Assembly (NCBI RefSeq): GCF_004145845.1
Contig: NZ_SELP01000003.1
Coordinates: forward strand, 248,001-312,000
Length of the DNA: 64,000 nucleotides
Direction of reading: 5' to 3'
Origin: Loktanella sp. IMCC34160
Lineage (GTDB): Bacteria; Pseudomonadota; Alphaproteobacteria; Rhodobacterales; Rhodobacteraceae
Made by a program: the position numbers and the translations under genes. The notes under the pieces are model-generated. The model searched no databases and was not told the origin of the DNA. It worked only from the letters and a program-made list of their open reading frames with translations. Below, one piece after another: positions 1 through 64,000 of this stretch; positions within the stretch are counted from its first letter, which is position 1; every line of letters starts with the position of its first letter.

Positions 1-2
1 TT

Positions 3-1127
3 CAGGCCATCGCCGAGGATTCGCCGATGCTCATCTGGAAAGAACATGAAGACGGGTCCATCGTCTGGGCGAACCGCGCCTATCTGTCCATGGCCGATGA
101 CCTGCGCGGGGCTGGAACCGGCGGGATAGCCGCCTGGCCGCCGCTCCGCATCTTCGACGATCTTGAGGCGCCGGAGAGTGAGGGCGCCCCCCTGACCCGG
201 CGGACACCGGTTCACGGACCCGACCAGACCGATCCGACCTGGTTCGAGGTTACAAGCATCCGGCGCGAGACAGAGATCCTGCATTTCGCCGTCGACGCCT
301 CTGCCATCGTCCGGGCCGAAGCGACCCAGCGCAGCTTTGTCGCGACTCTTGGCAAGACCTTTGCCGACCTGTCCATCGGGCTGGCGATCTTCGACCGGCA
401 TCGCAAGCTGATGACCTTCAACCCCGCGCTGATCGACCTGACCAATCTTTCCGTCGAATTCCTTAGCGCGCGGCCCACGGTCAATACGGTTCTGGACCGG
501 CTGCGCGAGGCGCAGATGCTGCCAGAACCCAAGAACTACAAGACTTGGCGCGAAGAGATCGCGGCGCTGGAATCCGCCGCCAAGGACGGCAGCTATTTCG
601 AGACATGGGAACTTCCCAACGGCCGGTCCTACCGGGTCACCGGACGGCCGCATCCGGATGGTGCCATTGCCTTTCTGTTCGAAGACATCAGCGCCGAAGT
701 GTCCCTGACCCGCCGTTTCCGGTCCGAGATCGAACTTAGCCATGCGGTGTTGGATTCTCTGGACGAAGCGGTCGCGGTCTTCAACACCTCGGGGACGCTG
801 ACCATGTCCAACGGTGCCTATGCCCGTCTGTGGCACCGTCCGACCGAGGGGCTGACGGAAAGCGGCATTCTGGACGAAGCCCGCCAGTGGCAACAATCCT
901 GCGCCCCGACACCTGTCTGGAGCGAGGTCTGCAACTTTGTCGGGCGGATCGGGGAACGCAGCGGCTGGGAGGAACTGGTGGTCATGAACGACGGCCGCCA
1001 CTATGCCTGCAAGGTCTCTCCCTTGCCAGGCGGGGCCACGCTGGCGTCTTTCCGCCGGGTCCGCGACATGGCCCCGACCATCCATCATGCGCAGGGTTCC
1101 GACGCCCTCTTGCAGCAGAGCGTCTGA
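3..1127 (+). CDS. Multi-PAS domain protein, 5' partial (possible DivL-type sensor without kinase domain)
   Basis: The reading frame is open from the window edge, so the true start lies upstream; the first methionine inside the window is at 27 and is already within a PAS fold (SIVWANRAY). Three PAS-like segments are visible, at about residues 1-90, 110-220 and 235-340 counted from that methionine. The last one (LDSLDEAVAVFNTSGTLTMSN) resembles the PAS regions of alphaproteobacterial sensor kinases. The protein ends at 1127 with no histidine-kinase or ATPase domain after the last PAS. From memory, DivL, a tyrosine-kinase-like regulator of the CtrA pathway, is encoded just before tsaE in Caulobacter, so this could be a DivL relative lacking its catalytic end. 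That identity is inference; only the PAS content is visible. Confidence 0.7.
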   Translation, partial: QAIAEDSPMLIWKEHEDGSIVWANRAYLSMADDLRGAGTGGIAAWPPLRIFDDLEAPESEGAPLTRRTPVHGPDQTDPTWFEVTSIRRETEILHFAVDASAIVRAEATQRSFVATLGKTFADLSIGLAIFDRHRKLMTFNPALIDLTNLSVEFLSARPTVNTVLDRLREAQMLPEPKNYKTWREEIAALESAAKDGSYFETWELPNGRSYRVTGRPHPDGAIAFLFEDISAEVSLTRRFRSEIELSHAVLDSLDEAVAVFNTSGTLTMSNGAYARLWHRPTEGLTESGILDEARQWQQSCAPTPVWSEVCNFVGRIGERSGWEELVVMNDGRHYACKVSPLPGGATLASFRRVRDMAPTIHHAQGSDALLQQSV

Positions 1128-1167
1128 CAGGGCTTGAAGGTCCGGGGCGAGGGCGTAGTCTGGGGCA

Positions 1168-1638
1168 ATGCAGTTCCAGACAGGCCCCTATCCCCTTGCG
1201 ACCGAAGCTGAGACCGAAGCCCTTGCGCGGGGTTTCGCGGACATCCTGCACGCGGGCGATACCCTGCTTCTGGAAGGCGAGATCGGGGCCGGAAAATCCG
1301 CCTTTTCCCGCGCGCTGATCCGGGCCCGGCTTGGGCGGGACGAGGATGTTCCCTCCCCCACCTTCACGCTGGTCCAGACCTATGATGCCGGTGACGTCGA
1401 CATCTGGCATTGCGATTTGTACCGGCTGTCCTCGCCTGAAGAGGCGCTGGAGCTGGGGCTGGACGAGGCCTTCACCTCTGCCATCTGCCTGATCGAATGG
1501 CCCGATCGCCTGGACGACCTCGCGCCTGAAACCGCGCTGACCCTGCGGTTCGAGGCGCTGGACAACGGCCACCGGGTCACGTTTCGCGGTCCGCAGGACT
1601 GGGCCGGCCGACTGGACAAGATCCTTGTCCGGGCGTGA
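1168..1638 (+). CDS. tsaE: tRNA threonylcarbamoyladenosine biosynthesis ATPase TsaE
   Basis: A protein of 156 residues, the usual TsaE (YjeE) size. The Walker A loop GEIGAGKS lies at residues 37-44, followed by the family blocks SPTFTLVQTY, HCDLYRL and LIEWPDRL. TsaE is the cytoplasmic ATPase that works with TsaB and TsaD to place threonylcarbamoyl on A37 of ANN-decoding tRNAs. Its 3' end overlaps the next gene by 14 bases, so it heads a tightly packed set with the kinase and nucleotidyltransferase. This neighbourhood is common in alphaproteobacteria. Confidence 0.95.
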   Translation: MQFQTGPYPLATEAETEALARGFADILHAGDTLLLEGEIGAGKSAFSRALIRARLGRDEDVPSPTFTLVQTYDAGDVDIWHCDLYRLSSPEEALELGLDEAFTSAICLIEWPDRLDDLAPETALTLRFEALDNGHRVTFRGPQDWAGRLDKILVRA

Positions 1639-2584
1639 CGCGGCCCGCGAGGCCTTCCTCCGGATTGCGGGCTGGACACTTGACGGGGCTGCGCCGATCC
1701 CCGGCGACGCCTCGCGCCGAAGCTACCTTCGGCTGCGGCATGCCGAAGAAACCGCGATCCTGATGGATGCCCCGCCAGACACCGGCGAAGACACCCGTGC
1801 TTTCCACCGGATTGCCGATCATCTGCGGGGCCACGGGCTGTCCGCGCCGCGCATCATGGCGGCGGATCACGACGCCGGGTTCCTGCTTCTCGAAGATCTG
1901 GGGCCCGAACAGGTGGCCGACCATCTGTCCCGTCACCCGCAGGACGAGGTCGGGATCTACACCGCCATTGCCGATGTTCTTGTCCGGCTGCACGGATGCG
2001 CCCTCCCATCCGGTCTGCCGCGCATGACCCCGGAAACGGCGGCGGATATGCTCGATCCGTTCTTTGACCACGCGGCGCCGAATGCCCCAAGGGCAAAAAT
2101 CCGGGCCGAGGTTCAGCACCTGTTCACCGCGCTTGCCGGACCCGCGCAGACCCTCTCGCTTCGGGATTTCCACGCTGAAAACCTGATCTGGCGACCGGAT
2201 CGTTCGGGGCTGGACCGGATCGGGCTTCTTGATTTTCAGGACGCCTTTGTCGCGCCCGCGGCTTACGATCTCGTGTCGCTGCTGCGGGACGCGCGGCGCG
2301 ATGTCGGGGTGGATGCCGAACGGGCCGTGATGGACCGGTTCGCTGTCGGAACGGGGAGGGACCAAGAACCCCTTGCCCGCGACGTCGCGCTTCTTTCGGT
2401 TCAGCGGAATCTACGGGTACTCGGCATCTTCGCGCGACTGATCCACGTGGATGGCAAGCCCCGCTACCGCGCCTTTGTCCCGCGCGTTCTTGCCCATGTC
2501 CGGCGCGATCTGACCCACCCGTCGCTCGACCGGCTATGCCATCTGGTTCAGGATCACCTAGACCTCGAAGGACAGATGACATGA
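1625..2584 (+). CDS. Phosphotransferase, AmgK-type N-acetylmuramate/N-acetylglucosamine kinase
   Basis: A 319-residue aminoglycoside-phosphotransferase-fold protein. The catalytic loop appears as RDFHAENLIW near residue 180, with HAEN replacing the more usual HGDLH-type sequence. The metal-binding aspartate follows in LLDFQDAF near residue 201. The only sensible start is TTG at 1625, inside the end of tsaE; the next in-frame ATG, at 1763, would remove the nucleotide-binding N-terminus. The gene ends in an ATGA overlap with the nucleotidyltransferase. The pair matches AmgK-MurU of Pseudomonas, which salvages MurNAc to UDP-MurNAc during peptidoglycan recycling. Function is inferred from family and pairing. 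Confidence 0.85.
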   Translation: MSGRDAAREAFLRIAGWTLDGAAPIPGDASRRSYLRLRHAEETAILMDAPPDTGEDTRAFHRIADHLRGHGLSAPRIMAADHDAGFLLLEDLGPEQVADHLSRHPQDEVGIYTAIADVLVRLHGCALPSGLPRMTPETAADMLDPFFDHAAPNAPRAKIRAEVQHLFTALAGPAQTLSLRDFHAENLIWRPDRSGLDRIGLLDFQDAFVAPAAYDLVSLLRDARRDVGVDAERAVMDRFAVGTGRDQEPLARDVALLSVQRNLRVLGIFARLIHVDGKPRYRAFVPRVLAHVRRDLTHPSLDRLCHLVQDHLDLEGQMT

Positions 2585-3267
2585 CCCCGGACGCCGTCCT
2601 GTTCTTCGCGGCCGGGCTGGGCACCCGGATGCGGCCATTGACCGACACCCGCCCCAAGCCGCTGATCCCGGTCGGCGATACCACGCTGATCGACCACGCA
2701 ATCGACCTTGCCGATCAGGCCGGCGTCCGGACCAAGGTCACCAATGTCCACTACCTTGCCGATCAGCTGGAGCAGCACCTTGCCCGGCGCGACATCACCA
2801 TATCGGATGAACGGGCGCGGCTTTTGGAAACCGGCGGCGGGCTGCGGCACGCGCTTCCGCTGCTGCCACCCGGCCCGATCTTCACGATGAACACCGATGC
2901 TGTCTGGACCGGCGCCAACCCCTTTGCGCAACTGCGTGACCATTGGGACCCCGCAAGGATGGACGCGCTGTTGCTGCTGGTGCCGCCCGAAAACGCGATT
3001 GGCCATGTCGCAGGCGGCGATTTCCTGTCCGATGACGGGCGGCTGACGCGCGGACCGGGCCACATCTATTCGGGCGCGCAGATCATCGACCCCGCCGGAC
3101 TGCACGATATCGCCGAGGAGGCCTTTTCCCTCAACCTGCTTTGGGACAGGATGATCGCCCGTGGGCGTCTGTTCGGGATCGTCCACGACGGAACATGGTG
3201 CGATGTCGGGCGGCCCGAAGGCCTGCCGCTGGCCGAGAAGATCTTGAAGGGCCCGAGGAATGTTTGA
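2581..3267 (+). CDS. Nucleotidyltransferase, MurU-type (N-acetylmuramate-1-phosphate uridylyltransferase)
   Basis: A 228-residue nucleotidyl transferase with the N-terminal signature GLGTRMRPLTDTRPKPLIPV. An upstream in-frame start exists at 2536, but ATG at 2581 gives the standard family N-terminus and forms the ATGA overlap with the kinase stop. The predicted reaction is NTP plus sugar-1-phosphate to NDP-sugar, most likely UTP plus MurNAc-1-phosphate given the adjacent kinase. Glucose-1-phosphate or mannose-1-phosphate would be alternative substrates for this fold. The 3' end overlaps addB by 8 bases. Confidence 0.85.
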   Translation: MTPDAVLFFAAGLGTRMRPLTDTRPKPLIPVGDTTLIDHAIDLADQAGVRTKVTNVHYLADQLEQHLARRDITISDERARLLETGGGLRHALPLLPPGPIFTMNTDAVWTGANPFAQLRDHWDPARMDALLLLVPPENAIGHVAGGDFLSDDGRLTRGPGHIYSGAQIIDPAGLHDIAEEAFSLNLLWDRMIARGRLFGIVHDGTWCDVGRPEGLPLAEKILKGPRNV

Positions 3268-6211
3268 ACCGACAGACAGACCAAGGGTGTTTGGGCTGGC
3301 CCCCGGCGTCGACTTTGGCAAGGCCGTGGTTGATGGGCTTCTGGACCGCACACGCACCCAGCCACCCGAGGCGCTGGCCCGGGTCGAGGTTTTCGTGAAC
3401 ACCCGCCGAATGGCGCGGCGCATGCAAGCGGTCTTCGGACCAGAGCGCGCGCGGCTTTTGCCCCGAATCCGACTGGTCACCGATCTGTCCCAAAGCCCCG
3501 TCGCGGCGGACATCCCCCCGGCGGTCGCGCCGCTGCGACGACGTCTGGAACTGACCCAGCTTGTGGCCAAGCTTCTTGAGCAGGATCCCGACATCGCGCC
3601 CCGGGCTGCGCTGTTCGACCTATCCGACAGCCTTGCGGGATTGCTTGATGAAATGCATGGCGAGTGCGTTTCGCCCGAAGCGCTCGAGGCGCTTGATGTC
3701 TCGGACCTGTCGGAACATTGGGACAGGTCGCTGAAGTTCCTGCGCATCGCCCGGCAGTTTTTCGGGTCTCAGGCGACCGCACCCGATCAAGAGGCGCGTC
3801 AGCGGCTGGTGGTGGAACGGCTGGTCGCCGATTGGGCGCAATCCCCACCAGACCATCCCGTTGTCATCGCGGGCTCGACCGGGTCGCGTGGCGCAACCGC
3901 CTTGCTGATGGAGGCGGTCGCGCGGTTGCCACAGGGCGCCGTGATTCTTCCCGGCTTCGATTTCGACATGCCTGCGCAGATCTGGGACCGGATGGCACAA
4001 CCGGATGGATTCGAGGATCACCCGCAATACCGGTTCAAGCGGTTGATGGACGGGCTGGACCTGCGTCCGCAGGACGTCACGCCGTGGTCCGATGCCACCG
4101 CGCCCGATCCCGCCCGCAACAGGCTCTTGTCCCTCGCGCTGCGGCCTGCGCCGGTCACCGATGGGTGGCGGCAGGATGGCCCGGGTCTGGGCGACATGGG
4201 GTCGGCAACCCGGGCGCTTAGCCTGCTTCAGGCCCCGTCGCCCCGGATGGAGGCCGAAACCATCGCCCTGCGTCTGCGTGCAGCCGTTGAGGACGGCAAG
4301 ACCGCGGCCCTGATTACCCCCGACCGGACCCTGACCCGGCAGGTGGCCGCGGCGCTGGACCGCTGGAACATCACCCCCGACGACAGCGCGGGCCAGCCGC
4401 TGCACCTGTCGCCGCCGGGGCGGTTTCTGCGGCATGTGGCCGATCTTCTGGTCGGGCCGGTGACCGCTGAAACCCTGCTGGTGCTGTTGAAACATCCGCT
4501 GGCCGCCACAGGCAGTTCCGACAGGGGGCCGCACCTTCGGCTTGCCCGAGAACTGGAGCTGCACCTGCGCCGTCACGGTCCACCCTTCCCGACGGGCGAT
4601 ACCCTGCGGCGCTGGGCGCAAAAGACCGACCCGGAGGGCGGGGAACAGACCGGCTGGGCCACATGGCTGGCCGGGTGTCTGGACGGGATCCAACAGGTCG
4701 ATCTGCCGTCTTCCTTGCCCGAACTACTGGCGCTGCACCGCGCCACCGCCGAACGGTTCGCCGCCGGGCCGGGGGCAGGGGGATCAGGCGCGCTCTGGGC
4801 CGAGGCGGCTGGCCGCGAGGCGCTGAAATGCGTCTCTAACCTTGCGGAAGTGGCCGATGCCTCCGGGCCGGTCAGCCTGCGCGACTATCAATCCTTGTTC
4901 AACGCGATCCTGTCCAAAGGAGAGGTGCGCAACCCCGATACCGGCCATCCGCAGGTCCTGTTCTGGGGCACGCTCGAGGCGCGGGTGCAAAGCGCGGACC
5001 TCGTCATTCTCGCCGGGTTGAACGATGGGACATGGCCCGCCGCGCCCGGCCCCGACCCCTGGCTGAACCGCCGGATGCGAGCCGACGCCGGGCTGTTGCT
5101 GCCCGAACGGCGGATCGGCCTTTCGGCGCATGATTTCCAACAGGCCGCGGCCGGACCAGAGGTCTGGCTGAGCAGGTCGGTCCGGTCGGACGAGGCCGAA
5201 ACCATCCCCTCCCGCTGGCTCAACCGTCTGACCAACCTGCTGAACGGCCTGACCGAAACGGGCGGCCCTGACGCATTCAAGGCCATGCAGGCCCGCGGTG
5301 ACATCTGGCTGGCCCAAGCTGCGAAACTGCAAGAGCCCGAGGCCCGCACCGACCCCGCGCACCGGCCATCCCCACGCCCGCCTGTCGCGGACCGCCCGCG
5401 CGAGATTTCCGTCACGCAGGTGAAGACGCTGGTGCGCGACCCCTATGCGATCTACGCGCGGGACATCCTTGGGCTGAAACCGGTCGATCCGCTGGTGCCC
5501 GAACCCGACGCCCCCCTGCGCGGCATCCTGATCCACGAGGTCATGGAACGGTTCATCTTCGACGGACCCGACCCAGCCGACCTCGGCGCGCGTGATGCGC
5601 TGATGCAGATCGCCCGCGCCGTCTTTGCCGAAGGGTGCCCCTGGCCGACGATCCGCCAGCTTTGGATCGCGCGGTTCGACAATGTGGTCGACAGTTTCCT
5701 GGAGGACGAGGTGCAGCGCCGCGCCCTTGCCACCCCCGCCCAGCGCGAAGCGACGGGTCAGATCGACGTTCCCGGCGTCAATGTCCGGCTCAAGGCGCGG
5801 GCGGACCGGATCGACCGGACGCCGGACGGCGGGCTGTTCATCTACGACTACAAGACAGGCAACCCCCCCAGCAAAAGCCAACAGCTGACGTTCGACAAAC
5901 AGCTTTTGCTTCAGGCCGCCATGGCCGCGCGCGGGGCCTTTGCGCAGGTTGGCGCCGCGCCGACGAAAGGGGCCGCTTTCATCGGCCTCGGGTCCGATCC
6001 AAAGGTCGTCCCGGCGCCGCTTGACGATGAATCCCCCGATGACACCTGGGACGGGCTGGTTGACCTTCTGTCCAAATGGCAGCGACAAGGCCGGGGATAC
6101 AGCGCCCGCATGGCGATGGAGAAATCGGACGACAAAAGCGACTATGACCACCTGTCCCGTTACGGCGAATGGTCCGATGCCGACGACGTAACGCCGGAGG
6201 ATCTGACATGA
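3260..6211 (+). CDS. addB: Double-strand break repair protein AddB
   Basis: A 983-residue protein with the organisation of alphaproteobacterial AddB: an inactivated helicase-like N-terminal and central region, and a C-terminal PDDEXK nuclease domain. In that domain, GILIHEVMERF near residue 755 and IYDYKTG near residue 861 supply the metal-binding and catalytic residues. AddB pairs with AddA to resect double-strand ends and load RecA. It is followed directly by addA with an ATGA overlap. Length and the C-terminal nuclease motif make the call secure. Confidence 0.95.
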   Translation: MFEPTDRPRVFGLAPGVDFGKAVVDGLLDRTRTQPPEALARVEVFVNTRRMARRMQAVFGPERARLLPRIRLVTDLSQSPVAADIPPAVAPLRRRLELTQLVAKLLEQDPDIAPRAALFDLSDSLAGLLDEMHGECVSPEALEALDVSDLSEHWDRSLKFLRIARQFFGSQATAPDQEARQRLVVERLVADWAQSPPDHPVVIAGSTGSRGATALLMEAVARLPQGAVILPGFDFDMPAQIWDRMAQPDGFEDHPQYRFKRLMDGLDLRPQDVTPWSDATAPDPARNRLLSLALRPAPVTDGWRQDGPGLGDMGSATRALSLLQAPSPRMEAETIALRLRAAVEDGKTAALITPDRTLTRQVAAALDRWNITPDDSAGQPLHLSPPGRFLRHVADLLVGPVTAETLLVLLKHPLAATGSSDRGPHLRLARELELHLRRHGPPFPTGDTLRRWAQKTDPEGGEQTGWATWLAGCLDGIQQVDLPSSLPELLALHRATAERFAAGPGAGGSGALWAEAAGREALKCVSNLAEVADASGPVSLRDYQSLFNAILSKGEVRNPDTGHPQVLFWGTLEARVQSADLVILAGLNDGTWPAAPGPDPWLNRRMRADAGLLLPERRIGLSAHDFQQAAAGPEVWLSRSVRSDEAETIPSRWLNRLTNLLNGLTETGGPDAFKAMQARGDIWLAQAAKLQEPEARTDPAHRPSPRPPVADRPREISVTQVKTLVRDPYAIYARDILGLKPVDPLVPEPDAPLRGILIHEVMERFIFDGPDPADLGARDALMQIARAVFAEGCPWPTIRQLWIARFDNVVDSFLEDEVQRRALATPAQREATGQIDVPGVNVRLKARADRIDRTPDGGLFIYDYKTGNPPSKSQQLTFDKQLLLQAAMAARGAFAQVGAAPTKGAAFIGLGSDPKVVPAPLDDESPDDTWDGLVDLLSKWQRQGRGYSARMAMEKSDDKSDYDHLSRYGEWSDADDVTPEDLT

Positions 6212-9200
6212 CCGGCTGGAACGAGGCAACGATCCGCCAGATCGAGGCAGCAGACCCCGAACGTTCCACTTGGCTGACCGCCAATGCCGGATCGGGCAAG
6301 ACCCGCGTTCTGACCAACCGTGTGGCGCGGTTGCTGCTGAACGGGGTGTCGCCGCAAAACATCCTGTGCCTGACCTATACCAAGGCCGCGGCAAGCGAGA
6401 TGCAGAACCGCCTGTTCGAAAGCCTCGGCAAATGGGCGATGAAGGACGATGGCGCGCTGAACGCAGACCTGAGGGATCTTGGTGTCGGCCGCGTGATGTC
6501 CCCCGAAGATCTGGCCCACGCCCGCACCCTGTTTGCCAAGGCCATCGAAACGCCGGGCGGGCTGAAGATCCAGACGATCCACTCCTTCTGTTCGTCCATC
6601 CTGCGGCGCTTCCCGCTCGAGGCCGGGGTCAGCCCCGCCTTTGCCGAGATGGAAGACCGCGACGCGGAGCGGTTGCGGATGGAGGTGCTCGATCAGATGG
6701 CCGAGGGGTCGGAAGCGCCGGTCCTGCTGTCCGTTCTTGGCGCGCTGACCGATCAGACCCTGCCGAAACTACTGGCCGAAATCATGCGCTGGCAGGATGC
6801 GTTCAGCGCGGATGTGACAGATGAGTTGATTGCGGGCTGGTTCGGCCTGACCCCAAGCGCAACATCCGAAGAGGCCCTGAATATCGCCTTCATCGGTGGT
6901 GAAAAGGCGCTTGCCGAGGAGATCGCCGAGATCGCCGCAGGCACAACAAAAACCTACAAGGACTTCGCCGCCTCCTTGCTTGATGCCGTATCCGGCCCGC
7001 TGGATCTGGCTGCGCTCAACGCGCTTTTCGGCTTGCTCCTCTACGCCACCGACAAGACTTCCAAGTCGCGGAACTTCCCCCAGTCAAAGCACACGAAGGC
7101 CGTTGCAGCGTTTGAGCCGGTCATCGATGACCTTCACGCATGGATGGACCGGACTGAAGCGGCCTTGCAGCACCTCCGCGCTGTGAACGCCTACACCCAA
7201 ACCCGCGCCCTCTACGACTTTGCGCGCGCTTTCATCCCCGCCTACGAGGCACGGAAACTGGCACGCGGGGTGCTCGATTTTGACGATCTGATCCGCAAGA
7301 CCCGCGCGCTGCTGACCGAACGGGCCGTGGCCCAATGGGTTCTGTTCAAACTGGACGGCGGGATTGACCATATCCTTGTCGACGAGGCGCAGGACACCAG
7401 CCCCGTGCAATGGGATGTCATCCGCGCGCTGGCCGATGAATTCGGCAGCGGCAGCGACGGGCGCGACCGGACCATCTTTGTCGTCGGCGACAAGAAGCAA
7501 TCCATCTATTCCTTCCAGGGCGCGGACCCGGACGAGCTGGACCGGATGCAGGCCCATTTCGAGGAAGAGCTGGACCGGGCCGGAAAGCAGCTCCGCCCCG
7601 AGACCCTGCAATTCTCCTTCCGCTCGGCCGTCGCGATCCTTGGCCTTGTGGACCAGACCTTCAAAGGGGATTGGGCCGAAGGGGTCGACCGCGACATCTT
7701 TCACCGCGCCTTCAAGGATGACATGCCCGGGCGCGTCGATCTTTGGCCGATCGTCGACCCACCGGAAAAGCCGGAACAGGGGAAATGGACCGACCCGGTC
7801 GACCGCCAGTCGCCCGACGCCGCCGACGTGGTGTTGGCCCGAAATGTCGCCAGCACCATCAAGTCGATGATCGGACAGCCGATCCCCTCGGAAATAGGCA
7901 ACACCGGAACCTTTGAACTGCGCCCGATCACCGAAGGCGACATCATGGTTCTGGTGCAACGGCGCAGCGCCCTGTTTTCCAACATCATCAAGGAATGCAA
8001 ATCGCTGGGGCTGCGGGTTGCCGGGGCGGACCGGCTGAAACTGAACGCGGAACTGGCTGTCAAGGATATCCTTGCCCTCCTGCGGTTTCTGGCCCTGCCC
8101 GAGGACAGCCTGTCGCTGGCCGCCGCGTTGAAATCGCCGCTGTTTGGCTGGACCGAACAACAGCTTTTCACGCTGGCCAAGGGGCGGCCAAAGGGGCGGC
8201 ACCTGTGGCAGGTTCTGCGCGAACGGTCCGCGGATCACGCCCAGACCTTTGCCATCCTGACCGACCTGCGCAGACAGGCCGACTTCCTGCGGCCCTACGA
8301 CCTGATCGCCCGGGCGCTGACCCGACACCGGGGGCGGCAGAGCCTGATCGCCCGTCTGGGGGATGAGGCCGAGGACGGGATCGACGCGCTCTTGTCCAAG
8401 GCGTTGGCCTATGAACGGGGCAACACGCCCAGCCTGACCGGCTTTCTTGCCTGGATCGACGGGGACGAGGAAGACATCAAACGGCAGATGGACAGCGCCG
8501 GGGACCGGCTGCGAGTGATGACCGTGCATGGGTCCAAGGGGCTGGAGGCTCCCATCGTGATCTTGCCCGACACCGCCGACCGCGAGATTCGCGATCGCGG
8601 CCAGCTTTTGCCAACCGGCACCGGCGGTATTGTCTGGCGGCCCAAGACCGATGCCTTCCCCGCTGTGCTTGACCCGCTGAAAGAGGCGACCCGCGCCGCC
8701 GAGGAGCGGGAACGCCGCCGCCTTCTCTATGTTGCCATGACCCGGGCCGAGAAATGGCTGATCGTCGCGGCGGCGGGCAAATCCGTGCAAGGCAGCGGCG
8801 GCTGGCACGATATGGTCTCCGCGGCTTTCGGACGCGACGGGATCGCCACCATCGACATCGACACCCCGGCAGGCCCGGGCAGGCGGCATCAGACCGGCGA
8901 TTGGGACGGGTTGCCCCGGGCCGAGCCCCGCGAACCGTCGGGCGGCCAAGACATTGCCCATGCAGCCTTCCCCCCGCTGGACGACACCCCGATCCCTGCA
9001 AAACCCCTGTCGCCCTCTGATCTGGGGGGTGCCAAGGTGCTTGCCGCCGAAACCGAGGGGCTGGACGAGGACACGGCCAAGCTGCGGGGCACCCTGATCC
9101 ACCGGCTTCTGGAACATCTTCCCGCGCTCGCCCCCGACCGGCGGGGCGCTGTCGGGCAGGCGATCATCGACGCAGAGCCCGATGCGGTGCTGGTGCCCGA

Positions 9201-9591
9201 CGCCGCCGACCTGATCGGTATGGTGATCCGCCTTCTGGAAGATCCGGACCTGTCCGCGCTTTTCGGCGCTGATGCCCTGTCCGAGGTCGAGGTGGTGGCA
9301 ACCCTTCCCGAACTGGGCGGTCGGCAGATCCGGGGGGCGATCGACCTGCTGATCGTCGGGCCGGACCGGGTGCGGGTGATCGACTTCAAATCCAACAGGG
9401 TGGTTCCGAACAGCTCCGCAGAGGTGCCCGAAGGCCTCATGCGGCAAATGGGGGCTTATGTCGCCGCGCTCCACCAGATTTATCCCGATAAGGTGATCGA
9501 CCCCGCAATACTTTGGGTTTCTGCACAAAAATTGATGCCTTTGGAGGAAAGTGCCGTTACGGCGGCCCTTCTGCGCGCTGATGCACCTTGA
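6208..9591 (+). CDS. addA: Double-strand break repair helicase-nuclease AddA
   Basis: A 1127-residue UvrD-family (SF1) helicase. Walker A is NAGSGKT near residue 26; helicase motif II is [11 protein letters not shown] near residue 391; a motif VI-like [11 protein letters not shown] is around residue 771; and a C-terminal RecB-type nuclease carries VIDFKSN near residue 1057. An upstream in-frame start at 6169 would add residues lying inside addB; ATG 6208 forms ATGA with the addB stop and is preferred. It forms the AddAB complex that processes broken DNA ends for recombination. Confidence 0.95.
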
Positions 9592-9652
9592 CCCTGTCCC
9601 GGCGCCTGCCTACCTTCCGCCCCCGACCCAAGTACGCAACTGGAGAAGCCCG

Positions 9653-9973
9653 ATGGCAACCGTAGCAGTCACCGACGATACCTTTGACGCCGAAGTGCGT
9701 CAGTCCGACATCCCCGTGGTTGTCGATTTCTGGGCCGAATGGTGCGGCCCCTGCCGGATGATCGGCCCCGCCCTGGAAGAAATCTCGGAAGAGATGGCCG
9801 GCAAGATCAAGGTGGTGAAGGTCAACGTCGACGAAAACCCGATGTCCCCGTCGCAGCTTGGCGTGCGCGGCATTCCAGCGCTCTTCGTCTTCAAGGATGG
9901 CGAGGTTGTCGCCAACAAGGCCGGCGCTGCCCCCAAGGCCGCCCTGTCCGACTGGATCAGCTCCTCCATCTGA
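9653..9973 (+). CDS. trxA: Thioredoxin 1
   Basis: A 106-residue classical thioredoxin with the redox active site WCGPC at about residues 29-33 and the cis-proline region GIPALFVF. The start at 9653 follows a GGAGA ribosome binding site at 9642; an earlier in-frame start at 9551 would lie within addA and is rejected. It is a cytoplasmic disulfide reductase working with thioredoxin reductase. A strong intrinsic terminator follows. Confidence 0.97.
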
Positions 9974-9993
9974 TCGCGGCCAGATCACTTGCG

Positions 9994-10020
9994 AAAGGGC
10001 GCCCCTGTGGCGCCCTTTTT
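9994..10020 (+). terminator. Rho-independent terminator of trxA
   Basis: A 10-base-pair perfect stem, AAAGGGCGCC and GGCGCCCTTT, with a 5-base loop, running into a short T tract. It lies 20 bases after the trxA stop and separates trxA from hslVU. Confidence 0.9.
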
Positions 10021-10031
10021 CGTTGCGCCGG

Positions 10032-10060
10032 TTGCGGGATTGTCCGACCGCCGCCATATA
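10032..10060 (+). promoter_or_regulatory. Candidate heat-shock-type promoter for hslVU
   Basis: TTGCGG at 10032-10037 and CCATATA at 10054-10060 are separated by 16 bases. The downstream element resembles the CCATnT-type -10 of alphaproteobacterial RpoH promoters; the upstream element is a weaker match to CTTGAA. Position, about 30 bases before the hslV start, and the heat-shock role of hslVU support the idea, but this is only a by-eye match. Confidence 0.4.
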
Positions 10061-10088
10061 GGGCGGGAACAAACGAAGGGCCAAAGCG

Positions 10089-10646
10089 ATGTCGAAAGAA
10101 GAGTTTCCCGGTTGGCACGGCACCACGATCATCGGGGTGCGCAAGGGCGGCAAGGTGGTCATCGCCGGTGACGGGCAGGTCAGCCTTGGCCAGACCGTGA
10201 TCAAGGGAACCGCCCGCAAGGTCCGCCGCTTGTCGCCCGGTGGGCATGATGTGGTTGCCGGGTTTGCCGGGTCCACTGCCGATGCCTTTACCCTTCTTGA
10301 ACGGCTGGAAAAGAAGCTTGAATCGACGCCGGGCCAGCTTGCCCGCGCCAGCGTTGAACTGGCCAAGGACTGGCGCACCGACAAATACCTGCAAAAGCTC
10401 GAGGCGATGCTGATCGTCACCGACGGGTCCGAGCTTTTGGTGATTACCGGCGCGGGCGATGTTCTGGAACCGGAACATGACATCGCGGCAATCGGATCGG
10501 GCGGCAACTACGCGCTCGCCGCCGGGCGCGCCCTGATGGACAGCGACCACGACGCCGAAACCATCGCGCGCAAGGCCATGGCCATCGCCGCCGACATTTG
10601 TGTCTACACTAACGGCAACCTGACCGTGGAAAGCCTTTCGAAATGA
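10089..10646 (+). CDS. hslV: ATP-dependent protease peptidase subunit HslV (ClpQ)
   Basis: A 185-residue proteasome-like peptidase. The catalytic N-terminal threonine is T12 in the sequence WHGTTIIGV. An 11-residue propeptide ([11 protein letters not shown]) must therefore be removed, longer than the single methionine removed in E. coli HslV; such extensions are usual in alphaproteobacteria as I recall. HslV forms a double hexamer capped by HslU. It ends with an ATGA overlap into hslU. Confidence 0.97.
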
Positions 10647-11950
10647 CCGACCTGACCCCCCGCGAAATCGTCTCGGAACTCGACCGTTTCATTATCGGCC
10701 AGAAGGATGCGAAACGGGCCGTGGCCGTGGCGCTGCGCAACCGTTGGCGGCGCAAGCAGTTGGGCGACGACCTGCGCGACGAGGTCTATCCCAAGAACAT
10801 CCTGATGATCGGGCCGACCGGTGTCGGCAAGACCGAGATCAGCCGCCGTCTGGCGAAACTCGCCCGCGCCCCCTTCATCAAGGTCGAAGCGACGAAATTC
10901 ACCGAAGTGGGCTATGTCGGCCGCGACGTGGAACAGATCATCCGCGATCTGGTCGATGTGGCGATCCTTGATACCCGCGAACACATGCGCGACGAGGTGA
11001 AGGCCAACGCCCAGCAGGCCGCCGAAGAGCGGGTCATCGACGCGATCGCAGGCGACGCCGCCCGCGAAAGCACACGCGAGGCATTTCGCAAGAAACTTCG
11101 GTCGGGCGAGCTGGACAACACCATCATCGAGCTTGAGGTGCAGGATCAGTCCGGCCCGTCTGGCGGCTTCGAGATTCCGGGCCAGCCGGGGGCAGGGATG
11201 CCGGGCATGATGAATCTGGGCGAGCTTTTCGGCAAAGCTTTCCAGCGGACCGTGCGCAAGAAACTGACCGTCGCCGAAAGCTATGACGTGCTGATCAGCG
11301 AAGAGGCCGACAAGCTTCTGGACGACGATGCGGTGAAGAAGGCCGCGCTGGAAGCCGTCGAACAGAACGGAATCGTGTTCCTGGACGAGATCGACAAGGT
11401 TTGCGCCCGGGCCGAGGCGCGCGGTGCCGATGTCAGCCGCGAAGGGGTGCAGCGCGATCTGTTGCCGCTGGTCGAAGGCACCACCGTCAGCACCAAATAC
11501 GGGCCGGTCAAGACCGACCATGTCCTGTTCATCGCGTCGGGCGCCTTCCATGTCGCCAAGCCGTCAGACCTGTTGCCGGAACTTCAGGGCCGCCTGCCGA
11601 TCCGGGTCGAACTGCGGGCCCTGACCGAGGATGATTTCGTCCGCATCCTGACCGAAACCGACAACGCCCTGACCCGGCAATACACCGCGCTCATGGGCAC
11701 TGAAGACGTGCTGGTCGCCTTCACCGAGGATGGGATCAAGGCGCTGGCCCATATCGCGGCCGAGGTCAACGAGAGCGTTGAAAACATCGGCGCGCGGCGG
11801 CTTTACACTGTCATGGAGCGGGTGTTCGAGGATCTGTCCTTCACCGCGCCCGACCGGGGTGGGGAAACCATCAAGGTCGATGCCGATTTCGTCGAAGAAC
11901 ACCTTGGCGAACTCAGCCGGTCAACGGATGTAAGCCGCTACGTCCTCTGA
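10643..11950 (+). CDS. hslU: ATP-dependent protease ATPase subunit HslU (ClpY)
   Basis: A 435-residue AAA+ unfoldase. Walker A GPTGVGKT lies at about residues 57-64, the I-domain insertion spans roughly 110-240, Walker B FLDEIDK is near 246, and the C-terminal tail ends RYVL, the peptide that docks into HslV. Translation is coupled to hslV through ATGA. It unfolds regulatory and misfolded proteins for degradation by HslV. Confidence 0.97.
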
Positions 11951-11967
11951 CCCTTTTCAAGGCTCCG

Positions 11968-11993
11968 CTTTCGGCGCAATGTGGCGCCGAAAG
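11968..11993 (+). repeat. Perfect 10-bp inverted repeat between hslU and the MFS gene
   Basis: Arms CTTTCGGCGC (11968-11977) and GCGCCGAAAG (11984-11993) flank a 6-base loop. No T tract follows, so it is not a standard terminator. The right arm covers most of the AAGG that would be the ribosome binding site of the transporter gene starting at 12002, so the hairpin could limit its translation. Confidence 0.75.
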
Positions 11994-12001
11994 GCAGGGC
12001 C

Positions 12002-13225
12002 ATGGATACACTCCGCTTCATCCGCGAAAACGCGCCCTGGCTTGCCGCCGGGGCGCTTTTGTCGTTCCTGTCGTCCTTCGGGCAGACCTTCTTCATCTCG
12101 ATCTTCGCGGGCGAAATTCGCGATACTTTCGGCCTCAGCCACGGCCAGTGGGGCGGCATCTACACGCTGGGCACCACCGCCTCGGCGATCGCGATGGTCT
12201 TCGCGGGCGGGCTGGCCGACAGGTTCCGGGTCCGGGTCGTGGGCGTCTTCGTCCTTCTGTTCTTCGCCTTGGCCTGCCTCGCCATGGCGCTCAACTGGTC
12301 GGCGCTTCTCTTGCCGGTGGTGATCTTTGCCCTGCGGTTCGGCGGGCAGGGGATGTCGACGCATCTGTCGATGGTTGCCATGGCGCGCTGGTTCGTCGCG
12401 ACCCGGGGCCGGGCGCTGGCCATCGCCTCGATGGGGTTCGCGCTGGGCGAGGCGACACTGCCGGTCACGATCGTCTGGCTGAAGGGTTATTTCGACTGGC
12501 GGCTGATCTGGACCGGCGCCGCGATCTTCCTTGTCGTCGTCATTCCGGTCCTGCTTCTCCTCCTGCGGACCGAACGCACCCCCGCCGCCGATATCGAGGC
12601 CAACAGCGCCCCCGGCATGGACAACCGGCACTGGACCCGGAAAGAGGCGCTGACCTCGCCGCTGTTTTTCGCCCTTGTCCCAGCGCTGATCTTCTTTCCC
12701 GCCTTCGGCACGGCCTTCTGGTTCCAGCAGGTCCATTTTGCCGAGATCAAGGGCTGGGAACACCTGTCGCTTGTCGCGGTCTTTCCGCTGGGGACGCTGA
12801 CGCTGACCTTTTCCACGGTCCTTTACGGGTTCGGGATCGACAGGTTCGGCGCGGTGCGGCTTCTGCCGATCTACCTCTTGCCACTGATCGCCGCCTTCAC
12901 CCTTCACGCCCTGACGACCACTGTCTTCTGGACGGCGGTCGGGGTGATCCTGATGGGGCTTGCCGGTGGCGGGCAGGCGACCCTGCTTTCGGCCTGCTGG
13001 GCAGAGCTGTTCGGAACCCGAAATCTCGGTTCAATCAAGGCGGGAATCGCGGCTGTCATGGTCTTTGGGTCCGCCATCGGGCCGGGGCTGTCCGGGTGGA
13101 TGATCGACCTTGGGATCGGGTTCGAGCGGCAGCTTCTGGGCTATGCCGCCTGCTTCGCCCTTGCCGGAATTGCGATGGTGCATCCGGTGCGCAGCGCGCG
13201 GCGGCGGCTATCGCCCGCGACGTAG
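12002..13225 (+). CDS. MFS transporter
   Basis: A 407-residue hydrophobic protein with about 12 predicted membrane segments and the cytoplasmic loop GGLADRFRVR after the second segment, the hallmark of the major facilitator superfamily. ATG 12002 is preferred over GTG 11981 because an AGG ribosome site precedes it and because the N-terminus then leads directly into the first helix. The substrate cannot be told from the sequence. The 3' end overlaps the end of the convergent Smr gene by 18 bases. Confidence 0.85.
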   Translation: MDTLRFIRENAPWLAAGALLSFLSSFGQTFFISIFAGEIRDTFGLSHGQWGGIYTLGTTASAIAMVFAGGLADRFRVRVVGVFVLLFFALACLAMALNWSALLLPVVIFALRFGGQGMSTHLSMVAMARWFVATRGRALAIASMGFALGEATLPVTIVWLKGYFDWRLIWTGAAIFLVVVIPVLLLLLRTERTPAADIEANSAPGMDNRHWTRKEALTSPLFFALVPALIFFPAFGTAFWFQQVHFAEIKGWEHLSLVAVFPLGTLTLTFSTVLYGFGIDRFGAVRLLPIYLLPLIAAFTLHALTTTVFWTAVGVILMGLAGGGQATLLSACWAELFGTRNLGSIKAGIAAVMVFGSAIGPGLSGWMIDLGIGFERQLLGYAACFALAGIAMVHPVRSARRRLSPAT

Positions 13226-13810
13226 ATACACGTAATAGGCCCCGTTGCCGCCATGCCGGATATGGGCCGGGGTAATCTGAAGCACCGCGTTGCGCAGGGG
13301 TGGCAGGTGCAGCCATTGCGGCACCTGATGACGTAGAACCCCGAACCGGGTCGGGATCGGCCCGCCGTCGTCGCGGTCCTTGCCTTTTCCGGTGATCACC
13401 AGAACCAGGCGACACCCGTCGGCATGGGCGCCAAGGATGAACGACACCAGCGCCGGATGCGCCTCGGCCACGGTCATCCCGTGCAGGTCGATCCGCGCCT
13501 CGGGCGACAGCTTGCCCCGCTTCATCCGGACATGCTGCTTCGCGTCCATCTGAACGGGTGCGCGGGCCAGATGCTGGGCAATTCCGGGCTGAAGATCGTG
13601 ACCCGGGGACGTTTGGCCTGCCTTCTGGCCAAGCTGGAAAGGCTCGATATCCGGAAAGTCCTTTGGTGCCGGCGCTTTTTTCGGCTTCTTCGACAGACCT
13701 TCCAGCGGCTCCGGCCTGTCGCGCGTCCCGTCGTGCATCGGTTTGGCGCGGCGGGCGACCATGTCCCACAACGCACGCTCCTCGGGTGACAGGTGCCGGG
13801 GCCTGCGCAT
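13208..13810 (-). CDS. Smr/MutS2 C-terminal domain protein (endonuclease fold)
   Basis: A 200-residue protein whose C-terminal half is an Smr domain: the motif IDLHGMTVAEA, then LVITGKGK and the terminal HGGNGAYYVYLRR. The N-terminal half is basic and proline-rich and looks flexible. Smr domains are nucleases or nucleic-acid binders linked to RNA or ribosome quality control; the precise target here is unknown. The start codon shares one base with the stop of the upstream transglycosylase gene (TGATG). Confidence 0.9.
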   Translation of the reverse strand: MRRPRHLSPEERALWDMVARRAKPMHDGTRDRPEPLEGLSKKPKKAPAPKDFPDIEPFQLGQKAGQTSPGHDLQPGIAQHLARAPVQMDAKQHVRMKRGKLSPEARIDLHGMTVAEAHPALVSFILGAHADGCRLVLVITGKGKDRDDGGPIPTRFGVLRHQVPQWLHLPPLRNAVLQITPAHIRHGGNGAYYVYLRRGR

Positions 13811-14775
13811 CAGTCCAGCCCTTCGGCGATCCGGGCGGCCATGGCCCGGGGCAAAAGGACAACCATCCGCCCGCCCGCATTGGTCCGGCCCGCGGCCTGT
13901 CCGGCGGCATCCCCGGTGCCGAAAAAGATATCGGCCCGCTGCGCGCCCTTGATCGCCGATCCGACATCCTGTGCAACCATCAGACGGTTCATGGCGTCCT
14001 TGCCTTGTGTTTCGATCCAGACCGGCGCCCCCAATGGCACATAGTCCGGGTCCACGGCAACCGTCCGGCCCCCCGTAACCGGCTTGCCCAGCGCGCCGAT
14101 GGGGCCATCGTCCGGGTCGATCCCCTCCAGAAGCCGAAAGAAGACATAGGATGGATTGTGCCAAAGCAGGCCCTGGCCCTCGTCCGGCCTTGCCCGGACC
14201 CAGTCCTTGATCGCCTGGGCAGAGACCTGATCCGCGGTGAAAACACCCCGCCGGACAAGCTCTTGCCCGACCGAGGCGTAGGGATGGCCATTACGCCCCG
14301 CATATCCGACCCGGACAACCGCCCCATCCGGGAACCTGATCCGCCCCGACCCCTGTACCTGAAGAAAGAACCGGTCAACAGGGTCGGCCAGCCACAGCAA
14401 CTCCTGCCCGGCCAGCGCATCGCCCTCTTCGATCTCCTGCCGGGTCAGCCAGGGGCCATCGGGCAGATCGTTGGGAAGCACATGAATCGGGTGCGGAAAA
14501 TCCGTGCTGCGAACCGGGCTGCCCAACAGTTCAGGCTCATAATATCCGGTGAAATGGGCAGGGTTGCCATCGTCGATCAGGACCGGACACAGCGCGTTTT
14601 CAAGATGGGCGCGGGCGGTCCCGCCGGAGCGCATTCCCCGCGTGGCCTCTGCCCAGTCCGGCCCCGTCAGGGCATCGGACGTTCGGCCAAACGCCGCCAG
14701 CGCGGCGGCGTGATCATCCTCTGCCCAGCCGGTCAGGTCCGAAAACTTCAGAACGTGATAGCGGACAGCGGCCAT
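13810..14775 (-). CDS. mltA: Membrane-bound lytic murein transglycosylase A family protein (MltA), no visible signal peptide
   Basis: A 321-residue MltA-family protein: the MltA domain begins at AHFTGYYEPELLGSP and the C-terminal 3D domain contains DVGSAIKGAQRADIFFGTG, whose first aspartate (about residue 270) corresponds to the catalytic one. MltA cleaves peptidoglycan with formation of anhydro-MurNAc. Oddly, the N-terminus MAAVRYHVLKFSDLTGW is not a signal peptide, and only 14 sense codons separate this ATG from the in-frame stop, which is the stop of the upstream gene; none of them is ATG, GTG or TTG. Export would need another route, or the product stays cytoplasmic. Confidence 0.9.
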   Translation of the reverse strand: MAAVRYHVLKFSDLTGWAEDDHAAALAAFGRTSDALTGPDWAEATRGMRSGGTARAHLENALCPVLIDDGNPAHFTGYYEPELLGSPVRSTDFPHPIHVLPNDLPDGPWLTRQEIEEGDALAGQELLWLADPVDRFFLQVQGSGRIRFPDGAVVRVGYAGRNGHPYASVGQELVRRGVFTADQVSAQAIKDWVRARPDEGQGLLWHNPSYVFFRLLEGIDPDDGPIGALGKPVTGGRTVAVDPDYVPLGAPVWIETQGKDAMNRLMVAQDVGSAIKGAQRADIFFGTGDAAGQAAGRTNAGGRMVVLLPRAMAARIAEGLD

Positions 14776-14817
14776 GCCAGCCCTCTTGCGCTGCGCCCGA
14801 CCGCCCCCGCGCCCGGA

Positions 14818-15468
14818 TCAATCCCCGGTGGCGACAAGGATCCAGTTCGGATCGTCGGACCCCATCACGCGCGAGAAGGTCCAGACGTCCTTCTGCCGCT
14901 TGGGCGTGGTCGCGTTGCCCTCGATCACATCGCCCGCCGCATCGCGCACCTGATAGGTCAGTTCGCCCATGAAACGGACAGTCACATCGGCTTCGCGGCT
15001 GGCCTCGTCAAACTCCACCTCGGTGATGGCAATGTCCGACACGCCGATGAATTCGGATTCGATGGTCAGGCCGCGCTGGGCCCGGTCTTCGACCACATCC
15101 GCAAAGGCTTCGTAGATCTCGGCCGAGATGAAAGGCTGCACGCTGGCCAGATCGCCATGTTCAAACGCCATCAGGATCATTTCATAGGCACCGCGCGCGC
15201 CCTGCACGAAATCGCCGACGACAAAGTCGCCATCGACCCGTTTCATCGCCGCCAGCGCCTTTGCGGCATCGCTGCCTTCTGGGACATTGTCCACGATATC
15301 GCGGTCCGGGCCGCCCTCGATCACCTCGAACCCCGGATTGCGGCGGCGTTCAATGGTGACGGGCGGTTTTTCAAACCCTTCGCGCGTCCCAAGGACGCTC
15401 CGCAGCTTCAGGATCAGGAACACGGCGATACCGGCCAGAACCAAAAGCTGTATGATAGGTGCGTTCAT
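14818..15468 (-). CDS. Tim44/TimA-like domain membrane protein
   Basis: A 216-residue protein with one N-terminal membrane segment (IIQLLVLAGIAVFLILKL), a charged linker, and a Tim44-like domain from about residue 80 to the end. The start at 15468 is chosen for the AAGAGG ribosome site and because the longer start at 15546 would bury the membrane anchor. Bacterial Tim44-domain proteins are inner-membrane proteins of uncertain role, and the family is related to the mitochondrial import motor subunit. It diverges from fxsA and lies ahead of mltA and smr. Confidence 0.88.
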   Translation of the reverse strand: MNAPIIQLLVLAGIAVFLILKLRSVLGTREGFEKPPVTIERRRNPGFEVIEGGPDRDIVDNVPEGSDAAKALAAMKRVDGDFVVGDFVQGARGAYEMILMAFEHGDLASVQPFISAEIYEAFADVVEDRAQRGLTIESEFIGVSDIAITEVEFDEASREADVTVRFMGELTYQVRDAAGDVIEGNATTPKRQKDVWTFSRVMGSDDPNWILVATGD

Positions 15469-15572
15469 TTGGACCTCTTGAACAGGAAGGGCTTCGTTTA
15501 CATCTGCGATTGGACTTATGTATGTCAGCCCCCCAATCAAGTCCACACACGGGCTGGAAAGGAAATCATCCC

Positions 15573-16055
15573 ATGTGGCTCCTTGTTGTCTTCATCCTCG
15601 TCCCGCTGATCGAGATCGCGCTGTTCATCAACGTCGGTGGGGCAATCGGGCTGTGGCCGACATTGGCGATTGTGGTGATCACGGCGGTGATCGGGTCAAA
15701 TCTTGTGCGCAGTCAGGGCGCGCGCGAGATGTCGCGACTGAAACAATCCTTCAACGACCTGAACGATCCGACCGAACCGTTGGCCAATGGGGCGATGATC
15801 CTGTTTGCCGGGGCGCTTCTGCTGACCCCGGGGTTCTTCACTGATGCGGTCGGCTTTGCCCTTCTGGTGCCCCCCGTTCGGGCCGCCGCCTTTCGCTGGG
15901 TCCGCCAACGTGTGAATGTCGTCGAATTCGGCACGCCCCGGCCGCAGCACCCGCAGCGCGCCGATGTCATCGACGGGGATTTCGAAGTGGTCGACGATGG
16001 CCCCCGGAAACCCTCTGGCTGGACCCGGCCGGATGACGGGCCGCACGGGCATTGA
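15573..16055 (+). CDS. fxsA: FxsA family membrane protein
   Basis: A 160-residue protein starting MWLLVVFILVPLIEIALF, with membrane helices in the first 100 residues and a polar, proline-rich tail. This is the FxsA pattern; in E. coli, FxsA overexpression relieves phage T7 exclusion by the F plasmid. ATG 15573 follows GGAAAGGAA and is preferred to the earlier in-frame start at 15459. The physiological role is not known. Confidence 0.88.
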   Translation: MWLLVVFILVPLIEIALFINVGGAIGLWPTLAIVVITAVIGSNLVRSQGAREMSRLKQSFNDLNDPTEPLANGAMILFAGALLLTPGFFTDAVGFALLVPPVRAAAFRWVRQRVNVVEFGTPRPQHPQRADVIDGDFEVVDDGPRKPSGWTRPDDGPHGH

Positions 16056-16113
16056 GCCTTCTGCCGCTGGCTGATAGGAACGGCTGGAAATTTTTTGCAG
16101 GAGCATGGAACCC

Positions 16114-16608
16114 ATGGCCGAAAACGAAACCGCCGGCGCCGCCCCGACCGCCGAGCAGCCGAAAGTGACCTCGAAGATCCTCGCGCAGTACGTGCGCGAC
16201 ATGTCGTTCGAAAACATCCTCGCCCAGAAGGGCGCGCAGGGTGAGGTTCAGCCGCAGCTTGCGGTGAAGGTGAACCTTGATGCCCGCAAGCGCGGTGAAA
16301 ACCAATACGAGGTGATCACCAAGCTGACCGTGACCTCGAACAACAAATCCGACCAAAGCCCGCTGTTCCTGCTCGAGATGGAATATGCCGGTCTGTTCCA
16401 CATCGACGGCCTGCCGGAAGAACAGCTTCACCCCTATCTGCTGATCGAATGCCCGCGCATGACCTTCCCCTTCCTGCGCCGCGTGGTCAGCGACGTGACC
16501 CGCGACGGGGGCTTCCCGCCGGTCAACCTCGACACCATCGATTTTCTGGCGCTGTATCGTCAGGAACTTGCCCGTCGGGTCGAAGAACAGAAGGCCAAGG
16601 CCAACTGA
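16114..16608 (+). CDS. secB: Protein-export chaperone SecB
   Basis: A 164-residue SecB with the alphaproteobacterial features ILAQYVRDMSFENILAQ, the central FLLEMEYAG and C-terminal FPFLRRVVSDVTRDGGFPP. It is a cytosolic tetramer that keeps precursors unfolded for SecA. Two ATGs compete: the first, at 16105, is only one base from the AGGAG at 16099-16103, whereas ATG 16114 has a 10-base spacing, so the latter is chosen. A terminator follows and overlaps the end of convergent dnaQ. Confidence 0.95.
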   Translation: MAENETAGAAPTAEQPKVTSKILAQYVRDMSFENILAQKGAQGEVQPQLAVKVNLDARKRGENQYEVITKLTVTSNNKSDQSPLFLLEMEYAGLFHIDGLPEEQLHPYLLIECPRMTFPFLRRVVSDVTRDGGFPPVNLDTIDFLALYRQELARRVEEQKAKAN

Positions 16609-16617
16609 TCGACTTTG

Positions 16618-16640
16618 GGGCGGCGTCAGCCGCCCTTTTT
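16618..16640 (+). terminator. Rho-independent terminator of secB
   Basis: Stem GGGCGGC/GCCGCCC with loop GTCA followed by TTTTT. It starts 10 bases after the secB stop and includes the stop codon of the convergent dnaQ gene. Confidence 0.88.
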
Positions 16641-17366
16641 CCACAGTGCGCCGTCGCCCAATGCCTCGACAAACGCGGCATGGGCGGCGGCTTCTTTTTC
16701 CGTGATCCGCGAAGGCAGGGGATTGGGGCGCTTGTAGGCCCGCCAGGCCCCGCCGCCAGCCGACGCATCCGACCGGCCGCCTTGCTGTGGTGTCGCCTGA
16801 AGCGCGAAATCCGGCTGCCGTCCGCCAATCAGCTCCAGATAGACATCGGCAAGGATCTCACTGTCCAGAAGCGCGCCGTGCAGGGTCCGCGATGAATTGT
16901 CGATGCCGAACCGGCGGCAGAGCGCATCAAGGGACGCCGGAGACCCCGGAAACCGGCGCCGCGCAATGGCCAGCGTATCCACCGCCCGTTCCCAGGCAAT
17001 CTCGGGCAGGCCGATCCACTTCAGCTCGGCATTCAGGAACTTCATGTCGAAGGCCGCGTTGTGGATCACCAGCTTTGCATCGCCAATGAAGTCCAAAAAC
17101 GCCTGTCCGACCGCCTTGAACACCGGCTTGTCGCGCAGGATGACCGCGCCGGGCTTTGGCTCTTCCGGCGGTTCCAGCAGGTCGGGGCCAATCCCATGCA
17201 CCTCAAACGCCTCACGGGGCATGGACCGTTCCGGGTTGATGTATTGGTGATAGGTTCGGCCCGTGGGCATATGCCCCACCAGCTCGATCGCCCCGATCTC
17301 GACGATCCGGTCACCGGATTCCGGGTCAAACCCCGTGGTTTCGGTATCCAGAACGATCTCACGCAT
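16626..17366 (-). CDS. dnaQ: DNA polymerase III epsilon subunit (proofreading exonuclease)
   Basis: A 246-residue DnaQ. Exo I is DTETTG (D7, E9), Exo II HNAAFD (102-107) and Exo III H163 with D168. It proofreads for the replicative polymerase. Between VHGIGPDLL and DKPVFK there are about 13 extra residues rich in proline and glutamate (about 65-77), where family members I recall run straight from DLL or EFL into DKPVF. ATG 17366 is preferred to the longer frame start at 17396 and overlaps coaE by 8 bases. It is the last gene of maf-aroE-coaE-dnaQ. Confidence 0.95.
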
Positions 17367-17955
17367 GGCTGGGCCTCTTCCCCCTGATCTCGGCAATCAG
17401 GTCTCGCACGGCAGCGCGGGTGCTGTCGAGGGTCAGGGTCTCGATCAGATGATCGGCGCGGGCGCGTTTTTCCGCATCCGGCATTTGCCGGGCAAGAATG
17501 GTTTCCAGCTGCGCCTCGGTCATCCCGGGACGGTCCAGCACGCGGGCGCGCTGCACCTCTGCCGGGGCGGTGACCACCAGAACGCTGTCCAGCCAGCTGT
17601 CCGCGCCGGTTTCGAACAGAAGGGGAATGTCAAAGACAAGGATGTCCGCCGTTTCGGTCTCGCGAAATCGTGCCCTGTCCGCCGCGACCAGCGGGTGCAC
17701 GATCTGCTCCAACAACTTCAGAATGCCCGCGTCCCGCGCGATCATCGCCTTCAGCGCATCGCGGGACACCGCGCCATCCACCACCGCATCCGGCAGCGCG
17801 ACCGCCACCGGCGCGACAGCCGCGCCGCCCTTGGCATAGATCCTGTGCACCGCCGCGTCGGCGTCCCAAACAGGGAACCCCTCGTCGCGGAACATCTGGG
17901 CCGTCGTCGACTTGCCCATGCCAATGGACCCGGTCAGCCCAAGAAGCCAGCTCAT
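17359..17955 (-). CDS. coaE: Dephospho-CoA kinase
   Basis: A 198-residue P-loop kinase with GSIGMGKST at residues 9-17 and the WDADAAVH segment that contacts the substrate. It catalyses the last step of coenzyme A synthesis, ATP-dependent phosphorylation of dephospho-CoA at the 3' hydroxyl. ATGA overlap with aroE upstream and an 8-base overlap with dnaQ downstream show a single operon. Confidence 0.96.
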
Positions 17956-18785
17956 CCCAGCACCGCGGCGCGGGTGTTCACATCCACCTCGGGCCGGACA
18001 CCGAACCAGCGTTCAAACCCCGGCACGCCCTGATGCAACAGCATGCCCAGCCCGTCGACGGTGATGCAGCCCGCCGCATCGGCGGCCTCCAACAGCTTGG
18101 TCCGCAGTGGGGCATAAACGATATCCGTGACGACTGTTCCGGGGCGCAGCCCGTCCAGCGGCACCCGGAATTCCGGCGCGCCGACCATGCCAAGGGATGT
18201 CGTATTGACGACCGTCGCGGCCTGTTCCATCGCGTTTCCGGCCTTGACCCAGTCGACGACGCGCACCTTCTTTCCAAAGGCCGCGCGCAATTCGTCCGCC
18301 TTGGGGCGGGTGCGGTTGGTCAGGATGATGTCCATCGCGCCCGCTTCCATCAGGGCGACGATAACAGCCCGCGCGGCACCGCCCGCGCCAAGAACCAGCG
18401 CCGGACCGGCATTGGGTTTCCACCCCGGCGCGCCTTGCTTCAGGTTTTCCAGAAATCCGTAACCGTCTGTATTATCGGCATGAATCTTGCCATCCGCCCG
18501 GAACGTCAGCGTATTCGCCGCCCCGATCAATGTGGCCCGGTCGGTGATCTGATCGGCGATCTCCAGCGCGGCCACCTTATGCGGGATGGTGATGTTCACC
18601 CCCCGAAACCCCATCTTCGGCAGGGTTCGCAGCACGGTCTCAAGGTCATCCGGTTCCACGTGCAGCGGGACATAATGCCCCGCGATCCCGTAGGTCCGCA
18701 GCCAATGGCCGTGCAGACGCGGGGATTTCGAATGGGCGATGGGCGCGCCGATAACACCGGCAAGGGGGATCTTATGGTCACTCAT
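17952..18785 (-). CDS. aroE: Shikimate dehydrogenase (NADP+)
   Basis: A 277-residue AroE with the substrate motif SKSPRLHG near residue 20, the catalytic lysine in [15 protein letters not shown] near residue 103 and the nucleotide-binding GAGGAARAV. It reduces 3-dehydroshikimate in aromatic amino-acid synthesis. It overlaps maf and coaE by four bases each (ATGA). Confidence 0.96.
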
Positions 18786-19381
18786 GACGGCAATGTTCCG
18801 CGAAGCGAGAGGTAAGACAAGAGTTCCAAGAGCGGCAGACCCAGAACGGTGAAATAATCCCCGTCCACGCGGGCGAACAGCCGGGCGCCTTCCTCCTCGA
18901 GCTTATATCCGCCGACACTGTGGCGAATGCTGTCCCAGTTCCGATCCACATAATCGGCCAGATAGGCGTCGGACAGGCTCCGCATCGTCAGACGCACCTT
19001 CCCGACAAACCGCCACTGCGGCTCTGCCTCTACATAGATCACCGCGGCGGACAGCAGCTCGTGGGTCTTGCCGCGCATCGCCTGCAGTTGCGAAAGGGCC
19101 TCCTCGGGCGTCCGCGGCTTTGACAGGATCGTCCCGTCGAAGGCCAGCACCTGATCGCAACCGATGACCAGCGCCTCGGGATGTTTGCCGGCGATCTTCC
19201 GGGCCTTCATCTCGGCCAGCGCATCCGCGATATCGCGCGGCTTGGCTCCTTCCGCCAGAAGCGCGGACTTGATCGCCTCTTCATCCACGCGCCCGGGGAT
19301 CACCTCGAAGTTCACGCCGGCGTTCCGCAGCAGCGTGGCCCGGATTTCAGAACCAGATGCCAGGATGATACGGTCAGTCAT
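18782..19381 (-). CDS. maf: Maf family nucleoside triphosphate pyrophosphatase
   Basis: A 199-residue Maf protein: the N-terminal [15 protein letters not shown], a DEEAIK block and [10 protein letters not shown], which carries the catalytic aspartate. Maf proteins hydrolyse non-canonical or modified NTPs to monophosphates and were first linked to septum formation. ATG at 19381 is preferred; an upstream in-frame start at 19462 lies in the probable origin. The start codon touches a perfect DnaA box (19381-19389). Confidence 0.92.
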
Positions 19382-19778
19382 GTGGATAATCCTGCGGGTA
19401 AGCCTTTGGGCAATCATCGGGATGGTTCTGTGACTTCTAGGGCCGCATGGGTCCAAGTGCAATTTCGCTGTTCAAACGGCAGAGTCACCAATGGGTTTTC
19501 CACGGTGGGAAAGGACAAGTCGGGGGATGTGGACGAATCCGGTGTCCGAGGCGAGTCAAGATAGCTTCTTTTGTCTTTGCGTTTTCCATAGGTGATTAAA
19601 CCTATGAAAATATTAGTAAAACTGATCCCCCGGAAAACCCAATACCCTCCACCACGGTTAACAAACGTGGGACAACTCAGGGGAAAACTTGGGAAACACG
19701 GCTTATCCCCACCCCAAACAACATCATCTTTCTTTTCTTTATCTTTTATATTTTAAGAAGGGCAGACAGGGGGACCTC
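19381..19778. other. Probable chromosomal replication origin (oriC)
   Basis: This is the only gene-free stretch above 300 bases. It holds a perfect DnaA box on the minus strand (TGTGGATAA, 19381-19389), a one-mismatch box TTATCCCCA at 19703-19711, and two-mismatch boxes at 19496-19504, 19528-19536 and 19582-19590. GANTC sites occur at 19482, 19535 and 19553. A 7-bp inverted repeat lies at 19587-19606, and there are AT-rich tracts at about 19597-19630 and 19726-19757. Genes on both sides point away from it. The maf-aroE-coaE-dnaQ-secB order beside the origin is what I remember for Caulobacter, where hemE lies on the other side; here it is hemJ-rho. Origin function is inferred. Confidence 0.8.
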
Positions 19779-20249
19779 ATGATCGCATTGAAAGACTGGA
19801 TCATTGATCTGCTGATCGCCGGTTATCCCTGGATCAAATCCCTGCACATCATCTCTGTCATTTCATGGATGGCGGGAATGTTCTACCTGCCGCGTCTGTT
19901 CGTCTATCACGCCGAACGGGCGACGGTTGGGTCAGAACTGGACCAGACCTTCCAGATCATGGAACAGAAATTGCTGCGGGTGATCATGAACCCGGCGATG
20001 ATCGCGACATGGATCTTTGGTCTTTGCCTTGTGTTCACACCGGGGATCGTGGACTGGTCTCAGCCTTGGCCCTGGGTCAAGGCCTTCGCCGTGATCGTGA
20101 TGACCTGGGCGCATCACTGGCTGGCCCTGCGGCGCAAGGAATTTGCCGCTGGCACCAACACCCGGACCGGCCGGACCTACCGCCTGATCAACGAAGTGCC
20201 GACACTGATGATGTTCCTGATCGTCTTCTCCGTCGTGGTGAAATACTGA
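19779..20249 (+). CDS. hemJ: Protoporphyrinogen oxidase HemJ
   Basis: A 156-residue membrane protein with about four helices. The conserved N-terminal block IKSLHIISVISWMAGMFYLPRLFVYH contains the histidines, and the HHWLALRRKEF loop the basic residues, typical of HemJ (UPF0093). HemJ oxidises protoporphyrinogen IX in the inner membrane in organisms lacking HemY or HemG. ATG 19779 follows an AGGGGG ribosome site. It is the first gene on the right-hand side of the probable origin. Confidence 0.92.
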   Translation: MIALKDWIIDLLIAGYPWIKSLHIISVISWMAGMFYLPRLFVYHAERATVGSELDQTFQIMEQKLLRVIMNPAMIATWIFGLCLVFTPGIVDWSQPWPWVKAFAVIVMTWAHHWLALRRKEFAAGTNTRTGRTYRLINEVPTLMMFLIVFSVVVKY

Positions 20250-20256
20250 CCCAAGA

Positions 20257-20285
20257 TTGACAGGGCTTGCGCGCCTGCCTATGTG
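20257..20285 (+). promoter_or_regulatory. Candidate sigma-70-type promoter for rho
   Basis: TTGACA at 20257-20262 and TATGTG at 20280-20285 with a 17-base spacer, directly after hemJ. A transcript from about 20292 would have a leader of roughly 80 bases before the rho start. Rho is autoregulated through its leader in other bacteria; no specific element is recognised here. Confidence 0.6.
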
Positions 20286-20369
20286 GGACGTGCCCTGCCG
20301 TCCGGTGGGGAGGATTCCATACCCATTTCCAGCATGATCAGCCCCCGAGGCTGTCAAAGGCCGTATTCC

Positions 20370-21644
20370 ATGTCCCAGCACCGTCTGAACCTCGCCGATC
20401 TGAAGGCCCAAAGCCCCAAGGATCTTTTGTCGCTCGCCGAAGAGTTGGAGATCGAGAACGCCTCGACCATGCGCAAGGGCGACATGATGTTCTCGATCTT
20501 GCGGGAACGCGCGGACGAGGATTGGATCATCGGCGGCGATGGGGTGCTCGAGGTGCTTCAGGACGGGTTCGGGTTCCTCCGCTCGCCGGAAGCCAACTAT
20601 CTTCCGGGCCCGGATGACATCTACGTCAGCCCCGAGATGATCAAGCAATACAGCCTGCGTACCGGCGACACGGTCGAAGGCGTGATCAAGGAACCCAACG
20701 ACAGCGAGCGTTATTTCGCGCTGGTCACAGTTGAATCGATCAACTTCGAAGACCCGGAAAAAGCCCGGCACAAGGTCGCCTTTGACAACCTGACCCCGCT
20801 TTATCCCGATGAGCGCCTGAAGATGGAGATCGAAGACGATCCGACCATCAAGGACCGCTCGGCCCGGATTATCGACCTTGTCGCGCCGATCGGCAAAGGC
20901 CAGCGATCGCTGATCGTGGCGCCGCCGCGTACCGGTAAGACCGTTCTGTTGCAGAACATCGCCCATTCGATCGCCCGGAACCATCCGGAATGCTATCTGA
21001 TCGTGCTGCTGATCGACGAACGCCCGGAAGAAGTGACCGACATGCAGCGGTCTGTCCGGGGCGAGGTCGTCTCCTCGACCTTCGATGAGCCCGCATCGCG
21101 CCATGTGGCTGTGTCCGAAATGGTCATCGAAAAGGCCAAGCGGCTGGTCGAACACAAGCGCGACGTGGTAATCCTGCTCGACTCCATCACGCGCCTTGGC
21201 CGGGCCTTCAACACCACCGTCCCGTCCTCGGGTAAGGTTTTGACCGGTGGTGTGGACGCCAACGCCCTGCAGCGGCCCAAGCGGTTCTTTGGTGCCGCCC
21301 GGAACATCGAAGAGGGCGGATCGCTGACCATCATCGCGACCGCGCTGATCGACACCGGCAGCCGCATGGACGAGGTGATCTTCGAAGAATTCAAGGGCAC
21401 CGGTAACTCTGAAATCGTTCTGGACCGCAAGGTCGCGGACAAGCGCGTCTTCCCGGCGATGGACATCCTCAAGTCCGGGACCCGGAAGGAAGACCTGCTT
21501 GTCGACAAGATCGACCTGCAGAAAACCTATGTCCTGCGCCGCATTCTGAACCCGATGGGCACCACCGATGCGATCGAATTCCTGATTTCCAAGCTGAAAC
21601 AGACCAAGACCAACTCGGACTTCTTCGATTCAATGAACACCTGA
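20370..21644 (+). CDS. rho: Transcription termination factor Rho
   Basis: A 424-residue Rho. The N-terminal [20 protein letters not shown], the cold-shock-like RNA-binding domain ([15 protein letters not shown]), Walker A APPRTGKT near residue 184, Walker [15 protein letters not shown] and the Q-loop/R-loop region are all present. ATG 20370 gives the family N-terminus; an in-frame extension to 20283 would overlap the promoter. It is a hexameric RNA helicase that ends transcription. The next gene starts 24 bases downstream. Confidence 0.97.
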
Positions 21645-21668
21645 CCCGCGGGCCAAAGGGGGTTGGAC

Positions 21669-22943
21669 ATGGATACCATCTTTGCCCTGGCCTCTGCGCC
21701 GGGGAAAGCAGGCGTTGCGGTTCTGCGCGTGTCCGGGCCGGATGCGGTGTCCGGGGTCGGGCGTCTGGTGCGGGATTTGCCGGAACGGGGGCTTCGGACC
21801 GTTCGGGATTTCGACGACGAACCGGTTGATCAGGCGCTGGTCCTCACCTTCCCAAAGGGCCACAGCTTTACGGGCGAAGAGGTGGTCGAGCTGCATTTGC
21901 ACGGCAGCCCGGCGATCACCGGCCGCGTCTTGCACCTTCTGTCGGACCTTCCTGGGTTACGTCAGGCCGAGGCGGGGGAGTTCACCCGCCGCGCCCTTGA
22001 AAATGGGCGACTAGACCTTGCCCAGGTTGAAGGGCTCGCCGATCTGATCGAGGCCGAGACAGAGGCGCAGCGGCGGCAGGCGATGCGCGTTCTCTCTGGT
22101 GCCTTGGGTGACAAGGCCGAAAGTTGGCGAACACGGCTTATCCGCGCCGCCGCCCTGATCGAAGCGACCATTGACTTCGCTGACGAGGAGGTTCCCGTCG
22201 ATGTCTCGCCCGAAGTGCTGGACCTGATTGGCGCCGTTCAGGCCGAGATGCGGGCCGAGTCCGCCGGGGTCGCAGCGGCAGAGCGGGTTCGCGCCGGTTT
22301 CGAAGTGGCGATTGTCGGCGCGCCCAATGTCGGCAAATCCACCCTCCTGAATCGGCTGGCGGGGCGCGAAGCCGCGATCACCTCTGAAATCGCCGGAACC
22401 ACGCGTGATGTGATCGAGGTCAAGATGGACCTGCGTGGGCTTCCTGTGACGTTCCTTGATACCGCGGGCTTGCGGGCGTCGGACGACGTGGTTGAAAAGA
22501 TCGGCATCGACCGCGGGCTGGAACGGGCGCGGCTGGCCGACCTCCGCATCTATATGTTGGTGGACGGTGACCAACCACTACTTGATCTGGTCGATGGCGA
22601 CATTGCCATTCAGGCCCGGGCCGACGAACGGAATCTGGCGGACGGGCTATCCGCCAAGACCGGGCAGGGGGTCGAACGCCTGATCGATCAGGTCACGGAA
22701 ACCCTCTCGGGGCGGGTCGCCAATATCGGAATCGCCATGCGCGAACGGCATCGTATGGCAATGAACCGCGCCGCAGAGCACCTCGAGTCCGCTGAAAACC
22801 AGATCAGATCCGGGTCAGAAATGGCCGATCTGGTTGCCGAAGATCTGCGCAGCGCCGTCCGGGCGGTTGAATCTCTGGTCGGCAGGGTTGATGTAGAAGA
22901 TCTCTTGGACGAAATCTTTTCGAGCTTTTGCATCGGGAAGTAA
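21669..22943 (+). CDS. mnmE: tRNA modification GTPase MnmE
   Basis: A 424-residue MnmE: an N-terminal tetrahydrofolate-binding domain ([21 protein letters not shown]), a G domain with P-loop GAPNVGKS at about 217-224 and DTAGLR, and the C-terminal CIGK motif. With MnmG it installs cmnm5U at the wobble position of certain tRNAs. The start at 21669 sits 6 bases after a run of G. One oddity: the expected [NT]KxD guanine-specificity motif appears as ARAD before SAKTGQGV, so both usual first residues are replaced. Confidence 0.95.
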
Positions 22944-22946
22944 GGA

Positions 22947-24824
22947 GTGTTTCACGTGAAACATCGCGACTTCGACGTAATCGTGGTTGGCGGCGGACAT
23001 GCCGGAACCGAGGCCGCTCATGCCGCCGCCCGCACCGGCGCGCGCACAGCCGTTGTCACCCTGCGCCGTGACGGGATCGGGGTCATGTCCTGCAACCCCG
23101 CCATCGGCGGGTTGGGCAAGGGTCACCTCGTCCGCGAGATCGACGCGCTTGACGGCGTGATGGGTTTGGTCGCCGACCTTGCCGGGATTCAATTCAGGCT
23201 TTTGAACCGCAAGAAAGGGCCAGCCGTCCAAGGCCCGCGCGCTCAGGCCGACCGGGCGATCTACCGCCGGGAAATGCTGCGTCTGACCGAGACGCAAGAC
23301 AACCTCTCGATCGTCGAGGGCGAGGCAACTGACTTCATAATGGATGGCGACCGTGTCGCAGGCATTCAACTGGCGGACGGATCGGGCATATCGGCGGGGG
23401 CCGTCGTTCTGACCACCGGAACATTTTTGCGCGGGGTCATCCACATCGGTGACGTCTCCAGGCCGGGCGGGCGCATGGGCGAACAACCCTCCGTCGCCAT
23501 GGCGGACCGGCTCTATGGGTTCGGCCTGCCAATCGGGCGGCTGAAAACCGGAACGCCGCCGCGTCTTGACGGCAGAACCATCAATTGGGACGGGCTTGAA
23601 ATGCAGCCCGGTGACGACGATCCGGCGCTGTTTTCCTTCCTGTCCAAGGGGGTGTCCGCGCGCCAGATTTCCTGCGGCATCACCCACACCAACGGCACGA
23701 CCCATGACATCATCCGGGAAAACCTGTCCCGCTCGGCGATGTATGGTGGCCATATCGAGGGGGTCGGTCCGCGCTATTGCCCGTCGATCGAGGACAAGAT
23801 CGTGCGCTTTGCCGACAAGACATCGCACCAGATTTTCCTTGAACCTGAAGGGGTTGATGATCCGACGATCTATCCAAACGGCATTTCAACCTCGCTGCCC
23901 GTCGATGTGCAAGAGGCCTATGTCCGCTCGATCAAGGGGTTGGAACAGGTGGCGATTACCCAGCCGGGCTATGCCATCGAATACGATTATGTCGATCCGC
24001 GCGCGCTGACCCACACCCTGTCGTTGCGCGACGTGCCGGGCCTGTTTCTCGCCGGGCAGATCAACGGAACCACGGGATACGAAGAGGCCGCGGCGCAGGG
24101 CCTTGTTGCCGGGCTGAACGCCGCGCGGCTGGCCACGTCGCTTGATCCGATCGAATTCAGCCGAATCGACAGCTATATTGGCGTCATGGTGGATGATCTG
24201 GTCACGCGCGGGGTCTCGGAACCCTACCGCATGTTCACCTCGCGCGCCGAATTCCGCCTGTCCCTGCGCGCGGACAATGCGGACCAGCGACTCACCGAAA
24301 AGGGACGCGAGGCCGGTCTCGTCGGCACTCCCCGGTGGGAGGCATTCTCGGCCAAGCTCGATCAACTCAAGCAGGCCAGGGCGCAACTTTCCGATATCAC
24401 CCTTTCGGCCCGGCAGATTGCCGGGGCTGGGGCGAACCTGAACCCCGACGGCCCAAGCCGCTCCGCGCTCGACGCCCTGTCCCTGAACGATTTCGAGTTC
24501 GCGCATCTGACGTCCCTCGCGCCCGAAGCGGCTGATATTCCGGCGGAGATTGCGGAACAGGTAAAGCGCGACGCGCTTTACGCGCATTACATCGCCCGGC
24601 AGAACCGCGATATCGAAGTGCTGCGCAAGGACGAGGCCGTGCTTATCCCGGAAACCCTTGATTTCAAAGACATCTCGGGACTTTCGACAGAGTTGGCAAC
24701 CAAGCTGTCCAAGGTGCGGCCGTCCAATATGGCGCAGGCGGCGCGGATCGACGGGATGACGCCCGCGGCCCTGATGCTGGTTCTTTCGAAGATTCGGCAG
24801 ACCGAAAAGGCACGTTCGGCATGA
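22947..24824 (+). CDS. mnmG: tRNA uridine-5-carboxymethylaminomethyl modification enzyme MnmG (GidA)
   Basis: A protein of about 625 residues with the FAD-binding [15 protein letters not shown] near the N-terminus, the [14 protein letters not shown] block, and the C-terminal MnmE-binding region. It is the partner of MnmE in tRNA wobble-uridine modification. The annotated-style start is GTG 22947, giving MFHVKH, but the AGGAG at 22943-22947 overlaps that codon; in-frame GTG 22956 has an 8-base spacing and may be the true start. Either way the start lies on a parS palindrome. It ends with an ATGA overlap into rsmG. Confidence 0.96.
22948..22963. promoter_or_regulatory. parS site 1 (ParB-binding centromere)
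   Basis: A perfect 16-base palindrome TGTTTCACGTGAAACA, identical to the consensus parS bound by chromosomal ParB. It is about 3.2 kb from the probable origin and covers the first codons of mnmG. parA and parB are encoded 2.5 kb downstream. Confidence 0.95.
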
Positions 24825-25444
24825 CCTCGGTCGCAACCGGGGCAGGGGATGTTTCACGTGAAACATATGACCGGCTCAAGGCCTTTGAGGGGTTGGTGGC
24901 AAAGTGGTCGCCCCGGATCAATCTGGTCTCGAAATCCGATCTTTCGGATATCTGGGGGCGGCATATCCTCGATTCGCTCCAGCTCGTTCCGCTTGTGCCA
25001 GGAGCGCCCCAAAGTTGGGTGGATCTTGGGTCCGGTGGCGGGTTTCCGGGTATCGTCATTGCCATCGTGGCGCGAGACCATTGGCCGGATTTGACCACGA
25101 CCCTAATCGAAAGCGACCAGCGCAAGGCGACCTTCCTGCGCACGGCGATCCGCGAGCTGGATCTTGCGGCCACTGTCCGGACCGAACGGATTGAAGAGGC
25201 GCCACCGCAGGCCGCGGATGTGCTGACCGCGCGTGCACTTGCCGCGCTCGACGGTCTTTTTGCCTATGCAGAACAACACCTTGCCCCCGATGGCGTTGCA
25301 ATCTTTCCAAAAGGGCGCCGCGCTGACGAGGAAATCGCGCAGGCCCGGGAAAATTGGACCTTTGATCTTCAGGAAACGCAAAGTATCACCGACCCCGAGG
25401 CAAGAATCCTAACCGTCAGGAATATCAAACGTGCCAGACCTTAG
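24821..25444 (+). CDS. rsmG: 16S rRNA (guanine-527-N7) methyltransferase RsmG (GidB)
   Basis: A 207-residue Rossmann methyltransferase with the SAM motif [11 protein letters not shown] near residue 67, the [10 protein letters not shown] block that binds RNA, and [10 protein letters not shown]. It methylates G527 of 16S rRNA; loss gives low-level streptomycin resistance in other bacteria. The N-terminal residues DVSRET are encoded by the second parS palindrome. It overlaps mnmG by ATGA and parA by 14 bases. Confidence 0.96.
24850..24865. promoter_or_regulatory. parS site 2 (ParB-binding centromere), inside rsmG
   Basis: A second perfect copy of TGTTTCACGTGAAACA, 1902 bases from the first, within codons 10-15 of rsmG, where it encodes VSRET. 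Two identical sites flanking mnmG upstream of parAB make a compact partition locus. Confidence 0.95.
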
Positions 25445-26231
25445 CCGCGTCAGCGCTCCGAAAATCATTGCCATCGCCAATCAAAAAGGTGGCGTGGGCA
25501 AGACGACAACGGCGGTGAATCTGGCTGCGGCGCTTGCGGAATCGGGGCAGCGCGTCCTGTTGATCGACCTTGATCCGCAGGGGAACGCATCGACCGGGCT
25601 TGGCATCGAACGCGACCAGCGCGATTACACCACCTATGACCTGATGGCCGGAGACGCGCCGGTTTTTGACGTGGTCAAGGAGACCGGCTTCGAAAACCTG
25701 CTGATCGTTCCGGCGAATACCGACCTCAGCTCCGCCGATATCGAGCTGATTTCGAACGAAAAACGCAGCTTCCTGCTACATGACGCGTTGCGCCAATCCG
25801 CGATGGACGCCTTCGCGCTTGACTACATATTGATAGACTGTCCGCCCAGCCTCAACATATTGACAGTCAATGCCATGGTCGCTGCCCATTCCGTACTGGT
25901 GCCGCTGCAAAGTGAATTCTACGCGCTGGAAGGTCTGTCGCAGCTGATGCTGACCCTGCGCGAGGTCCGCCAGACCGCGAACCCGAACCTTCGGATCGAA
26001 GGCATCGTCCTGACCATGTATGACAAGCGCAATAACCTGTCCCAGCAGGTCGAGGCGGATGCACGCGACAACCTGGAAGGGCTGGTTTTCGAAACCATGA
26101 TCCCCCGGAACGTCCGGCTGAGCGAGGCGCCGTCTTTCGCCATGCCGATCCTGCAATACGATCCGGCCTCGAAGGGAAGCGAAGCCTATCGCGCCCTTGC
26201 GGCCGAGTTGATTCAAAGAGAAACCGCTTAG
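25431..26231 (+). CDS. parA: Chromosome partitioning ATPase ParA (Soj)
   Basis: A 266-residue deviant Walker-type ATPase: KGGVGKTT at residues 19-26 with its signature lysine, Walker A' VLLIDLDPQGN, and DCPPSLNILT. It forms the nucleoid gradient that moves ParB-parS complexes. It starts with GTG 25431 inside the end of rsmG and is followed 13 bases later by parB. Confidence 0.96.
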   Translation: MPDLSRVSAPKIIAIANQKGGVGKTTTAVNLAAALAESGQRVLLIDLDPQGNASTGLGIERDQRDYTTYDLMAGDAPVFDVVKETGFENLLIVPANTDLSSADIELISNEKRSFLLHDALRQSAMDAFALDYILIDCPPSLNILTVNAMVAAHSVLVPLQSEFYALEGLSQLMLTLREVRQTANPNLRIEGIVLTMYDKRNNLSQQVEADARDNLEGLVFETMIPRNVRLSEAPSFAMPILQYDPASKGSEAYRALAAELIQRETA

Positions 26232-26244
26232 GAAAGGACATCCG

Positions 26245-27138
26245 ATGGCCGAGAAAACGAACCGGAATCGCGGCCTTGGGCGCGGTCTGTCCGCGCTGAT
26301 GTCCGATGTGACCGCCACCAACGATGCCAACCCGGCCGCCCCCGCGAAGCCCGACCAGATGGTGCCGGTCGACCGGATCCGGCCAAACCCGGACCAGCCC
26401 CGACGCAGCTTCAATCAGGACGCGCTGGAAGAATTGGCCGCGTCGATCCGCGAAAAGGGCGTGATCCAGCCGTTGATCGTGCGGACGGACCCGAAAGATC
26501 CCGCCCTGTTCGAAATCGTCGCGGGCGAGCGCCGTTGGCGCGCGTCACAGATCGCCAAACGGCATGAAGTCCCTGTAATCGTTCGGGAATTCACCGACTC
26601 TGAGGTTCTGGAAGTCGCCATTGTCGAAAACATCCAGCGCGCCGACCTGAACCCGATTGACGAGGCCGCGGGCTATCGCCAGTTGATTGACCGGTTTGGC
26701 CACACGCAGGAACAACTTGCCTCGGCCCTTGGCAAAAGCCGCAGCCATATCACCAATCTGATGCGCCTTCTGACGCTGCCGCAGGCCGTTCAGACCCATG
26801 TCGTCGAAGGCCGGATGAGCGCCGGCCACGCCCGAGCGCTGATCGGGCGGGACGATGCAGAGGCGCTGGCGCGGAAGGTGATCGCCGAAGGCCTGTCGGT
26901 GCGCGAGGTCGAAAAGTTGGTCAAGGCGCCAACACCGAAGCGCCCCGCGCAAAACCGGTCCAGCGGACCAGCCCGCAAAGATCCCGATACGATCCAGATC
27001 GAAAAGGAGCTTGGCGCGACGCTGAAGATGGATGTCAGCATCGACCACGCCGAAGGGCAGGAAAGCGGCAAGCTGACGCTACGATATAAGTCATTGGAAC
27101 AATTGGACGATCTGCTTCGGCTTTTGTCCGGGGGCTAG
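26245..27138 (+). CDS. parB: Chromosome partitioning protein ParB (Spo0J)
   Basis: A 297-residue ParB: an N-terminal ParA-interacting stretch (RGLGRGLSALMSDV), the CTP-binding ParB/Srx domain with box II GERRWRAS near residue 93, the helix-turn-helix LASALGKSRSHITNLMRLL, and a C-terminal dimerisation domain after a basic linker. It binds the two parS sites upstream and spreads as a CTP-dependent clamp. Its TAG stop is interleaved with the stop of convergent hemW (CTAG, 27135-27138). Confidence 0.96.
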   Translation: MAEKTNRNRGLGRGLSALMSDVTATNDANPAAPAKPDQMVPVDRIRPNPDQPRRSFNQDALEELAASIREKGVIQPLIVRTDPKDPALFEIVAGERRWRASQIAKRHEVPVIVREFTDSEVLEVAIVENIQRADLNPIDEAAGYRQLIDRFGHTQEQLASALGKSRSHITNLMRLLTLPQAVQTHVVEGRMSAGHARALIGRDDAEALARKVIAEGLSVREVEKLVKAPTPKRPAQNRSSGPARKDPDTIQIEKELGATLKMDVSIDHAEGQESGKLTLRYKSLEQLDDLLRLLSGG

Positions 27139-28292
27139 TCCGACAACAACTCTCGCAGGACCGCATTCAGCACGGGCCGCCCCGCATCGGTGGTCTGAAG
27201 GTGTCCGTGGCGTTGTTCGAGCAATCCCATGTCGGTGAGGGCGGCAATGCGCGGCGCAAACCGATCGCCCGAAAGGGCGGAAAGCCGGTCCAGCGACACC
27301 CCATCGGTCAGGCGCAGCCCCATCAGCAGGAACTCGGTCGCTTCATCCGGGCGGTCCAGCCCTTCGTCGGGCAGGGCGCCGGTTCCGGTCTTTTCAACGC
27401 GGTCCAGCCAGGCGCCGGGGGCAAGCGGGGTTGTCGTGGCAAAGCGCCGCCCGCCGAATGTCAGCCGCCCGTGCGCCCCGGGGCCAATTCCGGCGTAATC
27501 CCCATAGCGCCAATAGATCAGGTTATGGATCGATTCAGACCCGGGTTTGGCGTGATTAGAGACTTCGTAGGCCGGGAATCCCATCTCGCCACAGATGTCC
27601 TGCGTCGCCTCGTACATATCGGCGGCAAGATCGTCATCGGGCAGGTTCCGCAGCTTTCCGGCGGCATATCTGTCGCCAAAGGCTGTGCCTTCCTCGATGG
27701 TCAGTTGATACAGCGACAGGTGATCGACGGCTTTTGACAACGCCTCGCGCAGCTCCGCCTGCCACGCGTCCAGCGTTTGCCCCTGACGGGCATAGATCAG
27801 GTCGAAACTCACCCGGTCAAAGGCACCTCTGGCGATGTCGAAGGCCCGATAGGCCTCTTTGACCGTATGAAGACGGCCAAGGGCGCGCAGATCCGGATCA
27901 TTCAACGCCTGAATGCCCATCGACACCCGGTTGACCCCCGCGTCGCGATATCCGGTAAAGCGCCCCGCCTCGACCGAGGTCGGGTTCGCCTCCAGCGTGA
28001 TCTCGATACTGTTGGTCGTCGGCCATGTCGCGCGGACCCGATCCAGGATCGCGCCGACGATCTCGGGTTCCATCAAACTGGGCGTGCCGCCGCCAAAGAA
28101 GACCGATCGCAGAACGCGGCCCGGGGTCAGCGCGCCGACCCTGTCAATCTCGGTCAGATAGGCCGCGGCCCAGCGTTTCTGGTCGATGCTGGCCGCGACA
28201 TGACTGTTGAAGTCGCAGTAAGGGCATTTCGACTGGCAAAACGGCCAGTGGATATAGAGGCCAAAGCCCCCGTTTTCCCAATCCTCAGGCAA
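27135..28292 (-). CDS. hemW: Radical SAM haem chaperone HemW (HemN-like)
   Basis: A 385-residue radical SAM protein with the cluster motif CQSKCPYC (C19, C23, C26) and the GGGTPSLM block. The HemN-like fold, together with the lack of the longer N-terminal extension of true HemN, indicates HemW, which handles haem rather than oxidising coproporphyrinogen. The start is TTG 28292; an in-frame stop lies four codons upstream and no better start precedes the 4Fe-4S motif. It overlaps rdgB by 8 bases. Confidence 0.92.
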   Translation of the reverse strand: MPEDWENGGFGLYIHWPFCQSKCPYCDFNSHVAASIDQKRWAAAYLTEIDRVGALTPGRVLRSVFFGGGTPSLMEPEIVGAILDRVRATWPTTNSIEITLEANPTSVEAGRFTGYRDAGVNRVSMGIQALNDPDLRALGRLHTVKEAYRAFDIARGAFDRVSFDLIYARQGQTLDAWQAELREALSKAVDHLSLYQLTIEEGTAFGDRYAAGKLRNLPDDDLAADMYEATQDICGEMGFPAYEVSNHAKPGSESIHNLIYWRYGDYAGIGPGAHGRLTFGGRRFATTTPLAPGAWLDRVEKTGTGALPDEGLDRPDEATEFLLMGLRLTDGVSLDRLSALSGDRFAPRIAALTDMGLLEQRHGHLQTTDAGRPVLNAVLRELLSD

Positions 28293-28896
28293 AACAGCCC
28301 TTTACCAGCTTGGAAAAGGCGTCGGCCCGGTGACTGATCCGGTTCTTTTCCCAGCGGTCCATTTCGCCAAAGGTCTGGTCATAGCCGTCGGGTTGAAAGA
28401 TCGGGTCATAGCCGTGCCCCTGATCGCCCCGCATCGGCCAGACGATCCGGCCCGGCATCGCGCCTTCGAACACCTCTTCATGTCCGTCCGGCCAGACCAG
28501 CACAAGCGTGCAACAGAACCGGGCGCGGCGGGGTTCGGGGGCGTTCACCGCCTCCAGCTCGGTCCAGGTGCGGGTCATCGCCATGGTGAAATCACGGCCG
28601 TTCGGCGTTTCCGCCCAATCGGCGGTATAGACACCGGGCGCATTGCCCAGCGCCTCTACTTCGATCCCGGAATCATCGGCCAGCGCGGGCAGGCCGGTGG
28701 CCTTCATCGCCGCGCGGGCCTTGATCCGGGCATTTCCGACAAAAGTGGTTTCGGTTTCTTCCGGTTCGGGCAGCCCGTGATCGGCGTTCGACGAGACCTT
28801 GACGCCATAGGGCGCAAGAAGATCGGCGATCTCCTCCAGCTTGCCGCGATTATGCGTCGCGATCAGCAGTTCGGGCGCGTCGAACCGGCGGGTCAT
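28285..28896 (-). CDS. rdgB: XTP/dITP pyrophosphatase RdgB (Ham1)
   Basis: A 203-residue Ham1-family protein with the substrate loop [10 protein letters not shown] near the N-terminus, [13 protein letters not shown] and the C-terminal [10 protein letters not shown]. It removes inosine and xanthosine triphosphates from the nucleotide pool. It overlaps rph by ATGA and hemW by 8 bases, making a rph-rdgB-hemW operon. Confidence 0.96.
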
Positions 28897-29603
28897 TTCG
28901 CCGCCGCCAGCTGGGCCGCCGCCAATTGTTCGCCGCCGGAGATCGCAAGATCCATCAGCGCGTCCATCTGCTCGCGGCTGAAGGTCGCGCCTTCTGCGGA
29001 CATCTGCACCTCGATCAGCTTGCCACCGGTCATGACAAAATTGCCGTCGACCCCGGCTTCACTGTCCTCGGGATAGTCCAGATCCATCACCGCCTGTCCC
29101 GCATAGATACCGCAGGAAATGGCCGAGACCGGATCGCCCAGCGGGTCGGTGGTGATCGCACCCGCCTTCATCAGCTTATTCACTGCAAGGCGCAGCGCGA
29201 CCCAACCGCCGGTGATCGAGGCGCAGCGGGTGCCGCCATCGGCCTGGATCACATCGCAATCGACAACAATCTGGCGCTCGCCCAGGGCAACGCGGTCCAC
29301 CCCGGCCCGTAGCGACCGGCCGATCAGCCGCTGAATTTCTTGGGTCCGGCCGGATTGCTTGCCAGCCGCGGCCTCGCGCCGGTTGCGGGTGGTGGTGGCG
29401 CGGGGCAGCATCCCGTATTCCGCCGTGACCCAGCCAAGGCCCGAATTGCGCATGAACGGCGGTACTTTTTCATCCACGCTGGCCGTGCACAGCACATGGG
29501 TATCGCCCATACGGATCAGGCAAGACCCCTCAGCGTGCTTTGTCACGTCGATTTCGATCGACACGGGGCGCATTTCATCAATTTTCCGGCCAGACGGGCG
29601 CAT
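28893..29603 (-). CDS. rph: Ribonuclease PH
   Basis: A 236-residue phosphorolytic exoribonuclease: N-terminal [17 protein letters not shown], the [20 protein letters not shown] segment that contacts RNA and phosphate, and the SAISCGIY block. It trims 3' ends of tRNA precursors. ATG 29603 is chosen because it gives the universal RPSGR start. It diverges from hrcA with 120 bases between. Confidence 0.96.
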
Positions 29604-29665
29604 ATTCGGTCTCCTGTTCCTATATTCGGGGGGATACGCCGCGCGGACCCGAAATCCAACCCCGA

Positions 29666-29693
29666 TTGACGTTCCGGGACCCACGGTTTTAAT
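29666..29693 (+). promoter_or_regulatory. Candidate sigma-70-type promoter for hrcA-grpE
   Basis: TTGACG at 29666-29671 and TTTAAT at 29688-29693 with a 16-base spacer, about 30 bases before hrcA. I found no CIRCE-type inverted repeat in this gap, so HrcA autoregulation is not evident here. Confidence 0.6.
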
Positions 29694-29723
29694 TGGCGCG
29701 CCTTAGTCAGGGACATTGATACG

Positions 29724-30785
29724 ATGTCGAAGAACCCGCTGTTTGACGAGATGAACGAACGCTCGCTCGAGGTGTTTCGCCGGGTGGTCGAAGGATATCT
29801 TGAAACCGGGGCCCCGGTCGGGTCGCGCACGCTGACGCGCAGCATGTCGGAAAAGGTCAGCGCCGCGACGATCCGCAACGTCATGCAGGATCTGGAATTC
29901 CTTGGCCTACTGGGCAGCCCGCATATCTCCGCCGGGCGGGTGCCCACCCAAACCGGGCTGCGGCTTTTCGTTGACGGGCTGCTCGAGGTGTCCTCGCCCA
30001 ACAGCGACGACCGCAGCAAGATCGAAGAGACCCTTGGCACGAATGAATCCGATGTCGGCACACTTCTGGACCGGGTCGGATCGGCCCTGTCCGGCGTGAC
30101 CCATGGCGCCAGCCTTGTCCTGACGCCCAAGCACGAGGCGCCAATCCGCCACGTCGAATTCGTGTCGCTGGGGCCGGACCGGGCGCTTGTGGTTCTGGTC
30201 TTTGGCGATGGGCATGTGGAAAACCGCATATTCACCCCTCCGCCGGGGCAAACCCCGTCCTCCATGCGCGAGGCGGCGAATTTCCTGAATTCCATCGTCG
30301 AGGGGCACACGCTGTCCGAACTTGGCCGGGTCATTCAGCGCGAAATCGCGAACCGCCGGCAAGAGATCGACACGCTTGCCCGCGATCTTGTCGAAAGCGG
30401 CGCGGCGGTCTGGACCAACGAGGGCGAACCGACCGAACGCCTGATTGTCCGGGGCCGCGGCAACCTCCTGTCGTCCGACGAATCCGGAGAGGACCTTGAA
30501 CGCATCCGCGCGCTGTTTGACGATCTGGAGCGCAAGCGGGACATCGCCGAATTCCTCGAACTGACCGAGGGCGGCGAAGGTGTGCGCATTTTTATCGGCT
30601 CCGAGAACAAGCTTTTTTCACTTTCGGGTTCCTCTCTGGTCGTTTCTCCTTATATGAACGCCGACCGAAAGATTATTGGCGCCGTTGGCGTCATCGGTCC
30701 GACGCGACTCAATTATGGGCGGGTCGTTCCGATCGTGGATTACACAGCACAGTTGATCGGGCGGATGCTCTCCGACCGGTCGTGA
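29724..30785 (+). CDS. hrcA: Heat-inducible transcription repressor HrcA
   Basis: A 353-residue HrcA with the N-terminal winged helix (EGYLETGAPVGSRTLTRS, VSAATIRNVMQDLEFLGLL, HISAGRVPT) and the C-terminal GAVGVIGPTRLNYGRV block. It represses chaperonin genes through CIRCE operators in other bacteria. It is followed 12 bases later by grpE, the classic pairing. Confidence 0.95.
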   Translation: MSKNPLFDEMNERSLEVFRRVVEGYLETGAPVGSRTLTRSMSEKVSAATIRNVMQDLEFLGLLGSPHISAGRVPTQTGLRLFVDGLLEVSSPNSDDRSKIEETLGTNESDVGTLLDRVGSALSGVTHGASLVLTPKHEAPIRHVEFVSLGPDRALVVLVFGDGHVENRIFTPPPGQTPSSMREAANFLNSIVEGHTLSELGRVIQREIANRRQEIDTLARDLVESGAAVWTNEGEPTERLIVRGRGNLLSSDESGEDLERIRALFDDLERKRDIAEFLELTEGGEGVRIFIGSENKLFSLSGSSLVVSPYMNADRKIIGAVGVIGPTRLNYGRVVPIVDYTAQLIGRMLSDRS

Positions 30786-30797
30786 AGGGAAGACAAG

Positions 30798-31352
30798 ATG
30801 GCAGAGCAGAACGCCGAACCGAAAACGCTTGAAGAACTGGCCGCCGAAGGCGACGAGATGGACGCGGCAGAGGTAGAGCAAAACGCAGAGCTGGAAACGC
30901 TGCGCGCCGAACGGGACGATTTCAAGGATCGTTTCATGCGGGCGCTGGCCGATGCGGAAAACACCCGCAAGCGGGCCGAGCGGGACCGGCGCGAGGCCGA
31001 GAACTATGGTGGGTCCAAGCTCGCCCGCGATCTGCTGCCGGTCTACGACAACCTTGAACGCGCCCTTCGCATGGCGACTGAAGACGGCAAAGAGGGCGAC
31101 AAGGCCCTGCTGGAAGGCGTCGAACTGACCATGCGAGAGTTGGTCAACGTCTTCAAAAAGCACGGGATCGAGCCGATCCGCCCTGAGCCGGGCGACAAGT
31201 TTGATCCGCAGATGCATCAGGCCATGTTCGAAGCGCCGGTTCCCGGCACCCGGGCGGGCGAGATTATCGACGTTTCGACCACCGGCTTCCTGCTGCACGA
31301 CCGCCTGCTGCGCCCGGCTCAGGTTGGCGTGTCGTCGATGCCGGCAAGCTAG
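30798..31352 (+). CDS. grpE: Nucleotide exchange factor GrpE
   Basis: A 184-residue GrpE: an acidic N-terminus, a long coiled coil (about 25-75; [19 protein letters not shown]) and a C-terminal beta domain ending in the [13 protein letters not shown] type of sequence. It drives ADP release from DnaK; dnaK itself is not in this window. Its TAG stop interlocks with that of convergent mutS (CTAG, 31349-31352). Confidence 0.96.
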
Positions 31353-33976
31353 ATCAGACTTTTTAGCTCGTAGATCAGGTTCAGGGCTTCCCGTGGCGTC
31401 AGCGCATCGGGAAGCACCTCTTTCAACCGCTCCTCAACCACGCTTTCCTTGGCAGGGGCCGCCGGTTTCGGGGCGGGGGTGGCCGAAAACAGCGGCAAAT
31501 CGTCGATAAGCGATTCCCGCGCCTGTCCGCCCTCGCGCTCCCCTTTCTCCAGGGCCTCCAACACGACACGCGCCCGTTCCACCACCATCGGCGGCAATCC
31601 GGCCAGTCGCGCAACCTGCACCCCATAGGACCGGTCGGCGGTTCCCTTCTTCACCTCGTGAAGAAAGACGACCTCGCCCTCCCACTCCTTGACCGTGACC
31701 GTGGCGTTTGCCGCCCCGTCCAGCCTGTCGGCCAGCCCGGCCATCTCGTGGTAATGGGTTGCGAACAGCGCCCGGCAGCGGTTCACGTCGTGCAGGTGTT
31801 CCAGCGTAGCCCAGGCGATCGACAGCCCGTCATAGGTTGCCGTGCCGCGCCCGATTTCATCCAAGATCACCAGTGCCCGGTCATCCGCCTGATTCAGGAT
31901 CGCGGCGGTTTCCACCATCTCGACCATGAAGGTTGACCGCCCGCTGGCAAGATCGTCGGACGCGCCGACCCGGCTGAAAATCTGACTGACAATTCCGATA
32001 TGGGCGTCTTTGGCGGGAACATAGCTTCCCATTTGCGCAAGAATGGCAATCAGGGCGTTCTGCCGAAGGAAGGTCGATTTCCCTGCCATGTTCGGGCCGG
32101 TCAGCAGCCAGATCGACGGCCCGCTCAGGTCACAGTCATTGGCAACGAAACTTTCTCCGGACCGGCGCAACGCCTGTTCTACAACCGGATGCCGCCCGCC
32201 CGAAATTTCAAAGGCGCGGCTGTCGTCGATCCGGGGGCGGGTCCAGTCCTCGCTTCGGGCAAGGGTGGCAAGCGCGGTCGCAAGGTCGAACTCCGCAAGG
32301 GCGCGAGCCAGGGCGCCAACCTGTGGCGCGCTATCCAAAATCGCGCCTCTCAGGCTTGAATAGAGCCGCTTTTCAATCTCCAGCGCCCGCGCGCCCGCGT
32401 TCAGGATCTTGGTTTCGATCTCGCTCAGCTCGACAGTGGTGAACCGGACCTGATTGGCTGTGGTCTGCCGGTGAATGAAGGTCTCGGACAGGGGCGGCTT
32501 CATCATCTTGTCCGCGTGGGTCGCGGTGGTTTCGATGAAATAGCCCAGCACGTTGTTGTGCTTGATCTTCAGCGACCCGACCCCGGACAGCTCCGCATAT
32601 TCAGCCTGCATCCGCGCGATCACGCTGCGCCCCTCGTCCCGCAGGGTCCGCGCCTCGTCCAGATCGGCGTCGTATCCCGGCGCGATGAACCCGCCATCCC
32701 GCACCAAAAGCGGCGGCTCCGCCACCAGCGCCTGATCCAGCAAGTCCAACAGTTCGTCATGGCCGGTCAGGTCGCTGCGGGCCGTGGATAGAAGCGCGGG
32801 CAGGTCGACGCCCTCCAGCACGCCGGCAATCCGCTCTGCCTGTTCCAGCGAATTGCGGATCGCGGTCATGTCGCGCGGCCCCGCCCGGTCCAGCGACAAG
32901 CGCGACAGGGCGCGGTCCACATCATGCACCCCGCGCAGATGGCCGCGCAGATCTTCGGTCAGACGCGGGGCGTCGTGAAACACCGCGACGGCGTCCTGCC
33001 GGGCCTGAATGGTGGCAAGATCGCAGGCGGGGCTGGACAGCCGCCGCTCCAACAGCCGCGCACCAGCGGCCGAGACCGTCCGGTCCACCACGGACAAAAG
33101 CGACCCGGCCCGGCCGCCCCCCAGCGCGTGAGTCAGTTCCAGCGATTTGCGGGTGGCCGCGTCGATCTGCATCGCCGCGCGCTGCCCCTCCAGAACCGGG
33201 GGGCGCAGCAGGGGCAGGTTCCCTTTCTGGGTGATCTCCAGATAGTTCACGACCGCCGACATGGCCGCGACCTCGGCCCGGCCAAAGCTGCCAAAGGCGT
33301 CCAGCGAGGCGACGCGGTAGAGATCGCACAACCGCGCCTCGCCATTCGTGCTATCAAATGCCGCGCGGCCAAGTTCCGTCAGCGACGCCCCGGAATCAGA
33401 CACTATTCCTGCCAAAACCGGGTCTGACCCTTCAGGCAGCACCACCTCTTTCGGGGAAAGGCGGGCCAGTTCCGGACCCAGCCGGGTTTCCGTGCAAGCC
33501 ATGACCGAAAACGCGCCCGTGGAAATATCCACCCAGGCCAGCGCCGCCGCATCGCGGACCTTGGCAAAGGCCGCAAGGAAGTTGTGGCGCCGCGCGTCCA
33601 GCAGGGAATCCTCGGTCAACGTGCCGGGGGTGACCAGCCGCACAACGTCGCGCCGCACCACCGATTTCGACCCGCGCTTTTTCGCCTCTGCCGGGTCTTC
33701 CATCTGTTCGCAGACAGCTACGCGGAACCCCTTGCGGATCAGGGTCAGCAAGTAGTTTTCGGCGGCATGGACCGGCACGCCGCACATCGGGATATCCTCG
33801 CCCAGATGTTGGCCGCGCTTGGTCAGCGCGATATCCAGCGCCTCGGCCGCCGCCACGGCATCGTCAAAGAACATCTCGTAGAAGTCGCCCATCCGATAGA
33901 ACAGGAGCGACCCGGGATGGTTCTCCTTGATCTCCAGATATTGCGCCATCATCGGCGTAACGCCGGCAGCTGCCAT
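31349..33976 (-). CDS. mutS: DNA mismatch repair protein MutS
   Basis: An 875-residue MutS. The mismatch-recognition motif [12 protein letters not shown], with its phenylalanine and glutamate, is near residue 30; the ATPase P-loop [13 protein letters not shown] is near residue 624, followed by [12 protein letters not shown] and the C-terminal dimer region. It detects mispairs and recruits MutL. It stands alone on the minus strand, diverging from the malic enzyme gene. Confidence 0.97.
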
Positions 33977-34107
33977 GATATCCCCCGTGGACGTGTTTCG
34001 GCAGAACCTAACCAGCCGATGTTAGCGACGAAAGCCGAAAAGCTGACCATTGCGGGCTGAATGTCGTGCAGTTATGCCGAAAGGACGGTTTCGGAGGAAA
34101 GACAGGC

Positions 34108-36363
34108 ATGGCCAAGGTAAAGCACACGCGCGAAGAGGCGCTTCGGTTCCACATGGAACCCACCCCCGGCAAATGGGAGGTGAAGGCGACCGTGCCGATG
34201 ACCACCCAGCGCGACCTGTCGCTGGCCTATTCCCCCGGCGTCGCCGTGCCTTGCGAGGATATCGCGGCAAACCCGGAACTCGCCTATGACTACACCAACA
34301 AGGGCAACCTTGTTGCGGTCATCTCGAACGGGACCGCCGTTCTGGGCCTTGGCAACCTTGGCGCGCTCGGCTCCAAGCCGGTGATGGAGGGCAAGTCGGT
34401 CCTGTTCAAACGCTTCGCCGACGTCAACTCGATCGACATCGAACTGGACACCGAAGACCCCGAAGAGATCATCAACGCGATCAAGCTGATGGGACCGACC
34501 TTTGGCGGCATCAACCTCGAAGACATCAAGGCGCCGGAATGTTTTATCATCGAAAGCCGCCTGAAAGAGATGATGGACATTCCCGTCTTTCACGATGACC
34601 AGCACGGCACGGCGGTGATCTGCGCGGCGGGGCTTATCAACGCGCTGCACCTGTCCGGCAAGAAGATCGAAGACTGCAAGATCGTGCTGAACGGGGCCGG
34701 GGCCGCCGGGATCGCCTGTCTGGAACTGGTCAAGGCGATGGGCGCGCGCCACGACAATTGCATCATGTGCGACACCAAGGGCGTGATCTATCAGGGCCGG
34801 ACCGAGGGCATGAACCAGTGGAAATCCGCCCATGCCGCCGTGACCGACGCCCGCACCCTGGAAGAGGCGATGAAAGATGCCGATGTCTTCCTTGGCGTGT
34901 CGGCAAAGGGGGCGGTCACGCCGGAAATGGTCGCCTCGATGGCGCCGAACCCGGTCATTTTCGCCATGGCCAACCCCGACCCCGAGATCACCCCGGAAGA
35001 GGCGCATGAGGTGCGCGAGGATGCCATCGTCGCGACCGGCCGGTCCGACTATCCGAACCAGGTCAACAACGTGCTTGGCTTTCCCTACCTGTTCCGTGGC
35101 GCGCTCGATATCCACGCCCGTGCAATCAATGACGAGATGAAGATCGCCTGTGCAGAGGCGCTTGCCGAACTGGCCCGGCAGGATGTGCCGGACGAGGTCG
35201 CCATGGCCTATGGGCGCAAACTGACCTTTGGCCGCGATTACATCATCCCGACCCCCTTCGATCCGCGTCTGATCCATGTGATCCCGCCCGCCGTGGCAAA
35301 GGCGGGGATGGAAACCGGCGTGGCCCGCCGCCCGATCATCGACATGGAAGGCTATACGCTTTCGCTGAAATCCCGCATGGACCCGACCGCGCATATCCTG
35401 CGCGGCATCCATGCCCGCGCCCGCGCCGCGCAGGCCACGATGATCTTTGCCGAAGGCGACGATCCCCGCGTTTTGCGTGCCGCCGTGCAATATCAGCGGT
35501 CCGGACTGGGCAAGGCGCTGGTCGTGGGGCGTGACAGCGACGTCCGTGAAAAGCTGACCGCCGAAGGTCTCGCCGATGCTGTGGCCGAGGTCGAAGTGGT
35601 CAACGCCGCCAACACCACCCACCTCGATAGCTACAAAAGCTTCCTTTATGACCGGCTGCAGCGCAAAGGCTTTGACCGGACCGATATTCACCGGCTTGCC
35701 GCACGCGACCGGCACGTATTCTCGGCCCTGATGCTGGCGCACGGGCATGGCGACGGCATGGTGACTGGGGCAACCCGGAAATCCGCCCATGTTCTGGAAC
35801 TGATCAACCACGTCTTCGACGCCGACATCACATCGGGCGCGGTCGGCGTGTCCGCCGTGCTGCACAACGGGCGGATCGTGTTGATCTCGGACACGCTTGT
35901 GCACGAATGGCCGGACGAAAACGATCTGGCCGATATCGCGGTCCGCTCCGCCTCTGTCGCCCGCGACTTCGGTCTTGAACCGCGCGTCGCCTTCCTGTCC
36001 TTCTCGACCTTCGGTTACCCGGTGTCGGAACGGGCGGAAAAGATGCACCGCGCGCCCAAGGTTCTGGACAGCCGCAATGTGGATTTCGAATACGAAGGCG
36101 AAATGACCGTCGACGTGGCGCTGAACCCGAAGGCGCAGGAATATTATCCGTTCTCGCGCCTGACCGGTCCGGCGAACGTGCTGGTCGTGCCCGCGCGGCA
36201 CTCCGCCTCGATCTCGGTCAAGCTGATGCAGGAAATGGCCGGGGCCACCGTCATCGGCCCGATCCTTGCCGGTGTGGAAAAACCGATCCAGATCTGTTCG
36301 ACCGTCTCCACCGTCAACGACATCGTCAATATGGCCGCGCTCGCCGCGTCCAAGGTGGGCTGA
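34108..36363 (+). CDS. maeB: NADP-dependent malic enzyme, MaeB type (malic domain fused to phosphotransacetylase-like domain)
   Basis: A 751-residue fusion. The N-terminal malic enzyme half has YSPGVAVPCEDIA, HDDQHGTAVICAAGL and the nucleotide-binding GAGAAGIACLEL. From about residue 430 the protein is related to phosphate acetyltransferase (MIFAEGDDPRVLRA, TFGYPVSERAEKM, GPILAG), usually regulatory. It converts malate to pyruvate and CO2 with NADPH production. ATG 34108 follows GGAGGA; an earlier in-frame start at 34066 lies near a possible promoter (TTGCGG at 34050, TTATGC at 34072). Confidence 0.94.
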   Translation: MAKVKHTREEALRFHMEPTPGKWEVKATVPMTTQRDLSLAYSPGVAVPCEDIAANPELAYDYTNKGNLVAVISNGTAVLGLGNLGALGSKPVMEGKSVLFKRFADVNSIDIELDTEDPEEIINAIKLMGPTFGGINLEDIKAPECFIIESRLKEMMDIPVFHDDQHGTAVICAAGLINALHLSGKKIEDCKIVLNGAGAAGIACLELVKAMGARHDNCIMCDTKGVIYQGRTEGMNQWKSAHAAVTDARTLEEAMKDADVFLGVSAKGAVTPEMVASMAPNPVIFAMANPDPEITPEEAHEVREDAIVATGRSDYPNQVNNVLGFPYLFRGALDIHARAINDEMKIACAEALAELARQDVPDEVAMAYGRKLTFGRDYIIPTPFDPRLIHVIPPAVAKAGMETGVARRPIIDMEGYTLSLKSRMDPTAHILRGIHARARAAQATMIFAEGDDPRVLRAAVQYQRSGLGKALVVGRDSDVREKLTAEGLADAVAEVEVVNAANTTHLDSYKSFLYDRLQRKGFDRTDIHRLAARDRHVFSALMLAHGHGDGMVTGATRKSAHVLELINHVFDADITSGAVGVSAVLHNGRIVLISDTLVHEWPDENDLADIAVRSASVARDFGLEPRVAFLSFSTFGYPVSERAEKMHRAPKVLDSRNVDFEYEGEMTVDVALNPKAQEYYPFSRLTGPANVLVVPARHSASISVKLMQEMAGATVIGPILAGVEKPIQICSTVSTVNDIVNMAALAASKVG

Positions 36364-37229
36364 TGACGGTCTGGAATCTCGGCTCTATCAACGCGGATTT
36401 TGTCTATTCCGTGCCGCATATTCCCGAACCGGGCGAAACGCTGGGGTCAACCGGGCGCAGGCTCTTTCTGGGCGGCAAGGGCGCGAATATGTCTGTCGCC
36501 GCCGCGCGGGCCGGGGCCACGGTCCGGCACATCGGCGCGGTTGGGGAAGATGGGCGCTGGGCGATTGACCGGCTTAAGGGATATGGCGTCGGGACCGACG
36601 ATATCGCCGTGATCGAGGTAGAGACCGCGCAGGCGATCATCATGGTCGATCCGCAGGGTGAAAATTCAATCCTGCTGCACCACGGCGCCAATTTCGCAGT
36701 TCCTTTCGACCGAGTGCAGGCCGCGCTTGCCCATGCGCGCCCGGGTGACTGGCTTGTCGCCCAGAATGAAACCACGCTTCAGGCCGAAACCCTCGCGCTG
36801 GGCAAGGAGCGCGGCCTTCGGATCGCCTATGCCGCCGCCCCGTTTTCGGCCAGGGCCGTTCAGGATGTGCTGCCGCTCTTGGATTTCCTGATCCTCAACG
36901 ATGTCGAGGCGCGACAACTTCAGGCGGCAACCGGCTTGGCCCCGGCGGACCTGCCGGTTGCGGATGTGATCGTCACGCGCGGCGGCGATGGGGCAACATG
37001 GTTCGGCGCCCAGGGTGCGGTCGATATCCCGCCCGTTCTGGTCACGCCCGTCGATACCACGGGGGCGGGGGACACCTTTACCGGCTACGTCCTCGCCGGG
37101 CTCGATCTGGGGCAGGACATGGCCGATGCGCTGTCACTGGCCGCGCGTGCCGGGGCGCTGATGGTCACCCGGCACGGCACATCTGACGTGATCCCGACCC
37201 TGGAAGAGGTCCGCGCCTTCCGGCCTTAG
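36363..37229 (+). CDS. PfkB family sugar kinase (ribokinase-like)
   Basis: A 288-residue kinase. The [15 protein letters not shown] block near residue 37 and the C-terminal [16 protein letters not shown], with its catalytic aspartate and anion hole, define the PfkB family; the N-terminal half resembles ribokinases. The exact sugar cannot be fixed. The start shares one base with the maeB stop (TGATG), so the two are co-translated, and the stop is interleaved with that of convergent msrA. Confidence 0.85.
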
Positions 37230-37891
37230 TGGCTCGCAAAGGGCGCGGCGTTCCCCCAAAGCTGGCGAACCCGCTGATCCCGGCCGCAGGCCTCGCGATA
37301 AAACGCATAGGCATTCGCTTGCGTCTTCGGCCCGCGCCGGGTCAGAACCACGGATGTTCCACGGTAATAGTTCTGGTGATAGGCTTCCGCCTCGTAAAAG
37401 GGCGCGGCGGCAAGGATCGGGGTCACGATCCGCTGGCCAAGGGCCGATTGTGCATCGGCAATCGCGGCCCGGGCAGCGGCCTCTTGCGCCTGTGTAGAGA
37501 CGAAAATCGCCGTGCGATAGCTACTACCCCGGTCACAGAACTGACCGCCCGCATCGGTCGGATCAACAGACCGCAGGAACAGGTCCAGCAATTGGCGATA
37601 GCTGATCTGATCTGCGTCATAGGTGATCTCGACTGCCTCGTAATGGCCGGTGCGCTGGGTCTTCACATCGTCATAGGTCGGGTTGGCCAGGGTTCCGCCG
37701 GTATAGCCCGACACCACCTCGCGCACCCCGCGCACAGATTCGAAATCGGACTCGACACACCAGAAACAGCCACCCGCCACGACCATGCGCTGGATATCGC
37801 GGGCCTGCGCGGGCTGGGACACCAACGTTGTGCCGACAAAGATCGCAACCGCCAGCGCGGCCATTTTGAACGTTTCAAACTTGATAAACAT
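37226..37891 (-). CDS. msrA: Peptide-methionine (S)-S-oxide reductase MsrA, exported form
   Basis: A 221-residue MsrA with the active-site motif [12 protein letters not shown] and the conserved GYTGG and GHYEAVEI blocks. The N-terminus ([19 protein letters not shown], cleavage likely after QAQA) is a signal peptide, so the enzyme should repair oxidised methionines in the periplasm. ATG 37891 follows GGAGAG; a longer frame to 37960 would bury the signal. Cytoplasmic MsrA lacks such a leader. Confidence 0.92.
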
Positions 37892-38023
37892 GGGGCTCTC
37901 CTTTGCGGCCACGCTGGCGAAGGCGGCCCACACTGTCCATTCACCCCCGCGTGAGTTCACGCGCTCTTTACCCCTTGGAACATTTCCGGCGCCGCCCTAG
38001 CCTGCGCCGAAACGGAGGGCCCG

Positions 38024-38935
38024 ATGACCGATCATGTAACCACGCACCAGGCGGCCGAAGACGCCCGCAATGACAGCATCCTGATCTATCTCAATGGCAG
38101 GATCGTGCCAAAGGCGCAGGCCATGGTCAGCGTTTATGACAGCGGGTTCATGCTGGGCGACGGGGTCTGGGAGGGGCTGCGCCTTTATGATGGGCACTGG
38201 GCCTTTCTTGGCGAACATATGGACCGGTTGTTCGAGGCGGCTAAGGCCATTGATCTTGATATCGGGATGACCCGGGAACAGGTCATTTCCGCCTTGTTAG
38301 AGACACAAAAGGCCAATGAGATGACCACCGATGCCCATGCGCGGCTGATGGTGACGCGGGGGGTCAAGACGCGCCCGTTCCAGCATCCCTCGCTGTCGCG
38401 TCAGGGCCCGACCGTGACCATCATCATGGAACATTCCAAACCGTCGATCCCGCGACCGATCCGGCTTGCCACGGTGCCGCATATTCGGGGCTTGCCGATG
38501 ACGCAGGACCCCAAGTTGAACAGCCACTCGAAACTGAATTGCATCCTTGCCTGTATCGCTGCCGAAAAGGCGGGCGCGGACGAGGCGCTGATGCTGGATG
38601 TGCATGGCTTCGTGAACACGACCAACGCCTGCAACTTCTTCATCGTGCGCAAGGGCGCGGTTTGGACCAGCACGGGCGACTACTGCATGAACGGGATTAC
38701 CCGCCAAAAGGTGATCGACGTGTGCCGGGCCGAAGGCATCCCGGTGTTCGAACGCAACTACAGCCTTGTCGATACCTATGGCGCGGACGAGGCATTCTTG
38801 ACCGGCACGTTCGGGGCGCAAACACCGGTTGGCGAAATCGACGGCCGCCAGATCGGCACGGGCGAAATGGGGCCGATGACACGCCGCATCCGCGACCTCT
38901 ACAAGGCGCTCGTCGCGGCAGATGTGGGACGCTAG
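38024..38935 (+). CDS. Class IV PLP-dependent aminotransferase (branched-chain / D-amino-acid type)
   Basis: A 303-residue fold-type IV aminotransferase. SVYDSGFMLGDGVWEGLRLYDG, the lysine-containing LNSHSKLNCILACIAA and the EALMLDVHGFVNTTNACNFF region match the family; the lysine in the second block should bind PLP. Substrate specificity is open: branched-chain amino acid, D-amino acid and aminodeoxychorismate-type enzymes share these motifs. It stands just before a 22-codon micro-ORF and a sulfotransferase-like gene in the same direction, suggesting one pathway. Confidence 0.85.
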   Translation: MTDHVTTHQAAEDARNDSILIYLNGRIVPKAQAMVSVYDSGFMLGDGVWEGLRLYDGHWAFLGEHMDRLFEAAKAIDLDIGMTREQVISALLETQKANEMTTDAHARLMVTRGVKTRPFQHPSLSRQGPTVTIIMEHSKPSIPRPIRLATVPHIRGLPMTQDPKLNSHSKLNCILACIAAEKAGADEALMLDVHGFVNTTNACNFFIVRKGAVWTSTGDYCMNGITRQKVIDVCRAEGIPVFERNYSLVDTYGADEAFLTGTFGAQTPVGEIDGRQIGTGEMGPMTRRIRDLYKALVAADVGR

Positions 38936-38938
38936 GCG

Positions 38939-39007
38939 ATGTACAAACCGGGCATGATCACCTGTCGAAATTGTACAAACCGGGACAAATTCGGAGGCAG
39001 AGCATGA
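38939..39007 (+). CDS. Possible 22-residue micro-ORF in the aminotransferase-sulfotransferase gap
   Basis: ATG at 38939 opens a 22-codon frame (MYKPGMITCRNC, then TNRDKFGGRA) that fills the gap almost exactly: it begins 3 bases after the aminotransferase stop and ends in an ATGA overlap with the sulfotransferase start at 39004. It has a CxxC pair. There is no clear ribosome binding site. It could be a coupling peptide, a tiny protein or chance; it also contains the two direct repeats described separately. Confidence 0.3.
   Translation: MYKPGMITCRNCTNRDKFGGRA
38940..38984. repeat. Two 13-bp direct repeats, 32-bp period
   Basis: TGTACAAACCGGG occurs at 38940-38952 and again, without mismatch, at 38972-38984. 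The 32-base offset is close to three helical turns, as in paired operator sites. The copies are in different frames of the micro-ORF, so the repetition is at DNA rather than peptide level. Confidence 0.7.
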
Positions 39008-39708
39008 AAATCGCGATGTGGAGCGGGCCGCGAAACCTGTCGACCGCGATGATGTATTCCTTCGGCGCGCGCAATGATTTCGCCATCTGGGACGAACCAT
39101 TCTATGCGCCCTATCTGGCGGCGACGGGTCTTGATCATCCCATGCGGGACCAGATCGTCGCCGCGCACGAGGTCGATCCGGCAAAGGTCGCTGCCCGCTG
39201 TGCCGGGCCGGTGCCGGATGGAAAAAAACACTGGTATATGAAGCACATGCCGCTTCACATGATCGACGGATTCCCGCTCGATTGGGCCGCGGATTGCGTG
39301 AATGTGCACCTGATCCGGCACCCCGCCCGCGTGGTCGCGTCCTATGCGGCCAAGCGGGAAAACCCGACGCTGGACGACATCGGTTATCGTCAGCACCTGG
39401 AACTGTTCCGACGGTTTCCCGGCCCGGTGATCGACAGCTCTGATATCCGCGAAAACCCCGAAGAAATGCTGAATAAACTGTGTGAAACCATAGGCTTGGA
39501 TTGGAACCCCGCCGCGCTTCACTGGCCCGCCGGTGGCCGCGCCGAAGACGGGATATGGGCCAGCCATTGGTATGGCGCGATCCACAAATCCACGGGTTTC
39601 GCAGGGGCAGAAGGCCCGCTGCCCACCCTGGCCGGAGAGGCCGCGCACCTCGCCGCAGAGGCCCTGCCGTTCTACGAAACGCTCGCGGTGGAAAAGATCA
39701 CCCTTTAA
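39004..39708 (+). CDS. Sulfotransferase-like P-loop protein
   Basis: A 234-residue protein starting MKIAMWSGPRNLSTAMMYSF; the SGPRNLST segment occupies the place of the phosphosulfate-binding loop of sulfotransferases, and VHLIRHPARVVASYAAKR matches the second (3'-phosphate) site. A GGAGG ribosome site precedes ATG 39004 by 6 bases. The family transfers sulfuryl groups from PAPS, but for this subgroup the acceptor is unknown. From memory, some plant proteins fuse such a domain to a class IV aminotransferase, matching the gene order here. Confidence 0.8.
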   Translation: MKIAMWSGPRNLSTAMMYSFGARNDFAIWDEPFYAPYLAATGLDHPMRDQIVAAHEVDPAKVAARCAGPVPDGKKHWYMKHMPLHMIDGFPLDWAADCVNVHLIRHPARVVASYAAKRENPTLDDIGYRQHLELFRRFPGPVIDSSDIRENPEEMLNKLCETIGLDWNPAALHWPAGGRAEDGIWASHWYGAIHKSTGFAGAEGPLPTLAGEAAHLAAEALPFYETLAVEKITL

Positions 39709-39985
39709 GCAGGCTCGCCAGCTTCATCGCAACAGCGGGGTTGCCGCTGATCTTGAGTTTGCCGAGGGCCAGCCCGGTCATCGGATTCAGCTTTCCGGTC
39801 AATAGCTTACCCAGATTTTCGGTGCTCATTCGGATGGTGCAATCCGCGTCCGCGTCGTCCCGGCTGACCCCATCGGGCGACAGCAGGATGACCCCGTCCG
39901 ACCCACAATCGAACTTGAGCCGATCCTCGAAGGCGACCTTCGACGCACCGGCCTGCATCAGCGCGAAAATATCGTCGATGGTCAT
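39698..39985 (-). CDS. SCP2 sterol-binding domain protein
   Basis: A 95-residue protein made of a single SCP2 domain: the RLKFDCGSDGVILLS and DCTIRMSTENLGKLLTGKLNP segments and the terminal LGKLKISGNPAVAMKLASLL. Such proteins bind lipids or hydrophobic acyl compounds. Its end overlaps the end of the convergent sulfotransferase gene by 11 bases. Confidence 0.88.
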   Translation of the reverse strand: MTIDDIFALMQAGASKVAFEDRLKFDCGSDGVILLSPDGVSRDDADADCTIRMSTENLGKLLTGKLNPMTGLALGKLKISGNPAVAMKLASLLKG

Positions 39986-40009
39986 GTTTTCTGCCTGTCA
40001 AACAAGGGG

Positions 40010-40480
40010 TTAGTCATCCATGAGGATCTTCAGCATCTGAACCTCACCGTCGATGAGCTTGCCCGTGCGGACAAACCCGGATTTCTGGTAGAACCCTTCT
40101 GGCCCGTCCGGCTGATCCACGAAGGACAGGCTGACGCGGGGCAGGCGCCATTCACGCGCAACCGCCTCGGCCTCGGCAATCGCCGCGCGTCCATAGCCTT
40201 TGCCCTGATAGTCTGCCCCGATCAAAAGCCGCCAGATATAGGCGGATTCGCGGTCGTCGGCCTCTTCCGGCTCGGGGTATCTGGACATGTCGATCATCGC
40301 GAGCAACCCGACAGCCGTATCCCCATCCCAAAGCCCCCAAACGGCAGAGGCCGGTTCCTAGGCTTGCTGCGCGATGGTGATTTCATTTGGCGCAACAAGG
40401 GGTTGCTGGTTTTCCAGAACCTTGAGGCGGAACAGCGCCCGGAGCGAATTTCGATCGACCGGGCGCCGTTCCAATGCCAT
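40010..40480 (-). pseudogene. GNAT N-acetyltransferase interrupted by an in-frame TAG (spermidine/spermine acetyltransferase-like)
   Basis: Read from ATG 40480, which shares a base with the argG stop (TGATG), the frame gives 40 codons ending NEITIAQQA, then TAG at 40358-40360, then EPASAVWGLWDGDTAVGLLA and a full GNAT core: the acetyl-CoA loop region DYQGKGYGRAAIAEAE and the C-terminal GFYQKSGFVRTGK, ending at 40010. Both sides of the stop align with one family; relatives usually have an aromatic residue (AYEP-like) there, so a single base change from a tyrosine codon is the simplest cause. An internal ATG at 40306 could start only a fragment of 98 residues. Pseudogene, sequencing error or stop read-through are the options. 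Confidence 0.85.
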
Positions 40481-41703
40481 CACTTCAGCCGGTTGTTGCG
40501 GGCCGCAAGCAGTTTCAGGCGCAGCGCGTTCAGCTGGATGAAGCCAGCGGCGTCTTTCTGGTCGTAGGCACCGGCGTCGTCTTCGAAGGTCACATGCGCC
40601 TCGGAGTAGAGCGAGTGGTCGGACCAGCGGCCGACGCAGTTCACCGACCCTTTGTAGAGCTTCAGGCGGACCGTGCCGGTCACGTGTTCCTGGCTCTTGT
40701 CGATGGCGGCCTGCAGCATTTCCCGTTCCGGAGAGAACCAGAAACCGTTGTAGATCAGCTCGGCATAGCGGGGCATCAGGCTGTCCTTGAGGTGGCCTGC
40801 GCCGCTGTCCAGCGTGATCTGTTCGATGCCGCGGTGGGCCTCCAGAAGGATCGTGCCGCCGGGCGTTTCATAGATCCCGCGCGATTTCATCCCGACAAAG
40901 CGGTTCTCGACGAAGTCGAGCCGCCCGACGCCATGTTTGCGGCCATAGTCGTTCAGTTGGGTCAGGATCGTGGCGGGGCTCATCGCCTCGCCGTTGATCG
41001 CGACCGCGTCACCCCTTTCGAAGGTCACTTCGATGAATTCCGGCGTGTCGGGCGCCTCTTCGGGGCTGACCGTGCGCTGGTAAACATAGTCGGGGGCCAT
41101 GTCGGCCGGGTCTTCCAGAACCTTCCCTTCCGAGGAGGTATGCAGCAGGTTAGCGTCCACGCTGAACGGGGCCTCGCCCCGTTTATCCTTGGCAATCGGA
41201 ATCTGGTTTTCTTCGGCAAAGGCCAGAAGTTTCGTGCGCGAGGACAGATCCCATTCGCGCCAGGGAGCGATCACTTTGATATTCGGGTCGAGCGCATAGG
41301 CGGAGAGTTCAAACCGAACCTGATCGTTGCCCTTGCCGGTGGCCCCGTGCGCAACGGCATCGGCCCCGGTTTCATGGGCGATTTCGACCAGACGCTTGGA
41401 GATCAGCGGGCGGGCGATAGAGGTGCCCAGCAGATAGAGCCCCTCATAGACCGCGTTGGCGCGGAACATCGGGAAGACGAAGTCGCGCACGAATTCCTCG
41501 CGCACATCTTCGATGTAGATGTTCTCGGGCTTGATCCCCAGAAGCTCGGCCTTCTTGCGGGCCGGGTCCAGTTCTTCGCCCTGACCAAGGTCGGCGGTAA
41601 AGGTGACAACCTCGCAGCCATATTCCGTTTGCAGCCACTTGAGGATGATCGAGGTATCGAGGCCGCCGGAGTAGGCAAGCACGACTTTCTTGGGGGCAGA
41701 CAT
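40480..41703 (-). CDS. argG: Argininosuccinate synthase
   Basis: A 407-residue ArgG with the PP-loop AYSGGLDTS at residues 10-18, [14 protein letters not shown] near 118 and [10 protein letters not shown]. It joins citrulline and aspartate using ATP in arginine synthesis. ATG 41703 is the conserved start ([14 protein letters not shown]); the frame is open further upstream to 41859 but that stretch is not conserved-looking. The broken GNAT gene follows, coupled by TGATG. Confidence 0.97.
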
Positions 41704-41835
41704 TTCCGCGTTCCTTCGTCTCAGAGTCCGGGGCGAAATACGGGTTTTTTGGATTGCCTGCAAGCAAAGCGGATTGACCTGTTCGCGGGCCGGTGCGACC
41801 ATCCGCAAAAATTTGGGATAGTGAGGATTTTCGCC

Positions 41836-42633
41836 ATGAGTTGGCAAATTGTAAAACATGCATTTTCAATGGTTTTCGGGAACCTGTCCGATGCGATCAA
41901 GGCATCTCTGGTGCCGATCCTCGTGGCGGTGGCCGCGGTACTGATTGCGGTTCTGGTGTTTGACATGCCGTTGTCGATGATGTCGGGCGCGGGCGGGCCG
42001 GGCCAAATGATGATGGAGCCGCCGGCAAGCGCCTACCTTGGGCTCTTGCTGCTTCTGGTGGTTTACCTCTTCGTTTTTGGCTGGATCGCGGTCACCTGGC
42101 ACCGCTACGTGCTTCTTGAGGAATACCCGGCGTCTGTCCCCGCGATCGGAGGTCGCCCGATCTGGCCCTATATCGGCAAGTCGATTCTGATTGGTCTGAT
42201 CGTCGTCGTGATTGCGATTCCGCTCTTCTTCATTGTCGGGCTTCTTGGTGCGGGTGTCATGATGGGTGGCGGCGGAATGGGTGGCGCCATGGTCGTCGGA
42301 ACGATTATCGGGCTGGGAATTGGGGCGGTTCTGACGTGGCTATGGTTCCGCTTTGCCATCGTCCTGCCGGGCACGGCGATCGGCAAGCCGATGAAGGCTG
42401 GCGAAGGCTGGAACGCGACCAAGGCCTTGTCCGGGACGATCTTTCAGGCGTCCCTGATCATTGTCGGGATCAACATTGTCGCCTCCCTCGTGGTTGGGGT
42501 GGTGTCGGCCGGTGTTCCGATATTGGGTGCAATCCTGAACCTTGGGGTGACCTGGGTCACGCTGATGGTCGGGGCCAGCCTGCTGACCACGCTTTATGGT
42601 CATATCGTCGAAGGCCGCCCGCTGATCGACTGA
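41836..42633 (+). CDS. Hypothetical multi-pass membrane protein
   Basis: A 265-residue protein with about six hydrophobic segments (for example [39 protein letters not shown] and [20 protein letters not shown]) and a methionine/glycine-rich loop ([16 protein letters not shown]). The layout is reminiscent of Yip1 or glycerophosphodiesterase membrane-domain proteins but I recognise no defined family. It diverges from argG with 132 bases between. Function unknown. Confidence 0.75.
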
Positions 42634-42650
42634 TCCACGTCTTGATTTGA

Positions 42651-42681
42651 CAGGGTGCGCGTCCGAAAGGGCGCGCATCTG
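42651..42681. terminator. Possible terminator hairpin between convergent genes
   Basis: A GC-rich imperfect stem (CAG, then TGCGCG pairing with CGCGCA and CTG) with a 10-base loop lies between the membrane protein and the convergent Nudix gene. Only a weak T tract follows (TCGTTTC), so termination is uncertain. Confidence 0.4.
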
Positions 42682-42686
42682 TCGTT

Positions 42687-43121
42687 TCAGATCAGGGTCT
42701 CTACAAAGGCGCGGTCGCCGGGACTGGCGATCAGCTGTGCCGCCTCGGCGATGGGAAGCCAAACGGCGCTGTGATCCGGTTCAACCGGATCACCAAGCCG
42801 CAGGACCGGCCGGGCGATGTAGATATGGCACAGCTTCTCGGCCCATTTGTCGTATTCCGGCATGTAGCAGAACCGGCGATAGGCGCCGACGCGCACCGGT
42901 TCGGCGATCCGCCAGCCGGTTTCTTCCTGCACTTCGCGGTGGAGTGCCGGGATTGGGTGTTCGCCTGGGTCGATGCCTCCACCGGGAAGCTGGAATTCGT
43001 TGAACTGTCCCGCCTGAAAGGTGCACAGAATGTCCCCCCCGCGCGGCAGCATCACATAGGCGCCGGGTCTGATCTGGTATTTCTGCCCGGCGATGGCGGG
43101 TTCACCGTATCTGCGGATCAT
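42687..43121 (-). CDS. Nudix hydrolase
   Basis: A 144-residue protein with a complete Nudix box: GGGIDPGEHP followed by ALHREVQEETGW. The Nudix glutamates that bind metal are intact. Preferred start is ATG 43121 (MIRRYGEPAI); two upstream ATGs are possible. The substrate is not predictable; ADP-sugars or oxidised nucleotides are usual for this group. The preceding minus-strand gene has its own terminator, so this gene probably has a separate promoter. Confidence 0.88.
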   Translation of the reverse strand: MIRRYGEPAIAGQKYQIRPGAYVMLPRGGDILCTFQAGQFNEFQLPGGGIDPGEHPIPALHREVQEETGWRIAEPVRVGAYRRFCYMPEYDKWAEKLCHIYIARPVLRLGDPVEPDHSAVWLPIAEAAQLIASPGDRAFVETLI

Positions 43122-43196
43122 GGGTCGGCTCCGTCGGATGTGTCGTGTTGTTGGCATGACATCCGGCCAGAATGTTGGCAAGCGGGGCTGAAAAGG

Positions 43197-43229
43197 AAAG
43201 GGCAGGCGCGGTGTCCGCGCCTGCCCTTT
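43197..43229 (-). terminator. Rho-independent terminator of the first Gly-Asn-repeat protein gene
   Basis: A perfect 14-bp stem, AAAGGGCAGGCGCG with its complement at 43216-43229, extended by one G-C pair and closed by a 3-base loop. On the minus strand it is followed by TTTCCTTTTC. It lies about 20 bases past the stop of the gene at 43251. Confidence 0.9.
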
Positions 43230-43250
43230 GGAAACGTATGGCCGTAGGGC

Positions 43251-43967
43251 TTACTTCTGGCAGCCAGCCTCGAACACGGCGAGCGCCTCGGGCGAAAGTT
43301 CCCGGCCGCCGGTGGCGTCGTTCAGCGCAACGTTCTTCGCATCCGCAAGAACCAGATACTGGTCGATCGTGGTCTTGTCGGCTTCAAGCGACAGGTTGGC
43401 CTGTTGCAGGGTCGAGATCTGACCGTTGATCGCGTCGATCTCGGACTGCTGGGTGGTCGGGTCAAGCCCGGCCAGCTGGCCCTGTAGATCGGTGATCGCG
43501 CCAGTGTTCTGCGTGATCGTGGCGTCGATCACGGCGACCTGACCGGCAAGCTCTTCATCGCTCAGCGCCGACAGTTCCGGCGACAGGGCGTCGCGGGCGG
43601 TGTCTGCTTCGGCTTTGGCGACATAGAAGGTGCTGATACGGCCAACGTTGCTGTTCGCACTGGCGTTGGCCATTGCGTTTTCATTGGCGCACATGGCGTT
43701 GAGATTGCGCAGTTCGCGGGCAATCGCGCCGTTACCATTTGCGCCGGGGTTCTCGGGGCGGCCGGTGTTCTGGCTGTTGCCGCGCTGTTCAGAGCCGCGG
43801 TTGGTGCGGTCCCGGTCACGTCCACGGTTGGAGTTTCCGTTCCCGTTTCCGTTCCCCCGGCCGGCAGCAAAGGCTGTGTCGGCAGAGGCGATGAAGGTGA
43901 CTGTGCTGACCGCGGTCAGCGACAGGGCAGCGCATAGAGTGGCGGAAAGCATTTTGCGAGTGATCAT
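43251..43967 (-). CDS. Secreted Gly-Asn-repeat protein, copy 1 (uncharacterised family)
   Basis: A 238-residue protein. Residues 1-35 are a signal peptide ending ADTAFA. Then comes a low-complexity segment, [19 protein letters not shown] and a further polar stretch, the motif IARELRNLNAMCANENA, a helical, probably coiled-coil region of about 130 residues, and the end GGRELSPEALAVFEAGCQK. Two cysteines near both ends could form a disulfide. A related protein is encoded at 60472-61011 with the same four-part plan. I recognise no named family. It has its own terminator, and the start is ATG 43967. Confidence 0.85.
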   Translation of the reverse strand: MITRKMLSATLCAALSLTAVSTVTFIASADTAFAAGRGNGNGNGNSNRGRDRDRTNRGSEQRGNSQNTGRPENPGANGNGAIARELRNLNAMCANENAMANASANSNVGRISTFYVAKAEADTARDALSPELSALSDEELAGQVAVIDATITQNTGAITDLQGQLAGLDPTTQQSEIDAINGQISTLQQANLSLEADKTTIDQYLVLADAKNVALNDATGGRELSPEALAVFEAGCQK

Positions 43968-44029
43968 GGCGTCCTCAATATTGATTTGGCAGGTGGCTGC
44001 TCTAGCCTTTGGCATCAGAAAAAGGAAAA

Positions 44030-44070
44030 ATTGCGGCGAATCTAGGTTTATGCTTGGGAACCGCCGCAAT
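44030..44070 (-). promoter_or_regulatory. Terminator-like hairpin upstream of the first Gly-Asn-repeat protein gene
   Basis: Arms ATTGCGGCG (44030-44038) and CGCCGCAAT (44062-44070) with a 23-base loop; on the minus strand the stem is followed at once by TTTTCCTTTTT. It lies about 60 bases before the start codon at 43967 in the gap to divergent hslO. It could be a leader attenuator, or the end of a short RNA. Confidence 0.5.
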
Positions 44071-44204
44071 TCGCGGGATTTCGCCTTTTATCACCTGTCC
44101 ATGGCGAGGATCTGCCACATTCTTGCGAAATTGGACCTTGGACCGGCGACTTGTCGGACCTATATCGGCGCGACAATCCACCACCGCGCCACAAGGAAGA
44201 CCAG

Positions 44205-45206
44205 ATGACCCTTGGCAGCCAGATCGCCTGGGACGATACCGTCCTGCCGTTTCAATTGGACCGGTCCGATATCCGTGGCCGGGTGGCCCGGCTTGACGGA
44301 GTATTGGACCAGATCCTTGCCCAGCACGACTATCCGCCCGAGGTAGAGGCGCTTGTGGCCGAGATGGCCCTGCTGACCGCGATGATCGGCCAGACGGTCA
44401 AGCTTCGGTGGAAACTGTCGTTGCAGGTGCGTGGCGACGGGCCGATCCGGCTGATCGCGACGGACTATTATGGTCCGACCGAGAATGGCGCCCCGGCGCG
44501 TGTCCGTGCCTATGCCAGCTATGACAAGACCCGGCTGGAACACGGGGCGGACCCGTTCGCGCAGATCGGCAAGGGTTATTTCGCGATCCTGATCGACCAG
44601 GGCAAGGGCATGACCCCCTATCAGGGGATTACGCCGATTTCAGGCGGGTCGCTCCTTGCCTGCGCGGAAACCTATTTCGCGCAGTCTGAACAGCTGCCGA
44701 CCCGGTTTTCCTTGTCCTATGGCCGGTCGCAGATGCCGGGTGAGGCGGAACATTGGCGCGCGGGCGGCGTGATGCTGCAGCATATGCCCAAGGCCTCGCC
44801 CTTCGTTTCCTCTGAAGGGGGCAGTGGCGAAGACGGGCTGTTGCAGGCCGAGGATATGCTGAACGACGATGAATCCGAGAACTGGGTCCGCGCCAACGTG
44901 CTTTTGGATACGGTCGACGACCTAGAGCTGATCGGCCCTTCGGTGCAGCCGACGGATCTGCTTGTGCGGCTGTTTCATGAAGAGGCGCCGCGGGTCTTTG
45001 ATGCCCAGCCGGTCAAGTTCGGCTGTTCCTGTTCGTCGGACCGCGTGCGGGAAAGCCTGTCGATCTATTCGGCCAAGGACATCGGCCATATGACGACCGA
45101 CGATGGGATCGTGACCGCTGATTGCCAGTTTTGCGGGGCGCATTACGAATTCGACCCGGCGACCCTTGGGTTCGAGGCGACGAAAGGCCCCGATGACGGA
45201 AACTGA
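44205..45206 (+). CDS. hslO: Redox-regulated chaperone Hsp33
   Basis: A 333-residue Hsp33 with the four zinc cysteines in CSC (about residue 273) and CQFC (about residue 307). It is activated by oxidative stress when zinc is released and holds unfolding proteins in the cytoplasm. ATG 44205 follows AAGGAAG; an earlier start at 44151 has no such site. The 3' end overlaps the following Nudix gene by 14 bases. Confidence 0.95.
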   Translation: MTLGSQIAWDDTVLPFQLDRSDIRGRVARLDGVLDQILAQHDYPPEVEALVAEMALLTAMIGQTVKLRWKLSLQVRGDGPIRLIATDYYGPTENGAPARVRAYASYDKTRLEHGADPFAQIGKGYFAILIDQGKGMTPYQGITPISGGSLLACAETYFAQSEQLPTRFSLSYGRSQMPGEAEHWRAGGVMLQHMPKASPFVSSEGGSGEDGLLQAEDMLNDDESENWVRANVLLDTVDDLELIGPSVQPTDLLVRLFHEEAPRVFDAQPVKFGCSCSSDRVRESLSIYSAKDIGHMTTDDGIVTADCQFCGAHYEFDPATLGFEATKGPDDGN

Positions 45207-45789
45207 GATCAGGGACAGGCTTCTGGCCGCATTGAACCGGAATGGCGGCGCATCGTCGGATTTCGATCTGAATCCCGACGTCGCCCTTCCGCCCAATCGG
45301 GTGCTGCGCCCCGCGGCGGTTCTTGTCCCCGTGATGGCCGAAAGGAACGACATCGTTCTGACCAAGCGCTCTGCCCGGTTGAAACACCATCCCGGGCAGA
45401 TTGCCTTTCCCGGCGGAAAGCAGGACCCGACCGATGCCACCCTTGCGGATACGGCCCTGCGCGAGGCGGAAGAGGAGATTGGCCTGTCGCGAGACATGGT
45501 CGAAGTTCTGGGGGCGCTGCCGACCCATGAGACGGTGACCGGTTTTACCGTCACGCCAATTGTCGGATTGATCCATGGCGCCCCATCTTTCCGGCCCGAG
45601 GCGGGCGAGGTCGAAGAGGTCTTTCGGGTCCCCTTCGCCCATCTGGCTGACCCGGTGAACTTTCGGGTCGAAGGCCGGCGTTGGCAGGGTCGAAAGCGGT
45701 ATTACTTCACCGCGCCCTATGGCCCCTATTATATCTGGGGCGCGACCGCGCGCATCCTGCGGGGTCTGGCGGACAGGTTGGCCCGATGA
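45193..45789 (+). CDS. Nudix hydrolase, CoA pyrophosphatase-like (NudL/NUDT7 type)
   Basis: A 198-residue protein. The signature LKHHPGQIAFPGGKQDPTD followed by LREAEEEIGL combines the UPF0035 block (HxGQIxFPGG) with the Nudix box, which marks CoA-pyrophosphatase-type enzymes. The predicted reaction splits CoA to phosphopantetheine and 3',5'-ADP. It overlaps hslO by 14 bases and cca by ATGA. Confidence 0.9.
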   Translation: MTETEIRDRLLAALNRNGGASSDFDLNPDVALPPNRVLRPAAVLVPVMAERNDIVLTKRSARLKHHPGQIAFPGGKQDPTDATLADTALREAEEEIGLSRDMVEVLGALPTHETVTGFTVTPIVGLIHGAPSFRPEAGEVEEVFRVPFAHLADPVNFRVEGRRWQGRKRYYFTAPYGPYYIWGATARILRGLADRLAR

Positions 45790-46952
45790 CCGAGGCCCTC
45801 CGGATCGAAGCGGATTGGCTAAGGTCGGACGGCGCGCGCCGGGTGTGTGCGGTGCTGACCGACGCGGGATATGACGCGTGGTTCGTCGGCGGCTGCGTCC
45901 GCAACGCGATTTTGAACGAACCCGTGGCCGATCTGGATATTTCTACCAACGCGCGGCCGGAACAGGTGCTTGCGCTGGCGCAGGACAAGGGGCTGACCGC
46001 CGTTCCCACAGGCATTGACCACGGAACCGTGACGGTCGTGGTCGATCACCTTCCCTATGAAATCACCACCTATCGGCGGGACGTGGCGACCGACGGGCGG
46101 CGGGCCGTTGTCGCCTTTGCCGACACTATCGAAGAAGATGCCGCACGGCGTGACCTGACGATCAACGCGCTTTATGCCGGACCGGATGGCCGGATGGTAG
46201 ATCCGCTTGGTGGGTTGCCTGACCTTCTGGCCCGCCGCATCCGGTTCATCGGCGATCCGTTCGACCGCATCCGCGAGGATTATCTGCGCATCCTGCGGTT
46301 CTTCCGGTTCTACGCCTGGTATGGCGATCCGGCCGAGGGGTTGGACCCTGACGGTCTGGCGGCCTGTGCCGAACTGGCCGAAGGTGTCGAGACCCTGTCA
46401 CGCGAACGGATCGGGCATGAGGTTCGCAAGCTGCTTCAGGCGCCCGATCCCGGCCCGGCCCTTGCCTCCATAGCCCGATGCGGGGTGTTGATGCGGATAT
46501 TGCCCGGGGCCTCTGCCGCGCAGGTGCCGGTGCTGGTCCATGTGGAAGAGGAGGCCGGGTTTGGCCCCGGCCTGATCCGTCGCCTTGTTGCGCTGGGCGG
46601 CGAAGATGCGGATGACCGGCTGCGGCTGTCCAAGGCTGAAGTTCGCGAGGTCGATCGGGTGCGCGCCGCACTGGAGAGCGGCGCAAAACCCGCAGAACTG
46701 GGCTATCGGCACGGGCTGGACACGGCGACGGACGCCCTTCTTCTGCGGGCGGTCGTGGAAAACCGGACCCTGACGCAGGACGAACTGGCACAGGCAAAGG
46801 CCGGTGCCGCCGCCGAATTCCCCATTGCCGCCAAGGACCTGATGCCCGACACCACCGGCCCCGCGCTGGGCGCGGCGCTGCGGGCGCTTGAGGACCGGTG
46901 GATCGCGTCGGGTTTCACGCTGTCGCGGGACGAATTGCTGACCTTCCGATAA
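45786..46952 (+). CDS. cca: CCA tRNA nucleotidyltransferase
   Basis: A 388-residue class II nucleotidyltransferase with the catalytic FVGGCVRNAILNEPVADLDI near residue 37, RRDLTINAL, and the DRIREDYLRILRFFRFYA template-reading region, then a variable helical C-terminus. It adds or repairs the CCA end of tRNAs. Poly(A) polymerase shares the fold, but the short size and motifs fit CCA addition. The start forms ATGA with the Nudix stop. Confidence 0.93.
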   Translation: MTEALRIEADWLRSDGARRVCAVLTDAGYDAWFVGGCVRNAILNEPVADLDISTNARPEQVLALAQDKGLTAVPTGIDHGTVTVVVDHLPYEITTYRRDVATDGRRAVVAFADTIEEDAARRDLTINALYAGPDGRMVDPLGGLPDLLARRIRFIGDPFDRIREDYLRILRFFRFYAWYGDPAEGLDPDGLAACAELAEGVETLSRERIGHEVRKLLQAPDPGPALASIARCGVLMRILPGASAAQVPVLVHVEEEAGFGPGLIRRLVALGGEDADDRLRLSKAEVREVDRVRAALESGAKPAELGYRHGLDTATDALLLRAVVENRTLTQDELAQAKAGAAAEFPIAAKDLMPDTTGPALGAALRALEDRWIASGFTLSRDELLTFR

Positions 46953-47013
46953 AAACGGATGACAGACGGTTTTTGCCGGGGTATCTACGAACTGCACAAC
47001 GGAGGATTGCACT

Positions 47014-47046
47014 ATGCGAAACGGGATTGATCCACGTCTGATTTGA
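47014..47046 (+). CDS. Possible 10-residue leader peptide before the ABC exporter operon
   Basis: ATG 47014 opens a frame of ten codons (MRNGIDPRLI) ending in TGA. A strong GGAGG site at 47001-47005 precedes it by 8 bases, better than the site of the next gene. The peptide codons form one arm of an 8-bp inverted repeat, AAACGGGA (47019-47026) with TCCCGTTT (47056-47063), and a nested TGATC/GATCA pair. This resembles a translated attenuator or upstream regulatory frame ahead of the exporter at 47132. No experimental support can be claimed. Confidence 0.4.
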   Translation: MRNGIDPRLI

Positions 47047-47131
47047 TCAGTCTGGTCCCGTTTGGGCGGTCTGGTCAGCAGACACACCGCCTCACCCATA
47101 GTGATTTCCAGTGGCTTGAAAGGCCCCTCCG

Positions 47132-48973
47132 ATGTTCCGCTTCTTTGAAAATCTTATCGATCCCTTTGCCGCCCGTGATTCCGGCACACCGCCCGCAACG
47201 CTGTGGGCCTTCTATCGCGAAGCCATGCGCCCGTTCCGGCGCATCGTCCCTTGGCTGTTGCTGACGGGCCTGATTGTCGCGCTGTTTGAGGCGGCGATGA
47301 TCTGGTACGCCGGGCGGCTGGTGGACGTGATGAACGCGACCGGCGCCGCCGATTTCTGGGCGACCCACAGGGTGGAAATCCTGATCGTCGCTTTCGCGCT
47401 GACCTTCCTGCGGCCCGCTGCGATCCTTGCCCAGCACGCGTTTCTTGAACTGACCCTTGCCGGAAACATGCAGGAGCGGGTCCGTTGGCGAGCGCATAAA
47501 CACATGCTGGGTCAGTCGATCGGGTTCTTCCAGAACGACTTTGCCGGACGCCTGTCGAACCGGGTGATGAAACTGTCGGAATCCACCGAAGACAGCATGT
47601 ATATGATGTTCGAAGGGGTCTGGTATGCCCTGTCCTACGCCGTCACCGCCGTGATCCTTGTGTCGGGGATCGACTGGCGTGTCGCTGTTCCCTTGGTGAT
47701 CTGGCTGACGGCCTATGCCAGCTATACCTATTGGACCGCCGTTCGCGTGTCGAAGGCATCGGAAAAATGGTCCGATGCGCGGTCGCTGGCCAATGGTCGC
47801 ATCGTGGACGCCTATACCAATATCGAAACGGTCAAGCTGTTCAGCAATGGCGAACAGGAAGAGGCCTTTGTCCTCAACGCGCTCAAGCGGCTGCGCCTGC
47901 GGTTTCACCGGTTCCTGCGGCTGATGACAGAACTGTCCTTCGCCCTGAACGTGATCAACGCGATCCTGTTCGTAGGCGTGATCGGCGCCGCTGTCTGGCT
48001 TTGGACCAATGGGCAAAGCACCGTGGGCGAGGTCGCGGCGGTGACCGCGCTGGCCGTGCGGCTGAACGGTATGTCGGGCTGGATTCTGTGGGTCACCGTG
48101 CGCCTGTTCGAACACGCAGGCACGGTGCGCGAGGCGCTGCAATCCGTGTCCGTTGACCATGCGGTGACGGATAAGTCCGACACGCGTCTGACGGTCACGG
48201 ATGGCGCGATCCGCTTTGACAATCTTGTGCACCACTATGGCAAGGGTGTTGGCGGGATCGACGGGATCACGCTGGACATCGCGCCGGGCGAAAAGGTCGG
48301 TCTGGTTGGCCGGTCGGGGGCCGGGAAATCGTCGCTGGTTAACCTTTTGTTGCGGTTCCGCGACCCTGAAGGCGGGGTGATCCGCATTGACGGGCAGGAT
48401 ATTTCCCAGGTCACGCAGGACAGCCTGCGCAAGGCGATCGGCGTGGTGACGCAGGACAGCTCGCTTCTCCATCGGTCGATCCGGGACAACATCCTTTACG
48501 GCAACCCCCTTGCCAGCGACGAAGAGATGTTCGCGGCCGCCCGCAAGGCCGAGGCGCATGACTTTATCCTGTCGCTGGAAGATCCCGGTGGCCGGTCCGG
48601 CTATTCAGCCTATGTTGGCGAAAGGGGCGTGAAGCTGTCCGGCGGACAACGGCAGCGGATCGCGATTGCCCGAGTGATGCTGAAGAACGCGCCGATCCTT
48701 GTGCTGGACGAGGCGACATCGGCCCTGGATTCGGAAGTGGAGGCGGCCATTCAATCGACCCTATACGGCATGATGCAGGGCAAGACGGTGATCGCGATTG
48801 CGCACCGCCTGTCCACCATCGCCCAGATGGACCGGATCGTTGTCATGGATCGTGGCCGGATCGTCGAACAGGGCAGCCATGATGCGCTTCTGGATCACGG
48901 CGGAATCTACGCCGGTCTGTGGCAGCGCCAGTCGGGCGGGTTCCTGGGCGACGAGGCGGAGGCCGCGGAATAA
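47132..48973 (+). CDS. ABC exporter, fused membrane and ATPase domains (half 1)
   Basis: A 613-residue type IV exporter half: six predicted membrane helices in the first 330 residues, then an ATPase with Walker A GRSGAGKS near 393, signature LSGGQ near 503 and Walker B ILVLDEATSALD. All catalytic motifs look intact. It overlaps a second such gene by one base (TAATG), so the two are made together and probably dimerise. Lipid or multidrug export is typical; the substrate is unknown. Confidence 0.9.
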   Translation: MFRFFENLIDPFAARDSGTPPATLWAFYREAMRPFRRIVPWLLLTGLIVALFEAAMIWYAGRLVDVMNATGAADFWATHRVEILIVAFALTFLRPAAILAQHAFLELTLAGNMQERVRWRAHKHMLGQSIGFFQNDFAGRLSNRVMKLSESTEDSMYMMFEGVWYALSYAVTAVILVSGIDWRVAVPLVIWLTAYASYTYWTAVRVSKASEKWSDARSLANGRIVDAYTNIETVKLFSNGEQEEAFVLNALKRLRLRFHRFLRLMTELSFALNVINAILFVGVIGAAVWLWTNGQSTVGEVAAVTALAVRLNGMSGWILWVTVRLFEHAGTVREALQSVSVDHAVTDKSDTRLTVTDGAIRFDNLVHHYGKGVGGIDGITLDIAPGEKVGLVGRSGAGKSSLVNLLLRFRDPEGGVIRIDGQDISQVTQDSLRKAIGVVTQDSSLLHRSIRDNILYGNPLASDEEMFAAARKAEAHDFILSLEDPGGRSGYSAYVGERGVKLSGGQRQRIAIARVMLKNAPILVLDEATSALDSEVEAAIQSTLYGMMQGKTVIAIAHRLSTIAQMDRIVVMDRGRIVEQGSHDALLDHGGIYAGLWQRQSGGFLGDEAEAAE

Positions 48974-50820
48974 TGCGTGAGGCCTATAAGACGTGGTTGC
49001 GCTGGGCCGGGGGGCTGATCCCCTCGCCCCAGCCGGCCATCGGTGCGCCGCCCCGCACCCTGCGCGCCTTTATCAACTGGTGTCTTCGGGGCAGCTGGCG
49101 GGTTATCCTGATTGCCGCGCTGGTGTCTGGCGTCGCCGGGGCGACCGAAGTGCTGGCCATGTTCTTTCTTGGGAAGGTGGTCGATATCGCCTCTGCCGGG
49201 GACGGGCTTGGCGGTTATGGGTCGCTTCTGATCTCGGCGCTTATTCTGCTGGTGTTGGTTCGGCCCATTGTTTTTGGACTGTCGGCGACGTTCCAATCCG
49301 TCGTGCTTGGCCCGAATATCTTTCGGCTGGTCCTGTCGCGCCTGCATTCCTGGACGCTTGGTCAATCCGTCACCTTCTTCGACAATGATTTCGCCGGGCG
49401 GCTTGCGCAAAAGCAGATGCAGACCGCCACCTCCCTGACCGAGGTAGTGATCGAGACAGTCAACGCCATTCTCTTCGCGCTGGCCTCGGTGATCGGGGCG
49501 GCGGTTCTTGTGGCCTTTGTTGATGCCCGGTTGCTTGTCGTTCTTGGCCTGTGGTTCGCGGTCTATCTGGGGTTCCTGCGGCTTTTCCTGCCGCGGATCC
49601 GGCTGCGGTCCAAGGCGCGGGCCGGGGCGCGGGCACAGGTCACCGGGCAGGTCGTGGACACGATCACCAATATCAAGACGGTGAAACTGTTCGCCGGGGA
49701 CCGGCACGAAGAGGACGCGGCCCATACCGCGATGGAGGCGCTGTGGGAACGGGCGCTGGATTTCGGTGAGGTTTCGACCCTGTTCCGGTTCGGCCTGATC
49801 ACGCTTGCGGGCATCCTGCCGGTGACGATGGTCGGTTTCGGCCTTGTCTGGAGCCTGTCGGGTAGTGTCACGCCGGGCGATATCGCCGCTATCGGCGCGG
49901 TGTCCATCCGGCTGAGCCAGATGACCGGCTGGGTCAGCTTCACGTTGATGGGGATCTACAGCCATCTGGGCGAGGCCGAGGACGGGATGCGCACCCTGAC
50001 CCCGCCCTATGCGTTGACCGATGCGCCCAATGCCGCGCCGCTGGCGGTGACGCGGGGAGAGATCACTTTCGACAATGTCAGCTTTGGCTATGGGCGCGAC
50101 ACCGGGGGGATCAGCGACATTTCCCTTCGGATCGCGCCGGGCGAGAAACTGGGGATCGTTGGCGCTTCTGGCGCAGGGAAATCAACCCTGGTTTCGCTGC
50201 TTTTGCGTCTCTACGATGCGGAAGAAGGGCAGGTTCTAATCGATGGGCAGGACCTTCGCGGTGTGACCCAATCCAGCCTGCGCGCCGCCATCGGAATGGT
50301 CACGCAGGAAACCGCGATGTTCAACCGGACCGCCCGCGAGAATATTCTCTACGGTCGTCCCGACGCGTCCGAGGAGGAGATGATCGCCGCCGCCCGCAAG
50401 GCCGAGGCGCATGAGTTCATCACCGGCCTGCGCGACAACAAGGGGCAAACCGGCTACGACGCCTTTGTTGGCGAGCGGGGGGTGAAGCTGTCCGGTGGTC
50501 AACGGCAGCGCATCGCGTTAGCCCGCGCCATGCTGAAAGACGCGCCGATCCTTGTTCTGGACGAGGCGACATCGGCGCTGGATTCCGAGGTCGAGGCAGC
50601 GATCCAATCGGCGCTTCAGCGCGCGATGGAGGGAAAGACCGTGCTGGCCATCGCGCACCGCCTGTCCACGATTTCCGACATGGACCGGATTATCGTCCTT
50701 GAAAACGGGCGGATCGTCGAACAAGGAAGCCATGACGACTTGCTGGCGCTGGGCAGAACATATGCCCGCTATTGGAACCGGCAGTCGGGCGGGTTTATCG
50801 GAACGGACAGCGACGCATGA
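48973..50820 (+). CDS. ABC exporter, fused membrane and ATPase domains (half 2)
   Basis: A 615-residue protein of the same layout as the preceding gene: Walker A GASGAGKS near residue 397, LSGGQ near 506 and LVLDEATSALD. Both halves share sequence such as FFxNDFAGRL in the coupling region and very similar C-termini (RQSGGF), so they arose by duplication. ATG 48973 overlaps the TAA stop of half 1; an in-frame upstream start at 48919 is rejected. It ends with an ATGA overlap into the methyltransferase gene. Confidence 0.9.
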   Translation: MREAYKTWLRWAGGLIPSPQPAIGAPPRTLRAFINWCLRGSWRVILIAALVSGVAGATEVLAMFFLGKVVDIASAGDGLGGYGSLLISALILLVLVRPIVFGLSATFQSVVLGPNIFRLVLSRLHSWTLGQSVTFFDNDFAGRLAQKQMQTATSLTEVVIETVNAILFALASVIGAAVLVAFVDARLLVVLGLWFAVYLGFLRLFLPRIRLRSKARAGARAQVTGQVVDTITNIKTVKLFAGDRHEEDAAHTAMEALWERALDFGEVSTLFRFGLITLAGILPVTMVGFGLVWSLSGSVTPGDIAAIGAVSIRLSQMTGWVSFTLMGIYSHLGEAEDGMRTLTPPYALTDAPNAAPLAVTRGEITFDNVSFGYGRDTGGISDISLRIAPGEKLGIVGASGAGKSTLVSLLLRLYDAEEGQVLIDGQDLRGVTQSSLRAAIGMVTQETAMFNRTARENILYGRPDASEEEMIAAARKAEAHEFITGLRDNKGQTGYDAFVGERGVKLSGGQRQRIALARAMLKDAPILVLDEATSALDSEVEAAIQSALQRAMEGKTVLAIAHRLSTISDMDRIIVLENGRIVEQGSHDDLLALGRTYARYWNRQSGGFIGTDSDA

Positions 50821-52019
50821 CACAGGTAATCGGGCTGACCCACACGGGGCTGGGACGGACAGACGACGGGCAGTTCCTGCCGCGTGTCCTGCCGGGGGAA
50901 ACGGTCGATGTCGGCGCCGACGGTGTGCCGCGCATCCTGTCCCCCTCGGCGGATCGGGTGTCGCCCCCCTGTCGGCACTACAAGGCCTGTGGCGGTTGCG
51001 CCATGCAACACGCGTCGGACAAATTCGTCGAAGGCTGGAAGGCTGGCATTGTCGCCCGGGCGCTGTCCGCGCAGGGGATCGAGGCGCAGATTGAAGGCGT
51101 CGATACATCGCCGCCCCGGTCGCGCAGGCGGGCCAAGCTGTCCGGCCGCCGGACCAAGAAGGGCGCCATGGTCGGGTTCCACGCCCGCGCCTCTGACCTT
51201 TTGATCGAGGTGCCGGATTGCCAACTTTTGACGCCTGCGCTGATGGGGGCCATCCCGGCGTTGGAACGGCTGACCGCGCTGGTTGGATCGCGCAAGGGCG
51301 AGGTTGCCCTGACCGTCACCGAAAGCCTTGGCGGATTGGATGTGCATCTTGATTTTTCAACAAAAGACCTGACGCCGGAACTGCGGATTTCCCTTGCGGA
51401 TTTCGCGCGCGAGGTCGGGTTTGCGCGACTTGTCTGGTGCGACGAACCCATCGTCACCATGACCCCGCCGCAACAGCAGTTCGGCAAGGCGCGGGTGGTT
51501 CCGCCGCCGGGTTCCTTCCTTCAGGCAACCCGCGCGGGCGAGGCGGCGCTGGTGTCGGCGGTGCGCAGAATCGTCGGCAAAGCAGGCAAGGTTGCGGATC
51601 TCTTTGCCGGGTGCGGGACCTTTTCGCTGCCCTTGGCGGAAGGTGCGCAGGTGCACGCCGTCGAAGGCGAAGCGGCGATGATGCGGGCGCTTGATGCCGG
51701 ATGGCGGGCATCAAGTGGTTTGAAGCAGGTGACGACCGAAACCCGCGATCTGTTTCGCCGCCCGCTCTTGTCGGACGAGCTGGCGAAATTCGACGCGGTG
51801 GTGATCGACCCGCCACGCGCCGGGGCCGAGGCTCAGGTGGCCGAAATCATTGGATCGGGCGTTCCGGTTGTCGCAATGGTGTCCTGCAACCCGGTCACCT
51901 TCGCGCGGGATGCGCAGACCCTTGTGTCGGGGGGATACGGGTTGAATTGGGTGCGGGTGGTGGATCAGTTCCGCTGGTCTTCCCATGTCGAGGTGGTCGC
52001 TGCGTTCACGCGCCTGTGA
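50817..52019 (+). CDS. 23S rRNA (uracil-5-)-methyltransferase, RlmD/RumA-type
   Basis: A 400-residue SAM-dependent RNA m5U methyltransferase. A short N-terminal TRAM-like stretch precedes the iron-sulfur cysteines C52, C58 and C61 (CRHYKACGGC) with a fourth near residue 134. The SAM region VADLFAGCGTFSLPLA, DPPRAGA and the catalytic SCNP near residue 358 complete the family pattern. U1939 or U747 of 23S rRNA is the likely target. It is translationally coupled to the exporter pair, an association I cannot explain. Confidence 0.88.
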   Translation: MTQVIGLTHTGLGRTDDGQFLPRVLPGETVDVGADGVPRILSPSADRVSPPCRHYKACGGCAMQHASDKFVEGWKAGIVARALSAQGIEAQIEGVDTSPPRSRRRAKLSGRRTKKGAMVGFHARASDLLIEVPDCQLLTPALMGAIPALERLTALVGSRKGEVALTVTESLGGLDVHLDFSTKDLTPELRISLADFAREVGFARLVWCDEPIVTMTPPQQQFGKARVVPPPGSFLQATRAGEAALVSAVRRIVGKAGKVADLFAGCGTFSLPLAEGAQVHAVEGEAAMMRALDAGWRASSGLKQVTTETRDLFRRPLLSDELAKFDAVVIDPPRAGAEAQVAEIIGSGVPVVAMVSCNPVTFARDAQTLVSGGYGLNWVRVVDQFRWSSHVEVVAAFTRL

Positions 52020-52114
52020 GCGGCGGATCATGATTTCCCCGCTATCGCAATCAGCGGATTTCAGGTAAAAGCCAGGCAATCAACATGACCGGGAAAACCC
52101 GGGATAGGCAGGCA

Positions 52115-52606
52115 ATGCGGTTTCTTTCGATACTCCTTTCCCTTGTGGTGGTGGTGGGCCTGTCCGGCTGCGCCACCAAGTTCCGGACCTATGACGGCCC
52201 GGAAGTGACCCGCGTTGTGGTGATGAAAGGGGACAGGCGGCTGTATCTGATGCATCACGATCAGGTCCTGCGCGCCTTCGAGATCGAAATGGGTTTCGCC
52301 CCCGAGGGCCACAAGGCGCGGGAAGGTGACGGGCGGACGCCGGAAGGCGCCTATTGGATCGACCGGCGCAATCCCAACAGCGCCTATCACCTGTCGATCG
52401 GGATTTCCTATCCGAATGCGCAGGACCGGGCCCGGGCGCAGGAAATGGGCGTTTCACCGGGTGGCGACATCTTTATCCACGGAACGCCGAAGATCATCGC
52501 CGGGCGTGATGACTGGACCGCCGGATGCATCGCCGTCACCAATCGCGAGATGGAAGACATCTATGCGATGGTTCGGGACGGGACGCCGATTCACATCTTT
52601 CCGTAG
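52115..52606 (+). CDS. L,D-transpeptidase (YkuD) family lipoprotein
   Basis: A 163-residue protein with a lipoprotein signal (MRFLSILLSLVVVVGLSGC; lipobox LSGC) and a YkuD domain whose catalytic motif is HGTPK near residue 121 with C136 in TAGCIAVT. Enzymes of this type make or trim L,D-crosslinks in peptidoglycan or attach proteins to it. ATG 52115 is chosen to start at the signal peptide; 52085 is an alternative. It faces the CAP protein gene 6 bases away. Confidence 0.9.
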   Translation: MRFLSILLSLVVVVGLSGCATKFRTYDGPEVTRVVVMKGDRRLYLMHHDQVLRAFEIEMGFAPEGHKAREGDGRTPEGAYWIDRRNPNSAYHLSIGISYPNAQDRARAQEMGVSPGGDIFIHGTPKIIAGRDDWTAGCIAVTNREMEDIYAMVRDGTPIHIFP

Positions 52607-52612
52607 ATCGGC

Positions 52613-53125
52613 CTAGATCCGGCCGGTCACCAGCGTCCACCACAGCTTGCCGCCCGGTTCCTGATGCCAGGCGAACCCCAACAACGTGGCGTTCCGGTCA
52701 AGGATCACGGCGCGGGTGTCGGGCTGACCCATCCAGGCGGCAAGGGTTTCCAGCTCTGTCTCGTAGGTTTCAGAGATGTTTTCACCCAGAATCTGGCCGG
52801 TGTATCCGACCCGGCGCGCCCGTTCGAGCGGTGAAGACCCATCCGACCCGAAGTGCCAGGGCCGGTTCTGAATTGCCATATCGCGGGAATGGGTCGCCGC
52901 GGCAGCGTTCAGACGGTCGTTGAACTGCAAGGGCGCAATCCCGGCTGCGGCCCGCAGAGAATTCACCCCATCCAGCATGCGGAACATGACGCCATCGGCA
53001 TCACCATCGGAAATCCGGTAGATCTGCGGCAAGGGCAGGCCGTCGGGCCCGATCCGCGCGGAATTGGTGGTGCAGGCCGCAACAGCCGCCAGCGAAAGGC
53101 CCGCAAGAAGAAAACGACGATTCAT
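52613..53125 (-). CDS. CAP (SCP/PR1) domain lipoprotein
   Basis: A 170-residue protein with the lipoprotein signal MNRRFLLAGLSLAAVAAC and a CAP domain: LNAAAATHSRDMAIQNRPWHFG, ENISETYETELETLAAWM and the LGFAWHQEPGGKLWWTLVTG end. The histidine and glutamate typical of CAP cavities are present. Bacterial CAP proteins are exported and of uncertain activity; the surrounding transpeptidases suggest a cell-wall role, by inference only. Confidence 0.88.
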   Translation of the reverse strand: MNRRFLLAGLSLAAVAACTTNSARIGPDGLPLPQIYRISDGDADGVMFRMLDGVNSLRAAAGIAPLQFNDRLNAAAATHSRDMAIQNRPWHFGSDGSSPLERARRVGYTGQILGENISETYETELETLAAWMGQPDTRAVILDRNATLLGFAWHQEPGGKLWWTLVTGRI

Positions 53126-53223
53126 CTAGAATACCCCTGAACTTGTCGATTCCTCATATCCGGACCCGCGTTGCACTTCAAACCCGCATCGGCCAGCCTT
53201 TGCCGATATGACACATGTTTGAA

Positions 53224-53252
53224 TTGCGATGCCCCGCCCAACCCCATATGCA
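53224..53252 (+). promoter_or_regulatory. Candidate promoter for the Tat-exported transpeptidase
   Basis: TTGCGA at 53224-53229 and TATGCA at 53247-53252 with a 17-base spacer, about 40 bases before the start at 53292. A by-eye match of moderate quality. Confidence 0.4.
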
Positions 53253-53291
53253 ACAGTCAAACAAGACCGCCCCGTGATCGGAGAGATCAAG

Positions 53292-53885
53292 ATGACCGAC
53301 AACACTGTTTCCAAGCTGAGCCGCCGGGCCTTTGTCGCCGCAGCGGCAGCCACGGTCGGCGCGCGCGCCGTTGCCCAGACCGAGAACTCGACCGAGATTG
53401 AATCTGAGGTTTCGCAGACGATCCGCCGGAATATCTCGAGCTTCCGGTCGCTTGACTGGCAACCCTATTTCTCGGACCTGCGGAACGGCGCTTGCCTTGT
53501 GGATACGCAGTCCCGCGCCCTGCATTACTGGTCCGAGGACCAGAGCATCTACAAGCTGTATCCGACCAGCGTGCCGCTGACCGAGGATCTGACACGGCGT
53601 GGCCGGACCGAGGTAATCCGCAAGGTTGTCGGCCCGGAATGGCGTCCGACCCCGTCGATGCTGGAACGCAATCCGGAATGGCCGTCCTACATCGGGCCGG
53701 GTCCGGAAAACCCGCTGGGCACCCATGCGCTCTACCTGTCGTGGCAGTATTACCGTATCCACGGTACCCACGACACCCGCAAGATCGGCCGGAGATCATC
53801 CAACGGCTGCATCGGCCTTTACAACGAGCATATCGCCGAATTGTTCAGCCTGACCAAGGTTGGAACACAAGTGTTGCTAATTTGA
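53292..53885 (+). CDS. L,D-transpeptidase (YkuD) family protein with a Tat-type signal
   Basis: A 197-residue protein. The N-terminus has a twin-arginine signal, SKLSRRAFVAAAAATV, with likely cleavage at ARAVAQ. The YkuD motif is HGTHDTRKIGRRSSNGCIGL, giving H156 and C172 as catalytic residues. ATG 53292 follows GGAGAG; the longer frame from 53229 is less likely. This is the second YkuD protein within 2 kb, but with a different export route and a longer pre-catalytic region. Confidence 0.9.
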   Translation: MTDNTVSKLSRRAFVAAAAATVGARAVAQTENSTEIESEVSQTIRRNISSFRSLDWQPYFSDLRNGACLVDTQSRALHYWSEDQSIYKLYPTSVPLTEDLTRRGRTEVIRKVVGPEWRPTPSMLERNPEWPSYIGPGPENPLGTHALYLSWQYYRIHGTHDTRKIGRRSSNGCIGLYNEHIAELFSLTKVGTQVLLI

Positions 53886-54031
53886 CGACATTTGCCTGAA
53901 CCAAGGCGGAAAACACCCGATAACCCTTTGCATCAACCGATTTTCCTGATTAATCCGACGATACGAGGTAAGTCTTGGGTGCCTGCCGTCGCCCTCAACA
54001 TATGGCGGCGGGCAAAAACTGGAGAAAACAC

Positions 54032-54238
54032 ATGAAGAAAATCGCTCTCGCCATTGCTGGCTTTGTCGGTTCGGCTTCCGCTGCCCTTGCTGGTGGCATG
54101 GCTGCTCCCGTCATGGAAATGGAACCGGTCATCGTTGAAGAAGCCGCTGGCTCCTCTTCCTCGGCCGGCCTGATCATTCCGCTGATCCTGATCGCGCTGA
54201 TCGCCGCCGCTATGTCGTCGTCGTCGACCGCCGAATAA
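54032..54238 (+). CDS. Small exported protein with a C-terminal membrane helix (uncharacterised)
   Basis: A 68-residue protein: a signal peptide MKKIALAIAGFVGSASAALA, a short acidic stretch with methionine-proline residues (MAAPVMEMEPVIVEEA), a serine linker, then a membrane helix GLIIPLILIALIAAAM ending SSSSTAE. GGAGAA precedes ATG 54032 by 7 bases. The gene uses GCT for alanine often, unlike the GCC/GCG of its neighbours, which suggests strong expression, and a double hairpin follows. TTGCAT (53928) and TAATCC (53951), 17 bases apart, could be its promoter. Similar short proteins occur in Rhodobacteraceae as I recall; no function is known to me. Confidence 0.8.
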   Translation: MKKIALAIAGFVGSASAALAGGMAAPVMEMEPVIVEEAAGSSSSAGLIIPLILIALIAAAMSSSSTAE

Positions 54239-54239
54239 T

Positions 54240-54290
54240 TCAAACTTCGGTTTGAGTTTGGAAGGGCAGAGGTTTTCCTCTGCCCTTTTG
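54240..54290 (+). terminator. Double hairpin ending in a strong intrinsic terminator
   Basis: First hairpin: TCAAAC and GTTTGA closed by a TTCG loop (54240-54255). Second: an 11-bp perfect stem AAGGGCAGAGG/CCTCTGCCCTT with a TTTT loop at 54262-54287, followed by TTG. It ends the small-protein transcript; the UUCG hairpin before it may stabilise the mRNA. Confidence 0.9.
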
Positions 54291-54300
54291 CTTTGGTGGA

Positions 54301-55380
54301 TCAGATCCAGCCAGCAAGATTCCGTTTCAGGATTTCGGCCAGCGCATCCATGTGGGCCTGATCGTCGTTCAGGCAGGGGATGTAGGTAAAGGTCTGGCCG
54401 CCGGCCTCTTCGAAGCTTTCCTTGATCTCTTCCTGAATCTCTTCAAGCGTTTCGACGCAATCGGAGGAAAAGGCGGGCGCGATGACCGCGATTCGCTTGT
54501 GGCCGTCGTCCTTGGCCAGCCGGGCGACCTCCTCCACCGTGTAGGGTTTCAGCCATTCTTCCGGGCCAAAGACCGACTGGAAGGTCGTGACGAAGTGGTC
54601 CTTGTCCCAGCCCAGCCGTCCGCGCAGAAGCCGCGTCGTCTTTTGGCACTGACAGTGATAGGGATCGCCGCTGGTCAGGTAGCGGTGCGGCATCCCGTGG
54701 TAGGACACCACCAGACGATCGGGCCGCTGATCCAGATCGGCGTAGGCCTTTTCCACCGAGGCGGCGAGCGCGTCGATATAGGCCGGATCTTCGAAATAGG
54801 GCGGCACCACCCGGACCGAGGGCTGCCATTTCTCTTTCATCAGCGCGCGGAAGAACTGGTCGTTCGCGGTGGCCCAAGTGGCCCCTGCGTAATGCGGGTA
54901 AAGCGGCATGAACACGATCCGATCACAGCCTGCATCGACCATTTCCCGCAGTTTGCTTTCGGTCGACGGATTGCCGTAGCGCATACAGAAATCGACGAGG
55001 ACATCACCGCCATAGGCCGCCTCCATCCGGTCGCGCAGGGCCACTGTCTGGGCCTTTGTGATGGTCAAGAGCGGGCTTTCGTCCGCTTCCTTGTTCCAGA
55101 TCGAGGCATAGGCCTCGCCCGATTTGAAGGGACGGCGCGACAGGATGATCAATTGCAGCAGCGGCTGCCAAAGCCAGGCGGAGTAGTCGACGACGCGCTT
55201 GTCGGAGAGGAACTCGCTCAGGTAGCGGCGCATGGACCAGTAGTCGGTCGCGTCGGGGGTTCCAAGGTTGGCGATCAGTACCCCGATCTTCGCGGGTTTC
55301 ACCTTGGGGTGGTCCGCCGGGGCGTGGGCAGGGCAAACCGCCGTGCCGCCGGTGATCTTGGGTGTATCCATGTCCTTCAT
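54301..55380 (-). CDS. hemH: Ferrochelatase
   Basis: A 359-residue ferrochelatase with GVLIANLGTPDAT near the N-terminus, the catalytic histidine in VSYHGMPHRYL, and the FSSDCVETLEEI region with its acidic metal path. It inserts iron into protoporphyrin, the last haem step; hemJ elsewhere in the window makes its substrate. ATG 55380 is preferred over 55371, whose AAGGA is only one base away. It converges on the small-protein terminator. Confidence 0.95.
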   Translation of the reverse strand: MKDMDTPKITGGTAVCPAHAPADHPKVKPAKIGVLIANLGTPDATDYWSMRRYLSEFLSDKRVVDYSAWLWQPLLQLIILSRRPFKSGEAYASIWNKEADESPLLTITKAQTVALRDRMEAAYGGDVLVDFCMRYGNPSTESKLREMVDAGCDRIVFMPLYPHYAGATWATANDQFFRALMKEKWQPSVRVVPPYFEDPAYIDALAASVEKAYADLDQRPDRLVVSYHGMPHRYLTSGDPYHCQCQKTTRLLRGRLGWDKDHFVTTFQSVFGPEEWLKPYTVEEVARLAKDDGHKRIAVIAPAFSSDCVETLEEIQEEIKESFEEAGGQTFTYIPCLNDDQAHMDALAEILKRNLAGWI

Positions 55381-55435
55381 CGGGTCCGTCCGTCTGTCCT
55401 TGGTCCGGCCTGACATAGCCGGATATATGGATGGG

Positions 55436-56266
55436 TCAATCTTTGCTGTCGGAAAGCGGTGTTTCGGTCGCGCCCAAGGCATCGGCAAGCCGCTGTGCCG
55501 CCGATCCGGGGCGCAACGGTTTTTGCTGGCTCGGGTCCGGTGCCCAGCCGGTCAGCACGACCACTTCGAAGGTTGCCGGAACGCGCCCGTCGTCGGTTCC
55601 GAAGTGCCGGGCATAGGTTTCGACTGCGCCGAACATGACCGCGCGCCGTGTCGGTGACCGGAGCCGCCCGGCCAAGGCATTGGTTTCCCCCATGCCGCGC
55701 AGGTCCCGCATGAGGTGAAGCGCCGAGGCATAGGTCACATCATATGGCAGGGCGTCCGCGACCGGCAGCGCAAAGCCCGCCCGCTGCAGCAACCCGCCGA
55801 GATCGCGGATTTCCCCCATCGGGGCGATCCGCGGCGACAGCCCACCCGTGGCCCGCGATTCCGCTTCGGCCAAGGCGGCCCGCAATTCATGCAGGGTCTG
55901 CCCACCGAAGAGCGCGGCGATCATCAGCCCGTCGGGCTCCAGCGCGTGGCGGCATTGCACCAATTGGCCGACCGGGTCATTGGCCCAGTGAAGGGCCAGC
56001 GCGTGGATCACCAGATCATGCGTTCCGGGGTCAAGCGCCAGAATGTCGTCATCCGCAATAATCCGCGCATCCGGGAACGCGGCCTGCCAGGGGCCGGGCA
56101 TCCCGGTGACGATCGCCACCTTGGTAAACGACTTGTTAACCAGTTCCAGCCTTTCCTTGACCTCATCAATGAGGGCGTCGTGCAGGAACGTCACCGGATC
56201 GCGGCCCGAGCGGGTGCGGTTGCGGGACAGGGCGGTGCGGTCGGTCAACAGGGGCGGGGTCGTCAT
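55436..56266 (-). CDS. NDUFAF5-like methyltransferase-fold protein
   Basis: A 276-residue protein matching the family of mitochondrial NDUFAF5 (C20orf7): DEVKERLELVNKSF, then HWANDPVGQLVQCRHALEPD, FGGQTLHELRAALAEAE and GGLSPRIAPMGEIRDLGGLL are characteristic. The first SAM loop is not the usual DxGxG (KVAIVTGMPGP), so catalysis is uncertain. The mitochondrial relative hydroxylates an arginine of complex I subunit NDUFS7 during assembly; a role in complex I assembly here is an inference. Confidence 0.8.
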   Translation of the reverse strand: MTTPPLLTDRTALSRNRTRSGRDPVTFLHDALIDEVKERLELVNKSFTKVAIVTGMPGPWQAAFPDARIIADDDILALDPGTHDLVIHALALHWANDPVGQLVQCRHALEPDGLMIAALFGGQTLHELRAALAEAESRATGGLSPRIAPMGEIRDLGGLLQRAGFALPVADALPYDVTYASALHLMRDLRGMGETNALAGRLRSPTRRAVMFGAVETYARHFGTDDGRVPATFEVVVLTGWAPDPSQQKPLRPGSAAQRLADALGATETPLSDSKD

Positions 56267-56290
56267 GGCCCCATGACTTAGGGGTATTCC

Positions 56291-57019
56291 ATGCTGTTGG
56301 AAAGCGTGGTTCGCACGATCTATCCGCCCGGCTGTGTCCTGTGTGGGCATCCGACCGAGGCAGATTTCGGCCTGTGTGGGACTTGCTGGTCTGATGCGGA
56401 TTTCCTTGATGGGGCGGTCTGCATGGGTTGCGGGGCGCCGGTGCCTGGACCCTCTGATGCTGTGGATCTTGTCTGCGAAGACTGCCACCGGATTGCCCGA
56501 CCCTGGCACAGGGGCCGGGCGGTTGCGCGCTATTCCGGGTCGGTGCGCAAGATGATCCTGTCCCTCAAGCACGGCGACCGGGCGGAAATGGCCCGTGCGG
56601 CGGGGCCGATGCTCGCGCGGGTCGCGGCGGCGCTTCCCATTGGCGATGCGCCGGCGATTGTTCCCGTGCCGCTGCATTGGACCCGGATGCTCAAACGCCG
56701 GTTCAATCAATCCGCCCTCTTGGCACAGGCAATGGCAGGGCGGCTGCCGGGGGCCGCTTATGCACCCGATGCATTGGTCAGGGTGCGTCGGACGGCCTCG
56801 CTTGAAGGTCAGGGCCGGGATGAACGGTTTGCAACCTTGCAGGAGGCAATCCGTCCCCACCCGCGACAGGGGGGTGTTCTGGCCGGGCGATCCGTCCTGA
56901 TCGTCGATGACGTGATGACATCCGGCGCGACCCTTGCCGCCGCGACCGAGGCGGCACATGCCGCGGGCGCAACACAGGTTTGTGTCTTGGTGCTAGCGCG
57001 CGTGGTGAAAGATACCTAG
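56291..57019 (+). CDS. comF: ComF family phosphoribosyltransferase-like protein
   Basis: A 242-residue protein. Its N-terminal zinc-finger region has paired cysteines (CVLCGH, CGTC, CMGCG, CEDC), and the phosphoribosyltransferase-like domain carries VLIVDDVMTSGAT near residue 202. ComF proteins are needed for DNA uptake in naturally competent species and are widespread elsewhere with unclear roles. It diverges from the NDUFAF5-like gene by 24 bases. Confidence 0.88.
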   Translation: MLLESVVRTIYPPGCVLCGHPTEADFGLCGTCWSDADFLDGAVCMGCGAPVPGPSDAVDLVCEDCHRIARPWHRGRAVARYSGSVRKMILSLKHGDRAEMARAAGPMLARVAAALPIGDAPAIVPVPLHWTRMLKRRFNQSALLAQAMAGRLPGAAYAPDALVRVRRTASLEGQGRDERFATLQEAIRPHPRQGGVLAGRSVLIVDDVMTSGATLAAATEAAHAAGATQVCVLVLARVVKDT

Positions 57020-57049
57020 ATAGTCGGAAACCCTTTCTGCGAGGCTCCG

Positions 57050-57307
57050 ATGAAACCTGTCGAAATCTACACCACCCCGACCTGCGGCTTTTGCCATGCG
57101 GCCAAGCGGCTGCTGGCGTCCAAGGGCGTGCAGTTCAAAGAGATCAATGTCGCGGGTGACATGGACCTGCGCGCGGCGATGATTCAGCGGTCGAATGGTG
57201 GGCGGACAGTGCCGCAGATCTTTATCGGCGATCAGCATGTCGGTGGCTGCGACGACCTTTATGCGCTTGACCAGATGGGCAAGCTTGATCCGCTGCTGGC
57301 CGCGTGA
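57050..57307 (+). CDS. grxC: Glutaredoxin 3
   Basis: An 85-residue glutaredoxin with the active site CGFC at residues 12-15 (CPYC is more common), the TVPQIFI cis-proline motif and GGCDDL glutathione-binding end. It reduces mixed disulfides with glutathione. The stop shares bases with the GTG start of the next gene (GTGA). Confidence 0.95.
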   Translation: MKPVEIYTTPTCGFCHAAKRLLASKGVQFKEINVAGDMDLRAAMIQRSNGGRTVPQIFIGDQHVGGCDDLYALDQMGKLDPLLAA

Positions 57308-58134
57308 GGGCCGCGCTTCTTCAGCTGTGTTCGGGGGATGATCCCGCCGCGAACCTGCCCCGGACCATCGGTCTGGTTCGGGAGGCAGCGGCGCAGGGCG
57401 CGACCTTTATCCTGACGCCGGAAGTGACCAATTGCGTGTCACTTGACCGGGACTGGCAGGCGGGGGTCTTGCAGACGGAAGAGGCGGATATCACCCTTGC
57501 CGGTCTGCGGGCCGAGGCGGCGGCGCTGGGCGTCTGGCTGTCCATTGGATCGCTCGGGTTGAAGACCGGGGACGCCGATGGGCGCTTTGGAAACCGATCC
57601 TTCCTGATTGCCCCCGATGGGTCCGTCCGCGCCCGCTATGACAAGATCCATATGTTCGACGTGGATGTGACGCCGGAAGAAACGTTCCGTGAATCCGCCG
57701 GATATCGGCCGGGGGATCGGGCCGTGGTGGCCGAGACAGATTTTGGCAAGGTCGGACTGACCGTCTGCTATGACCTGCGGTTTCCGCATCTGCACCGGGC
57801 ACTGGCCAAGGCGGGGGCGACGATCCTGACCGCACCGGCCGCATTCTCACCCGTCACCGGCGCGGCGCATTGGGAGCCGCTTTTGCGGGCACGTGCGATT
57901 GAAACCGGCTGTTTCGTGTTGGCGGCGGCGCAAACCGGCACCCATCCAAAGACAGTTGGGCCCACCCGGCGGACCCATGGCCATAGCCTTGCCGTTGCCC
58001 CTTGGGGCGAGGTTCTGGCCGACGGCGGGACAGAGCCGGGGGTCGTCACGGTTGATATTGACCTTGAAGAGGTGGCAAAAGCACGGGGGCGGGTTCCCTC
58101 GCTGTTCAACGACCGCCCATTTGAAGGCCCCTGA
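57304..58134 (+). CDS. Carbon-nitrogen hydrolase, Nit1/Nit2-type amidase
   Basis: A 276-residue nitrilase-superfamily enzyme with the catalytic triad E40 (TPEVTN), K114 (YDKIHMFD) and C155 (VCYDLRFP). YDKIHMFDVDV and the segment ESAGYRPGD fit the Nit1/Nit2 branch, whose known members hydrolyse deaminated glutathione or omega-amides. The GTG start at 57304 overlaps the grxC stop, and the glutaredoxin neighbour fits a glutathione-related role. Confidence 0.88.
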   Translation: MRAALLQLCSGDDPAANLPRTIGLVREAAAQGATFILTPEVTNCVSLDRDWQAGVLQTEEADITLAGLRAEAAALGVWLSIGSLGLKTGDADGRFGNRSFLIAPDGSVRARYDKIHMFDVDVTPEETFRESAGYRPGDRAVVAETDFGKVGLTVCYDLRFPHLHRALAKAGATILTAPAAFSPVTGAAHWEPLLRARAIETGCFVLAAAQTGTHPKTVGPTRRTHGHSLAVAPWGEVLADGGTEPGVVTVDIDLEEVAKARGRVPSLFNDRPFEGP

Positions 58135-58140
58135 TCGCCA

Positions 58141-58584
58141 ATGAATGCCCAGAACGAAAACCTTGCCGTATCCCTGTTCAGTGAAATTCTGACGGTGGAT
58201 CAGCTTGCCCGGATGGCCGTGGCCAAGGTTCTTCCCAAGGGGATGGAGCTGTCGCATTTCTCGGTGCTGAACCAGTTGGCCCATGCGGGCGGAGAGAAGA
58301 CCCCCGCACAGCTGGCCCGGAATTTCCACCTGACCCGCGGCGCGATGACCAATACGCTGACCAAGCTGGAATGGGCAGGCTGGGTGCATGTGCGCCCCGA
58401 TTGGGAGGACGCCCGGCGCAAGCTGGTGTCGATCAGCCCCACCGGGTTGGCGGCCCGGGATGCGGCGCTTGCGGCGATCACCCCGGTCATTGCCGAGGTT
58501 GTGGACAAGATCGGGGCAGAAAAAGTCCGCTCGGCCCTGCCGGTCCTGCGCGAATTGCGTCTGAAGCTGTCGGCGGAAGACTAG
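58141..58584 (+). CDS. MarR family transcriptional regulator
   Basis: A 147-residue winged-helix protein: the recognition region [28 protein letters not shown], and the wing [20 protein letters not shown], match MarR. It starts 6 bases after the amidase gene, so it is the third gene of a grxC-amidase-marR unit. The ligand and targets are unknown. Its TAG stop interlocks with that of convergent ubiG (CTAG, 58581-58584). Confidence 0.9.
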
Positions 58585-59330
58585 GGTTTCACGCTGGCGG
58601 TGACATAGTTCACCGACAGGTCTTTTTCCGAGATGCTCCAGCTCCACAGGATCGGGTTGAAGACATAACCCTTGCGGTCCACCGGGGTCATGCCGGCCCG
58701 CGTCAGAAGGTCGAACAATTCGTCCGGGGTGATGAACTTGGCCCAGTCATGTGTGCCCTTTGGCAGCCAGCGCATGACGTATTCGGCACCCACAATCGCC
58801 ATGGCATAGCTTTTCGGGTTGCGGTTGATCGTGGAACACAGGTGCAGGCCGCCGGGCTTCAGCAACATCCGGCAGGCGGTCAAATACGCCAACGGGTCGG
58901 CAACATGTTCGACCACTTCCATGTTCAACACCACATCGAACTGCTCGCCCGCCTCGGCCATCGCCTCTGCCGTGGTATGGCGGTAGTCGATGTCCAGTCC
59001 CGACTGTTCGGCGTGAATGCGGGCCACCGGGATATTGCGTTCCGCCGCGTCCGCGCCGACGACGGTTGCGCCCAGACGGGCCATCGGTTCGCACAAGAGC
59101 CCGCCGCCACAGCCAATGTCCAGAAGGCGAATGCCCTCGAACGGGCGGGTTGCAGACAGGTCGCGCCCGAACTCTGCCGCGATCTGTCGGGTGATGTAAT
59201 CGAGCCGGACCGGATTCATCATGTGCAGCGGTTTGAATTTTCCGTTCAGATCCCACCATTCGGCGGCCATCGCCTCGAATTTTGAAATCTCGGCGGGGTC
59301 TACCGTGTTGGTCTGGGCTGTATCGGTCAT
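58581..59330 (-). CDS. ubiG: Ubiquinone biosynthesis O-methyltransferase UbiG
   Basis: A 249-residue methyltransferase with SAM motif [20 protein letters not shown] and the UbiG hallmarks [20 protein letters not shown] and [11 protein letters not shown]. It performs both O-methylations of ubiquinone synthesis at the membrane surface. ATG 59330 is preferred over an in-frame start at 59363. It diverges from the prolyl aminopeptidase gene by 51 bases. Confidence 0.96.
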
Positions 59331-59381
59331 TTTCTGGTCCGGGTGATGGCGTGTCGGGTTCAACGGCTATATAGGTCAATC

Positions 59382-60353
59382 ATGGACAGGATCAGTGGTC
59401 AAAGCCGCAGGGTGACGCATCTTTATCCCCATATCGAACCGTTCGACCAGCGAATGCTGGATGTCGGCGACGGTCATACCGTCTATGTCGAACAATGCGG
59501 CAATCCGGCGGGGCGCCCCGTTGTGGTGCTGCATGGCGGACCGGGTGGCGGCTGCAGCCCGGCCATGCGCCGCTATTTCGACCCCGAGGTCTATCGCGTC
59601 ATCCTGTTCGATCAGCGGGGATGCGGCCGGTCGCGGCCGCATGCGGTCGTCGAGGCAAACACCACCTGGCATCTTGTCGCCGATATCGAACGGATCCGCG
59701 AGGCATTGGGGATCGACCGATGGATTGCCTTTGGCGGCAGTTGGGGGGCGACGCTGGCGTTGGTCTATGCGCAGGCCCATCCCGACAGGGTCGCGGCGCT
59801 GGTTCTGCGGGGCGTGTTCCTGATGACCCGTCCCGAGCTGGACTGGTTCTATGGCGGCGGGGCTGGCCGTTTCTGGCCGGATCTTTGGGGCAGGTTCGAA
59901 ACCATGATCCCGGAAGAGGAGCGCGGCGACATGATTGCCGCCTATCATCGCCGCCTGTTCGGGAAGGACCGGATGACGGAGGTCCGCTATGCGCGGGCCT
60001 GGGTCCAATGGGAAAATGCCCTTGCCTCGATCGCGAGCGACGGGGTGGGCGGCGAAACCCCCGCCGATTACGCCCGCGCCTTTGCCCGTCTGGAATGTCA
60101 CTATTTCCATAACGACGGGTTCCTGTCGCCCGATCAGCAGATCCTGTCGAACATGGACCGGATCAGCCATATTCCGGGCGTCATCGTGCAGGGCCGATAT
60201 GACATGATTTGCCCCCCCGTTTCGGCCCATGAACTGGCCCGTCGCTGGCCGAACGCGCGCCTTCACATGATTGGCCGCGCGGGTCACGCCCTGTCGGAAC
60301 CGGGCATCAGTGATCAGCTTGTGCGGACAATGCAGCAGCTGGCGCGGCATTGA
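59382..60353 (+). CDS. pip: Prolyl aminopeptidase
   Basis: A 323-residue alpha/beta hydrolase of peptidase family S33: oxyanion region HGGPGGGCSP, FDQRGCGRSRPHA, nucleophile elbow GGSWGATLAL and a C-terminal catalytic histidine in GRAGHALSEPG. It removes N-terminal proline from peptides in the cytoplasm. ATG 59382 is used; the earlier in-frame start at 59343 lies in the intergenic gap. A TATATA-like -10 at about 59367 lies close to the start, so the mRNA may have almost no leader. Confidence 0.95.
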   Translation: MDRISGQSRRVTHLYPHIEPFDQRMLDVGDGHTVYVEQCGNPAGRPVVVLHGGPGGGCSPAMRRYFDPEVYRVILFDQRGCGRSRPHAVVEANTTWHLVADIERIREALGIDRWIAFGGSWGATLALVYAQAHPDRVAALVLRGVFLMTRPELDWFYGGGAGRFWPDLWGRFETMIPEEERGDMIAAYHRRLFGKDRMTEVRYARAWVQWENALASIASDGVGGETPADYARAFARLECHYFHNDGFLSPDQQILSNMDRISHIPGVIVQGRYDMICPPVSAHELARRWPNARLHMIGRAGHALSEPGISDQLVRTMQQLARH

Positions 60354-60471
60354 TTCAGATTGCGATCCAAACCGCCCAAGTAACGCCCCATTCACGCTGT
60401 CTTTGAACCATCTTCATCGCCCATCCTGAAACCACGATTCGATGAAATCCCTTTCAGGACCAGAGACTGCC

Positions 60472-61011
60472 ATGTCTGTGCCTTCCATGATTAAGCCGCT
60501 TCTCGCCGCGACGCTGTGCGTCGTTTTGGGCGTTGCCGCGAACCTGACCGTGCCGTCCATTGCCGAGGCCGGAAACGGCAATGGGAACGGCAACGGAAAC
60601 GGCAACGGAAACGCCAATAGCAACAACGGCCGCGGCCAGACCGCACGCGAGCTGCGCGGCGCCAACGCCGCCCGCAACAATGCATCCAACCCGGCAGGGA
60701 ACTCGATGCCGGCGAAGCTGGCGGTCTATCGGCAGTCCTATCTGCAGGCGGCTGCGACGCTCGACAATGCACAGGCGCTCTATAACCAGTACCAGCAATT
60801 GGCCACGATGACCGATGCCCAGATTGCGGCGGCCTTCCCCAGTGGCGGCTACGAGGCGGCGGTGTCGGCGGCGGCGGTTGCCTACAACGGCGCACTGTCT
60901 GATGCGCAGGGTGCTCAGGGTGTCATGCAGCAAAGCCTTGCCGCCCTGACCGACGGGCGCGACCTGTCCCCGGCGGCACTGGCCGAACTTCACCAGATGC
61001 TGGGTCTCTGA
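60472..61011 (+). CDS. Secreted Gly-Asn-repeat protein, copy 2 (uncharacterised family)
   Basis: A 179-residue protein: signal peptide to about residue 34 (ending IAEA), then [20 protein letters not shown], the motif [16 protein letters not shown], a helical region with [16 protein letters not shown], and the end [19 protein letters not shown]. Plan, repeat and both motifs match the protein at 43251-43967. It has no cysteine. An AGGA at 60457-60460 precedes ATG 60472; ATG 60442 is an alternative that would put charged residues before the signal. Its 5' region carries a 7-bp inverted repeat (60425-60431 and 60452-60458) covering that ribosome site. Confidence 0.85.
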
Positions 61012-61028
61012 CCTCTGGCGATTGCCAC

Positions 61029-61135
61029 TTGCAGACTCGGGGGACCGGGTCTATATGGCTTGCAACAGCGGTGCTTTGGCGTCCAAACCCAAGGCTCCAC
61101 CGGGAAACATCGACGGGCCGCTGGCCCGTTTTTTT
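61029..61135 (+). promoter_or_regulatory. Promoter, hairpin and terminator upstream of rimP (leader attenuator or short RNA)
   Basis: TTGCAG at 61029-61034 and TATATG at 61052-61057 (17-base spacer) could start RNA near 61064. A hairpin (GGTG-CTTTGG with CCAAGG-CT-CCACC) spans 61070-61101. Then ACGGGCC/GGCCCGT with a 3-base loop at 61113-61129 and six T residues make a strong terminator. rimP begins 34 bases later. The terminator may end the upstream gene, act as an attenuator of rimP-nusA, or end a roughly 70-base RNA. Confidence 0.65.
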
Positions 61136-61168
61136 GTGGCCAGTGCCTGCAACAGACGTCTGGATGAC

Positions 61169-61753
61169 ATGAACGACCTGATCGCCCGCGCGGCCATTGA
61201 CCGACGCATCGCCGAAATCATCGCCCCCGTGATCGAAGACATGGGGTATGAACTTGTGCGCGTGCGCCTGATGACCGGCAAAAGCGCCACCTTGCAAGTG
61301 ATGGCGCAGCGCCCCGACGGCACCATCGAAGTGGATGACTGTGCCCAGATTTCAACGGCGATTTCCGCCGTTCTGGATGTCGAAGATCCGATCGTCGATG
61401 CCTATACGCTGGAAGTGTCCAGCCCCGGCATCGACCGGCCCCTGACCCGGCTGAAGGATTTCGGCCTGTGGGACGGCTATGTCGCCAAGATCGAAACGAC
61501 CGAGATGATCGACGGCCGCCGCCGCTTCAAAGGCATCCTTGCCGGGACCGAAGAGGACGAGGTTCTGATCACCATCGAAGAAGGCGGCGAGGAGCTGACC
61601 ATCGGGCTGAAATTCGACTGGCTGTCCGATGCCAAGCTTGTGCTGACCGACGAATTGATCCGCGACGTTCTGCGCGGGCGCAAGGATGCGGGCCAGATCG
61701 ACGAGGCCCAGTTTGACGAAGTTGAGACCATCATTGATGGGGACGAGGAGTAA
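61169..61753 (+). CDS. rimP: Ribosome maturation factor RimP
   Basis: A 194-residue RimP: the N-terminal domain with [18 protein letters not shown], the VDDCAQIS and [15 protein letters not shown] blocks, and a C-terminal Sm-like domain. It assists 30S subunit assembly. ATG 61169 gives the family N-terminus; the frame is open upstream across the terminator, which excludes longer starts. It is followed 5 bases later by nusA. Confidence 0.95.
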
Positions 61754-61758
61754 GACCC

Positions 61759-63375
61759 ATGGCAATCACATCCGCCAACCAGCTTGAACTGCTGCAAACC
61801 GCAGAGGCCGTGGCCCGCGAAAAGATGATCGACCCCAACCTGGTGGTCGAGGCGATGGAAGAGTCCCTCGCCCGCGCGGCAAAGTCCCGCTACGGCAGCG
61901 AGATGGACATTCGCGTGGCCATCGACCGCAAGACCGGTAAGGCGACCTTTACCCGTGTCCGCACCGTGGTTGCCGATGAGGATCTGGAAAACTACCAGGC
62001 CGAATTCACCGTGGATCAGGCCAAGCAGTACATGGACGATCCGCAGATCGGCGATACCTACACCGAAGAAGTGCCGCCGGTCGAACTGGGCCGGATCGCG
62101 GCCCAATCGGCCAAGCAGGTGATCCTTCAGAAGGTCCGCGAAGCCGAGCGTGACAAGCAGTACGAAGAGTTCAAGGATCGCGCCGGAACCATCATCAACG
62201 CGCTGGTCAAGCGCGAGGAATACGGCAACGTCATCGTTGACCTGAACCCGGGCGAAGGCGTTCTGCGCCGGAACGAGAAGATCGGCCGCGAAAGCTATCG
62301 CCCGAACGACCGCATCCGCTGCTACATCAAGGACGTGCGCCGCGAACCGCGTGGCCCGCAGGTGTTCCTGTCGCGGACCGCGCCGGAATTCATGGCCGAG
62401 CTGTTCAAGATGGAAGTGCCGGAAATCTACGAAGGCATCATCGAGATCAAGGCCGTGGCCCGCGATCCGGGCAGCCGTGCCAAGATTGCCGTTGTGTCCT
62501 ATGACAACTCCATCGACCCGGTCGGCGCCTGCGTCGGTATGCGCGGCAGCCGCGTTCAGGCCGTCGTGAACGAGCTTCAGGGCGAAAAGATCGACATCAT
62601 TCCGTGGAATGAAGACATGCCGACCTTCCTGGTGAACGCGCTTCAGCCCGCCGAGGTGTCGAAGGTCGTTCTGGATGAAGAGGCCGGCAAGATCGAGGTC
62701 GTCGTTCCCGAAGAGCAGCTGTCGCTGGCCATTGGCCGGCGCGGTCAGAACGTGCGCCTTGCCTCGCAGTTGACCAACCTCGACATCGACATCATGACCG
62801 AGGAGGAGGAATCCGCCCGCCGTCAGAAGGAATTCGAGGAACGCACCAAGCTGTTCATGGAAACCCTCGATCTGGACGAATTTTTTGCCCAGCTTCTGGT
62901 GGCCGAAGGCTTCACTTCGCTTGAAGAAGTGGCCTATGTCGAAGTGGACGAGCTTCTGGTCATTGATGGCGTGGACGAAGGCACCGCAGGAGAATTGCAG
63001 GCCCGCGCCCGCGATTATCTTGATGCCCAGAACCGCAAGGCGCTGGAACATGCCCGCGAACTGGGCGTGGAAGACAGCCTTGTGAACTTCGAGGGCCTGA
63101 CCCCGCAGATGGTCGAGGCGCTGGCCGAGGACGGCGTGAAGACGCTGGAAGATTTCGCAACCTGCGCCGACTGGGAACTGGCCGGTGGCTGGACCACGAT
63201 CGACGGCGAACGGGTCAAGGACGATGGCCTGCTCGAGAAGTTCGACCTGAGCCTTGAAGAGGCGCAGGACCTGATCATGACCGCCCGCGTGATGCTGGGC
63301 TGGGTCGATCCGGCCGATCTCGCGGCGGATGAAGATGCCGAAGACGGCGAAACCGAAGAAGGGGCCGAGGCCTGA
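61759..63375 (+). CDS. nusA: Transcription termination/antitermination protein NusA
   Basis: A 538-residue NusA: N-terminal polymerase-binding domain, S1 domain (about 130-200), two KH domains ([18 protein letters not shown] and [16 protein letters not shown]) and a C-terminal helix-hairpin-helix region ([19 protein letters not shown]) with an acidic tail. It controls pausing, termination and antitermination. The rimP-nusA-ylxR order is the standard one and normally continues with infB. Confidence 0.97.
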
Positions 63376-63399
63376 TTTCAGGCATTGGTATTAACCGCA

Positions 63400-64000
63400 A
63401 TGGCGCGTGGTGGCCACAACAAGGACCGGTCCGAAGAGACCGAACGCCGGTGTATCGTCACCGGTGAGGTCCAGCCCAAGACGGGGTTGATCCGTTTCGT
63501 GATCGGCCCCGATGGGCAGGTCGTGCCCGATATCCTGGAAAAGCTTCCGGGTCGGGGCATGTGGGTCACGGCAAGTCGCGAAACCATCGGGAAGGCGGGC
63601 AAAGGCCAGTTTTCCCGGTCGGCGAAACAGCCCGTGACCGTGCCCGACGGGCTGGTCGATGAGGTCGAGCGGCAGCTTGCACGACGGGTGGTGGATCTGG
63701 TGGCGATGGCCCGCAAGGCCGGGCTCGCGGTCTGCGGTTTCGAAAAGGTAAAAGGGTGGCTGGCAGGCGGCGCGCAGGTGCGTGTTCTCATGCAGGCCTC
63801 CAACGGGTCCGAGCGCGGCAAGGCCAAGCTCTGGACCCCCGAAGGCGCCCGCTATTTCGGCTGTTTGACGGCCGAGGAATTGGGTTTGGCATTTGGGCGC
63901 CAAAGTGTGATACATGGCGCGCTCGCGACTGGCGGACTCAGCAACCGTGTTGTAGAGGAAGCCCTGAAGCTTAAGGGCATGCGCGAAGAAGACGGCGGCA
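63400..64000 (+). CDS. RNA-binding protein: YlxR (DUF448) fused to an L7Ae-like domain, 3' partial
   Basis: ATG 63400 opens a frame that runs off the window without a stop; about 200 residues are visible. The N-terminal YlxR part has RRCIVTGEVQPKTGLIRFV and LPGRGMWVTASRETI; after a linker, VVDLVAMARKAGLAVCGFEKV begins an L7Ae-type RNA-binding domain. In many bacteria these are two genes (ylxR and ylxQ); alphaproteobacteria commonly have the fusion. It lies 24 bases after nusA, as expected for this operon. The ribosome binding site is weak. Confidence 0.9.
   Translation, partial: MARGGHNKDRSEETERRCIVTGEVQPKTGLIRFVIGPDGQVVPDILEKLPGRGMWVTASRETIGKAGKGQFSRSAKQPVTVPDGLVDEVERQLARRVVDLVAMARKAGLAVCGFEKVKGWLAGGAQVRVLMQASNGSERGKAKLWTPEGARYFGCLTAEELGLAFGRQSVIHGALATGGLSNRVVEEALKLKGMREEDGG

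Follow-up and report, generated by a model that had tools for sequence, protein, structure and literature searches.

A probable chromosomal replication origin between maf and hemJ in a Rhodobacteraceae genome

The maf-hemJ gap and its surroundings

The window, which is the whole stretch of 64,000 nucleotides that was analysed, covers bases 248001-312000 of a 580-kb contig (C11) from a genome of 3.77 Mb in 21 contigs. Within it, maf and hemJ are transcribed away from each other and leave 397 bp between them. The genes maf-aroE-coaE-dnaQ run leftward from this gap and hemJ-rho-mnmE-mnmG-rsmG-parA-parB run rightward, such that the gene map carries both the leftward order and the outward-facing operons that an earlier note on this DNA had described. 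The genes maf, hemJ, parA and parB were named by Pfam, and aroE, coaE, dnaQ, rho, mnmE, mnmG and rsmG by reading their translations. The features of the locus are as follows.

18782-19381, minus strand: maf (Pfam Maf, 3.4e-47)
19381-19389, minus strand: exact DnaA box that shares one base with the maf start codon
19382-19778, no strand assigned: candidate oriC, the 397-bp gap between divergent maf and hemJ
19393-19401, minus strand: degenerate DnaA box with two mismatches, 12 bp from the exact box and partly conserved in the alignment of relatives
19482, 19535 and 19553 (span 19482-19557), no strand assigned: GANTC (CcrM-type) sites from a pattern scan
19496-19504, plus strand, and 19528-19536, minus strand: central DnaA-box cluster, two mismatches each, within a conserved block
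19582-19590, plus strand: degenerate DnaA box with two mismatches, outside the conserved blocks
19665-19759, plus strand: conserved core of boxes and AT-rich tract, matched by the profile R1 (E 3.5e-14)
19703-19711, plus strand: DnaA box TTATCCCCA with one mismatch, pointing toward the AT-rich tract
19719-19730, plus strand: C-phased trinucleotides CAA CAT CAT CTT, possible variant DnaA-trios
19723-19758, plus strand: AT-rich tract, the presumed unwinding element; conservation in the gap peaks in the 20-bp bin that begins at 19721
19779-20249, plus strand: hemJ (Pfam UPF0093, 1.3e-60)
22948-22963, no strand assigned: exact parS in the first codons of mnmG (M-F-H-V-K-H)
24850-24865, no strand assigned: exact parS in codons 10-15 of rsmG (V-S-R-E-T)
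25431-27138, plus strand: parA and parB (Pfam)

The gap has a GC content of 0.48, with 50-bp bins down to 0.36-0.40, against 0.59-0.69 for the 2-kb bins of the window, and AT-rich DNA, as noticed earlier, is present, with a tract at 19723-19758. The gap had also been called the only long gene-free stretch. Five other stretches of more than 200 bp fall outside the ORFs conserved in the relative G001 (39.7-40.4 kb, 43.3-44.0 kb, 60.4-60.9 kb, 53897-54255 and 57017-57288). Three of these five contain ORFs or coding sequence: 39.7-40.4 kb codes for SCP2 and GNAT proteins, and ORFs are present at 43.3-44.0 kb and 60.4-60.9 kb. The comparison is a rough one, given that it used stop-to-stop ORFs, which overrun start codons and can hide gaps, and kept those with a homologue in G001. 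Neither a tRNA nor an Rfam family at gathering score was found in the 64-kb window.

Elsewhere in the window, the ORFs at 60442-61011 (plus strand) and 43251-44069 (minus strand) each encode an apparent signal peptide followed by glycine-asparagine repeats and look like secreted paralogues; the second gave no Pfam match. At 47132-50820 there are two ABC transporter genes, with membrane and ATPase domains, that G001 lacks at the corresponding position, in a stretch that is syntenic otherwise.

DnaA boxes were scored against TTATCCACA, and those with up to two mismatches were counted. The gap holds six, compared to a mean of 1.27 in 1000 dinucleotide shuffles, of which one reaches six. The exact box and the one-mismatch box reported in the earlier note were recovered, and the boxes with two mismatches, given there as three, number four (19393, 19496, 19528 and 19582). 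Since that note had chosen the gap for its boxes, a blind scan was also run. The window was divided into 1272 overlapping 400-bp bins; the highest count, six boxes, occurs in just three of them, which start at 19201-19351. The runner-up, at 40051, has five boxes with two mismatches each, as many as a bin at 321.6 kb of the contig, and no bin exceeds five in 20 sampled stretches of the same contig. In short, a cluster of DnaA boxes lies here in an intergenic gap that adjoins maf, is AT-rich and is close to parAB and parS.

The genome has two parS sites and no more, even when one mismatch is allowed. Both lie inside coding sequence and within 5.1 kb of the gap, and together with parAB they occupy the region 3-5 kb to its right; the six relatives searched likewise have two sites each. 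The dnaA gene is 187 kb from the gap (C11:454 kb). A further match to the DnaA domain, weak and under the curated threshold, falls in a frame of 198 amino acids (C18:100300-100602) that is perhaps the DnaA inactivator HdaA. On contig C9 (711538-711847), two DnaA boxes, one with a single mismatch and one exact, stand about 300 bp from each other ahead of a gene that reads by eye as nrdR, and this pair is perhaps a DnaA-controlled promoter.

The CtrA consensus TTAA-N7-TTAA is absent from the gap at up to one mismatch, and three matches to the loose form TTWW-N7-TTWW occur there, in AT-rich DNA. A single loose IHF match is found in the gap at 19412, and none to a stricter pattern. The GANTC sites average 6.3 per kb over the gaps of this genome and 56 relatives, compared to 1.4 per kb in the window, a difference that takes no account of base composition. 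The site at 19553 is conserved in 23 of these 57 gaps, as against 8-12 of 57 at five control offsets, and this apparent conservation is suggestive only. Given that ccrM is placed near the origin in Rhodobacterales in the available part of PMC8116508, the three GANTC sites of the gap make control of a candidate origin by CcrM possible.

A conserved core among changing neighbours

Relatives were collected by a scan for hemJ, and the best 80 of 186 loci, labelled with Rhodobacterales genera, families or broader names, were fetched. Five have no maf within the stretch examined. In 56 of the other 75, maf and hemJ flank a gap of 337-401 bp as they do here, and in 19 the interval is longer: 13 contain hemE only, five have ppsR and hemE around the gap, the Caulobacter arrangement, and one (L078) has ppsR only. 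The order maf-ppsR-gap-hemE-hemJ-rho, found in five of the 80, is taken as ancestral. Together, the 56 short and 19 longer layouts suggest that the flanks form a series of gene losses around a constant gap. The earlier suggestion that hemJ-rho takes the place of hemE is not borne out, as the same five relatives keep hemE beside hemJ-rho and hemE itself persists in this genome 249 kb from the gap (C11:516979). No match to ppsR (PF03618, COG1806), the pyruvate-phosphate-dikinase regulator, was found anywhere in this genome, given as 99.99% complete; PF03618 is found in 88 of 142 sampled alphaproteobacteria.

Alignment of the 57 gaps reveals four conserved blocks, which are the box at the maf start, the central box pair, the right box pair, and the consensus CATCATCATC followed by T-rich DNA. 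Counted by eye, 44 of the 57 (the window included) have a box with up to one mismatch at an offset of 0-1 relative to the start of maf.

A profile built from sequence only, R1, was made from 33 of the 57 right-hand blocks, picked for diversity. In this genome it has a single match at E up to 10, which is the gap, with an E-value of 3.5e-14; the training set contained this sequence itself. At E up to 0.01 it matches 93 of 120 genomes of the family, 92 of them exactly once. The remaining 27 have no match; hemJ, detected in 92 of the 120, is present in 18 of them. Both R1 and hemJ were matched in 74 genomes, and in 73 of these the R1 match shares the strand of hemJ and ends 10-96 bp ahead of the hemJ match; in the exception (G099) about 1.06 kb separates them, the size of hemE. 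No hemJ match was obtained in 19 of the 93 R1-matching genomes. At the best R1 loci, maf and rho flank the block in 20 of 20 cases, and three of these are without hemJ, which suggests that the block is not tied to hemJ. In the relatives at L160, L166 and L169, hemJ is missing beside the block, which sits between maf and rho.

In a sample of the class, 43 of 142 genomes match R1, mostly weakly, at 49 places. In genomes with ppsR, which was located independently of R1, there are 21 such places; 17 of them, each in a different genome, are 204-480 bp upstream of ppsR in divergent orientation, and the remaining four are not beside ppsR. The other 28 are in genomes lacking ppsR, including the genome studied here and G147, where the arrangement is maf-block-hemJ. 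At the eight best loci outside the family (E 2e-8 to 1.2e-4), ppsR is on one side of the block and the other side is hemE in seven and rho in one. When ppsR loci were taken regardless of R1 (the best 30 of 88), the divergent gene was hemE in 29 and rho in one. The 17 of 21 places beside ppsR therefore suggest that a profile trained between maf and hemJ also picks out the Caulobacter-type origin locus in some of the other families. According to the accessible portion of PMC1914354, the origin sequences described there are alike only among close relatives.

The AT-rich tract and a possible trio variant

The basal unwinding system set out in the part of PMC8287927 that was available consists of a DnaA box plus DnaA-trios, with box, spacer and trio units on one strand. 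A similar arrangement is found at 19703, where the box is followed on the same strand by an 11-bp spacer and then by eight NTN units; with six units or more, no second place of this kind occurs in the window. The arrangement fits the published combination of a box, a spacer of up to 16 bp and at least three trios with a middle A. The conserved units here differ from that system in that they look C-phased (CAT, CAA, CTA), and trios lacking the middle adenine were already suspected in the same partial source.

Long runs of the published type were considered as the conserved feature and rejected: runs of at least five units on the plus strand occur in 13 of the 57 gaps, including that of the window, and their place varies, although runs in relatives were counted only at five units or more whereas the published minimum is three. 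The longest run of C[A/T][A/T] averages 3.95 units over the 57 family gaps compared to 1.89 after shuffling, above all 100 shuffles. Runs with a middle T are also above all 100 shuffles (5.72 compared to 4.46), and RWW control runs are not raised (3.23 compared to 3.00). Given that the 57 gaps are related sequences, they amount to far fewer than 57 independent observations.

Loci beyond these gaps give a weaker signal. In 18 hemE-type relatives the C-phased mean is 2.22, compared to 1.89 for shuffles and 2.33 for the largest shuffle. The value for the eight loci from other families is circular, since those loci were picked by R1, which contains the tract. In the ppsR loci (best 30 of 88, picked without R1), the C-phased mean is 2.40 compared to 1.84, above all 200 shuffles. 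At least four C-phased units occur in five of these 30 loci, with three of 30 on the opposite strand and three, four and one of 30 for the GWW, TWW and AWW controls. Runs with a middle T in the same 30 loci average 3.90 toward hemE, compared to 3.89 shuffled, and 4.57 on the opposite strand, compared to 3.95.

These values permit a tentative and rather doubtful joint reading, in which alphaproteobacterial origins would share a core that outlives its flanks, with hemE, ppsR and hemJ each lost somewhere, and in which the Rhodobacteraceae unwinding tract would be a C-phased trio variant, 5'-(C[A/T][A/T])n-3'. As part of the same speculative proposal, the other strand would present 3'-GWW-5' units that keep a first G rather than a middle A. 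DnaA might then step three bases at a time along the C-phased tract, as on canonical trios. If so, the unwinding rule that was first described in Bacillus would have to be relaxed. No work on trios in alphaproteobacteria was recognised among the open-licence papers listed.

Placing the origin and comparison with known systems

The most probable function of 19382-19778 is that of the chromosomal replication origin of this Rhodobacteraceae genome, to which a probability of about 95% is given. The earlier placement of an origin between maf and hemJ is supported by box density, parAB and parS, gene order, the profile R1 and, in some relatives, GC skew. Within the family R1 is single-copy and position-specific; in other families its matches fall on the origin locus of ppsR and hemE.

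Skew was among the checks proposed with the original claim, and its outcome is mixed. A left/right difference is present in this genome, weakly (one-sided p 0.034), but the minimum is displaced: within the window the cumulative GC skew is lowest at 40342, which lies 21 kb right of the gap in, or next to, coding DNA, and the contig, judged from 20 sampled stretches and the window, splits best at about 288 kb compared to 267.4 kb for the gap. In G001 (record EL129, a 3.9-Mb contig), which is syntenic over most of the window, the skew minimum across 140 kb falls at 3621760, within the orthologous gap, which starts near 3621395 and stops short of hemJ at 3621807. In G009 the distance between the local minimum and the block is 1.65 kb; it is 21.5 kb in G061 and 45.6 kb in G055, a genome in which hemJ was not matched. 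A contrast of sampled half-chromosomes gives a one-sided p of 0.0011 in G001 and 0.0061 in G002 (Yoonia vestfoldensis SKA53). With samples taken every 150-200 kb, the six top-ranking origins span 3575-3700 kb in G001, where the gap is at 3621.6 kb, and 2425-2550 kb in G002, where it is at 2373.6 kb, such that the best sampled origin of G002 is 50-175 kb right of the gap. The minima in or near the gap in G001 and G009 mean that skew supports the locus in some relatives, while the skew of this genome is weak and about 21 kb off.

That displaced minimum could be read as marking an origin near 40 kb of the window, and the bin at 40051 has the second highest box count there. The stretch codes for the SCP2 and GNAT proteins and lies beside an ORF that reads by eye as argG, no box with up to one mismatch occurs between 36.3 and 52.4 kb, and the syntenic G001 has its minimum in the maf-hemJ gap; an origin at this place was rejected as highly improbable. 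A different objection accepts the block and denies its function: it might be a regulatory region of hemJ or maf, a promoter or leader with boxes for transcription control, while replication starts elsewhere. The near-constant distance to hemJ, 10-96 bp in 73 of 74 genomes, and the box that overlaps the maf start codon are what such a region might show. Against this, 19 of 93 block-bearing genomes gave no hemJ match, and the three inspected have maf-block-rho; hemE stands between the gap and hemJ in 18 relatives; the block in other families is beside ppsR, with hemE or rho opposite, in the eight inspected; and a scan of 19300-19800 found no sigma-70-like promoter or terminator. A purely regulatory block is thus very unlikely, if slightly less so than an origin at the skew minimum.

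In many bacteria oriC adjoins dnaA, and an origin beside dnaA (C11:454 kb), or at one of the genome's other box clusters, has that common arrangement in its favour. The 4 kb around dnaA contain no box with up to one mismatch, and the four other clusters of close boxes (two on C16, one on C10 and one on C9) have at most three boxes per 400 bp, in a scan that used TTWTCCMCA only for the rest of the genome. With no dense cluster at any of these places, they were rejected, and an origin there is scarcely credible.

If the maf-hemJ gap is the origin, DnaA-ATP would bind three groups of boxes: one next to maf (19381-19401), a central one (19496-19536) and a right-hand one (about 19667-19711). From the plus-strand box at 19703, DnaA would extend onto the adjoining trinucleotide and AT-rich tract (19719-19758) and open it. 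The helicase would then be loaded and forks would leave both ways, co-directional with maf-aroE-coaE-dnaQ on the left and with hemJ-rho-mnmE-mnmG-rsmG-parAB on the right. ParB bound to the two parS sites 3-5 kb away would segregate the copied origins.

The analysis places the likely origin of this genome from sequence, and R1 offers a way to find the probable oriC of draft Rhodobacteraceae genomes, in which the skew signal may be weak. The genes hemE and COG1806, which mark alphaproteobacterial origins, can vanish while the putative origin core stays. Among the open-licence papers listed, neither a maf-adjacent origin proven by marker frequency nor a series of flanking-gene losses around a shared core was recognised.

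In Caulobacter crescentus, Cori is between hemE and COG1806, according to the available parts of PMC1914354 and PMC4468827. The present locus resembles Cori in being syntenic with it via the relatives that keep hemE and ppsR, in its outward genes and in its several weak DnaA boxes. It differs in that hemE and ppsR are gone from the flanks, with hemE at C11:516979 and PF03618 not found in the genome, in that an exact DnaA box is present, and in that CtrA consensus sites are absent. By Ori-Finder, with parAB proximity among the criteria, oriC was assigned in 101 of 109 strains, as given in the portion of PMC6699656 at hand. The closest parallel is within the family: in the accessible text of PMC4793288, on Ketogulonicigenium vulgare Hbe602, an oriC beside maf is described by DoriC as conserved in Rhodobacteraceae, with the same adjoining gene as here. 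A maf-adjacent oriC is already in print, which makes the locus an ordinary one; the finding holds, and it falls at the place already known for the origin in Rhodobacteraceae.
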